This document shows positions 1 to 42,386 of a stretch of 42,386 nt of DNA, one piece after another. Numbering within the stretch: the first letter of the stretch is position 1; the number at the start of each line of letters is the position of its first letter. The translations under genes were made by a program, and so were the position numbers. A model generated the notes under the pieces. It was not told the DNA's origin. It saw only the letters and a program-made list of their open reading frames with translations, and searched no databases. Location: assembly GCA_016871255.1 (NCBI GenBank), contig VFZH01000017.1, forward strand, positions 1 through 42,386, read 5' to 3'. The DNA is from Acidimicrobiia bacterium (GTDB lineage: Bacteria; Acidobacteriota; Vicinamibacteria; Vicinamibacterales; UBA2999).

Positions 1-927
1 CCGGGCGCGCGGCCGTTTTCGCCGTCTGCGCTGCAGCGCTACGCCGCCTGTCCCTACCAGTTCTTTCTCGGCGCCCTCCTGCGACTGCAACCCGCGGAGC
101 ACCCGGAGCCGCTGCAGCAGCTCGATCCGCTGACGCGCGGCAGCCTGACCCACGCCGTGCAGGCGACGCTGTTCCGCGGCCTGCGCGCGCGGCACGCGCT
201 GCCGGTCGTGGACGACACCCTCGAGACGGCGCTCGCCGAGCTGGACCGCGTCGGCCAGGACGTGACCGAGGAGTACCGCGACAGGCTGGCGCCAGCGATT
301 CCCCGTGTCTGGGACGACGAGGTGGCGGCCATCCTGCGCGACCTGCGCACGTGGCTGCACCGGCTGGCGGCGGAGGGCGGCGAGTGGGTGCCGGCGCACT
401 TCGAGCTCTCGTTCGGCCTCCGGCCGGACCCGGAACATGACGCGGCCAGCGTCAAGGATCCGGTGCTGGTGGATGGCCGGTTCGCGCTGCGCGGGTCGGT
501 CGATCTCGTCGAGGCGCACGCCTCGCGGCCGGAACTGCGCGTCGTCGATCACAAGACCGGGAAGAACCGCGTGTCGGGGCCGCTGCTCGTGGGCGGGGGC
601 GCGGTACTCCAGCCGGTGATCTACGCGCTGGCGGTGGAACAGGTGCTGGGGAAGCCGGTCGTGGAAGGACGGCTCTCCTTCTGCACCTCTGCCGGCGGCT
701 TCTCCGTGGAAGCCGTGCCGATGACCGACACGGCGCGCCGGGCGGGCCTCGAAGTGCTGGACATCATCGACCGCGCCATCGCGGAGGGTGCGTTTCCCGC
801 GGCGCCGCGCGAGCGGGAGTGCGACTGGTGCGACTTCCGTCCGGTGTGCGGCCCGCACGCCGTTCTGCGCGCGGCCCGCAAGCCGTCGCCGTCCCCCGAC
901 CTCGTGGAGCTCAGGAGCCGGCCGTGA
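1..927 (+). CDS. addB: AddB-like PD-(D/E)XK nuclease, C-terminal part (5' end outside window)
   Basis: The reading frame is open from the first base, so this is the 3' part of a longer gene. The visible 308 residues form a PD-(D/E)XK nuclease domain of the AddB/RecB type. They open with a conserved SALQRYAACPYQFF segment (Cys17 of the visible part), continue to RGSVDLVE and VVDHKTGK (the catalytic Asp and Lys region near residues 165-185), and end with CDWCDFRPVC. One early Cys plus a late three-Cys cluster is the arrangement that binds the 4Fe-4S cluster stabilising AddB-type nuclease domains. The stop codon overlaps the GTG of the following helicase gene (GTGA), so the two are translationally coupled. 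The probable role is the second nuclease subunit of an AddAB end-processing enzyme. The N-terminal inactivated helicase region cannot be checked here. Confidence 0.85.
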   Translation, partial: PGARPFSPSALQRYAACPYQFFLGALLRLQPAEHPEPLQQLDPLTRGSLTHAVQATLFRGLRARHALPVVDDTLETALAELDRVGQDVTEEYRDRLAPAIPRVWDDEVAAILRDLRTWLHRLAAEGGEWVPAHFELSFGLRPDPEHDAASVKDPVLVDGRFALRGSVDLVEAHASRPELRVVDHKTGKNRVSGPLLVGGGAVLQPVIYALAVEQVLGKPVVEGRLSFCTSAGGFSVEAVPMTDTARRAGLEVLDIIDRAIAEGAFPAAPRERECDWCDFRPVCGPHAVLRAARKPSPSPDLVELRSRP

Positions 928-3900
928 CAACCGACCGGCCGCTCCCTGATGCCGCTGCCCGGGAGTTGATCGCACGTGCGCTCGACGAGACCCTGGTCGT
1001 CGAGGCGGCGGCGGGCACGGGCAAGACGACCGCGCTCGTCGGCCGCCTGGTCCGCGTGCTCGCCGAAGATCGCGCCCGTGTGCACGACATCGTCGCCGTC
1101 ACCTTCACCGAAAAAGCAGCCGGTGAGCTGAAGCTGCGGCTCCGCCAGGACCTCGAAAGCGCGCGCGCATCCGCCGATGACGCCGGCCGAAAGCGCCGGC
1201 TCGAGCATGCGCTCGCCCACCTGGAAGACGCGCACGTCAGCACCATCCACGGCTTCTGCGCCGAGCTGTTGCGGGAGCGACCGGTAGAGGCTGGCGTGGA
1301 CCCGCTCTTCACCGTGCTGACCGAAGAGCACGCCTCGCGCCTGTACGACGAGGCGTTCGACGTCTGGTTCCAGGCGTCGCTGGCGGACCCGCCCGAGGGC
1401 GTACGCCGATCGCTGCGGCGGCTGAGCCGCTTCTTCTCCGGGGATGACGACGGGCCAGTCGAACGGCTGCGGCGGGCGGGGCGGGCGCTTCTCGAGTGGC
1501 GCGACTTCCCGGCGGCCTGGACGCGGCCTGCCTGGTCGCGACTCGACGACATCGCCGCGCTCGCGGCCGAGGTGCGCGCGTTTGCGGAGCTGCGGGCCCG
1601 CGCGTCGAGCCGGCGCGATCCCCTGTACACGAGCACGGAAGCGGCGGCCCGGACGGCCGAGGCCCTCCGGCTGCTCGAGGCCGACGGCGGCGCCGACGCG
1701 GATGGGGGTGAGGCGCTGCTGGTGGATCTGGCGCAGGACACGCGCTTCTGCCAGTGGGTGCGCAAGGGGTCCGGCGCGTCGTTCGGACCGGACCTGCCGC
1801 GCACACGGGTGCTGGAGGCGCACGCGGACCTTGTCCAGGCGCTCGAGCGCTTCCGCGCGGACGCAGACGCCGATCTGGCTGCGCTGCTGCGCGACGAGCT
1901 GCGAGGGGCGGAGGAGCGGTACGTCGGCCTGAAGGCGAGGGCCGGCGCGCTCGACTTCCTCGACCTGCTGCTCCTGGCTCGCAACCTGGTGCGCGATCAC
2001 GCGGCGGCACGCGCCGGGTTCCAGCAGCGATTCGCGCGCATCTTCGTGGACGAGTTCCAGGACACCGACCCCCTGCAGGCGGAGATCCTGCTGCTGCTCG
2101 CGGCGTCCGACCCGGCCGAGCGCGACTGGACCGCGGTGACCCCGGCACCGGGGAAGCTGTTCATCGTCGGCGACCCGAAGCAGTCGATCTACCGCTTCAG
2201 ACGCGCTGACGTGGAGACCTACAACCGGGTGTGCCTGCAGGTCGAGGCCCGCGGGGCGACGCGCGTGCAGCTGACGACCAGCTTCCGCGCCGTGCCGGCC
2301 ATACAGCACGCCGTCAACGCGGCGTTCGCGCCGCTGATGCAGCCGGACGCGCGCGCGTGCCAGGCGGGTTACGTGCCCCTGGATCGGCACCGGCTGGAAC
2401 ATCCGGGTCAGCCGGCCGTCGTGGCGCTGCCGGTCCCACGGCCTTACGGAACGAAGCGTCTGGCCCAGACGTCGGTCGATGCCTCGTGTCCGGACGCGGT
2501 CGGCGCGTTCATCGCGTGGCTGGTGAGGGAGAGCGGGTGGACGGTGACCGAGCGCCGGACGGGCGATGAGCGGGTCCCCGTGGCCCCGCGCCACATCTGC
2601 ATCCTGTTCCGGAAGATGGTGCGCTTCGATCGGGACCTGACGCGGCCCTACGTGGACGCGCTGGAGGCGCGTGGCGTGCATCACCTGCTGGTGGGCGGCC
2701 GCACGTTCCATGAGCGGGAGGAGATCGAGACACTCCGTGCGGCGCTCACCGCGATCGAGTGGCCGGACGACGAGCTGTCGGTGTTCGCCACGCTCAGGGG
2801 CGGGTTGTACGCCATTCCCGATGAAGATCTGCTGGAGTACACGCGCAGCCACCCGCGCGGCCTCCACCCGTTCCGCGTCCCCGCCGATCTGCCGGAGCAC
2901 CTGAAGCCGATCGGCGAGGCGCTGGAGCTGCTGGCGTCGCTCCACCGCGGCCGGAACCGCCGGCCGGTGGCCGAGACGATCGCGCGCCTGCTGGCGGCGA
3001 CGCGCGCGCATGCGGGGTTGGTCCTGCGGCAGGGTGGCGCGCAGGTGCTGGCCAACGTGCTGCACGTCTCGGAGCTGGCGCGGCAGTTCGAGATGAGCGG
3101 GGGCGTGTCGTTCCGCGGGTTCGTCGACGAGCTGCGCGAGGCCGCCGAGCGGGGCCGCGCGACCGAGGCGCCGATCCTGGAAGAGGGGAGCGACGGCGTG
3201 CGGCTGATGACGGTCCACAAGGCCAAGGGACTGGAGTTCCCGGTCGTCATCCTCGCCGATGTCACCGTGAAGCTGTCGGCCTCGGAAGCCGATCGCCATC
3301 TGGATCCCGAACGGGGCCTCTGCGCACTGCGCATTGGCGGCTGGTCGCCCCGCGAGCTGCTCCTGCAGCAGCCGCTCGAGCAGGAACGGGACCGGCAGGA
3401 GGGGATCCGCGTGGCCTACGTGGCCAGCACGCGCGCCCGCGACCTGCTGGTCGTGCCGGCCGTGGGTGACGGGCCGTTCCCGCCGGAGGGCTGGGTCGGT
3501 CCGCTCGATCGCGTCCTGTACCCTCCCGTGGAGGCGCGGCAGCAGGCGCGGCCGGCTCCGGGGGCGCCTCTGTTCCTGAAGGACTCGGTGCTGGAGCGTC
3601 CCGACGATGAGCCTGCCCGTCCCGACACGGTGAGGCCTGGCCTGCACCTGGTGCCCGATCCTGTGAGCGGTGCCACCTGCGAGGTCGTGTGGTGGGATCC
3701 GCGCGCCCTCGCCCTCGACGCGGATCCCCCGCTCGGGCTCCAGCGCCAGGAGCTCATCGTGAAGGACGTGCCGGGGCACGTCGTCGACGCCGGCAAGCGC
3801 CGGTACCACGCCTGGCGCGACGGACGCGACCAGGCGGTGGCTGCGGCATCACGGCCCACGCTGGAGGTGCGCACGGCCACGGGCTGGGCGTTCGACGCCG

Positions 3901-4403
3901 ACGGCACGCTCGTGGGCGATGGAGTCGTGGACGTACAGCAGGTCAACGGGCACGATGGCGATCGGCCGTCGGGCGCCCGGTTCGGTGCGCTGGTGCACGC
4001 GTGTCTCGCAGCCGTCGACTTCACGTCCGGGGCCGACGGGCTGGACGCGCTCGTGGCGGCGGAGGGCCGGATTGCGGGCGCGACGGACGACGAAGTGGCG
4101 GCCGCCGGCCAGGTGGTGGCGCGCACGCTCTCCCATCCGCTCCTCGAGCGGGCCCGCGCGGCCGCCAGGCTGGGACACTGCCGGCGCGAAACGCCCGTGA
4201 CGGTGCTCGTCGGCGGCCTGCTCGTCGAGGGGGTGCCGGACCTGGTGTTCGAGGAGGATGAGGGGTTCGTGGTCGTGGACTTCAAGACCGACCGGGAGAT
4301 CGGCGACGCGGTCGATCGCTACCGGCGGCAGGTCGCGCTCTATGCGCATGCCGTGACGGAAGCCACCGGCCGGCCGGCCCGCGCGGTGCTGCTGAGGGTG
4401 TAG
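924..4403 (+). CDS. addA: AddA-like UvrD-family helicase-nuclease
   Basis: This 1159-residue protein starts at the GTG that overlaps the upstream stop codon; the frame is open further upstream, but there it overlaps the nuclease gene. It is a superfamily 1A helicase. Walker A is AAAGTGKT (about residues 28-35), Walker B is VDEFQDTDP, motif III is VGDPKQSIYRFRRAD, and the late motifs include LMTVHKAKGLEFPVVIL. The C-terminus carries a second PD-(D/E)XK nuclease: GALVHACL, then EGVPDLVFE, then VVVDFKTD, then YRRQVALYA. Helicase plus C-terminal nuclease, with a second nuclease gene just upstream, is the AddAB arrangement for resecting double-strand DNA ends before RecA loading. The next gene starts only 4 bp downstream. 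Confidence 0.88.
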   Translation: MTTDRPLPDAAARELIARALDETLVVEAAAGTGKTTALVGRLVRVLAEDRARVHDIVAVTFTEKAAGELKLRLRQDLESARASADDAGRKRRLEHALAHLEDAHVSTIHGFCAELLRERPVEAGVDPLFTVLTEEHASRLYDEAFDVWFQASLADPPEGVRRSLRRLSRFFSGDDDGPVERLRRAGRALLEWRDFPAAWTRPAWSRLDDIAALAAEVRAFAELRARASSRRDPLYTSTEAAARTAEALRLLEADGGADADGGEALLVDLAQDTRFCQWVRKGSGASFGPDLPRTRVLEAHADLVQALERFRADADADLAALLRDELRGAEERYVGLKARAGALDFLDLLLLARNLVRDHAAARAGFQQRFARIFVDEFQDTDPLQAEILLLLAASDPAERDWTAVTPAPGKLFIVGDPKQSIYRFRRADVETYNRVCLQVEARGATRVQLTTSFRAVPAIQHAVNAAFAPLMQPDARACQAGYVPLDRHRLEHPGQPAVVALPVPRPYGTKRLAQTSVDASCPDAVGAFIAWLVRESGWTVTERRTGDERVPVAPRHICILFRKMVRFDRDLTRPYVDALEARGVHHLLVGGRTFHEREEIETLRAALTAIEWPDDELSVFATLRGGLYAIPDEDLLEYTRSHPRGLHPFRVPADLPEHLKPIGEALELLASLHRGRNRRPVAETIARLLAATRAHAGLVLRQGGAQVLANVLHVSELARQFEMSGGVSFRGFVDELREAAERGRATEAPILEEGSDGVRLMTVHKAKGLEFPVVILADVTVKLSASEADRHLDPERGLCALRIGGWSPRELLLQQPLEQERDRQEGIRVAYVASTRARDLLVVPAVGDGPFPPEGWVGPLDRVLYPPVEARQQARPAPGAPLFLKDSVLERPDDEPARPDTVRPGLHLVPDPVSGATCEVVWWDPRALALDADPPLGLQRQELIVKDVPGHVVDAGKRRYHAWRDGRDQAVAAASRPTLEVRTATGWAFDADGTLVGDGVVDVQQVNGHDGDRPSGARFGALVHACLAAVDFTSGADGLDALVAAEGRIAGATDDEVAAAGQVVARTLSHPLLERARAAARLGHCRRETPVTVLVGGLLVEGVPDLVFEEDEGFVVVDFKTDREIGDAVDRYRRQVALYAHAVTEATGRPARAVLLRV

Positions 4404-4407
4404 GCGA

Positions 4408-5934
4408 ATGGGTGCGTCCGGGTCAGGTCGACTCGATCGTGCGTCCGCGGATCATGAGGCCGAGGCCCGGCTCCTCTCGCACGTACGGCCGCCGGACTGG
4501 GTGAACCCGGCGCCGCGCGACCGCTACGACCTGGTCGTGATCGGCGGGGGCACGGCAGGCCTGGTCAGCGCCATGGGCGCGGCGGGGCTGGGAGCCCGCG
4601 TCGCGCTGGTCGAGCGGCACCGGCTCGGGGGCGACTGCCTCAACACCGGCTGCGTGCCCTCGAAGGCGCTGCTCCGGTCGGCACGGGCGGTCCGCGAGGC
4701 GCGGCTGGCGGCCGGTCTGGGCACGGCCGGGAGCCATGTCGCAGCCGATGCGCGCGAGGTCCTGCGGCAGGTGCGCGACCTGCGCGCGGCGATCGCCCCG
4801 AACGACTCGGCGGCGCGGCTGACGGCGGCCGGCGTGGATCTGTTCTTCGGCGACGCCTGCCTCACCTCTCCGGAGACCGCCGGCGTCGGCGCATCGGTGC
4901 TGCGATTCCGCCGCGCGATCGTGGCCACGGGCACGCGGCCCGCCCTGCCGCCGATCCCGGGCCTGGCCGACGTGCCGTTCCTGACGACGGACAGCGTGTT
5001 CGACCTGGCCGACCTGCCGCGCCGGCTGCTCGTGCTCGGGGCGGGGCCCGTCGGGTGTGAGCTGGCTCAGGCCCTGGCCCTGCTCGGCAGCCAGGTCCAC
5101 CTGATTGACATCGCACCGCGCGTGCTCCCGAACGAAGATCCCGACGCCTCGGCGCTCGTGGCGCGACAGCTTGCCGCCGACGGCGTGGATCTGAGGCTGG
5201 CCGCGCGCGTCGAACGGGTCGGCCGCGAGGGGAGCGGCGTCCGTGCGACCGGATCGGGGGCCGCGGGACCGCTCGATGTGGACGCGGACGCGGTGCTCGT
5301 CGCCGCCGGACGGACGCCGAACGTCGAGTCGCTGGGGCTGGCTGCGGCGGGCGTTCGCACGAGTGCCGGCGGCGTCGTGGTGGACGACCGGCTCCGGACG
5401 TCGAGCCGGCGGATCTACGCGGCCGGCGATGTGGCGATCGGCTGGAAGTTCACGCATGCCGCCGACGCGTCGGCGCGCATCGCGATCCAGAACGCGCTGT
5501 TCTACGGACGGCGCCGGGTGTCCGCGCTGGTGGTGCCGTGGTGCAGCTACACGCACCCCGAGGTGGCGCACGTGGGTCTGACGGCCGCCGAGGCCGCTCG
5601 ATCGGGCGCCGGGGCGCTGACCGTGCCGCTGGGCGACGTCGATCGGGCCGTGCTCGATCGCGACGCGGAGGGGTTCGTGCGGGTGCACCATCGCGCCGGG
5701 CGGATACTCGGGTGTACAGCCGTGGGCCCCCGGGCCGGCGAACTCATCGGCTACGCGGCCGAGGCGATGCGGGCCGGACGATCGCTGGGCGATTTCGCCG
5801 GGGCCGTCTTCCCGTACCCGACCCACGCCGAAACGTTCCGGAAGCTCGGTGATGCGTGGCGGCGGAGCCGCTTGACGGCAAGCGTGCGCGCGGCCTTTGC
5901 GCGCTACTTCGCTGTGGCGCGATGGCTGCCCTGA
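4408..5934 (+). CDS. Mercuric-reductase-like FAD/NAD(P) disulfide oxidoreductase
   Basis: A 508-residue class I pyridine nucleotide-disulfide oxidoreductase. A 40-residue extension precedes the FAD-binding GGGTAG motif (about 46-51). The redox-active disulfide is in GGDCLNTGCVPSKALL (Cys77 and Cys82). An NAD(P)-binding LGAGPVGCELAQ follows, then the second FAD motif IYAAGDV and the dimerisation domain (HPEVAHVGL; FPYPTHAETFRKLGDAW). The C-terminus lacks the paired cysteines that bind Hg(II) in true MerA and lacks the HxxxE-type end of lipoamide dehydrogenase. It therefore belongs to the broad mercuric-reductase-like group of unknown substrate. It starts 4 bp after the addA-like gene, which suggests cotranscription, though no functional link to repair is evident. 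Confidence 0.82.
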   Translation: MGASGSGRLDRASADHEAEARLLSHVRPPDWVNPAPRDRYDLVVIGGGTAGLVSAMGAAGLGARVALVERHRLGGDCLNTGCVPSKALLRSARAVREARLAAGLGTAGSHVAADAREVLRQVRDLRAAIAPNDSAARLTAAGVDLFFGDACLTSPETAGVGASVLRFRRAIVATGTRPALPPIPGLADVPFLTTDSVFDLADLPRRLLVLGAGPVGCELAQALALLGSQVHLIDIAPRVLPNEDPDASALVARQLAADGVDLRLAARVERVGREGSGVRATGSGAAGPLDVDADAVLVAAGRTPNVESLGLAAAGVRTSAGGVVVDDRLRTSSRRIYAAGDVAIGWKFTHAADASARIAIQNALFYGRRRVSALVVPWCSYTHPEVAHVGLTAAEAARSGAGALTVPLGDVDRAVLDRDAEGFVRVHHRAGRILGCTAVGPRAGELIGYAAEAMRAGRSLGDFAGAVFPYPTHAETFRKLGDAWRRSRLTASVRAAFARYFAVARWLP

Positions 5935-6013
5935 TGATCGGACGAAGTCGTCTCCAGCCGTTGGCGGCCCGCTCTGCGACTCGTGTGGTACATTTCAGGG
6001 GCCTCTCCCACCG

Positions 6014-7894
6014 ATGAGCGCGCTGCCCCCTCTCAGTCCCGATACGGCTGCCCGGTTGCTGGGTCTGGTGGACGAGCGCCTGTTCGTCCTCGCCGTGGCC
6101 GCGGACGGAAGCGTGGCGCTCGAGTGGGCCCACCCCAGCGTGGCCGACCTGACGGGATACCCCCGGGAGGAGCTTCAGGCACTGGGCGGATGGCCGGCCA
6201 TTCTCCACGAAGCCGACCGGGCGCATGTGCTCGACGAGGTGGGACGCGCGGTGGCCGGCGAACCGGTCGAATACGAGTACCGCTACCGCACGCGGGCCGG
6301 CGAGATCGTGTGGGCGAGGAACCGCCTGCAGCCGGTGCGGGACGAAGCCGGGCGCGTCGTGCGCCTGTGCGGCACGGCTCAGGACCTCACCCGCCACGCG
6401 GAGACGCAGGAGCTGGCGCGCACGCGCGAGCGGCAGCTCCGCGATCTGCTGGACGCGTTGCCGATCGGCGTCTGGTTCGTGGACCGGCGCGGCATCGTGC
6501 AGATGGTCAACGCCGTGGGGCGGCGGATGTGCGATGAGGCGCGCGCCGGGGGGCACGCGGACCGCACGCGATCCATCGCCGACGATGCCGTGCTGCGCCA
6601 GGTGCTGGAGACCGGAGAGCCCGCGGCGGATCGCGAGCTGACCGTCGAGCTGCCAGACGGCTCGCTCCGCGTGCTGCTGGGGTCGTTCGTGCCGGTGCGC
6701 GACAGCGCGGGTGGCGTGTCCGGTGCGATCTGCCTGTTCTCCGACGTCACGGAACGCAAGCGGATGGAGGCCCAGCTGCTGCAGGGGCAGCGCATGGAGA
6801 GCATCGGCCGCATGGCCGGCGGCATCGCGCACGACTTCAACAACCTGCTGACGATCATCATCGGGTGCGCGGAGATGACGCTGCAGTTCGACCACGCGGG
6901 ACCCTCGAAGGCGGAATGGGAGGAGACGCTCGCCGCGGCGCGGCGTGCCTCGCAGCTCACCAGCCAGCTGCTCGCGTTCGCGCGGCAGCAGCCCGTGGTG
7001 CCACGGATGGTGGACTTCAACCTGATCGTGACGCGCGTCGAGGGGCTGCTGCGCCGGGTCATCGGCGAGGACGTTCGACTCGAGGTGCGCACGCACGGCG
7101 AGCCGCTGCCGGTGAACATCGATCCCGGGCAGTTCGAGCAGATCCTGCTGAACCTGGCCGTGAACGCACGCGATGCCATGCCGGGGGGCGGGACGCTGCG
7201 CGTGACCACGGGCATCGAGCAGGTGACGCCAGCCGAGGCGCACCGGCACCCCGGTCTGGAGCCGGGGGAGAAGGTGAAGCTGACCGTCAGCGATACCGGC
7301 GTGGGGATTCCCGACGACGTGCGGAGCCGCATCTTCGAGCCGTTCTTCACGACGAAAGGGCCGGGCCGTGGCACCGGGCTCGGTCTGGCCATGTGCTACG
7401 GCATCGTCAAGCAGGCCGGTGGGTACATCGGCGTCCACAGCGACGTGGGCAAGGGGGCGACGTTCTGGGTGTACCTGCCTGTGGCACATGGCGAGATCCC
7501 GGCTGAGGAGCCGGTGCACCCTGCCGTGACCACGCAGAGCCACGCACGGATTCTGCTGGTCGAAGATGAGCGGGCGGTGGCGGATTTCACACGACGGGCG
7601 CTGGAGCTCGGTGGCTACGCCGTCAGGGTTGCTCACAGCGGGGCCGAGGCGCTGGAGATGCTCGATGCGGCCGACGAGCCCGTGGACCTGCTGCTGGCCG
7701 ACGTCGTGATGCCCGACATGCGCGGGACGGCGCTGGCCCGCCGCGTCCTGCAGCAGGACCCCGGGATGCGGGTGCTGTTCGTGTCTGGCTATCCCGGTCC
7801 GCTCGAACCGGACTTCTCGACGGCGCAACTCCTCCAGAAGCCGTTCACCCCCTCGGAGTTGCTGCAGTACGTCGGCGAAGCGCTCCGCAACTGA
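6014..7894 (+). CDS. Hybrid PAS-domain sensor histidine kinase with C-terminal receiver
   Basis: The ATG at 6014 gives 626 residues; an earlier in-frame start would overlap the previous gene. The order is a PAS domain (about 10-125, with a PAC-like end at [10 protein letters not shown]), a second PAS domain (about 145-265), a HisKA region with the phospho-accepting His273 in [11 protein letters not shown], an HATPase_c domain (N box [11 protein letters not shown] boxes DTGVGIP and [11 protein letters not shown]), then a receiver ([10 protein letters not shown], acceptor Asp in [10 protein letters not shown], conserved Lys in LLQKPF). No membrane segment is seen, so it is probably a cytosolic sensor. 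No separate output regulator is adjacent, so the phosphate probably goes to an unlinked protein. Confidence 0.85.
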
Positions 7895-7934
7895 CGGCGC
7901 CGCGCGCCGGCCTGAGCCCCCTTGTACACACGAA

Positions 7935-7972
7935 CAGCCGCCGGAACCGCGCTGAACGCGGTGCCGGGGCTG
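7935..7972. terminator. Strong hairpin between convergent genes
   Basis: The arms CAGCC-CCGG-ACCGCG and CGCGGT-CCGG-GGCTG pair around a five-base loop with two single-base mismatches. It lies between the kinase stop (7894) and the oppositely oriented ferredoxin stop (8001), so it probably terminates transcription from one or both sides. No T-run follows on either strand. Confidence 0.55.
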
Positions 7973-7979
7973 CCGTGAA

Positions 7980-8005
7980 GCTGAAACGAGGAGCGCGGTT
8001 TCAGC
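7980..8005. terminator. Second hairpin, overlapping the ferredoxin stop codon
   Basis: An 8-bp perfect stem, GCTGAAAC paired with GTTTCAGC, overlaps the last codons of the minus-strand ferredoxin gene. Together with the hairpin at 7935-7972 it forms a tandem terminator-like structure between convergent genes. Confidence 0.4.
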
Positions 8006-8372
8006 GCTGGTGCGCGGCCGCGCGCTCGGGACCCGGGATCGCCATCAGATCCGGATGGGCGTCCACGTGCGCCTTCACAATCGCCTCGGCCTGCGCCATC
8101 GCGTCGGCATCACCCAGGCGATAGATCGTGTTTGCCTCGATGAGGTCCTTCTGGCTCTCCGGCGTCGAGTCGTGGCTGTCGTAGATGGCGGCGACCGGGC
8201 AGGCCGGTACGCACGCGCCGCAGTCGATGCACTCCTCGGGATGGATGTAGAGCATGTTGGCCGTTTCGAACTCCGGCTCGTCCTTCCGCGGGTGGATGCA
8301 GTCGACCGGACACACGTCCACGCAGGCGGTGTCCTTCGTGAAGATGCACGGGTCTGTGATGACGAATGGCAT
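8001..8372 (-). CDS. Seven-iron (3Fe-4S/4Fe-4S) ferredoxin
   Basis: A 123-residue protein starting MPFVITDPC. The frame is open a further 92 codons upstream, but that part has no ferredoxin character. The first cluster motif is [18 protein letters not shown], where the long Cys-x7-Cys spacing is typical of the 3Fe-4S site in seven-iron ferredoxins. The second is [17 protein letters not shown], a classical 4Fe-4S motif. The last 45 residues are an acidic and helical tail. It is a soluble electron carrier whose partner is not indicated by the neighbours. No good Shine-Dalgarno sequence precedes the ATG. Confidence 0.88.
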
Positions 8373-8636
8373 GCCGGAGAGCTTAATACAAGAGGCGCCC
8401 ATTGTGCATCTGCCGGCTGCCGGGCGCGCACACGCCTCGCCGGCGAGCCCGCGAATGGCGCCGCCGGGTACGTAGGATCTACCGCGGCCGTGCCCGATCG
8501 GCGGGCGGCCGGGCGGCCGCTCCGCCACATCCCCCACGGTCCGGGACGCGCGTCCAAGTGACCGCCTGACAGCGATATGCACGGGGGGGCTCTGGTCCTC
8601 GGGGCCGACGGCACGTCGGTTGCTGATCCCCGGTAC

Positions 8637-8921
8637 ATGCCGACACATACCATCATTCGCACCGGGCTCGGCGTGCTCGTGGCCGAGGCGGTGGGGTGCG
8701 GCGAATCACCGACCAGGCCGACACCGCTTCCATCCGTCTCGGGAAACTGGACGGACGCACTCGAGTCGTCCAGCAACAGCGCACGCGCCGTGGACGTGAG
8801 CATCTCGCAGGCGGGGAACTCCGTGGCGGGCACGTGGGTCAACCAGTCGTCCGATTGGAACGGGACGATCGGCGGCACGATCAGCGGTACGACGTTCACC
8901 GGCACGGCAACGCTCAGGTGA
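8637..8921 (+). CDS. Small putative lipoprotein, possibly truncated
   Basis: Ninety-four residues from ATG 8637. The N-terminus ([21 protein letters not shown]) looks like a weak lipoprotein signal ending in a lipobox-like AVGC, with Cys21 as the possible lipidation site. The mature part is Ser/Thr/Gly-rich and alternates short strands ([40 protein letters not shown]), like the beta-rich repeats of secreted acidobacterial proteins. It stops abruptly after TATLR, 58 bp before an intergenic repeat, so the C-terminus may be lost. No function can be assigned. The start could also be further upstream at 8577. Confidence 0.4.
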
Positions 8922-8979
8922 ACGTCACCCGGGTTTTCGGGATCGTGCAACGGCGTTCCCGCCGGGGTCCATTCCCGCC

Positions 8980-9049
8980 GGGGTCTGACCCGGGTCAGAC
9001 CCGGGTCTGACCCCGGTACGCAGTTCCTGCAACGGTGTGGAAAAGCCGG
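8980..9049. repeat. Triple-palindrome repeat, copy 1
   Basis: The core at 8980-9014 is three back-to-back 11-base units: GGGTCTGACCC, GGGTCAGACCC, GGGTCTGACCC, with an extra G and C at the ends. A tail follows that begins GGTACGCAG and contains GGTGTGGAAAA. The tail is shared, with scattered changes, with copies at 9842 and 12439. This copy lies just upstream of the mgtE-like gene. Confidence 0.85.
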
Positions 9050-9115
9050 CCGGCAAGGTCGGCGGTGCTTCGCGGAGGCGACACTCCTGACACGCAGGTT
9101 GGTTCGGCCGACCGC

Positions 9116-9129
9116 GACGAGGAGGGACG
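9116..9129 (+). promoter_or_regulatory. Strong ribosome-binding site for the MgtE-like gene
   Basis: The sequence GACGAGGAGGGACG directly precedes ATG 9130. The near-perfect GAGGAGG at ideal spacing fixes this start, which matters because the protein is much shorter than usual MgtE. Confidence 0.75.
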
Positions 9130-9837
9130 ATGGACTTCGCGATTTACGGCACCGCATTGACGGCGACGCTGGACAGCCTGATCGGATCCGCGCGCGTGTT
9201 CCTGCCGAGCCTGCTCGGCGCGCTGGCGCTGCTCCTGGGCGGCTGGCTGCTTGCGCACCTGTTGCGGCGGCTGGCCACGCGGCTCAGCCGCGACGAACGC
9301 GCGCTGTCGAAGGTGTCCTTCGCCGTGCGCCGCCGTCTGCCGTGGCTGCACATCAACCTGGGGACCGCGTTTCTCGCCGCGGCCGTCGTCGGGCTGTTCG
9401 ATGACACCATCGCGCAGTTCACCGCGCTGGCCGTGTTGCTGCCCGTCGTGGCGGGGCAGTCCGGCAACACCGGCGCGCAGGCGCTGGCGGTGACGATGCG
9501 GGGGCTGGCGCTGCGCGAAGTGCGCCCGCGGCAGTGGCTGCGCATCGCGTTCAAGGAGAGCCGCGTCGCCCTGATCAACGGAGTGGCCGTGTCGGTGACC
9601 ACCTCAGCCGGCGTCTGGCTCTGGAGCCAGTCGCCGGGGCTGGCGCTCGTCATCGGTCTGGCGATGGTGATCTCGATGCTCGCAGCCGGGCTGGCCGGCG
9701 CCGTGATCCCGATTCTGCTGACCGTGTCCGGTCAGGACCCGGCGCAGGCGTCCTCGATCATCCCGACGACCGCCACGGATGTTGTCCGGTTCCTGAGCCT
9801 CCTCGACTTGGCAGCCGTGTTCGCCAGCCTGCTGTGA
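9130..9837 (+). CDS. Minimal MgtE-type divalent cation transporter (membrane domain only)
   Basis: A 235-residue integral membrane protein. From about residue 72 it matches the MgtE membrane domain: RRLPWLHINLGTAFLAAAVVG, VLLPVVAGQSGNTGAQ, MRGLALREV, and the final DPAQASSIIPTTATDVVRF. The middle motif carries the conserved pore region (GNxGxQ). It lacks both the N-terminal superhelical domain and the two CBS domains that gate ordinary MgtE (about 450 residues). Instead the first 50 residues hold one hydrophobic helix followed by an Arg-rich stretch (LLGGWLLAHLLRRLATRL), in the style of the TM helix before MscS-like channels. It is predicted to carry Mg2+ or a related ion across the inner membrane, without the known cytosolic Mg2+-sensing gate. 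Repeats flank it on both sides. Confidence 0.75.
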   Translation: MDFAIYGTALTATLDSLIGSARVFLPSLLGALALLLGGWLLAHLLRRLATRLSRDERALSKVSFAVRRRLPWLHINLGTAFLAAAVVGLFDDTIAQFTALAVLLPVVAGQSGNTGAQALAVTMRGLALREVRPRQWLRIAFKESRVALINGVAVSVTTSAGVWLWSQSPGLALVIGLAMVISMLAAGLAGAVIPILLTVSGQDPAQASSIIPTTATDVVRFLSLLDLAAVFASLL

Positions 9838-9841
9838 CACA

Positions 9842-9907
9842 GGGGTCAGACCCGGGTCTGACCCGGGTCTGACCCCTGTGCTCAGAATCTGCGTACGTGT
9901 GGATGGC
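9842..9907. repeat. Triple-palindrome repeat, copy 2
   Basis: The core at 9842-9876 is GGGTCAGACCC, GGGTCTGACCC, GGGTCTGACCC with flanking G and C, identical over 35 bp to the core at 12439-12473. The tail is more diverged but keeps AATCTGC and GTGTGGA. It fills the space between the mgtE-like stop and the converging peptidase gene and may serve as a terminator for both. Confidence 0.85.
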
Positions 9908-9909
9908 GG

Positions 9910-10782
9910 TTACTCGTCCCATGGGTCCCAGGCCTCGCGCCGCTGGACGCGGCGACGGATGACGATGGCGAAGGCGAGAAAGGCGAGCAGCATGATCGCG
10001 GTCCACAGCGCGCCGCCACTGGTGACGACCGGAATCCAGGCGATCCAGTCCAGGTAGGGCTGCCAGGCGAGCGCGGCGGCCTGGGCGGGCGTCTGTCCGG
10101 TGTGGCGCGCGAAGGCCATCGGAAACGGAAGCCCGCGGGCCACGTCGTCGGCAATGGCGCCGGGCACCGCCGGTCCGGCGCGCTCACGCACGCTGGACAC
10201 GAGTGCCGCGGACAGCAGGTACGCCCGCGTCAGGTTGTCTGCGGCCGCGGACTCGAACATCTGCTCCACGACCGGCAGCCTGGCCTCGCGTTCCGAACTC
10301 AGTAGAAGCCGCATGCCGGCGACCCATCCCCAATCCTGCTCCACCGAGGTGGCCACCCCTTCGTGAAACCACCGTGGCAGGTGCCCGCCGTCCGCCTGCG
10401 CGGTGAGGGCGGCGTGTGCGATCTCGTGCCAGACCACGGCTTCGAGCGACCCGTAGGGATAGGGCCCCACGCGGCCGGGAAAGATGGTGATGCGGTCTGC
10501 ACCAACCGCTAGGCCAGCCACGCGCCGCGGCGCCATCGTGGCGCGGACGTCCGCTTCCGCGACCAGCGTGACGAAGATTCGCGGCGGCGGTTGAAGACCT
10601 GCGCGTGCGAGCGCCACGGCGAGCGCCGTGCGATCGATGCTGCGGACCCGCTCGGCCTGTTCCGCCAAAGGGGCCACGGCGTCCACCTCCAGGTCGATCG
10701 CAGGAGGTTGTGCCCGGACGCCACACCCGGCAGCTGCGCACAGCACGGCTGCGATGGCCGCGCACCGCACGGCGACACTCAC
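9910..10782 (-). CDS. Membrane-tethered HExxH peptidase (peptidase MA-like)
   Basis: A 290-residue protein with an N-terminal lipoprotein-type signal ending AAAGC (Cys19), then a domain containing VVWHEIAHAALTAQ and, 20 residues later, WFHEGVATSVE. HExxH plus a downstream Glu in a WFHEG context is the zinc-ligand pattern of the peptidase MA-like family. The C-terminus has one membrane helix (about 252-272, ending FAIVIRRRVQRRE) and a short acidic tail, so the catalytic domain should face the periplasm. Its start overlaps the stop of the LuxR-type gene by 4 bp. A protease coupled to a membrane regulator suggests, but does not prove, proteolytic signalling. Confidence 0.7.
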   Translation of the reverse strand: MSVAVRCAAIAAVLCAAAGCGVRAQPPAIDLEVDAVAPLAEQAERVRSIDRTALAVALARAGLQPPPRIFVTLVAEADVRATMAPRRVAGLAVGADRITIFPGRVGPYPYGSLEAVVWHEIAHAALTAQADGGHLPRWFHEGVATSVEQDWGWVAGMRLLLSSEREARLPVVEQMFESAAADNLTRAYLLSAALVSSVRERAGPAVPGAIADDVARGLPFPMAFARHTGQTPAQAAALAWQPYLDWIAWIPVVTSGGALWTAIMLLAFLAFAIVIRRRVQRREAWDPWDE

Positions 10783-11333
10783 GGCGCCCTGTCGGCTCCG
10801 TCGCTGATGGGCGCCAGCAGATCCTCCAGGAAGAACGCGGACAGCGCCGCGCGGCCTGTCACGCCAGCCTTCCCGTAGATCGCCTGAGCCTGTGCGCGGA
10901 TCGTGCGCTCGGTTGCGGCGCGGACGGCCGATATCTCGCGCAGGCTGAGCCCCTTGAGCAGGAGCAACGCGACCTCCCGCTCCGCCTCCGTCAGGTGCCA
11001 GCGACCGAACTGCGCATCGATGGCGTCGCCAAGGCCGTTCAGGTGTGCGCGCGCTTCTGCGCGCCAGCGCCGGCCTTCCAGCCGGGCGACCTCGAGATCG
11101 CGGAGCAGCGCCCGCTGATCCTCCCGCTGCTGGCCCAGCGCGCGCATGAGCAACCCGACGCCGACCGAGGCCACGACGATCGGGACGATTTCCACGAGCT
11201 CGAGCAGCATGGCGGTCATACCCCTGTCAGGCTCTTCACGCAGTTCGAGCCAGAGGAACAGGGCGACGCCTGCCACGATGCCGACTGTGGCCACCACCCG
11301 TCCGCGACGATCGATGAGTTCCCTCACGGTCAC
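10779..11333 (-). CDS. Membrane-anchored LuxR-type transcriptional regulator
   Basis: A 184-residue protein with two hydrophobic helices (about 13-31 and 43-66), a charged coiled-coil-like linker (about 68-105), and a C-terminal LuxR/GerE helix-turn-helix. The HTH reads LTEAEREVALLLLKGLSLREIS, then TERTIRAQAQAIYGKAGVTGR, then ELSAFFLEDLL-like residues. There is no receiver or ligand domain, so any signal must come through the membrane hairpin. It overlaps the upstream barrel gene by 4 bp and the downstream peptidase gene by 4 bp, so all three form one tightly coupled operon. The HTH assignment is firm; the stimulus and targets are unknown. Confidence 0.78.
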   Translation of the reverse strand: MTVRELIDRRGRVVATVGIVAGVALFLWLELREEPDRGMTAMLLELVEIVPIVVASVGVGLLMRALGQQREDQRALLRDLEVARLEGRRWRAEARAHLNGLGDAIDAQFGRWHLTEAEREVALLLLKGLSLREISAVRAATERTIRAQAQAIYGKAGVTGRAALSAFFLEDLLAPISDGADRAP

Positions 11334-12232
11334 CTCGGCGGGAACAGGAGCACGATGCCCACCTCCGGCGCCCAGTCGGTCGCCTTCGACGTCAGCCCGA
11401 GGCCGCTATTGAGCTTGACGCAGACCCGCGGCGAGACGAACCACTGGGCTTCGCCGATCAGCGCCACCTCGTCCTCCGTGCCTTCGACAGCGGCGTACAG
11501 CCGCCACGACGGCGACAGCCGGCGCAGGTACTCTACCCCGTACTCCCCGGCGGCGAACCGGCTCGACAACGCGTGTTCGTACCGCACCGAGCCCTTGAAG
11601 GTCAACGTACCCCGGTTGAGGCCGCGCACCAGGCCCAGGCCGAACTTCACCTCGGTGCCTGGCGTGCCGATCAGCGGCTTGCGCCCGTGGTGCGGAACCA
11701 CGAACTCGGTGTAGCTGAAGAGCTCCGGCCGGGCGCCTGTCTCGCGCGCCCATCGCCACCGGAGCTGACCTTCGACCTCCCCGAGGCCCGATTCCTCGAG
11801 GCGGGCGGGCTGGGTCGAGCCATCCAGCGGGTTCTTGTCGAGACGTGCCCGGATCACGGCGACCTCGCCTTCCAGGGCGATGTCTTCGGTCAGGCCGTAG
11901 GCCACGAAGAGCAGCCACTCGTCCGCGCGATATCGCCCGCGGAAGTCCGAGCCGGTGCCCTTGAAGCCCAGCTCCTCGGCCTTGTACTCGAAGTCCCGGT
12001 CGCGATAGTGCTCGAAGTACGGGTACACGAGGAGTTCGCCCCGCCGGATATAGGTGCCAAACATCGACGTGGCGACCCCCTCGCCCCGGTCCCGCAGGTA
12101 CGGCGCGGTGGGAGGGCCCTCCGCCGGAGGCGGACCGGCTCCGGTCTGGGCCCATCCGGGGGGCGGCAATCCTCCCGCGACCGGCACGGCGAAAAGGACG
12201 GTGAACAGAACGGTTTGGTGTCTGAGGCTCAT
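11330..12232 (-). CDS. Outer-membrane beta-barrel protein of unknown function
   Basis: The start at 12232 is preceded by GGGGGAGCC and begins a clean signal peptide (MSLRHQTVLFTVLFAV...GWAQ); the longer upstream frame has neither. The mature part of about 270 residues alternates aromatic and polar strands (LLVYPYFEHYRDRDFEY, WLLFVAYGLTEDIALEGEV, VKFGLGLVRGL) and ends with the strand VGIVLLFPPR. This is the layout of a small porin-like barrel related to the phenol-degradation and transporter-type outer-membrane proteins common in this lineage. It is the first gene of the operon that also encodes the LuxR-type regulator and the peptidase. Confidence 0.65.
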   Translation of the reverse strand: MSLRHQTVLFTVLFAVPVAGGLPPPGWAQTGAGPPPAEGPPTAPYLRDRGEGVATSMFGTYIRRGELLVYPYFEHYRDRDFEYKAEELGFKGTGSDFRGRYRADEWLLFVAYGLTEDIALEGEVAVIRARLDKNPLDGSTQPARLEESGLGEVEGQLRWRWARETGARPELFSYTEFVVPHHGRKPLIGTPGTEVKFGLGLVRGLNRGTLTFKGSVRYEHALSSRFAAGEYGVEYLRRLSPSWRLYAAVEGTEDEVALIGEAQWFVSPRVCVKLNSGLGLTSKATDWAPEVGIVLLFPPR

Positions 12233-12438
12233 GGCTCCCCCTTTGGAGCCCCGGAGAGGGCTCGAGGAGGGCACGGTAGGTTGCGGGGTGGCGGGCGTCC
12301 ATTGGCGGAACGCCGTACGCCGCGCGCCAACGGTCCGCCCATGGACGTACGACATCCGTTCATCGCTCGCGGCCGCGGCCGACCTGGACCCTACGACGAC
12401 GGCACCGGGCAACTGCCCAAAGTCTCCGCACCGTCCAT

Positions 12439-12508
12439 GGGGTCAGACCCGGGTCTGACCCGGGTCTGACCCCGGTACGCGGATCTTGCCAGGGTGTGGA
12501 AAACCGGG
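12439..12508. repeat. Triple-palindrome repeat, copy 3
   Basis: The core at 12439-12473 equals the 9842 copy exactly. The tail (GGTACGCGGATCTTGCC...GTGTGGAAAA) is closest to that of copy 1. It abuts the stop codon of the DUF5916 gene and may act as its terminator. Confidence 0.85.
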
Positions 12509-14716
12509 TCAGAAGCGGACGAGGCGGGTGAGCTTCACGGCCAGCGTGCGGTTCACGAGTTGCGGAAACCCGGTCGCACTCGTGTCCCGCCCGTCGCTGT
12601 AGACGGCGTAGAAGTCGCTGCCGCTGCGGTACTCCCAGTGCAACCGGACGCTGGCACTCAGCGACGCGGCCCCGGCGTTGTACTGGATCAGGCTGCTCAC
12701 CAGCAGCCGCGGCGTCGGCGAGACGATGATCCGCGAGGTCAGCTGCGTCACGCGGAAGCTGCCGAACGGCAGATCCACCCAGTTGACCGACAGCCGCGGC
12801 TCGACGGCGAAGAGGCTCGTTGGCGCCACGCGGCCGTTGTAGCTGATCTCCCGCCGCGTGCCCCCATACAGCGATCCAACGGTGGCGGCGAACGTCCCCG
12901 ACACGAGCCGCTGCTGGCCGAGCTGATACGACAGCCGCGTGGTCTCGTAGCTGTAGCCGCCCGCCGGCACGGCCACCCCAGGGGCGATCGCGAAGTCGCG
13001 CGGCAGCCGCTCATACTCCCGCGTGTGCCGCAGCGCGAAGGTGTCGCTGTTCTCGAAGTCCACGCCGAACTCCCCGCGCCCGCGACGATTCTGGATGCGC
13101 GCGTCCGCCACGCCGGTGATGACGTCGAAGCCGCCCTCGAAACTGAGCTGCCGGACAACGTCGCTCCGGCGCACCCGCGGGCTGAACCGCGCATCGGCGG
13201 TGGTCCGCGCGAAGTCGGTGCGCTGCACGTAGCCGATCTCGGGGTTGAAGGCCGCGCCGACGTTGAGGTGCTCGGCCGTGAGCCCGTAGCGATCCGTGTC
13301 GTACCCGAACGTGGCACGGTAGCTGTCCTGGCCGCCAGACCGGCCGGGCGTCGAGGTGCGGGCCCACGAGCCCTGCACGGTCACTTCGTCGTTCAGCAGC
13401 AGGCTGACGTCGCCGCCGAACGCCAGGTTCGTGGCCGTCCCCGCGCCCGACGGTGCCCGGCGCGTCACGATCGCCCCGATGCTGCTGCGCCGCAGGATGT
13501 CGAGCTTGGCGCGCGCGGCGGTGAAGTTGGTCGAGACCGCGCCCGCCTCGGGCTTGTCGCCCGTCTGGATGTTGACCAGGCCGATCGACGCGCGCCCCAC
13601 CTTCCCGGTGAGCCGTCCGCCGGCGCGCACCGGCACGGCCTGCCCCTGGCTGAGCCCGATGCGCCGGCTGAAGAAGACGACCGGCACGTCCCCCGGCGTC
13701 AGCGTGCCCGCCGGAGCCGGCGGGTTGCCAAAGTAGAAGATGCCCTGCCCTTCCAGAAAGAAGTCGCGCTTCTCCGGAAAGAACAGGCTGAATCGCGTGA
13801 GGTTCACCTGCTGGACGTCTTCCTCGATCTGCGCGAAGTCGGTGTTGATCGTGGCGTCGAAGATCAGGCCGCGCGTCAGGCCGTACTTGAAGTCGAGCCC
13901 CACGTCGCCCGCCGGATCGTTCGCGTAGGGGCGGACGGCACCACGGTCGGTGGTCAGCGACGCCACGGCGTAGGGCTTCACCTCGAGGTTGATCGACTGT
14001 TCGGGCGCCTCCACGCCAACCAGCGTCGCGGCCCGCTCCAGCTTCCAGATGGCCGGCGGTCCCCACGCCGCAGGCACGGCGGCGAGGTACGACATCTCGT
14101 TCTTCCACTTGATGACACGCCGCACGTTGATGCCCCACGTCTGCGCGCCGCTCCCGGCGTAGCGCAGCGACTTGAACGGGATCGCCATCTCCATCGCCCA
14201 CCCGGCACCGGACCGGCTGACGCGAACCTCCCAGACCGTGTTCCAGTCCGAGTTGCCCGATTCCTCGATGATGGCCTGATCGCGGATGCCGCCGTTGGGC
14301 GTCGTCTGGAAGTAGAAGCCGTTGCGCCGGTCCAGGAACGTGTCGAGCACGACCGAGATGCTGTCGTTCTGCGACATCAGGTTGGAGTCGCGCCTGAGCT
14401 CGGTCGCCACCAGGCGATCCATGCGGCTGTGGTGACACCGCGCCGCGACGTACAGGTTCTCGTCGTCGAAGAACACCCAGACGTCGGTCGGCTCGGTGGT
14501 GGCGGCCCCCTCCAGCGGCTCCTGCTGGACGAAGTCGCCAGCGGGAGGGACCGTGCCGTAGATCGGCTCGTCGAGCCGGCCATCGAGCGTGAGCGGTTCC
14601 ACCAGCCGAACGGCGCGGACGACGCGGCCGGCTCCCGCAGGCTGCGCGCCGAGCGGCACGGGGAGAGCGGCGGTCAGCAGGAAGGCGACGACCGCAGGGA
14701 ACGAGCGGAGTCCCAC
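12509..14716 (-). CDS. CBM9-like/DUF5916 outer-surface protein
   Basis: With the GTG at 14716 the protein has 735 residues and begins with a good signal peptide (VGLRSFPAVVAFLLTAALPVPLGAQ). A weak AGGTG lies just upstream; GTG 14743 is an alternative. The first 200 residues form a CBM9-like beta-sandwich (LTLDGRLDEPIY, WVFFDDENLYVAARC, WAMEMAIPFKSLRY). The remaining 480 are the DUF5916 beta-barrel-like region, with many aromatic-ended strands and a C-terminal phenylalanine (TRLVRF), as expected for an outer-membrane insertion signal. It probably binds or imports a saccharide or other polymer at the cell surface; the substrate is unknown. Confidence 0.78.
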   Translation of the reverse strand: MGLRSFPAVVAFLLTAALPVPLGAQPAGAGRVVRAVRLVEPLTLDGRLDEPIYGTVPPAGDFVQQEPLEGAATTEPTDVWVFFDDENLYVAARCHHSRMDRLVATELRRDSNLMSQNDSISVVLDTFLDRRNGFYFQTTPNGGIRDQAIIEESGNSDWNTVWEVRVSRSGAGWAMEMAIPFKSLRYAGSGAQTWGINVRRVIKWKNEMSYLAAVPAAWGPPAIWKLERAATLVGVEAPEQSINLEVKPYAVASLTTDRGAVRPYANDPAGDVGLDFKYGLTRGLIFDATINTDFAQIEEDVQQVNLTRFSLFFPEKRDFFLEGQGIFYFGNPPAPAGTLTPGDVPVVFFSRRIGLSQGQAVPVRAGGRLTGKVGRASIGLVNIQTGDKPEAGAVSTNFTAARAKLDILRRSSIGAIVTRRAPSGAGTATNLAFGGDVSLLLNDEVTVQGSWARTSTPGRSGGQDSYRATFGYDTDRYGLTAEHLNVGAAFNPEIGYVQRTDFARTTADARFSPRVRRSDVVRQLSFEGGFDVITGVADARIQNRRGRGEFGVDFENSDTFALRHTREYERLPRDFAIAPGVAVPAGGYSYETTRLSYQLGQQRLVSGTFAATVGSLYGGTRREISYNGRVAPTSLFAVEPRLSVNWVDLPFGSFRVTQLTSRIIVSPTPRLLVSSLIQYNAGAASLSASVRLHWEYRSGSDFYAVYSDGRDTSATGFPQLVNRTLAVKLTRLVRF

Positions 14717-14801
14717 GTCACCTGTGCAGGCGAACAGGCGCACGATGCCGGTTCGGGTGGGTCGGGGCCGAGCCCGGGGGTGCCGGGCCCGGCGGAGTGG
14801 T

Positions 14802-15677
14802 TCAGGCAGGCACCCGCAGCGCGCGGCCGTACAGCGCCAGCAGGCGCGTGAACGCCAGCTCGGCCTGCTTCTCGTTGTAGACCTGGGAGTCCGGCGGACA
14901 CCAGCCGTGCGCCGCACCGGGGTAGACGTAGACTTCGGCCAGCCGCCTCGCCTTGTCGAACGTCTCGGTGAGCACCGTCTTCTCTTTCGGGTTGCGCTGG
15001 TCGTCGTTCTCGGCGATGGCGACGAGGAACTGCGCGTTCGACTTCGCCGCCTGCAGGTGCGGGCTGTTCGGCTGGTTCGTCACGAGGCCCCCGCCGTGGA
15101 ACGACGCTGCCGCACCGACGCGAGCCGGCATCGCGGCCGCGGTACGGAGCGCCATCGGCCCGCCCATGCAGTAGCCCTGCGTGCCCATCGGCAGGTTCTT
15201 CGACACCGACGGCTGCTGGTCGAGCCAGCCGATGAACGCTCTCGCGTCGGTCATGTGCGTCGTCTCGTTGAGCGCCTGCGCGAGCGACATGACCTCCTTG
15301 ATCGGCGTGCCGGCGCCCTGCGGGGCCGTCGGGGCCTTCATCTGCCGGTAGAAGGGGTTGACGACGAGCACCGAGTACTCGAATTCGGCCAGCCGCTTCG
15401 CCATCTGGCGGAACGCCGGCCGCAGCCCGAAGATGTCGGGCCAGACGAGCACCCCGGCCGCAGTTCCGGTCGCGGGGCGCACGAAGTAGGCGTCAGCGGT
15501 GCCGTCGGGGGTCTTGATCGTGACCTCCGACTCGGTGACGGCGACGGCGTGCGCCACCTCTGGCAGCATCATCGCCATGCTGCCGGCGCCCAGAATGGCC
15601 CCGAACTGCCGGCGCGTCACCAGGCCGCGCTGTTCGTATTCCAGTCGGTCCTGCTCGAAGTGATCCTGGTCGCACAT
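14802..15677 (-). CDS. Tat-exported dienelactone hydrolase family protein
   Basis: A 291-residue protein; the ATG at 15677 is preceded by GAGGAGCGAGT, a strong ribosome-binding site. Residues 20-45 hold a twin-arginine signal (TRRQFGAILGAG...EVAHA), set behind an unusually long 19-residue polar leader. The alpha/beta-hydrolase core shows the dienelactone-hydrolase nucleophile elbow GYCMGG, with Cys instead of Ser, and the catalytic His in GAAHGW. The family hydrolyses dienelactones or other esters and lactones. Here the enzyme would act in the periplasm. It is divergent from the DUF1080 gene across 194 bp. Confidence 0.82.
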   Translation of the reverse strand: MCDQDHFEQDRLEYEQRGLVTRRQFGAILGAGSMAMMLPEVAHAVAVTESEVTIKTPDGTADAYFVRPATGTAAGVLVWPDIFGLRPAFRQMAKRLAEFEYSVLVVNPFYRQMKAPTAPQGAGTPIKEVMSLAQALNETTHMTDARAFIGWLDQQPSVSKNLPMGTQGYCMGGPMALRTAAAMPARVGAAASFHGGGLVTNQPNSPHLQAAKSNAQFLVAIAENDDQRNPKEKTVLTETFDKARRLAEVYVYPGAAHGWCPPDSQVYNEKQAELAFTRLLALYGRALRVPA

Positions 15678-15871
15678 ACTCGCTCCTCGTGTGGAATGGC
15701 CGGGCCCGGGCACAGCCCGACCGCAACACTCTATACCGATTCGGGCCCCGGACAAGGCCCGCCGTGGTACGGGGCCGTCTTGACCGTCCGGCCGGTCCCC
15801 GGTACAAACGTGCCGTGCATGCACGGGCCTGTGCGCGGTCTGCGCGGATCCCGAGGCAATCGGGGGCAGCG

Positions 15872-16519
15872 ATGCAACGACGACAACGAACCGCAGGCGG
15901 GTGGGCCATTCCGGTCGCAGTCATGGTGACCTCGGGCGCGGCGCTCGCCGCGTCGCAGGCGGGCCCCGGGGGTGCGCCGAACACGCTGACGGCCGCTGAA
16001 ACGGCCGCCGGCTGGACGCTGCTCTTCGACGGCCAGACGCTGTCCGGCTGGAGCCGTGCGAACCGCGACGCCGACTGGCACGTCAATCAGGGCGCGATCA
16101 CGTACACCACGGGGGGCGGACTGCTCTGGACCGACCAGGAGTACGGGGATTTCGAGCTCACGCTCGACTTCCTGGCCGCCGCCGACGCCAACACCGGCGT
16201 GTTCCTGCGGTGCAGCGAGCCGGGCCCGAAGACCTGCTACGAAGTCAACATCTTCGACGCGCACGAGACCGATCCGACCGGCAGCATCTTCGGCGTCCAC
16301 TCCGTGCTGCCGAAACGTCCCGCCACGGCGGGAACGTGGAACAGCTACGCGATCACGGCCAGCGGCAACCACCTGGTGATCCGGCTGAACGGCGAAGTCG
16401 TGACCGACATCCGCGACACCACCCTCAACCTCGTGCGCGGCCGGATCGGACTGCAGGCCGGTGGTCCCGGTGGTCCGGGCGTCGCGAGGTTCCGGAACCT
16501 CAAGGTTCGGCCGCTGTGA
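15872..16519 (+). CDS. Secreted DUF1080 (3-keto-disaccharide hydrolase-like) protein
   Basis: A 215-residue protein starting at ATG 15872, with a signal peptide (MQRRQRTAGGWAIPVAVMVTSG...ALAAS). The mature region has the DUF1080 signature LFDGQTLSGWSR, then WHVNQGAITY, YGDFELTLDF, NTGVFLRC, and the C-terminal strand ARFRNLKVRPL, a concanavalin-like beta-sandwich. Members bind or cleave glycosides, and some act on 3-keto-sugars. The last codon overlaps the GTG of the FabH-like gene (GTGA), so the two are coupled. Confidence 0.82.
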   Translation: MQRRQRTAGGWAIPVAVMVTSGAALAASQAGPGGAPNTLTAAETAAGWTLLFDGQTLSGWSRANRDADWHVNQGAITYTTGGGLLWTDQEYGDFELTLDFLAAADANTGVFLRCSEPGPKTCYEVNIFDAHETDPTGSIFGVHSVLPKRPATAGTWNSYAITASGNHLVIRLNGEVVTDIRDTTLNLVRGRIGLQAGGPGGPGVARFRNLKVRPL

Positions 16520-17640
16520 ATCGGGCGGCCATCACCGGGTGGGGCGCCGCCATGCCTCCGGCGGTGCTCACCAACGCCGACCTGTCCACGTTCCTCGACA
16601 CCACCGACGAGTGGATCACCACCCGCACGGGGATGCAGGAACGGCGCATCTCGCACGTCAGCGCCACGGAGATGGCCACGCTGGCCGCGCGCCGGGCGCT
16701 CGCCTGTGCCCGGCTCGATCCCGGCGATCTCGAACTCATCGTCTACGGCAGCTGCAGCAACGACGAGCAGGTGCCCAACTCCGCCTCGGCCGTGCAGGCG
16801 CGGATCGGGTCGGCGCGGGCCGCGTCGGTGGATCTCAACACCGCCTGCACCAGCTTCCTGTACGGGCTGTCGGCGGCCAGCGGGATGATCCGGGCGGGGA
16901 GCGTCCGGAACGCCTTGGTGATCGGCGTGGAGCTGATCTCGCCCTACATGGACTGGGAGAACCGGAACGTCGCCGTGCTCTTCGGCGACGGCTGCGCCGC
17001 GGTCGTGCTGCAGGCGACGGATCGCGAGGAAGGCCTGCTGGGCGACGACCTCGGCTGCATCGCGGATGCCCGGGCCGCCCTCCGCGTGCGCGGCATGGGA
17101 TGCGCCTACGCCAACCGCGGCATCGTGTTCGGCGACACGGCGTGGGACTTCGACGGCCAGGAGATCTTCAGGCGCGCGGTGCAGGGGATGACCCGAGCCA
17201 GCGCAGCGGTGCTCCAGAAGTGCGGCGTGACGCCGGAGCAGATCGACCTCGTGGTGCCGCACCAGGCCAACCTCCGGATCATCGAGGCGGTGGTGACGCG
17301 CACGGGCATCCCGATGGAGAAGGTGATGCTGACCGTGCAGCGCTACGGCAACATGAGCGCCGCCACCGTCCCGGTCGCGCTGACCGAAGCCGTGGCCGAA
17401 GGACGGGTGAAGCCGGGCTCCTTCATCCTGATGCCGGCGTTCGGGGCCGGTCTGACCATGTGCGCGCATCTCGTGCGGTGGGGCGACCGTGTCGCGCCGC
17501 TCGCGACGATCGAGGACGGCCTGCCGCCGTGCACGAAGACGGCGCTGGAGATGGTCAACGACGTGCGGGCGCTGAAAGCCGGGGCGCGCGAGCGCTCCGG
17601 CGCGGGCCTCCAGCCGCCCGCGCTGGCGGGGGGCGGATAG
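16516..17640 (+). CDS. FabH-like 3-oxoacyl-ACP synthase III
   Basis: A 374-residue thiolase-fold condensing enzyme. The start is the GTG overlapping the DUF1080 stop. The triad is visible: Cys in NTACTSFLYG, His in VPHQANLR, Asn in RYGNMSAA. It is longer than housekeeping FabH (about 320), with an insertion around IADARAALRVRGMGCAYANRG before the dimerisation loop and a 30-residue C-terminal tail. This fits the KASIII-like enzymes that make or transfer special acyl chains rather than the canonical initiation enzyme. No acyl carrier protein or other fatty-acid gene is adjacent. Confidence 0.8.
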   Translation: MNRAAITGWGAAMPPAVLTNADLSTFLDTTDEWITTRTGMQERRISHVSATEMATLAARRALACARLDPGDLELIVYGSCSNDEQVPNSASAVQARIGSARAASVDLNTACTSFLYGLSAASGMIRAGSVRNALVIGVELISPYMDWENRNVAVLFGDGCAAVVLQATDREEGLLGDDLGCIADARAALRVRGMGCAYANRGIVFGDTAWDFDGQEIFRRAVQGMTRASAAVLQKCGVTPEQIDLVVPHQANLRIIEAVVTRTGIPMEKVMLTVQRYGNMSAATVPVALTEAVAEGRVKPGSFILMPAFGAGLTMCAHLVRWGDRVAPLATIEDGLPPCTKTALEMVNDVRALKAGARERSGAGLQPPALAGGG

Positions 17641-17723
17641 GGCCGCCCCGACACTCGCAGCGGCCAGCTTCTGCCGTCGCGCTGCGCCTCGGCGGACCAC
17701 CGTGGCCGCGGCGAACGTGGCCA

Positions 17724-17780
17724 GCTGGCCCAGGGCCGGCTGCCTTCGACCGCGCTCGGGCCGGGAAAGCCGGTCCCCAC
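17724..17780 (-). repeat. Interspersed hairpin repeat B, copy 1
   Basis: On the minus strand this reads GTGGGGACCGGCTTTCCCGG, then CCGAGCGCGGTCGAAGGC, then AGCCGGCCCTGGGCCAGC. It matches 24650-24705 (plus strand) with about six differences in 56 positions. The ends contain CCGGCT and AGCCGG arms, so it can fold. It lies between convergent genes, where it may terminate transcription. Confidence 0.75.
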
Positions 17781-17800
17781 ACCGTGAGGGTGCGTACCGC

Positions 17801-18937
17801 TCACCCCCCGAACCAGGCGGCCAGGCGCTCGGCTTCGAACGTGTGCTTGGCGGTGTAGTGCTCGCGGCTGTTCTCGGACAGCCGGATGTCGGGTTCCGGC
17901 TCGGCGAGGAAGTCGCCCCCGATGACGGCCCCCTCACCCCGGCCGGTCTCGACGTAGCAGACGGCCCGACCGTCCATCACCGTCGAGGGCGTCTGTCCAG
18001 ACAGACGCTCGGCGATGCGGTGCGCAACCGTCGCGCCCTGCTTCTCCGCGATCAACCCCGCCTTCGGCATCTGCCCCGCCGAGCCGATCGCCACCTTCGT
18101 GCAGTCGCCCACGGCGTACACGTCCGGGAAGCGGGTCTCGAGCGTCCACGTGTCCACGGGGATCCAGCCGTCCGGGCCGACCAGGCTGCTGCCGCGCACC
18201 ACGTCCACGGCGACGCACGGCGGCACGCCGAACGCCAGCTCGCATGCGAGCCGGCCCCGGTCGGTGACGACGGCGCCCGGTTCGACGGAGAGGACCTTGT
18301 GCGACCCCCTGAAGGCGATGCCGAACTCCGCCATCCGCGCGTCCATGCGGCGGCTCGACTCCTCACCCGCCGCCCAGAGTGACAGGGGCTTCGGGCTGAT
18401 CACCGTCATGTCGGTGTCGATGCCGCGGGCCTCGAAGTACTCCTTCGTCATGATCGCGATCTCGTACGGCGCCGGCGGGCACTGGTACGGCTCGCCGAAC
18501 ACGCCGGTCACGATCCGTCCGCCGCGAAAGTCCCGCAGCGCGGCCTTCACGCGATCGAGATCCTGCAGCGCGTAGGCGTTCAGCGCGTGCTCCGCGAACC
18601 CGGGGATCTTCTCCGGCGCATGACGCACGCCGAGGCCGACGACCAGCGCGCCGGCCTGCACCCGCGCCCCGTCGATCACTGCCGAGCAGGTCTCCGGCTC
18701 GATGGCGTCCACCGAGGCGTGCCGGACGGTGATGCCACGGCGGCTCAGCGTGGAGAGCGGCCGCCGGCCGTCGTCGAGCGGCGAGAGGTCGAGCATCGCC
18801 CACGTCTTGCGGAACCCCACCATGAAGTGGGTCTTGCGGTCCACGAGGATGACGTCGTGTTCGGGGGTGAGGGCGCGGAGCGTCAGGGCGGCGGAGATGC
18901 CGCCGAACCCGGCGCCGAGGACGAGGACGGTGCTCAT
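17801..18937 (-). CDS. SQR-like FAD-dependent oxidoreductase
   Basis: A 378-residue flavoprotein from ATG 18937. It begins with the FAD-binding VLVLGAGFGGISAALTL, carries a second FAD motif VYAVGDCTKV, and has YQCPPAPYEIAIM, where sulfide:quinone oxidoreductases have a conserved Cys followed by PAPYE. The C-terminal region (HYTAKHTFEAERLAAWFGG) resembles the membrane-associating end of SQR and type II NADH dehydrogenases. The second catalytic Cys pattern of bona fide SQR could not be assigned with certainty, so sulfide oxidation is possible but not established. It converges with the FabH-like gene. Confidence 0.7.
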   Translation of the reverse strand: MSTVLVLGAGFGGISAALTLRALTPEHDVILVDRKTHFMVGFRKTWAMLDLSPLDDGRRPLSTLSRRGITVRHASVDAIEPETCSAVIDGARVQAGALVVGLGVRHAPEKIPGFAEHALNAYALQDLDRVKAALRDFRGGRIVTGVFGEPYQCPPAPYEIAIMTKEYFEARGIDTDMTVISPKPLSLWAAGEESSRRMDARMAEFGIAFRGSHKVLSVEPGAVVTDRGRLACELAFGVPPCVAVDVVRGSSLVGPDGWIPVDTWTLETRFPDVYAVGDCTKVAIGSAGQMPKAGLIAEKQGATVAHRIAERLSGQTPSTVMDGRAVCYVETGRGEGAVIGGDFLAEPEPDIRLSENSREHYTAKHTFEAERLAAWFGG

Positions 18938-19075
18938 GAATCTTCGGGCTCTATTCGAACGCAAGGATCCGCTTCACCGGGGACGGGGGGGCTGAAGCCG
19001 GCCCCCACAGGTATACGCGGAGGCACGACATGGGCCCGGTCGGGCCGGCTGCACGCCCGTGGTGCGCGGCAGGAA

Positions 19076-21277
<2,202 letters not shown>

Positions 21278-21370
21278 CTAGGGAGATGATATGCCCGTTC
21301 GGCCGGAAGCGGGCCGCGGGTTCCGTCGGGCCGGACGGGCACCTGGCGGCGCACGGTATGGTAGGGGACA

Positions 21371-22231
21371 GTGCCCCTGCCGACGGATCTCGATCTCTCG
21401 TTGCCCCCGTTCGACCAGTTCAGCCGTGTCGAACCGCTGGGCGGCGACGGGCGGACCATTCACGCCCGCCACCAGCTGCTCGTGGGCCGTGACCGGCACA
21501 ACCCGGTCAGCGTCCTCATCAAGCTGACCACGAAGCCGGGCCTCGTGTACCAGCGCGACCTCCAGAACGAGGTCGCGACGCTCACGACGGTCAACCGCGG
21601 CCTCCCGGACTCGACCGTATTCCCCAGAGTCTACGAACACGGCCAGCTGCCGGACGGCCGCACGTTCATGATCTCCACGCTGTTCGACGAGTGGCCGCTG
21701 GCGACCACCATCGGACCCGAGCCCGCGCGCGGCAGGACGGGGCTGCACCTGCTGACGGCGATCGCGGTGGCCCGTGCCCTGTCGGAGCTGCACGCCCTGC
21801 GTATCTTCCACGTCGACCTGAACCCGATGAACATCCTCTATCGCGCCGGCCGACCCGAGCCGACGATCCGGATCATCGACTTCGAGTCGTCGTACGACGT
21901 GTCCCGGCACGGTGCCGGGGCGTTCTACGATCCGCCCCTGACGCCCGGCTACGCGGCGCCCGAGCTTCCGGCGCGCGCGCCGGACGGGCGCGCCGACGTC
22001 TTCTCGCTGGGCGCCGTGCTCTATACCCTGGTTGCGGGCCACGGCTGGACGTGGGACCGCACCGCCGACGCGGCGGTGGCCGCCGACACGGGGCTGGACG
22101 AGGCGGGCCGGGCGATGCTCGCGAAAGCCGTGGCGCCCGACCCTGCAGGGCGCTACAGGACGATGGCCGCCTTCCGGCAGGCGCTCGACGAATATCTGGA
22201 GCGGGCCTGGAGGGGCCGGTCGTGGTCGTGA
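21371..22231 (+). CDS. Eukaryotic-type protein kinase-like protein
   Basis: A 286-residue protein from GTG 21371 with a single kinase domain. Candidate key residues are Lys51 (VLIKLTT), Glu67 (LQNEVATL), the catalytic loop [11 protein letters not shown] with Asp149 and Asn154, and IIDFES with the metal-binding Asp170 (DFE in place of DFG). The activation-segment end PGYAAPE, followed by [14 protein letters not shown], is typical. The glycine-rich loop is poor ([10 protein letters not shown]) and HRD is HVD, so activity may be low or specialised. No membrane or sensor domain is present. A TATGGT hexamer ends 9 bp before the GTG, hinting at a near-leaderless transcript. It sits between two katG genes. 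Confidence 0.75.
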
Positions 22232-22240
22232 TCCTGCCGG

Positions 22241-22275
22241 GCCGGGTGCGGTGCACCAGGTGAACCGCACCCGGC
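22241..22275. terminator. Bidirectional hairpin between kinase and katG2
   Basis: A perfect 12-bp stem, GCCGGGTGCGGT with ACCGCACCCGGC, and an 11-base loop lie between the kinase stop (22231) and the converging katG2 stop (22286). It is symmetrical, so it may stop transcription from both sides. Confidence 0.65.
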
Positions 22276-22285
22276 AGTCCGGGGT

Positions 22286-24553
<2,268 letters not shown>

Positions 24554-24591
24554 CTACGGACCGATCCCGCGCGCCCACTCATACAACGTTC

Positions 24592-24606
24592 CAATCGGAG
24601 TGATAG
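24592..24606. promoter_or_regulatory. Probable OxyR operator upstream of katG2
   Basis: On the minus strand the sequence is CTATC-ACTCC-GATTG, one base from the dyad CTATC-N5-GATAG seen in OxyR boxes. It lies 87 bp upstream of the katG2 ATG and 290 bp downstream of the oxyR gene. The position suits activation of katG2 by oxidised OxyR. Confidence 0.4.
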
Positions 24607-24649
24607 GCGCACGCTGTCAGGCCGCAGTGAACGCCGGCCGTGTTCCTCG

Positions 24650-24705
24650 TAGGGGCCGGCTTTCCTGGCCTGAGCGCAGTCGAAGGCAGCCGGCCCTCGG
24701 CCAGC
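24650..24705 (+). repeat. Interspersed hairpin repeat B, copy 2
   Basis: TAGGGGCCGGCTTTCCTGGC, then CTGAGCGCAGTCGAAGGC, then AGCCGGCCCTCGGCCAGC. It matches the minus-strand copy at 17724-17780. The GGGCCGGCT and AGCCGGCCC arms form a 9-bp stem around about 26 bases. It lies in the 390-bp space between katG2 and oxyR. Confidence 0.75.
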
Positions 24706-24733
24706 CCCGCGACCTCAACTGAGCGATGAGAGG

Positions 24734-24899
24734 CTAGTCCTCTGGAAACGTGATGAGTTGCACAAGTCCCGGGGCGCGGCGCCCGGATCGCAAGGCGCGA
24801 CGACCGAGAATATCGGCCATATGTGAGGGAGGAGCAGCGCAGCGAGCCGGGATGCCCCGCCCGGGAGTTGTGTGACTGATCACGTTTCCAGAGGACTAG
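24734..24899. mobile_element. 166-bp MITE-like element with perfect 21-bp terminal inverted repeats
   Basis: The ends CTAGTCCTCTGGAAAC...GTGAT (24734-24754) and ATCAC...GTTTCCAGAGGACTAG (24879-24899) are perfect inverted copies over 21 bases. Pairing continues inward with mismatches (AGTTGCACAAGTCCCGGG against CCCGGGAGTTGTGTGACT), so most of the element folds into one long hairpin. A small inner hairpin, CCGA-GAATAT-TCGG, lies near the middle. It encodes no protein. The right end contains the oxyR stop codon (TAG, 24896-24898). This is the layout of a non-autonomous miniature element or a long structured RNA. No target-site duplication is obvious. Confidence 0.75.
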
Positions 24900-25897
24900 G
24901 CAGGTGTCGATCCACTCGCACTGCGGGTGCCCGGCTGAGTCGCGCGAGCTGGTCCGGCCCCCCGGCGTGATGGACGTTTCGGCGGGGTCACGACGAACGC
25001 CGCGCGCACGGCGTCGCCAACGGCCGCAAGCGTGCGCTGGCGGACCGAGCCCGCGCGCCAGGCCAGGACGATCGTGCGCTCCGGAGTGGGCCGGACGAAG
25101 GGGCGCGTGGCGAGCTGACCCGCGCGGTTCTCCACGGGCAGGGCCATGACCGGCAGCAGCGTGACGCCCTCGGTGTTCACCGCCATCTGCACGAGCGTCG
25201 TGAGGCTCGTGGCGCGGTACTCCGCTTCGTCCGCGCCCGACTTCGTGCAGATGGCCAGCGCCTGATCCCGGAAGCAGTGGCCGTCGTCGAGCAGGAGCAC
25301 TCGCGCCCCTTCGAGCGCCGCCGGTGACAGCGGCTTCGAGGAGCGAACCAGCGGGTGGTCGGGCGGCGCGGCGAGCACGAACGGGTCGTGACCGAGTTCG
25401 ACCGTCTCGAGCCCGGCCGTCTGGCGATCTTTCGCCAGAATCGCGGCGTCGAGGCCGCCGGCCGCCAGGCGTGCCACGAGCGCCGGCGTCTTGTCCTCGT
25501 GCCACACGAACGTCAGCCTCGGCCAGCGCTTTCGCAGGACCACCGTCACCGCGGGCAGCAGGTACGGACAGACCGTGGGAATGACACCCACGCGCAGCGT
25601 GCCCGCGAACGGGTCGGCCTGCTCGCGGGCGATGTCCACCAGTTCGCGCGTCGTCGCGAGCACCCGTCTTGCGAGTTCGATCACCGGCGCGCCTGCGGAC
25701 GTGACGCGCACGGCGCGGCGGTTCCGCTCGAAGATCCGGACGCCCAGCGCGTCTTCGACCTGGGCGACCTGCGCGCTCAGCGAGGGCTGCGACACGTGGC
25801 AGCGCGCGGCCGCGCGGCCGAAGCGGCGCAGGTCGGCCACCGCCAGGAGGTACTGCAGCTGCCGGAGCGAACAGGGGAGCGGATCGAGCAAGTCCAT
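24896..25897 (-). CDS. oxyR: OxyR-type LysR-family peroxide regulator
   Basis: A 333-residue LysR-type regulator. The winged HTH is at the N-terminus (LRQLQYLLAVADLRRFGRAA, then CHVSQPSLSAQV). The effector domain has the OxyR hallmark LLLDDGHCFRDQALAIC, with Cys208 and Cys217 in the same spacing as E. coli Cys199 and Cys208, followed by GADE and RATSLTTLVQM. It should sense H2O2 by disulfide formation. The gene lies directly upstream of the exported katG. The extra C-terminal 25 residues beyond typical OxyR are Arg/Pro-rich, and the stop codon falls in the inverted repeat of an inserted element. A perfect OxyR box overlaps the start codon. Confidence 0.9.
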   Translation of the reverse strand: MDLLDPLPCSLRQLQYLLAVADLRRFGRAAARCHVSQPSLSAQVAQVEDALGVRIFERNRRAVRVTSAGAPVIELARRVLATTRELVDIAREQADPFAGTLRVGVIPTVCPYLLPAVTVVLRKRWPRLTFVWHEDKTPALVARLAAGGLDAAILAKDRQTAGLETVELGHDPFVLAAPPDHPLVRSSKPLSPAALEGARVLLLDDGHCFRDQALAICTKSGADEAEYRATSLTTLVQMAVNTEGVTLLPVMALPVENRAGQLATRPFVRPTPERTIVLAWRAGSVRQRTLAAVGDAVRAAFVVTPPKRPSRRGAGPARATQPGTRSASGSTPA

Positions 25898-25910
25898 AGC
25901 CGAAGGCTAT
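25896..25910. promoter_or_regulatory. oxyR: Perfect OxyR box overlapping the oxyR start codon
   Basis: ATAGCCGAAGGCTAT is a perfect 15-bp dyad and fits the OxyR half-site pair ATAG-N7-CTAT. Its left edge covers two bases of the oxyR ATG (complement of 25895-25897). Binding here would block initiation, as expected for the known negative autoregulation of oxyR. Confidence 0.6.
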
Positions 25911-25957
25911 CACCGGTGCCCATGACAGGGGGCGTGTCTATGGACCGTGGGGAATCT

Positions 25958-26182
25958 TCACCGGCGGGCGGATTCGGCCGCGTCAGGTGCGGTTCGCTGC
26001 AACTCCGCCGGGTGGGGGCGGTTCGCGTCCAACTCCTCGATCGACCTGAAGCGATAAACGCCCGGCCGCCTGGCGCCTTCCCGCGTGCGGCGGCCGAACG
26101 TCCACACGCGCCGGATCGCACGGTAGAGGTCCGGGGAGCCCGGGGGCGGCCAGTTCGTAGTCCACAGTCCCCGACAGTACAC
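25958..26182 (-). CDS. Small conserved hypothetical protein
   Basis: A 74-residue basic protein. Its core, LYRAIRRVWTFGRRTREGARRPGVYRFRSIEELDANR, has the GVYRFRSIEE pattern I recall from short conserved proteins of unknown function in Gram-negative bacteria. There is no signal or membrane segment. It lies 57 bp downstream of the RegA-type regulator and about 60 bp upstream of oxyR on the same strand, so it is probably cotranscribed with the two-component genes. The true start may be further in than ATG 26182. The function is unknown. Confidence 0.5.
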   Translation of the reverse strand: MYCRGLWTTNWPPPGSPDLYRAIRRVWTFGRRTREGARRPGVYRFRSIEELDANRPHPAELQRTAPDAAESARR

Positions 26183-26239
26183 GGCCGCGCGGCCGTTGTC
26201 GCGATGAAGGCGGCCCGCCGGTGTGGCCGCGGCGCACGC

Positions 26240-26782
<543 letters not shown>

Positions 26783-26791
26783 CGAGCGCGC

Positions 26792-28072
26792 CTAACGGGA
26801 CGGCAGGTCCAGCACGACGGAGGTGCCCTGGCCGGGCGCCGACGACCAGGTGAGCGAGCCGCCCATCTGCGCCGCGAACGATCGCGCGAGAAAGAGGCCG
26901 AGGCCCAGACCGCTGCCCGGAGGCTTCGTCGAGACGAACGGCTCGCCGACGCGCGCCGACTCGGCGGCATCCATGCCGCGCCCGTGGTCCACGATCTCGA
27001 CGCGGAAGCCCTGGTCCTGGCTGACGCGCAGCCCCACGCGCTGTGCCGGTCCGGAGGCGTCGAAGGCGTTGCGGAGCAGCGCGACCAGCGCCTGGCGCAG
27101 CGGCTCGGCCGGCGCGGCGACGCTGCGTGGCGCCTCCGGCAGTGTCACGTCGAGCCGCTCCGCCAGCGGCGGGCCGAGCCGCCGCTGCACATCGCCGAGC
27201 AGCTCGGGCAGGGCGACGACCAGATCGGACGCCGACTGCTCGCTGGCCCGGCCGCTCAACTGGTCCAGCACCGAGGTGCAGCGATCGACCTCGTGCCGGA
27301 TCACGCCGACGTAGCGAGCGGGCAGGCTGTCCGCGGCGCCGGTACCCAGCGTCCGATCGAGCTCGCCGGCAGCCGTCCTGATCGTGCTGAGCGGCGTGGC
27401 CAGCTCGTGCGCGGCGCCGGCGCCGAGCGACAGCAGCGCCGCGAGCCGTTCGCTGCGTGCCGTGGCGGCCCGCGCGTCGGCCAGCTCCCGCTCCCGCTGT
27501 TCCAGCGCGCCCGACACCCGGCCCACGAAATAGGCGATGAGCAGCGACGCGGCCGCCAGCGCGACCCACATGCCGTAGAGGTGCAGGGCCAGCATCCCGT
27601 CCGACGCGTCGTGGCTCATCTCGAGCGGCTGATTCCGCAGGAACGTGCCGCCGTACGCCGCGTTCGCCACCAACGCCAGCCCCAGCGCCCAGTGAGGCCC
27701 GAGGGCGACGGCCGCCACGGTGATGTCCACCAGGTAGATCACGCTGAACGGGTTGATGGGCCCCCCGGCCAGGTACAGGATCGCCGTGAGGATGGTGACG
27801 TCCACCACCAGCGCGATGCCGATCCCGATCCGGCTCGGCACTGGAGAGCGCAGCTGGAAGGCGAGCGCGGCGTTGGTGGCCGCCAGCGTGGCCAGCAGCG
27901 CCAGGAGCGGCCCGACCGGGAGCTGCACGTTCCAGAAGGTGACGGCTGCCCATCCGGCGGCGGCCAGGGCCGCAACGGACGCCCACCGCAGGCGCACCAG
28001 CCACGGCATCACCACGTGCGGCACGTTGTCGCGCCCGTCCGCGGCGGGCTGGCGGAAGTCCGGGTCGCGCAT
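26792..28072 (-). CDS. RegB/ActS-type membrane redox histidine kinase
   Basis: A 426-residue sensor kinase from ATG 28072. The first 190 residues hold about six membrane helices and include GGPINPFSVIYLV, the quinone-binding loop signature of RegB. The H box is GAGAAHELATPLSTI. The following HEVDRCTSVLDQLSG supplies the Cys that in Rhodobacter RegB (Cys265) forms the redox-sensitive intermolecular disulfide. The ATPase domain shows LLRNAFDASG, DHGRGM and GSGLGLGLFLARS. It would phosphorylate the adjacent RegA-type regulator in response to quinone-pool redox state. It is divergent from a small membrane-protein gene across 39 bp. Confidence 0.87.
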   Translation of the reverse strand: MRDPDFRQPAADGRDNVPHVVMPWLVRLRWASVAALAAAGWAAVTFWNVQLPVGPLLALLATLAATNAALAFQLRSPVPSRIGIGIALVVDVTILTAILYLAGGPINPFSVIYLVDITVAAVALGPHWALGLALVANAAYGGTFLRNQPLEMSHDASDGMLALHLYGMWVALAAASLLIAYFVGRVSGALEQRERELADARAATARSERLAALLSLGAGAAHELATPLSTIRTAAGELDRTLGTGAADSLPARYVGVIRHEVDRCTSVLDQLSGRASEQSASDLVVALPELLGDVQRRLGPPLAERLDVTLPEAPRSVAAPAEPLRQALVALLRNAFDASGPAQRVGLRVSQDQGFRVEIVDHGRGMDAAESARVGEPFVSTKPPGSGLGLGLFLARSFAAQMGGSLTWSSAPGQGTSVVLDLPSR

Positions 28073-28111
28073 GGGGTTCACATTATGGAGCACTGATAGA
28101 GTGGAGGCCTG

Positions 28112-28438
28112 ATGGCCGCGAGCAGCGGGGAGCAGACGACGGTCCTGGGGCGGCTGCAGGCGAAGTGGGGTCTGACCTGGTGGCGGGTGATCGCCGTCCT
28201 GCTGGCGTTCAGCCTGGCCGGCTCGACGACGGTGCTGCTCAAGACGCCGGTCACCGGCCTCGTGCTCGCCCCCGACACGCCCCAGTGGCAGCAGTGGCTG
28301 GTCTACCTCGTCGTGATGGTGCCGCTCTATCAGGTCCTGCTGCTCGGCTACGGCACGCTGCTCGGCCAGTACGCCTTCTTCCGATCCCGTTGGCGGGCCG
28401 TCACCAGCCGGCTGAGCCGACACGGCCCGGAGGCCTGA
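28112..28438 (+). CDS. Small two-helix membrane protein (DUF6787-like)
   Basis: A 108-residue protein preceded by GGAGG at good spacing. The pattern is a short polar N-terminus, KWGLTWWRVIAVLLAFSLAGSTTV (helix 1), then a second hydrophobic stretch (WLVYLVVMVPLYQVLLLGYGTLLGQ) and a basic tail containing FFRSRWRAVTSRL. The KWGL opening and the GQYAFFR end resemble the DUF6787 family of small membrane proteins. I recognise this from motif style only. The function is unknown; it may share a promoter region with the divergent RegB-type kinase. Confidence 0.6.
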   Translation: MAASSGEQTTVLGRLQAKWGLTWWRVIAVLLAFSLAGSTTVLLKTPVTGLVLAPDTPQWQQWLVYLVVMVPLYQVLLLGYGTLLGQYAFFRSRWRAVTSRLSRHGPEA

Positions 28439-28583
28439 CCGCGCCGGCCCGCCTGCCATCGTCTTGTCACACTCCTGCCACGCCGCTGCAACAGCCTTCT
28501 GGTCCGATCGGCTCTGAAGCCAGCGCACGCCGTCCGATCGAGGAGCCGGCAGGTCCCCTGCGGTGTTGTCTCCATTGGTGTCG

Positions 28584-28601
28584 TGTCCTGCGCGCAGGAC
28601 A
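28584..28601. promoter_or_regulatory. 18-bp perfect palindrome upstream of 28710 gene
   Basis: TGTCCTGCGCGCAGGACA is a perfect dyad 109 bp before the start of the propeller-like protein. A dimeric regulator could bind it. The 271-bp space also holds the competing hairpin arms at 28638-28670; I see no gene there. Confidence 0.35.
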
Positions 28602-28637
28602 TCCGGGTGACAAGCTCTCCGGGCCGTCGAGGCCTGC

Positions 28638-28670
28638 TGCCTCGATGTGCGAGGCACGGGAATTGCCTCG
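28638..28670 (+). promoter_or_regulatory. Three-arm alternating hairpin in the 5' leader
   Basis: Three 7-base arms, TGCCTCG (28638), CGAGGCA (28650) and TGCCTCG (28664), allow the middle arm to pair with either neighbour, giving two exclusive hairpins about 40 bases before the ATG at 28710. This geometry can serve as a leader switch. No leader peptide or known riboswitch is recognised. Confidence 0.3.
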
Positions 28671-28709
28671 ACGTGTCCGATCTTTCAGCCGCAGCGGAGT
28701 CGTGCAGCG

Positions 28710-29831
28710 ATGCGTAGACGCAGGCGGTATCCGTGGACAGGCGTTGTCGTCGTCGCGATTATGGGCGTGCTGCTGTCGCCGGGCGCCTGGGCCCAACCAC
28801 CGGCGCCCACAGCCTTCCTGAGCCCGGCGCCGAGGCTGCAGCTCACCGGCGATGTCGATTCCAACAGCCCCGTGTTGTGGGAGGTCGTGGACGGCCAGCC
28901 GCGACTCTTCGTGCTCACGTCGACCGCCGGCGCACCCAGCGTATCCGCGGGCCCACAGCTCATGAGCCTGAGCGCTCCTGCCGCCGTGGGTTTCGTCTCG
29001 CACCCCGGTCACGGCGTCTGGATGGAAGCCGTCGTCCGCGACGAGGTGGGGACGTGGTACGGCTACTACCACAACGAGGTGCCGGCGGACCTCTGCGGAC
29101 GTCCGGACCTCGTGCTGCCTCGCATCGGCGCCGCCCGCTCGTTCGACCAGGGGGTGACGTGGGAAGACCTCGGGATCGTGCTCGAAGCGCCACCGGGGTG
29201 GCACATCTGCGCGACATCCAACCAGTACTTCGTCGGCGGCGTCGGCGACTTCAGCGTCGTGCTCGACCGGAACGGCCAGGATCTCTATTTCTTCTTCAGC
29301 CAGTATTCGGCGGTGCCGGAGGCACAGGGCGTGGCCGTGGCGCGGATGTTGTGGGCCGACCGCGACGCCCCCGTCGGCCGCGTTGCCGTGTGGGCCGACG
29401 GCGTCTGGCAGCCGCCGGCGCTGCAGGTGGACGAAGCCGGCGAGCTGGGCGAAGCGGTGACCGTCACCTGGCTTCACCGCGCAGGGACACCCCTGGTGCC
29501 GGCCGAAGGGCCGTGGCACGACGAGGACCCGGCGAACGCCGTCTTCTGGGGCGCGTCCGTCCACTGGAACCGGCACCTGGGGCAGTACGTGATGCTGCTG
29601 AACCGCGCCAGGGACGAGCGGTGGGGGCAGGAGGGGATCTACGTCGCGTTCGCGGCCGCGCTCGACGATCCGTCGTTGTGGACGGCGCCGCGGCGCCTGC
29701 TCGGTGGGGGCCGGTGGTACCCGCAGGTCATCGGGCTCGAGGTCATCGAGGGCACCGACAAGGAAGCCGGCGCCCGCGCCCGGTTCTTCATGAGCGGCGT
29801 GTCGACCCACTACATCCACTTCCGGCGATAG
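28710..29831 (+). CDS. Secreted beta-propeller-like protein
   Basis: A 373-residue protein with a basic N-terminus and a signal peptide (RRRRRYPWTGVVVVAIMGVLLSPGAWAQ). The mature part has repeated propeller-like blade ends such as GVWMEAVVRDEVGTWYGYYH, ARSFDQGVTWEDLGIVLEA, DLYFFFSQY, HWNRHLGQYVMLLNR and GIYVAFAAALDDPSLWTAP. DQGVTWED resembles the Asp-box (SxDxGxTW) of sialidases, and the whole is reminiscent of five-bladed GH43/DUF4185-type folds. I cannot name a substrate. It converges on the DsbA-like gene with only 2 bp between the stops. Confidence 0.6.
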   Translation: MRRRRRYPWTGVVVVAIMGVLLSPGAWAQPPAPTAFLSPAPRLQLTGDVDSNSPVLWEVVDGQPRLFVLTSTAGAPSVSAGPQLMSLSAPAAVGFVSHPGHGVWMEAVVRDEVGTWYGYYHNEVPADLCGRPDLVLPRIGAARSFDQGVTWEDLGIVLEAPPGWHICATSNQYFVGGVGDFSVVLDRNGQDLYFFFSQYSAVPEAQGVAVARMLWADRDAPVGRVAVWADGVWQPPALQVDEAGELGEAVTVTWLHRAGTPLVPAEGPWHDEDPANAVFWGASVHWNRHLGQYVMLLNRARDERWGQEGIYVAFAAALDDPSLWTAPRRLLGGGRWYPQVIGLEVIEGTDKEAGARARFFMSGVSTHYIHFRR

Positions 29832-29833
29832 CG

Positions 29834-30499
29834 TCACGGCAGCGCCGCGAGGACGGCGGCTCGCAGCGGCTCGTAGCCGAGGCGCTGGAGCGGCAGGCCG
29901 TTGACGAAGATCGTCGGCGTGCGCGTGGCGCCGAGCGCCTGGCCATCGGCGGTGTCCTGCTGGATCCGCCTCGCGATCTCCGGGTCTTCGACGGCATCGG
30001 CGAGCTGGGCGATGTCGAGGCCGACCTCGGCGGCGTACTTCGGGAGCAGCTCGGGCTGCGGCGCGTGGTGGCTGGCCCACGCCTGGTGATCCGCGAAGAA
30101 CGCGTCCATCAGCTCCCAGTACTTGTTCTGCGCACGCGCCCCCTCGAGCAGGGACGCCGCGTAGACCGAGTTGGGGTGCAGCGGCATGTACCGGACGACC
30201 AGGCGGACGCGTCCCTGGAACTCGGCCAGCACGCCCTTCATGATCGGGTGCATCGCCGCGCACGATTCGCACTCGGGATCCAGGAACTCGACGATGGTCA
30301 CCGGTGCGTCCGCCGGTCCCAGCGTCGGGCTGTGAGGGCGGACGAGCTGTCCCGCGGCGCCGGTGGCGGCGGCCGTGCTGCTCGCCGGAGGTGTTGCGGT
30401 CGTCGCCGGCTCGTCCCGCGGATAGACGTTCGCCGCGATGATGTACGCGGCCACCAGCGCCACGGCCACGCCGCCGAGCAGGAACTTGTCGAGCTTCAT
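29834..30499 (-). CDS. DsbA-like membrane-anchored thiol-disulfide oxidoreductase
   Basis: A 221-residue protein with an N-terminal membrane anchor (about 6-24), an Ala/Thr-rich linker, and a DsbA/thioredoxin domain from about residue 57. The active site is ECESC (Cys77 and Cys80) and the cis-proline loop is RTPTIFVNG. It probably oxidises cysteines in exported proteins. Its start overlaps the end of the dsbB-like gene by 4 bp, so the pair forms an oxidase/reoxidation unit like BdbC/BdbD. Confidence 0.85.
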   Translation of the reverse strand: MKLDKFLLGGVAVALVAAYIIAANVYPRDEPATTATPPASSTAAATGAAGQLVRPHSPTLGPADAPVTIVEFLDPECESCAAMHPIMKGVLAEFQGRVRLVVRYMPLHPNSVYAASLLEGARAQNKYWELMDAFFADHQAWASHHAPQPELLPKYAAEVGLDIAQLADAVEDPEIARRIQQDTADGQALGATRTPTIFVNGLPLQRLGYEPLRAAVLAALP

Positions 30500-30939
30500 C
30501 CGATCGGTCCTTTCTGTCCGCGCCGGAAGGCGACCAGCCCGGCGGCAATCATGGCGAACGCGGTGAGCGCCAGCAGGGGAATCGAGATGAACCCGAGCCA
30601 CTCGATCTGCCGCGTCGTGCAGCTCACGCCCCGCTCGCACGGAAGGATGGAGTCCGCGATCAGGCCGTGGTACAGCAGGTTGTGGTAGACGGCGATGGCC
30701 AGGCCGACGGTGGCGAGTGGCCAGATGTACCGGGCGACTCCGCGATCCTCCGACAGGATGCCGGCCGTCGCGATCGCGACGATCGGATACATGCAGATCC
30801 GCTGGTACCAGCACAGGACGCACGGTGGCAGCAGCATCACCTCGCTGAAGAAGAGGCTGCCGAGCGTGGCGACCAGGCTCACGAGCCAGATCGTGAACAG
30901 CGGCAGCCAGCCCCTGTCGGTGGCGGACGCGTTCGTCAC
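30496..30939 (-). CDS. dsbB: DsbB/BdbC-like disulfide bond formation protein
   Basis: A 147-residue protein with four membrane helices. The first redox pair is in PPCVLCWYQRICM (Cys40 and Cys43) and the second in LPCERGVSC (Cys101 and Cys107); both pairs should lie in periplasmic loops. It reoxidises the DsbA-like partner and passes electrons to quinone. It is translationally coupled to that partner by a 4-bp overlap. The upstream TonB receptor gene ends 24 bp away, on the other side. Confidence 0.88.
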   Translation of the reverse strand: MTNASATDRGWLPLFTIWLVSLVATLGSLFFSEVMLLPPCVLCWYQRICMYPIVAIATAGILSEDRGVARYIWPLATVGLAIAVYHNLLYHGLIADSILPCERGVSCTTRQIEWLGFISIPLLALTAFAMIAAGLVAFRRGQKGPIG

Positions 30940-30963
30940 GGACGCCTCCGCTGCGGGTGAGGG

Positions 30964-33315
30964 CTAGTACGAGAAGCGCAGGCCGGCGTAAGCCGAGCGC
31001 GGCGCGCCCGGGTACAGTACGCGCGCGCCGGCTCCGGCGGTGTTGAGCACGCCGACCGACCCGATGTACTCCGTGTCGAACAGGTTGCGGACTTCACCAA
31101 ACATCTCCCATTGTCTGCCGGAAACGCCGAGACGCAACCCCATGAGCTGGTGGCTGTCCACGGTGTAGGTGTTGGCGAAGTCCGCGTATCGCCGGCCGAC
31201 CAGGTCGAACGTGGGCCCGGCGTACACGCCGCTCGCGTGCCTGTACACCACCTCACCGCGCACGGCGTACGTGGGAGCGGCCGGCAGGTCGTTGTCGCCG
31301 TAGACCGGGTCGCCGGCAAAGCCGAACCGGTTGAGCGTGACGCTGACCATCGGGTCCACGCGGTGCGCCGTGCCGGTCACCAGGCTCCCGCGTACGAGCG
31401 CTTCGATGCCCGCGTGCACGGTCCCGTCGATGTTCGTCGTCAGGCTGTTGCCTGGCGCGAACGGGTCGTCCATCGACAGGATCTCGTCGCTGATGCGCGC
31501 GTAGTAGGCGGTGATGTCCCACGACCAGTTCGTGCCAGTCGTCCCGCCGAGGCGCGAGCGCAGCCCCACTTCGGCCACCGCGCCCGTCATCGGCGCCAGC
31601 GTCGCGTTGCCGCCGCGCACGTCGTCTTCCATCTCGAATGTGGTCGGGGCTTCGTAAAGGCGGCTCACGTTGCCGTACAGCTCGGCCGCCTCGTTCAGCG
31701 CGACGATCACTCCGGCGCGCGGGTTGACCGCCGAGTAGCGATCCGCCGGGTTGTCCAGAGCGCCCGTGGTGGCGTTGGTGGTGCGCACGTCGCGTGCGGC
31801 ACTGACCACCTGCGCGCCGAAGGACAGCGTTAGGCGGCCGGAGGCGCGCCAGCGATCGAGCACGAACGCTTCCACGCTGTCGGCCGTGTTGTCCACGTGC
31901 TGGCTGATGCCGTTCGGCCGCCCGTTCAGGTTGCGGTAGTTGCCGCCCGTGGCCGAGCCGGTTCCGTAGTTGAGCCCGACGAGCAGGTCGTGCGCGCCGG
32001 TGCTCCAGTTGTAGCGGGCCACCGCTCCGAGATCGCGGTGGTCCGTAACCACGAGCAGGCTGAAGACCTCGAATGGTGGCAGCGGGCCGGGGCCGTCGAC
32101 GTCCACGAAGATCCGATCGACGATCGGGTGAAACAGCGACTGGGCTTCGTAGGAGAGCCCTGCGGAGAGCGATCCGCTCGCGCGGAGTGTCCATGTCGCC
32201 TTGGCCGCGACGCGGCCCGTCGTCACCACCTTCCCGTAGTCGCCACCGATGGCGGCCGAGCTGGCCCGATTCCGGTCGGCATCGACTTCGGCGCGCGTCA
32301 GCGCGCCCGGCAGGCGCTGGTCGTTGTCCACGTACGTCCCGAACACGCGGAGGAGGGTCGTGTCCGACACCTGGAGGCCGGTGTTCGCGTACATGCCCCA
32401 GCGCTCCTGTTCGCTGTGGTCGCGATAGCCGTCCCAGCGCATGCCTTCGACCGTCAGCAGGCCGTCCACCCGATCGCCGCTGGCGCCGAACGTCGCGCGG
32501 GCGTTGAGCGACCCGTGGCTGCCGCTGTCGAGAGAGGCTGCGAAGGGCGCGCTGTTCCGCGCCGTGGGGGAGACGAAGTCGATGGCGCCGCCGAGCGTGC
32601 TGGCCCCGTAGGTGAGCGCGTTGGCGCCACGCGCGACGGTGGTGTAGCGCGCGCTCAGTGGGTCGATCACCCGGTTGTGATTGTTGCCGTCGGCGGTCGT
32701 GACCGGAAGTCCGTCCTGGAGCAGCTTGACGCCGTTCCTGTCGTAGTCCGTCGCGTCGAGATTGGAGCCGCGGCTCGAGAAGAACAGCTCGTCCGAGCCG
32801 CTCCGGCTCTCGGCCCACACGCCGGGCACGTAGCGCAGCATGTCGGCAAGACCGTTGATGTGACGGCGGGCCAGCTCGTCACCCTCGACGATCGTGACGC
32901 CGCCGGGCGTGAACGCCCGCGCCGTTTCGACTTCGGCTCTTGCCTGTTCGGCCGTCACGAGGACGCGTTCCTGCAGCGTCTGTACCGCGAGCCGGAAGTC
33001 GGCGGCGGCCGTGGCGGAGACGGCAGCCGTCACGCGGCGTTCCAGTGGCTGGAAGCCCTGCGCGGTGGCGCGGACGCGGTAGTCGCCCGGCGGAAGGCCG
33101 TCGAACCGGTATCGGCCTTCGGCGTTCGTGGCCGCGGCGCGGGCGGCGATCCCGCTGCCAAGCAGCTCGACCCGGGCGCCCGCGACCGACGCACCCGTCT
33201 GGTCCGTGACCAGGCCGCTGATGCTCGCCGCGTCCTGCGCCGCGACCGGAGACGACAGCGCAGCGAGACACAGGGCGGCGAATGCGACGATGGCGCGATG
33301 TGACGACGGCGGCAT
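30964..33315 (-). CDS. TonB-dependent outer-membrane receptor 1
   Basis: A 783-residue protein from ATG 33315, with signal peptide (MPPSSHRAIVAFAALCLAAL...VAAQ). A carboxypeptidase-regulatory-like domain follows (ISGLVTDQTGASVAGARVEL), then the plug (ELARRHINGLADMLRYVPGVW, DGLPVTTADGNNHNRV, LGGAIDF), then the 22-strand barrel, ending in the aromatic strand AYAGLRFSY. Plug sequence style (RGSNLDATDYDRNGVKLLQDG) resembles FecA-type and other siderophore receptors, so an iron chelate is a reasonable but unproven substrate. It is divergent from the TetR gene and shares a palindromic operator region. Confidence 0.88.
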   Translation of the reverse strand: MPPSSHRAIVAFAALCLAALSSPVAAQDAASISGLVTDQTGASVAGARVELLGSGIAARAAATNAEGRYRFDGLPPGDYRVRATAQGFQPLERRVTAAVSATAAADFRLAVQTLQERVLVTAEQARAEVETARAFTPGGVTIVEGDELARRHINGLADMLRYVPGVWAESRSGSDELFFSSRGSNLDATDYDRNGVKLLQDGLPVTTADGNNHNRVIDPLSARYTTVARGANALTYGASTLGGAIDFVSPTARNSAPFAASLDSGSHGSLNARATFGASGDRVDGLLTVEGMRWDGYRDHSEQERWGMYANTGLQVSDTTLLRVFGTYVDNDQRLPGALTRAEVDADRNRASSAAIGGDYGKVVTTGRVAAKATWTLRASGSLSAGLSYEAQSLFHPIVDRIFVDVDGPGPLPPFEVFSLLVVTDHRDLGAVARYNWSTGAHDLLVGLNYGTGSATGGNYRNLNGRPNGISQHVDNTADSVEAFVLDRWRASGRLTLSFGAQVVSAARDVRTTNATTGALDNPADRYSAVNPRAGVIVALNEAAELYGNVSRLYEAPTTFEMEDDVRGGNATLAPMTGAVAEVGLRSRLGGTTGTNWSWDITAYYARISDEILSMDDPFAPGNSLTTNIDGTVHAGIEALVRGSLVTGTAHRVDPMVSVTLNRFGFAGDPVYGDNDLPAAPTYAVRGEVVYRHASGVYAGPTFDLVGRRYADFANTYTVDSHQLMGLRLGVSGRQWEMFGEVRNLFDTEYIGSVGVLNTAGAGARVLYPGAPRSAYAGLRFSY

Positions 33316-33481
33316 GTGGGGTTCCCCGCGGAGGCTGGCCCCGGCGTCGAGCCGGGCGCGGGTGTCGTGCCCGGGCCTTCGGGGAGTATGCACAGGGGGA
33401 GCGGCCACCCGGTGCGGCATGTTGTCGCAGGTCCGGAAGCGTGCGCCGATTCCGGCCGGCGGCGTATTGGTGACATGCTTG

Positions 33482-33511
33482 TTGACATCAATTGCCAATT
33501 GATGCCATAAA
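33482..33511 (+). promoter_or_regulatory. tetR promoter with a 19-bp operator palindrome in its spacer
   Basis: A TTGACA -35 box (33482-33487) and a CATAAA -10-like box (33506-33511) frame a spacer containing the perfect 19-bp palindrome CATCAATTGCCAATTGATG (33486-33504). Transcription would start near 33518, next to the GTG at 33519. A TetR dimer bound here would block its own promoter and probably the divergent receptor promoter as well. Confidence 0.55.
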
Positions 33512-33518
33512 GCGTGTC

Positions 33519-34130
33519 GTGAAGCGCAGGTACGACTCGTCGGCGCGTCGCGAGGCGAAGGGGCAGACCCGCGACCGCATCCTCGACGCCGTGGTGGAAG
33601 TCGTCACGCGCCAGGGCGTCCACGCGTTCAGCGTCCAGAACGTGGCGAGCGCCGCCGACGTCGCCCTTCGTACCGTGTACCGGCACTTTCCGACGCGCGA
33701 GGCGCTGCTCGACGGCCTCGATGACCTGCTCGAGCGGCGGGGAGCGGAAGCGGGCATCACGCCGGCCGTGCCCGCGGACCCGGCCCTGCTCCCGGGCCTG
33801 GTGGGCACCGCCTATCAGAGCTGCGACGCCTGTCGCGAAGCGATGCGGGCGTACGTCATCATCTCGCTCGCGCTGGGACGGAGGGTTCCGGGCTTCGACA
33901 GGCGCACGCGGGCTGTTCGAGCGAGCATGCTCAGGGCCTTCCCGGGACTGCCCCGCCGGGAGGTGACTGCCGCCGCCAATGTGGTCCGCCTCCTCTTCAG
34001 CACGCGCGCCTGGTTCCTGCTCACCATCGAGCAGGGGATGCCCACCGACATCGCCGGCCGGACGGTGTCCTGGGCCCTGGACACACTCCTTGCCGATCTC
34101 GCCCGCCGTTCGAGGAAGCGCGCCCGCTGA
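33519..34130 (+). CDS. TetR-family transcriptional regulator
   Basis: 203 residues from GTG 33519; a TTG at 33492 is also in frame but lies inside the operator palindrome. The N-terminal HTH is typical of TetR: RDRILDAVVEVVTRQGVHAF, then SVQNVASAADVALRTVYRHF, then PTREALLDGL. The C-terminal ligand domain is helical and undistinguished. The gene is divergent from a TonB receptor and is followed 16 bp later by the dikinase gene, so it probably represses both. The inducer is unknown. Confidence 0.85.
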   Translation: MKRRYDSSARREAKGQTRDRILDAVVEVVTRQGVHAFSVQNVASAADVALRTVYRHFPTREALLDGLDDLLERRGAEAGITPAVPADPALLPGLVGTAYQSCDACREAMRAYVIISLALGRRVPGFDRRTRAVRASMLRAFPGLPRREVTAAANVVRLLFSTRAWFLLTIEQGMPTDIAGRTVSWALDTLLADLARRSRKRAR

Positions 34131-34146
34131 CTCCCTGGAGATGGAG

Positions 34147-36516
34147 ATGCTGACCGTGACCCCTGACATCCGCCTGCTCACGCCCCTGGCCGACGCGGCC
34201 GACGCGTCGCGCGCCGGCCACAAGGCGTCGCACCTGGCGTCGCTGCTCGGCGCCGGCTTCGATGTTCCCGGTGGTTTCGTGGTGCCGGTTGGCGTCGAAC
34301 CCTCGCCGGACGAGGTCGCTGCGGGGCTAAAGGTGCTGGGCGATGCGCCCGTCGCCGTGCGGTCGTCGTCGGTGGCCGAGGATCTCCCCGACGCGTCGTT
34401 CGCGGGCCAGTACGAGTCGGTGCTGAACGTGCGAGGCGTGGAGGCCGTGATGGCGGCGATCGCCCGTGTCCGGGCGTCCGCCACATCCGCCCGCGCGCGA
34501 AGCTACGGCGCCGGTCAGACGGCCGGCATGGCGGTCCTGGTGCAGCGCCTCGTGGAGGGGGACGCGTCCGGCGTGGCGTTCTCGGCGAACCCGCTCACGG
34601 GAACCCGGCACGAGGTGCTCATCACCGCCACCCGCGGGATGGGAGAGGCGCTGGTGTCCGGGGAGGTCGTGGGTGACGAATGGGTCGTGGAGCAGGGCGC
34701 CGCACGGCTGGTGGCCGGGAGCCAGGGCGCCATCGATGCCGGCAGGGCCGGCCGGGTGGCAGACCTGGCGCGTCGGGCCGAAGCGCACCTGGGCGTCCCG
34801 GCCGACATCGAGTGGACGATCCAGGGCGATCGGCTCGTCCTGCTGCAGGCGAGGCCGATCACCGTGCTCCCGGTACGTCCGGAGATCGATCCGCCGGCAG
34901 GCAGCTGGCAGAAGGACACCTCCCACTATCCCGAGCCGTTCACGCCGTTCGGCGCCAGCACGTACGTGGATCCCGCGCTGGCGTCGATGAACGCGATGCT
35001 CGAGAGCTGGGGCATGCTGCCCGACCGCCTCGATGCCCGCGTCATCGGCCACGAGGTGTACATGCACGTCGAGCCGGACGACGCGGGCAAGGCTCCGCCG
35101 CCGTGGTGGCTCCTCGCGACGGTGGCGCGGCTCGTCCCGTCGCTCCGCCGGAAGCTCCGGAAGTCGGGGGAGATGGTGGCGGCCGGCATGCTCGAGTCGA
35201 TTCCGGCGAGCTGGGAACGCGAGCACCGGCCTTGGCTGCAGGAGGCGCTCGCGCGCCTCGCCGCCGTGGATCTCGCGGCCCTCGACGCTGCGGCGCTGCG
35301 CGCACACCTCGAGCAGGTCCTCGCGCTCGCGCGGGACGCCATGGACCTCCACTTCCGGCTGATGGTGCCCTATGCGGTGGGCGTCCACGAGCTGGTGCGG
35401 GCGTGTGAGGAACTCCTCGGCATGCGCCTCCCGGAGGTCATGCGCCTGCTCCAGGGGCTGTCGGTCGCCTCGTCGGCGCCGACGCGCGAGCTGGCGGAGG
35501 TGGCCGCATCGGTGCGCGGCAGACCCGATGCGCGGGCGGCGCTCCATCGCCCGGACGCGTTCGAGCAGCTCGACGCCGATCCGGTCGTGGGAGAGAAGCT
35601 CCGCCGCTGGCTGGGCCGCTGGGGCCTTCGCACGATCGGGTACGACCCCGGTCAGCCCGCGTTCATCGAGCGCCCGTCGCTCGTGGTGGGTCTGCTCGCG
35701 GAGCTGGTGGACGGCCCGGCCGGAAACGACGTGCAGGCGCGGAGGGCCGAAGCTGTCGCGGCCGCGCGCGGACGCCTGTCCGGCGATGCGCTCGCGCGCT
35801 TCAACCGGGCGCTTGCGTTTGCGGAGATCGTCTATCCGCAGCGCGAGGACAACGTCTTCTACACGGACAACATGCCCGCCGGACTCGTCCGCCGGGTTGG
35901 TCTCGAGATGGGGCGGCGGCTGGTCGAGCAGGGACGGCTCGCCCGCGCCACGGACATGGCGATGCTGTCGGTCGAGGAGATGCGCTCGGACGCGGACCTG
36001 AAGGCGCTGGTGACAAGGCGGCGCGCGGAGATCGCCTGGGTGCGCGCGCATCCGGGTCCGCTGTGCTACGGCCCGAAACCGGGTGGGGCCCCTGATCTGC
36101 GCGGGTTGCCGGAACCGTCCCGGCGGCTGAACAGCGCCCTGATCTGGGCCATGGAGGAGGAGCTGACGCCGGCGGCGCCCGTCGAGGGCGAGCACATCGG
36201 CGGTCTGGCCGCGTCGCCGGGCGTGGCAACCGGGCGCGTCCGCGTGATCCGCTCGGCCGCCGAGATCGAGAAGCTGCGCGCCGGCGACGTGCTGGTCTGC
36301 CAGATCACCACGCCGGCGTGGACGCTGGTGTTCCCGTGGGCGGTCGCGCTGGTGACCGACGGCGGCAGCGTGCTGTCGCACGCCGCCATCGTGGCGCGCG
36401 AGCACGGCCTCCCGGCCGTCGTGGCCACCGGAGATGCAACGCGTCGCCTCAGAACCGGCGACCAGGTGACCGTGGACGGCAACCGCGGCGTGGTGATCGT
36501 GCGTTGCCGCTCGTAG
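34147..36516 (+). CDS. Rifampin-phosphotransferase-like ATP/His-domain dikinase
   Basis: 789 residues; ATG 34147 is chosen because GGAG lies 6 bp upstream, while ATG 34141 has none. An N-terminal ATP-grasp domain of the PEP-synthase type occupies about 1-260 (AVRSSSVAEDLPDASFAGQY, GVAFSANPLTG, LLQARPI). A helical middle domain of about 430 residues follows. The C-terminal swivelling domain holds the phospho-His in TDGGSVLSHAAIVAREHG. PEP synthases carry a further C-terminal PEP-binding domain, absent here. The order ATP - variable domain - His domain is that of rifampin phosphotransferase, in which the middle domain binds the acceptor. The true acceptor is unknown. It is cotranscribed with tetR. 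Confidence 0.75.
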   Translation: MLTVTPDIRLLTPLADAADASRAGHKASHLASLLGAGFDVPGGFVVPVGVEPSPDEVAAGLKVLGDAPVAVRSSSVAEDLPDASFAGQYESVLNVRGVEAVMAAIARVRASATSARARSYGAGQTAGMAVLVQRLVEGDASGVAFSANPLTGTRHEVLITATRGMGEALVSGEVVGDEWVVEQGAARLVAGSQGAIDAGRAGRVADLARRAEAHLGVPADIEWTIQGDRLVLLQARPITVLPVRPEIDPPAGSWQKDTSHYPEPFTPFGASTYVDPALASMNAMLESWGMLPDRLDARVIGHEVYMHVEPDDAGKAPPPWWLLATVARLVPSLRRKLRKSGEMVAAGMLESIPASWEREHRPWLQEALARLAAVDLAALDAAALRAHLEQVLALARDAMDLHFRLMVPYAVGVHELVRACEELLGMRLPEVMRLLQGLSVASSAPTRELAEVAASVRGRPDARAALHRPDAFEQLDADPVVGEKLRRWLGRWGLRTIGYDPGQPAFIERPSLVVGLLAELVDGPAGNDVQARRAEAVAAARGRLSGDALARFNRALAFAEIVYPQREDNVFYTDNMPAGLVRRVGLEMGRRLVEQGRLARATDMAMLSVEEMRSDADLKALVTRRRAEIAWVRAHPGPLCYGPKPGGAPDLRGLPEPSRRLNSALIWAMEEELTPAAPVEGEHIGGLAASPGVATGRVRVIRSAAEIEKLRAGDVLVCQITTPAWTLVFPWAVALVTDGGSVLSHAAIVAREHGLPAVVATGDATRRLRTGDQVTVDGNRGVVIVRCRS

Positions 36517-36536
36517 CGGCCAGCGTCGGCTGGCCG
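36517..36536. terminator. Symmetrical hairpin between convergent genes
   Basis: CGGCCAGC-GTCG-GCTGGCCG, an 8-bp perfect stem with a 4-base loop, directly follows the stop codon of the dikinase gene and precedes the converging TonB receptor stop by 14 bp. Confidence 0.55.
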
Positions 36537-36550
36537 AACCCACGGCGGGC

Positions 36551-38899
36551 TCAGAACGAGACCTGCAGCACCGCACGCGCCGAGCGGGGGATCGCCGCGT
36601 GGAAGTGGATGTCATCCACCCCCTCCGCCGGCTCGCCCCTCAGCCGGGACGTGAAGAAGTAGTCGATGTCGGACACCTCGGCGTCGAACAGGTTGAAGCC
36701 TTCCACCGAGACGCGCACCTGGTCCGAGAACTGGCAGCCCAGCTCGCCGTTGACGATCGAGGTGGCCTTCGACCGCACGCTGTCGTCCTCCAGCAGCGGC
36801 CGCGGGCCGAAGTGGCGGAGGCGGAGGCTGCCGAAGGGCCCGGCGCGGACGCCCGCCGGGGGATTGACCTCGACGCCGACGGACACGACGCGGTTGAGCG
36901 CGCCGGGAACGAAGGCGTCACCCGCCGGGACGTCGATGAAGCGCGCGCGGGAGAACGACAGGTCGAGATCGAGGTTCACCCAGGGGTTCGGGTAGATGTA
37001 GTTCGTGATCTCGACGCCGACACGCCGGCTTGCCGGGCCGTCTTCGGTGCTGCCGGAATCGCCGACGTAGATCAGCTCCGAGTCGAAGTCGAGGTACCAC
37101 AGCGTGACCGTGGACTGCAGCCCGCGCACGGCCACCGTGCGGACGCCGAACTCGGCGCCCTGCGACCGGGCGAACGGCGGCGAGGCCGCTGCCGGCTCTC
37201 CGGTGAACGGGTCGACCCGCAGCGTGATGCCGAGCGCCGAGTTCGAGTGGAAGCCCAGGCCGTAGTTGGCGTACAGCTCCGTGCCGGCCCACGGGCCGAA
37301 GGCCGCCGACACCTTCGGGCTGGCGATGGCCGACGTCTGCCGGCCGGAGTTCGGGGCGCTGCTGGCCGCCACGTTCCAGTGGTAGACGTCGCCCCGCAGG
37401 CCGTACGTCATCCGGACCGTCCGGCTCCACTCGACTTCCGACTTGCCGAAGAGGCCGATCGACACCTGGTCGGCTTCGTCCGCGCGCACGGTGGAAAGCC
37501 GTTCGGTCTCCCGAGTCAGGTACAGGCCGAGCGGGCCCCCTACGGAGTCGTACCGCAGGTCGACGCCCAGGGCGTTCTCGGTGTGCCGCTCGCCGAGGTG
37601 CCCCAGGAAGCGATGGGTGAGCTTGCCGCCCGCCGTCCACCGGTTCTCGAACTGCTCGAACTGGTCGCCGTTGACCGGGTCGTTCAGAAAGTACGTGAAG
37701 TTGTGGAAGAGCCGCACGCCGTAGCGCTGCGTGAAGGCGGTGACGCGGGTGGCGTGCTCCTGCCCCGAGCGCTGCCAGTCGAAGACTCCCGCGTAGCGGT
37801 AGGTTTCACCCCCGTCGCTCTCCTCGATGAAGCCGAACCGGTCGACGAGGCCGGCGCCCACGGCCCGCTGCGGAATCTGGTCCGTGGAGTGCCAGTGGTT
37901 CTCGAAGCCGAGGAACGTGACCGACATCCCGTTTCGGGAGTCCCCCTCGCTGTACCGCACGACGCCGTTCAACTTGTCCTTGCCGTTCGGGCTCACCCAC
38001 GGGCCGTCGTCGCGTTCCCACTCGAACGCCGCCAGCAGGTGCCCGCCGCCGACCGCGGGTGAGGCCGCGCCGAGGAACCGGCCGTAGCCGAACGACCCGC
38101 CGCTCACGCTGGCGATCGGGTGGTCCAGCACGTTGAAGTAATTGATGTTGGCCGAGCCGGCCGAGGAGAAGTCGCCGTTCTCGGCGTAGTACGGGCCCTT
38201 GCGGAACTGGACGCCGCTCACGAGCTCGGGGATCAGGAAGTTCGAGTCCGCGTAGCCCTGCGCGTGGGCGTGGGTCGGCATGTTCACCGGGATGCCCGCG
38301 ACCGTCTGCGCGAAGTCGAAGCCGTGATCCAGGTTGAAGCCGCGCAGGTAGTACTGGTTGGCCTTCCCCTCGCCGCTGTGCTGGCTGATGATCATGCCGG
38401 GCACCGTCTCGAGAATCTCGGTGGCGCGGTTCACCGGCCGGACGGCGAGCTGCGCCGCCGTGATGGCGCCCTCGCTCCCGGCCCCGGCCACGCCCACCAG
38501 GTTCTCTGCCGGGTTCTCGATCTCGGCGAGGTTGCGGAACGTGCGCGGCGCCGTGACGACGATGTCGGCGCTGGCCGCGACGAACATGCGGACGTCTTCG
38601 GTGAGCGTGCCGGACGCCGGGATGACGACGCTGCGGCGCACGGTGCTGAAGTTGATCAGCCGGACGACCAGTTCCGCCGGCCCGATCGGCAGGTCCTCGA
38701 ACCGGTACCGGCCCGTGCCGTCCGTTACGCTCTCGAGCGGCGTGACGACGCCGTCCGGCTGCAGGTGCACGTTCACGCCTGGCAGCACGCCCCCGGTCTC
38801 GTCGGCGACGGTCCCGGTGACGATGCCCTGCGCCAGGGCAGGCGAACCGTGGAAACACACGAACACACAGACGCACGCGATGCGAACGACGATGGACAT
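36551..38899 (-). CDS. TonB-dependent outer-membrane receptor 2
   Basis: A 782-residue protein with a Cys-containing signal peptide (MSIVVRIACVCVFVCFHGSPALAQ). A carboxypeptidase-regulatory-like domain follows (VTGTVADETGGVLPGVNVHL), then the plug (RATEILETVPGMIISQHSGE, YYLRGFNLDHGFDFAQTVAG, FRKGPYYAENGDFSSAGSAN) and a barrel ending ARAVLQVSF. The plug phrase HGTDF/HGFDFAQTVAGIPVN and the PTHAHAQGYAD stretch are typical of a receptor subgroup with unknown ligand that is often His-rich, suggesting metal chelates. It converges with the dikinase gene. Confidence 0.88.
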   Translation of the reverse strand: MSIVVRIACVCVFVCFHGSPALAQGIVTGTVADETGGVLPGVNVHLQPDGVVTPLESVTDGTGRYRFEDLPIGPAELVVRLINFSTVRRSVVIPASGTLTEDVRMFVAASADIVVTAPRTFRNLAEIENPAENLVGVAGAGSEGAITAAQLAVRPVNRATEILETVPGMIISQHSGEGKANQYYLRGFNLDHGFDFAQTVAGIPVNMPTHAHAQGYADSNFLIPELVSGVQFRKGPYYAENGDFSSAGSANINYFNVLDHPIASVSGGSFGYGRFLGAASPAVGGGHLLAAFEWERDDGPWVSPNGKDKLNGVVRYSEGDSRNGMSVTFLGFENHWHSTDQIPQRAVGAGLVDRFGFIEESDGGETYRYAGVFDWQRSGQEHATRVTAFTQRYGVRLFHNFTYFLNDPVNGDQFEQFENRWTAGGKLTHRFLGHLGERHTENALGVDLRYDSVGGPLGLYLTRETERLSTVRADEADQVSIGLFGKSEVEWSRTVRMTYGLRGDVYHWNVAASSAPNSGRQTSAIASPKVSAAFGPWAGTELYANYGLGFHSNSALGITLRVDPFTGEPAAASPPFARSQGAEFGVRTVAVRGLQSTVTLWYLDFDSELIYVGDSGSTEDGPASRRVGVEITNYIYPNPWVNLDLDLSFSRARFIDVPAGDAFVPGALNRVVSVGVEVNPPAGVRAGPFGSLRLRHFGPRPLLEDDSVRSKATSIVNGELGCQFSDQVRVSVEGFNLFDAEVSDIDYFFTSRLRGEPAEGVDDIHFHAAIPRSARAVLQVSF

Positions 38900-39168
38900 G
38901 CTGTCCGCATGCTAGTGCCGGCTGCGCTCCGGTCTCCCTGAAGAGTTCCTGAACGTCCGGGTGGAACGCGGCCCGGGGCCGGACGTGCAGGCGGCCTGCC
39001 GCTGGGACGCGTCGAGCGAGGCGGGGGTCCGCCAGGGTCAGGGCCTTGATCGCGTCCGTCGTGGGCGCCGGCAGGAAGGTTGCGGCGTCCGCCCCGAAAA
39101 GGCGGAGAGTCCGGGAGGGGCGGACGCGGGGGCGGACACGGCTCAGCGAGTCTCGCGGCGACGCCTGG

Positions 39169-39708
39169 CTAGCGGACGGGTCGCGACCGCACGCTGAAGC
39201 TCCACCAGTCGTCCGGTCGCGGCTCGTCGGGGGCGCGCGCCGTGCCCGTGCCGCTGCTGGCGTCGAGGACCTGCAGCTTGTTCACGCGGGCGGCCCAGGC
39301 GGCGTCCAGCGTGGCGTTGTCGAGCACGCGGTTGAGGACCACCGGATACACCACGCCGGCCAGCCGCAGCCGGCCCGGGTGGTTTTCGCCGACCTGGCCG
39401 CACCAGTACTTCCCGGCCCCGGCCGAGCAGCTGAGAAACAGGTTGCCGTCGGGCGTGGCCATGCAGTTGATGTTCATGGCCCGGGGGCCGAGCCCCGTCC
39501 GGATCTGGACCTGGCAGAGAGGGACGTCGTTCGCGAAGTGCCAGGCCGTGACCGGCTCCTCGTGCACGGTGCCGAAGAGCACGAGGCCAGGCGTCCGCTC
39601 GCAGGGGCAGACCGCCGAGTAGCCGACGAACCCGGCCGCCATGACGGCGACGGCGATGGCAAGGCCGACGAGAGACCGGCGGCCGGCTGGCGAGGAGGAG
39701 GGAGTCAT
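39169..39708 (-). CDS. Membrane-anchored hypothetical protein
   Basis: A 179-residue protein from ATG 39708 with one N-terminal membrane helix (about 13-33) followed by CPCERTPG. The soluble part contains WHFANDVPLCQVQIR, MNINCMATPDGNLFLSC, KYWCGQVGENHPGRLRL and VLNRVLDNATLDAAWAARVNKL, with six cysteines. The strand-rich centre resembles PNPOx or deazaflavin-type split barrels, but I see no diagnostic motif. No ribosome-binding site is evident. The preceding 269 bp (38900-39168) holds no gene I can support. Confidence 0.55.
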   Translation of the reverse strand: MTPSSSPAGRRSLVGLAIAVAVMAAGFVGYSAVCPCERTPGLVLFGTVHEEPVTAWHFANDVPLCQVQIRTGLGPRAMNINCMATPDGNLFLSCSAGAGKYWCGQVGENHPGRLRLAGVVYPVVLNRVLDNATLDAAWAARVNKLQVLDASSGTGTARAPDEPRPDDWWSFSVRSRPVR

Positions 39709-39856
39709 GCGGGCAGCATACGTCCATCTGCTGAGCCGCACCTTCCGGAGCGACCTGATGCGTCCGGGCAGCCGCCGCGCGCGTTGTGCACGAGCCCAGG
39801 CCCATGCCGAATACCATCGGTAGAGGCGGGACGTCCGCCATGACGAGCGTCGCAGC

Positions 39857-40410
39857 GTGACGGTGCTGCGCCGCAGGGCACGCAGCCCATTCATCTACCT
39901 GCTGCTCGCGGTGGCCACGGTCGCGCTTCTGCTCGGCGAGCGGTCCGATGCCATGGTCATCCTCGCCGTCGTTGTCGTCAACTCGATCATTGGCTCGTTC
40001 CAGGAAGGGCGGGCGGCGCGATCGATCGAAGCCCTTCGAGCGCTCGCGTCGGTGAAGGCGCGTGTCAGGCGGGATGGCGGGGAGCGCATCCTTGACGCGA
40101 GAGAGCTGGTGCCGGGCGATGTGCTGCTGCTCGCCGCGGGCAACGCGATCACAGCCGATGCCCGTGTGATCGATGCAATCGCGTTCGACGTCGCCGAGGC
40201 TGCGCTGACGGGCGAATCGGTGCCAGTGTCAAAGACCACTGCGTCCGTCGCCGAGACCGCACCGCTCGCCGATCGGCGAAGCATGGTGTATTCGGGGACC
40301 CACGTCACCGGCGGCCGTGCGACGGCAGTAGTCGTGGCGACGGGACTCCACACGGAGGTCGGCAGAATCGCCCGCCTGACGGCCGAAGCGGAGGAGCCGG
40401 CGACACCGGG
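39857..40410 (+). pseudogene. Truncated P-type cation-transporting ATPase
   Basis: The frame from GTG 39857 encodes about 185 residues of a P2-type ATPase: SPFIYLLLAVATVALLLGE (membrane helix), VVVVNSIIGSFQEGRAARSI, the actuator motif ALTGESVPVSKT, and VVATGLHTEVGRIARLTAEAEEP. Homology ends at about 40410, before the DKTGT phosphorylation site, and the N-terminal cytosolic segment is missing too. The frame continues to 40729 over unrelated, antisense sequence. It cannot be a working pump. Confidence 0.8.
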
Positions 40411-40668
40411 CAGCTCCAGGTCATGCGCGACCAGGGCGTCCTTCTTCGCGCGCGTTCATCTCCTCAACTGGCGTTCGCGGCGCACCCCGGCAGTGCGGTT
40501 GGGTAGCGACTCGGCCGTAGACCAGCGCCACAGGACGTCGGCGCGCGGTGAGCGTGGAGGCTGTCCGTCCTGGCGCTTCTCCAGCCGGTGCGGGATCGGT
40601 TGTCTCGCCGATGTAGAGCGCGCCGTCCCGACAGCGGAGCACGTACACGAAATGCACGACGACGCCAT
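40411..40668 (-). pseudogene. GIY-YIG endonuclease-like gene, frameshifted
   Basis: The minus strand shows FVYVLRCRDGALYIGETTD in one frame (the GIY-YIG motif is YVL and YIG). RLEKRQDGQ follows in a second frame, ARRRPVALVYGRVA in the first again, and RRERQLRR-stop-TRAKKDALVAHDLEL in the second. The in-frame TGA stands where related proteins have Trp (RRWSRAKK). At least two frameshifts and one stop therefore inactivate a URI-type GIY-YIG protein of about 85 residues. Its 3' end directly abuts the broken ATPase gene. Confidence 0.75.
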
Positions 40669-40692
40669 CGTCCGGCAGCGCGGCGAGTCGAA

Positions 40693-40712
40693 TGGAGGCG
40701 GCGGGAGTCGAA
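40693..40712. repeat. attL-like copy of the tmRNA 3' end
   Basis: TGGAGGCGGCGGGAGTCGAA is identical over 20 bases, and in the same orientation, to 41972-41991 inside the ssrA gene. The T-loop end of tmRNA genes is a common attachment site for tyrosine-integrase islands, and such islands leave this duplication. It marks the far edge of a 1.28-kb segment. Confidence 0.65.
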
Positions 40713-40888
40713 GTCGTTGTAGGTGTTGATTCTAAAGAACTTACAGCAATTTCACATTGTCTCGACCCGCTCGATCCGCACGAATGCCGGGGTGGAGACA
40801 CGTATTGAGCACGCGGAGACGGCGAAGCGCGCGCCGGCTCTCTTGCGCCGATCGGCGGCCCCGTCGTACCTTGGAGATGAGCTTCGTC

Positions 40889-41113
40889 ATGACACAAAGC
40901 ACCGAGGCGGTTTTCAGCAACGGCGTGCTCAAGCCCACACGTGAGCTGGGCCTTCGTGACCAGCAGCGAGTCCGCTTGATCGTCGAGTCCATCGACGAGC
41001 GGAGCGAAGACCGCGAGGCCGCACTGGCGCGGCTGCGGGCGGGTATTGCACGCATGCAGTTCTTCTCGACGGGGCCTCTGCCCACGCGAGAGGAGTTGCA
41101 TGACCGCGCTTGA
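40889..41113 (+). CDS. DUF104/AF2212-like antitoxin
   Basis: A 74-residue protein from ATG 40889 (ATG 40877 is a possible alternative start). The N-terminus MTQSTEAVFSNGVLKPTREL, followed by GLRDQQRVRLIVES, matches the DUF104 pattern of a short beta-hairpin antitoxin (xxIxAVFxxGVLxPxxxL). The C-terminal helix RLRAGIARMQF would bind the toxin. Its 3' end overlaps the PIN-domain toxin start by 14 bp, the usual arrangement of a toxin-antitoxin operon. Confidence 0.75.
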   Translation: MTQSTEAVFSNGVLKPTRELGLRDQQRVRLIVESIDERSEDREAALARLRAGIARMQFFSTGPLPTREELHDRA

Positions 41114-41504
41114 TACCAACGTTCTCATCTACGCCTGCGACAAGTCTGATGCTCGCCGACAGCAGATCGCGCTCGATCTGATTGCGGCGGCGACCGACGG
41201 CGTGCTCCTTTGGCAGGTCGCGTGCGAGTTCATCGCGGCTTCCCGCAAGCTCAAGGATCAAGGGTTCACCCCCGCAGATGCGTGGAGTCGCCTGGCGGAG
41301 TTTCAAGGCGTCTTTCCGCTCTCGCTGCCGGACGCGAGTATCTTTCCGCGAGCCCAGGAGCTTCACGTGAACGGAGGCGTGTCGTTCTGGGATGCCCTGA
41401 TCGTGGCGGCGTGTAATGAAGTCGGCGTCCACACGATGTATTCCGAGGACATCCAGGCGCGCCAATCCTTCGGCACGCTCACAATCGTCAACCCATTCGC
41501 TTGA
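41100..41504 (+). CDS. PIN-domain (VapC-like) toxin ribonuclease
   Basis: A 134-residue PIN-domain protein. The acidic metal-binding residues are visible: Asp5 in ALDTNVLIYA, Glu in WQVACEFIAA, Asp in VSFWDALIVAAC, and Asp in TMYSEDIQAR. PIN toxins of this type cleave tRNA or rRNA when released from their antitoxin. The start overlaps the antitoxin gene. It lies between the two copies of the tmRNA end, in sequence noticeably less GC-rich than the surrounding genes. Confidence 0.85.
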   Translation: MTALDTNVLIYACDKSDARRQQIALDLIAAATDGVLLWQVACEFIAASRKLKDQGFTPADAWSRLAEFQGVFPLSLPDASIFPRAQELHVNGGVSFWDALIVAACNEVGVHTMYSEDIQARQSFGTLTIVNPFA

Positions 41505-41643
41505 CCGGCGAACGCCCGCGGCTCGAACGCACGGCGATGCGCCGGCGAGAAGCGCTGCGCCCTTCGCGTTGCGCGCGCATCGCGCGAACGCCCTCCATGA
41601 GTTCACCGAAAACGGCACGCTTCGTCGGTTTCTTTTTCGGCAT
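41488..41643 (-). pseudogene. Remnant of an XRE/HigA-type antitoxin gene
   Basis: A 51-codon frame from ATG 41643 starts MPKKKPTKRAVFGELMEGVRAMRAQREG, which resembles the N-terminus of about 100-residue HTH antitoxins (FAELMEGVEAMKAHREGK...). After that the sequence becomes an unrelated Arg/Ser-rich tail and stops, so the DNA-binding domain is gone. It overlaps the 3' end of the PIN toxin gene by 17 bp. Confidence 0.55.
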
Positions 41644-41911
41644 GTGCCTACGTCGGCCCCCGTTGTTAGTTGTGGACAACAGGTCATCGCAACACGGGAA
41701 CCGGCCTCACCGGGTCTGAGATCGGGCGCTACTCAGAGACTGCGGAATTGCCGATCCACTGCCGGGGATGACGAAGCGGGTGCGCCTGCTGGAAGCGGAG
41801 GCAAAGGGGGCCGCCGTGGAGAGATAGTGGAGGCGGCGGGAACGGAGGGGTCAGAGGCTCAGTCGCAGCGAAAGTTGGCTTGCCAACCGTAGCTCGTAAG
41901 TGACTGAGGAG
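41644..41911. other. Non-coding island remnant with a second partial tmRNA-end copy
   Basis: I see no gene in this 268-bp stretch. It contains GTGGAGGCGGCGGGA at 41827-41841, identical over 15 bases to 41971-41985 at the tmRNA end, and a small hairpin AGTTGGC-TT-GCCAAC near 41875. The extra partial copy suggests repeated insertion or excision at the ssrA attachment site. Confidence 0.5.
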
Positions 41912-41939
41912 GCCCGCCTTCGCTGGAGCGAGGGCGGGC
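41912..41939 (-). terminator. Second hairpin downstream of tmRNA
   Basis: Minus strand: GCCCGCC-C-TCGC-TCCA-GCGA-A-GGCGGGC, an 11-bp stem with one mismatch and a 4-base loop. It follows the hairpin at 41941-41968 and may back up its termination. Confidence 0.5.
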
Positions 41940-41940
41940 A

Positions 41941-41968
41941 ACCTTTCGCCTGAATCACGAGCGAAGGT
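41941..41968 (-). terminator. ssrA: tmRNA terminator hairpin
   Basis: Directly after the CCA end, on the minus strand, ACCTTCGC pairs with GCGAAAGGT (one bulge) around an 11-base loop. Its position fits transcription termination or 3' processing of pre-tmRNA. Confidence 0.55.
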
Positions 41969-42322
41969 TGGTGGAGGCGGCGGGAGTCGAACCCGCGTCC
42001 GAAAGTCCGTCCCCGCAGGACTCTACATGCGTGTCCACCTCTGGAATCTCGCGCCCGGCGTGAGGAGGCGGCGAAAACCGCCAGGCGCCAGACCCGGCAG
42101 ATCTCGCCCCCGGACGCCGGGCCGCCGTCCGGAAACCAGCCTGTTTGATGACGTCCGACCCCCAGCCACCAGGCGAGGCCGGGGCGGACGCTCACAGCTT
42201 AATTAGGCTGCGAGAGCGTAGTTGGTATCCGCAGTTAACGGATGTCCCATCGGTTTAACGAGTCAATGGAGCTCGGCATGCATCCCGCGACTCTGAACCC
42301 CCGTCGAAGCCGTATCGCCCCC
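41969..42322 (-). ncRNA. ssrA: tmRNA (transfer-messenger RNA)
   Basis: The 5' end GGGGGCGATACGGCTTCGAC is the canonical tmRNA start, and the 3' end GGGTTCGACTCCCGCC...CACCA is the T-arm and acceptor with encoded CCA. The acceptor pairs GGGGGCG with CGCCUCC (one G-U). The tag frame at 42232-42203 reads A-D-T-N-Y-A-L-A-A-stop (GCG resume codon, TAA), preceded by TTAACT. The ALAA end is the proteolysis signal recognised by ClpXP. The RNA rescues ribosomes stalled on broken messages. The 354-nt length is normal for one-piece tmRNA. Confidence 0.95.
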
Positions 42323-42360
42323 GTGGAGGATGTGCGGGCCGTCGCGCCGCCCGCGCTCTG

Positions 42361-42366
42361 ATTGTA
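42361..42366 (-). promoter_or_regulatory. ssrA: Probable -10 box of ssrA
   Basis: TACAAT on the minus strand, 38 bp before the mature 5' end, matches the sigma-70 -10 consensus at five of six positions. The expected -35 position runs off the window end. Confidence 0.45.
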
Positions 42367-42386
42367 CGCCCGCGTGCCGAAAAAGC

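Follow-up and report, generated by a model that had tools for sequence, protein, structure and literature searches.

A bacterial MgtE pore fronted by a PF05552 helix and bearing an altered fifth transmembrane helix is probably a channel that has been rewired or crippled

A 42,386-nt stretch of a draft bacterial genome (the window) carries, at 9130–9837 on the + strand, an ATG-initiated ORF of 235 aa in which a PF05552 helix is fused to the five-helix pore of the MgtE Mg2+ channel. A channel with such a front and such a changed TM5 is probably not an ordinary MgtE, but a rewired or crippled one. The parts of the gene and its near surroundings are as follows.

8980–9017 (unstranded): upstream palindromic repeat, 38 nt, 95% complementary to the downstream repeat
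9120–9125 (+): AGGAGG, Shine–Dalgarno-like, 4 nt 5′ of the ATG
9130–9837 (+): whole ORF, PF05552 helix plus MgtE pore (Pfam, TIGR00400)
9130–9285 (+): residues 1–52, added N-terminal segment with an MscS/CmpX-type TM helix (PF05552 at 24–52)
9286–9336 (+): residues 53–69, part of the Arg-rich loop; homology to full-length MgtE starts here, after the missing plug helix
9337–9732 (+): residues 70–201, pore TM1–TM4, conserved as in relatives
9733–9834 (+): residues 202–235, TM5, with departures P212, R220 (kink Gly435), L224, D226, and A229 and with Asp217 (Asp432) retained
9839–9876 (unstranded): downstream palindromic repeat; the genome has 58 exact copies of its 17-nt core

An in-frame TGA at 9088–9090 lies 13 codons 5′ of the start, so that the ORF has no longer in-frame form. 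Together with the position of the AGGAGG motif, this bears out the proposal of a first-pass annotation, made from the sequence of the window, that the ribosome-binding site is strong and the short form genuine. Neither a sigma-70 promoter nor a terminator was found on scanning.

Pfam assigns residues 104–225 to MgtE (PF01769; E = 3.7e-29, 102 bits against a curated cut-off of 27.6) and residues 24–52 to PF05552, "Mechanosensitive ion channel, conserved TM helix" (E = 6.7e-7, 29.5 bits against a cut-off of 22). Up to E = 10, the 235-aa protein has no Pfam match to CBS (PF00571), to MgtE_N (PF03448), or to the MscS pore and beta domain. The TIGR00400 equivalog profile is covered only from position 273 to 446 of 450 and scores 108.9 bits, below its cut-off of 232.75, and the solved T. 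thermophilus MgtE pore construct (PDB 4u9l) aligns to residues 68–229. These three comparisons confirm the architecture first proposed, a pore without N and CBS domains behind a new front. Given its TIGR00400 score and its domain content, the fusion protein falls outside the MgtE equivalog family. The GNTGAQ and DPAQAS motifs are both present, and Pfam finds a single MgtE stretch rather than two motif sets. The added helix and TM4 are prominent in an uneven hydropathy scan, in which the remaining segments are partial, and the predicted structure is of low confidence (mean pLDDT 51.3, from an alignment of 8 sequences).

The plug helix, which connects the CBS domain to TM1 in MgtE, is missing as well, and homology begins after its position. 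Where the plug region ends, the close relative L052 has QTMVGASKEERALSKVSFAVRKRLPWL and the fusion protein has RRLATRLSRDERALSKVSFAVRRRLPWL. Since homology to close relatives begins right after the plug, the join is placed directly after the plug helix, the end point of which is our reading of the domain limits in the available sections of PMC5882242. The junction lies just past the plug helix in every close relative read. It preserves the reading frame, coincides with a domain boundary, and lies within a 42-kb contig, and the base composition by codon position is similar on either side, which argues against unrelated pieces having been joined in silico. Such a chimera is improbable, although the genome is a draft of 243 contigs and the join is absent from other genomes among the matches listed.

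The missing domains were not found in the upstream frames scanned. The + strand frames at 8010–8561 and 8577–8918, which made up the upstream domain scan (the + strand frame at 8696–9010 was left out), have no N or CBS match. The only MgtE_N match of the genome lies on contig C103, in a separate and ordinary MgtE that is split across two contig ends (C103/C27) and has MgtE_N, CBS-type sequence, and the usual TM5. With the ORF opening only 13 codons before its ATG, the scanned frames negative, and MgtE_N confined to C103, an upstream frame encoding the N or CBS domains, which the first-pass annotation had named as the finding that would overturn it, is rejected.

PF05552 is short and hydrophobic, so a chance match was a concern and its specificity was checked across the genome. 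Only three matches occur in the whole 3.9 Mb, one in the fusion gene and two within a single 241-aa protein on contig C73 that has no other Pfam family. A query made of the N-terminal 58 residues retrieves a protein from 6 of 58 other relatives. The alignments of two such proteins (L089 and L090, 221 aa) to the N terminus are near-colinear, start a few residues from the Met, and show 40–42% identity; PF05552 is the sole family in L089, L090, and L092, those scanned by Pfam. The specific matches and the near-colinear alignments indicate that the N terminus resembles the first ~50 residues of a PF05552-only protein. For such proteins we use the label "CmpX-like", which we take by analogy. The PF05552-only proteins (221–241 aa, in relatives and on C73) are alike to the fusion protein in these residues and differ in the remainder, which in the fusion protein is an MgtE pore without a second PF05552 copy.

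The earlier suggestion that the first ~50 residues look like the TM segment preceding MscS-type channels thus stands, the PF05552 match being above its cut-off and specific within its own genome. The likeness to MscS-type mechanosensitive channels is limited to this helix; their pore and beta domain are lacking. A Mg2+ pore regulated by membrane tension or lipid, with the PF05552 helix as the sensor, would fit the family of the helix, which is that of mechanosensitive channels. However, the MscS pore domain is absent and we know of no lone PF05552 helix that confers tension sensing, making this proposal very unlikely.

A search with the whole protein finds a match in 54 of 59 genomes of relatives, in at least 134 of 162 genomes of the order and, at E ≤ 1e-25, in at least 134 of 193 genomes of the class, in 85 of 396 genomes of a phylum sample, and in 11 of 41 genomes of the class of G484. 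Among the matches listed from these five sets, only the fusion gene itself aligns from residue 1. The other alignments listed start at residue 45 or later, except those of G160 and G161 (residues 28 and 29; loci L084 and L085), which are long proteins bearing CBS-type sequence. In the species-wide collection, 7 of 7 loci begin their alignment at residue 52. None of 98 matching plasmid records and none of 15 matching phage records reaches 80% query coverage, and a scan of viral_contigs found no relative. A PF05552 helix on an MgtE pore is found nowhere else among the matches listed from the genomes, plasmids, and phages searched. Since the fusion is known from one genome only, its own conservation cannot be judged.

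The closest relatives (64–74% identical) include L052–L054, L062, L063, L005, L041, and L042 from the same phylum and L034–L039 from Gammaproteobacteria. MgtE_N, CBS, and MgtE are all found by Pfam in 6 of 6 close relatives (L053, L054, L062, L063, L034, and L005). The possibility that the first 50 residues are a standard part of MgtE, likewise raised at the outset, is rejected, because the close relatives start at residue ~52 and the listed homologues at 45 or beyond (G160 and G161 being the long CBS-type proteins). L034 and L035 come from records titled Klebsiella pneumoniae MAGs and carry the same MgtE subfamily; in the pore tree they group with uncultured Gammaproteobacteria, so the species titles are possibly wrong.

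Candidate short forms in other genomes were rejected. The short frames (194–334 aa) in G121, G072, G027, G191, and G374 all reach contig ends, and a 226-aa frame in G113 (contig C246) opens within a CBS-like stretch and by eye lacks the added helix. This check left out the broken frames of G031:C43, the short ones of G029:C12 and G013:C59, and divergent frames of 329–342 aa (27–29% identity). Separately, divergent MgtE-pore matches lie within open frames of 837–1239 aa in G039:C44, G041:C168, G060:C115, G068:C4, and G069:C332; these may be further unusual fusions, or merely long frames in GC-rich DNA.

The fusion gene stands alone, with a ferredoxin-type gene upstream on the opposite strand. 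Directly upstream, a 114-aa frame (8577–8921, +) has no Pfam match and by eye is of a small exported or lipoprotein type. Downstream, a 290-aa frame (9910–10782, −) has no Pfam match and by eye contains an HEIAHA motif as in zinc peptidases. The palindromic arrays that bracket the gene are composed of GGGTCTGACCC and GGGTCAGACCC, and a third array lies at 12440–12472. The 17-nt core found at 58 places occurs at none when read in reverse. The palindrome looks like a dispersed REP-type repeat, and the two flanking arrays may have helped the rearrangement. At the far end of the window there is a complete tmRNA (41969–42322, −; 180 bits).

The pore itself was compared with 74 relatives, after removal of own-genome, contig-edge, divergent, or repeated loci (L001–L004, L076, L079–L081, L083, and L087) and of sequences sharing an identical C-terminal part. 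Among 55 columns that are at least 90% conserved in the 74, the fusion protein departs at four (E91D, G220R, F224L, and G226D). Column 220, where the fusion protein has Arg, is Gly in 71 of 74 relatives and Ser in the other 3. Columns 224 and 226 are Phe and Gly, respectively, in 74 of 74 relatives, and Leu and Asp in the fusion protein. Against 21 close relatives, conserved columns are changed at 6 of 22 in residues 202–235 and 2 of 69 in residues 53–201 (Fisher p = 0.002), a comparison of TM5 with the rest that was framed post hoc, once the changes had been noticed. The same test against all 74 relatives is weaker (3 of 14 and 1 of 41; p = 0.047). The ratio of TM5 divergence to that of the rest is 1.34 in the fusion protein and 0.43–0.84 in the 21 close relatives, and the next most altered TM5s (L057 and L058) have changes in 3 of 23 columns each. 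The first-pass description of a protein that "keeps the whole pore domain" is accurate as to length and TM1–TM4 but not for TM5, where invariant or near-invariant residues are altered.

Residues 53–201 retain 67 of 69 conserved columns, with both departures conservative, and third-position differences exceed those at first and second positions. This part looks normally constrained. GC content by codon position is similar in the N-terminal part, the pore, and TM5. In a tree of residues 53–201, which does not resolve the sister group, the terminal branch of the fusion protein is 0.16; the branch is 0.33 once TM5 is included.

The changes in TM5 could be read as early decay, in which a fusion remnant is no longer selected and TM5 erodes first. 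Decay would also alter TM5, here non-conservatively at invariant sites; the fusion is absent from other genomes among the matches listed, and dispersed repeats lie on both sides of the gene. However, the 235-codon frame is intact and has a good ribosome-binding site, and the changes are unevenly spread, the conserved columns of residues 53–201 being nearly all kept. We regard decay as a doubtful explanation, but a serious one.

Residue equivalences in T. thermophilus numbering were worked out here through the 4u9l alignment: Arg220 corresponds to 435, Asp217 to 432, and Gly109 and Gly112 to 325 and 328. Asp432, kept as Asp217, is the selectivity residue of MgtE. The glycines at the TM2 kink are likewise kept, as Gly109 and Gly112. 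In the Mg2+-free cryo-EM structure of T. thermophilus MgtE, kinks are described in TM5 at Gly435 and in TM2 at Gly325/Gly328, and the substitutions G325A, G328A, and G435A almost abolish the rescue of Mg2+-auxotrophic E. coli (PMC8104411). In the available sections of that report, Ala, not Arg, is the only substitution tested at position 435, in T. thermophilus MgtE. The same work gives Asn332 and Asn424 as residues of the cytoplasmic gate (PMC8104411). Their equivalents in the fusion protein are Ala116 and Ser209; because most relatives having the N and CBS domains also lack those Asn residues, the fusion protein does not stand out in this respect.

These assignments bear on a further possibility, a constitutively open, Mg2+-insensitive channel with a working pore that has lost feedback alone. 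The sensing domains and plug are absent, the selectivity Asp and the TM2 kink glycines are retained, and deleting the MgtE N domain reportedly shifts the channel towards its open state (work of Hattori cited in the available sections of PMC3435302). Nevertheless, Arg stands in place of the kink glycine at 435, TM5 has lost two invariant residues, and even G435A left almost no activity in the T. thermophilus protein (PMC8104411). An open leak is thus rather unlikely, a little more so than decay. Both are close rivals of the reading preferred below, and tension regulation and an assembly chimera are less likely than either.

The fusion protein can be set against three kinds of known MgtE. Full-length bacterial MgtE (T. 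thermophilus type; the subfamily of L052–L054, L062, and L034) shares the five-helix pore, the PX6GN and GNTGAQ motifs, and Asp432, with up to 74% identity over residues 53–228. Unlike it, the fusion protein lacks the N domain, CBS, and plug helix, has an extra TM helix, and carries substitutions at the kink glycine and at two invariant positions of TM5. Relatives of MgtE without CBS are known, namely archaeal MgtE and metazoan SLC41, which have two motif sets (available sections of PMC9276622). They resemble the fusion protein in having an MgtE pore without CBS and differ from it in having two motif sets rather than one. To our knowledge, they do not carry the PF05552 helix. Engineered truncations (the transmembrane-only 4u9l, 4u9n, and 8h5e, and N-domain deletions) are, like the fusion protein, pores minus sensing domains, but they are man-made, have no added helix, and leave TM5 unchanged. 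A literature search by title found no description of an MgtE/PF05552 fusion. CBS-less MgtE and cut-down constructs are already known, and a bacterial MgtE pore in which PF05552 replaces the sensing half is new at the level of that search.

Our tentative preference, at somewhat less than even chances, is for a genuine fusion of one lineage, in which Mg2+ feedback is gone and the usual opening is impaired, giving a low- or non-conducting MgtE-like protein that is perhaps paired with an ordinary MgtE. By gene fusion, the pore of a full-length MgtE, cut off just behind the plug helix, would have acquired the N-terminal part of a small PF05552 membrane protein (CmpX/MscS-type). If the Arg-rich loop (residues 46–69) is cytoplasmic, the added helix would place the N terminus outside, replacing the cytoplasmic domains and leaving the orientation of the pore unchanged. 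With the N domain, CBS, and plug absent, the CBS/plug route by which Mg2+ shuts the pore would be lost. The Arg at the TM5 kink would impair the usual opening motion, making ordinary opening unlikely. The product might modulate the cell's ordinary MgtE.

That "gating must differ", as the first-pass annotation argued, can be deduced from what has been published on the absent domains. The annotation assumed an otherwise intact, differently gated channel, and the substitutions at the kink glycine and at two invariant TM5 residues make ordinary conduction doubtful, so that functional inference is only partly supported. A more elaborate reading is that the PF05552 helix took over control of the Mg2+ pore from the sensing domains and that TM5 changed in step, its kink glycine becoming Arg and an invariant glycine farther down that helix becoming Asp. 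The pore would then respond to membrane tension, lipid state, or a partner MgtE rather than to cytoplasmic Mg2+. We consider this a long shot.

The opening, selectivity, and Mg2+ feedback of MgtE have so far been dissected with truncations and mutants of the T. thermophilus protein. In the fusion gene, evolution seems to have removed those same gating parts and changed the glycine that the mutants had flagged, all in one protein. A working gene would mean that exchanging a single helix is enough to re-gate a Mg2+ pore; a non-conducting fusion protein would be a candidate, supplied by nature, for a silent partner of MgtE.
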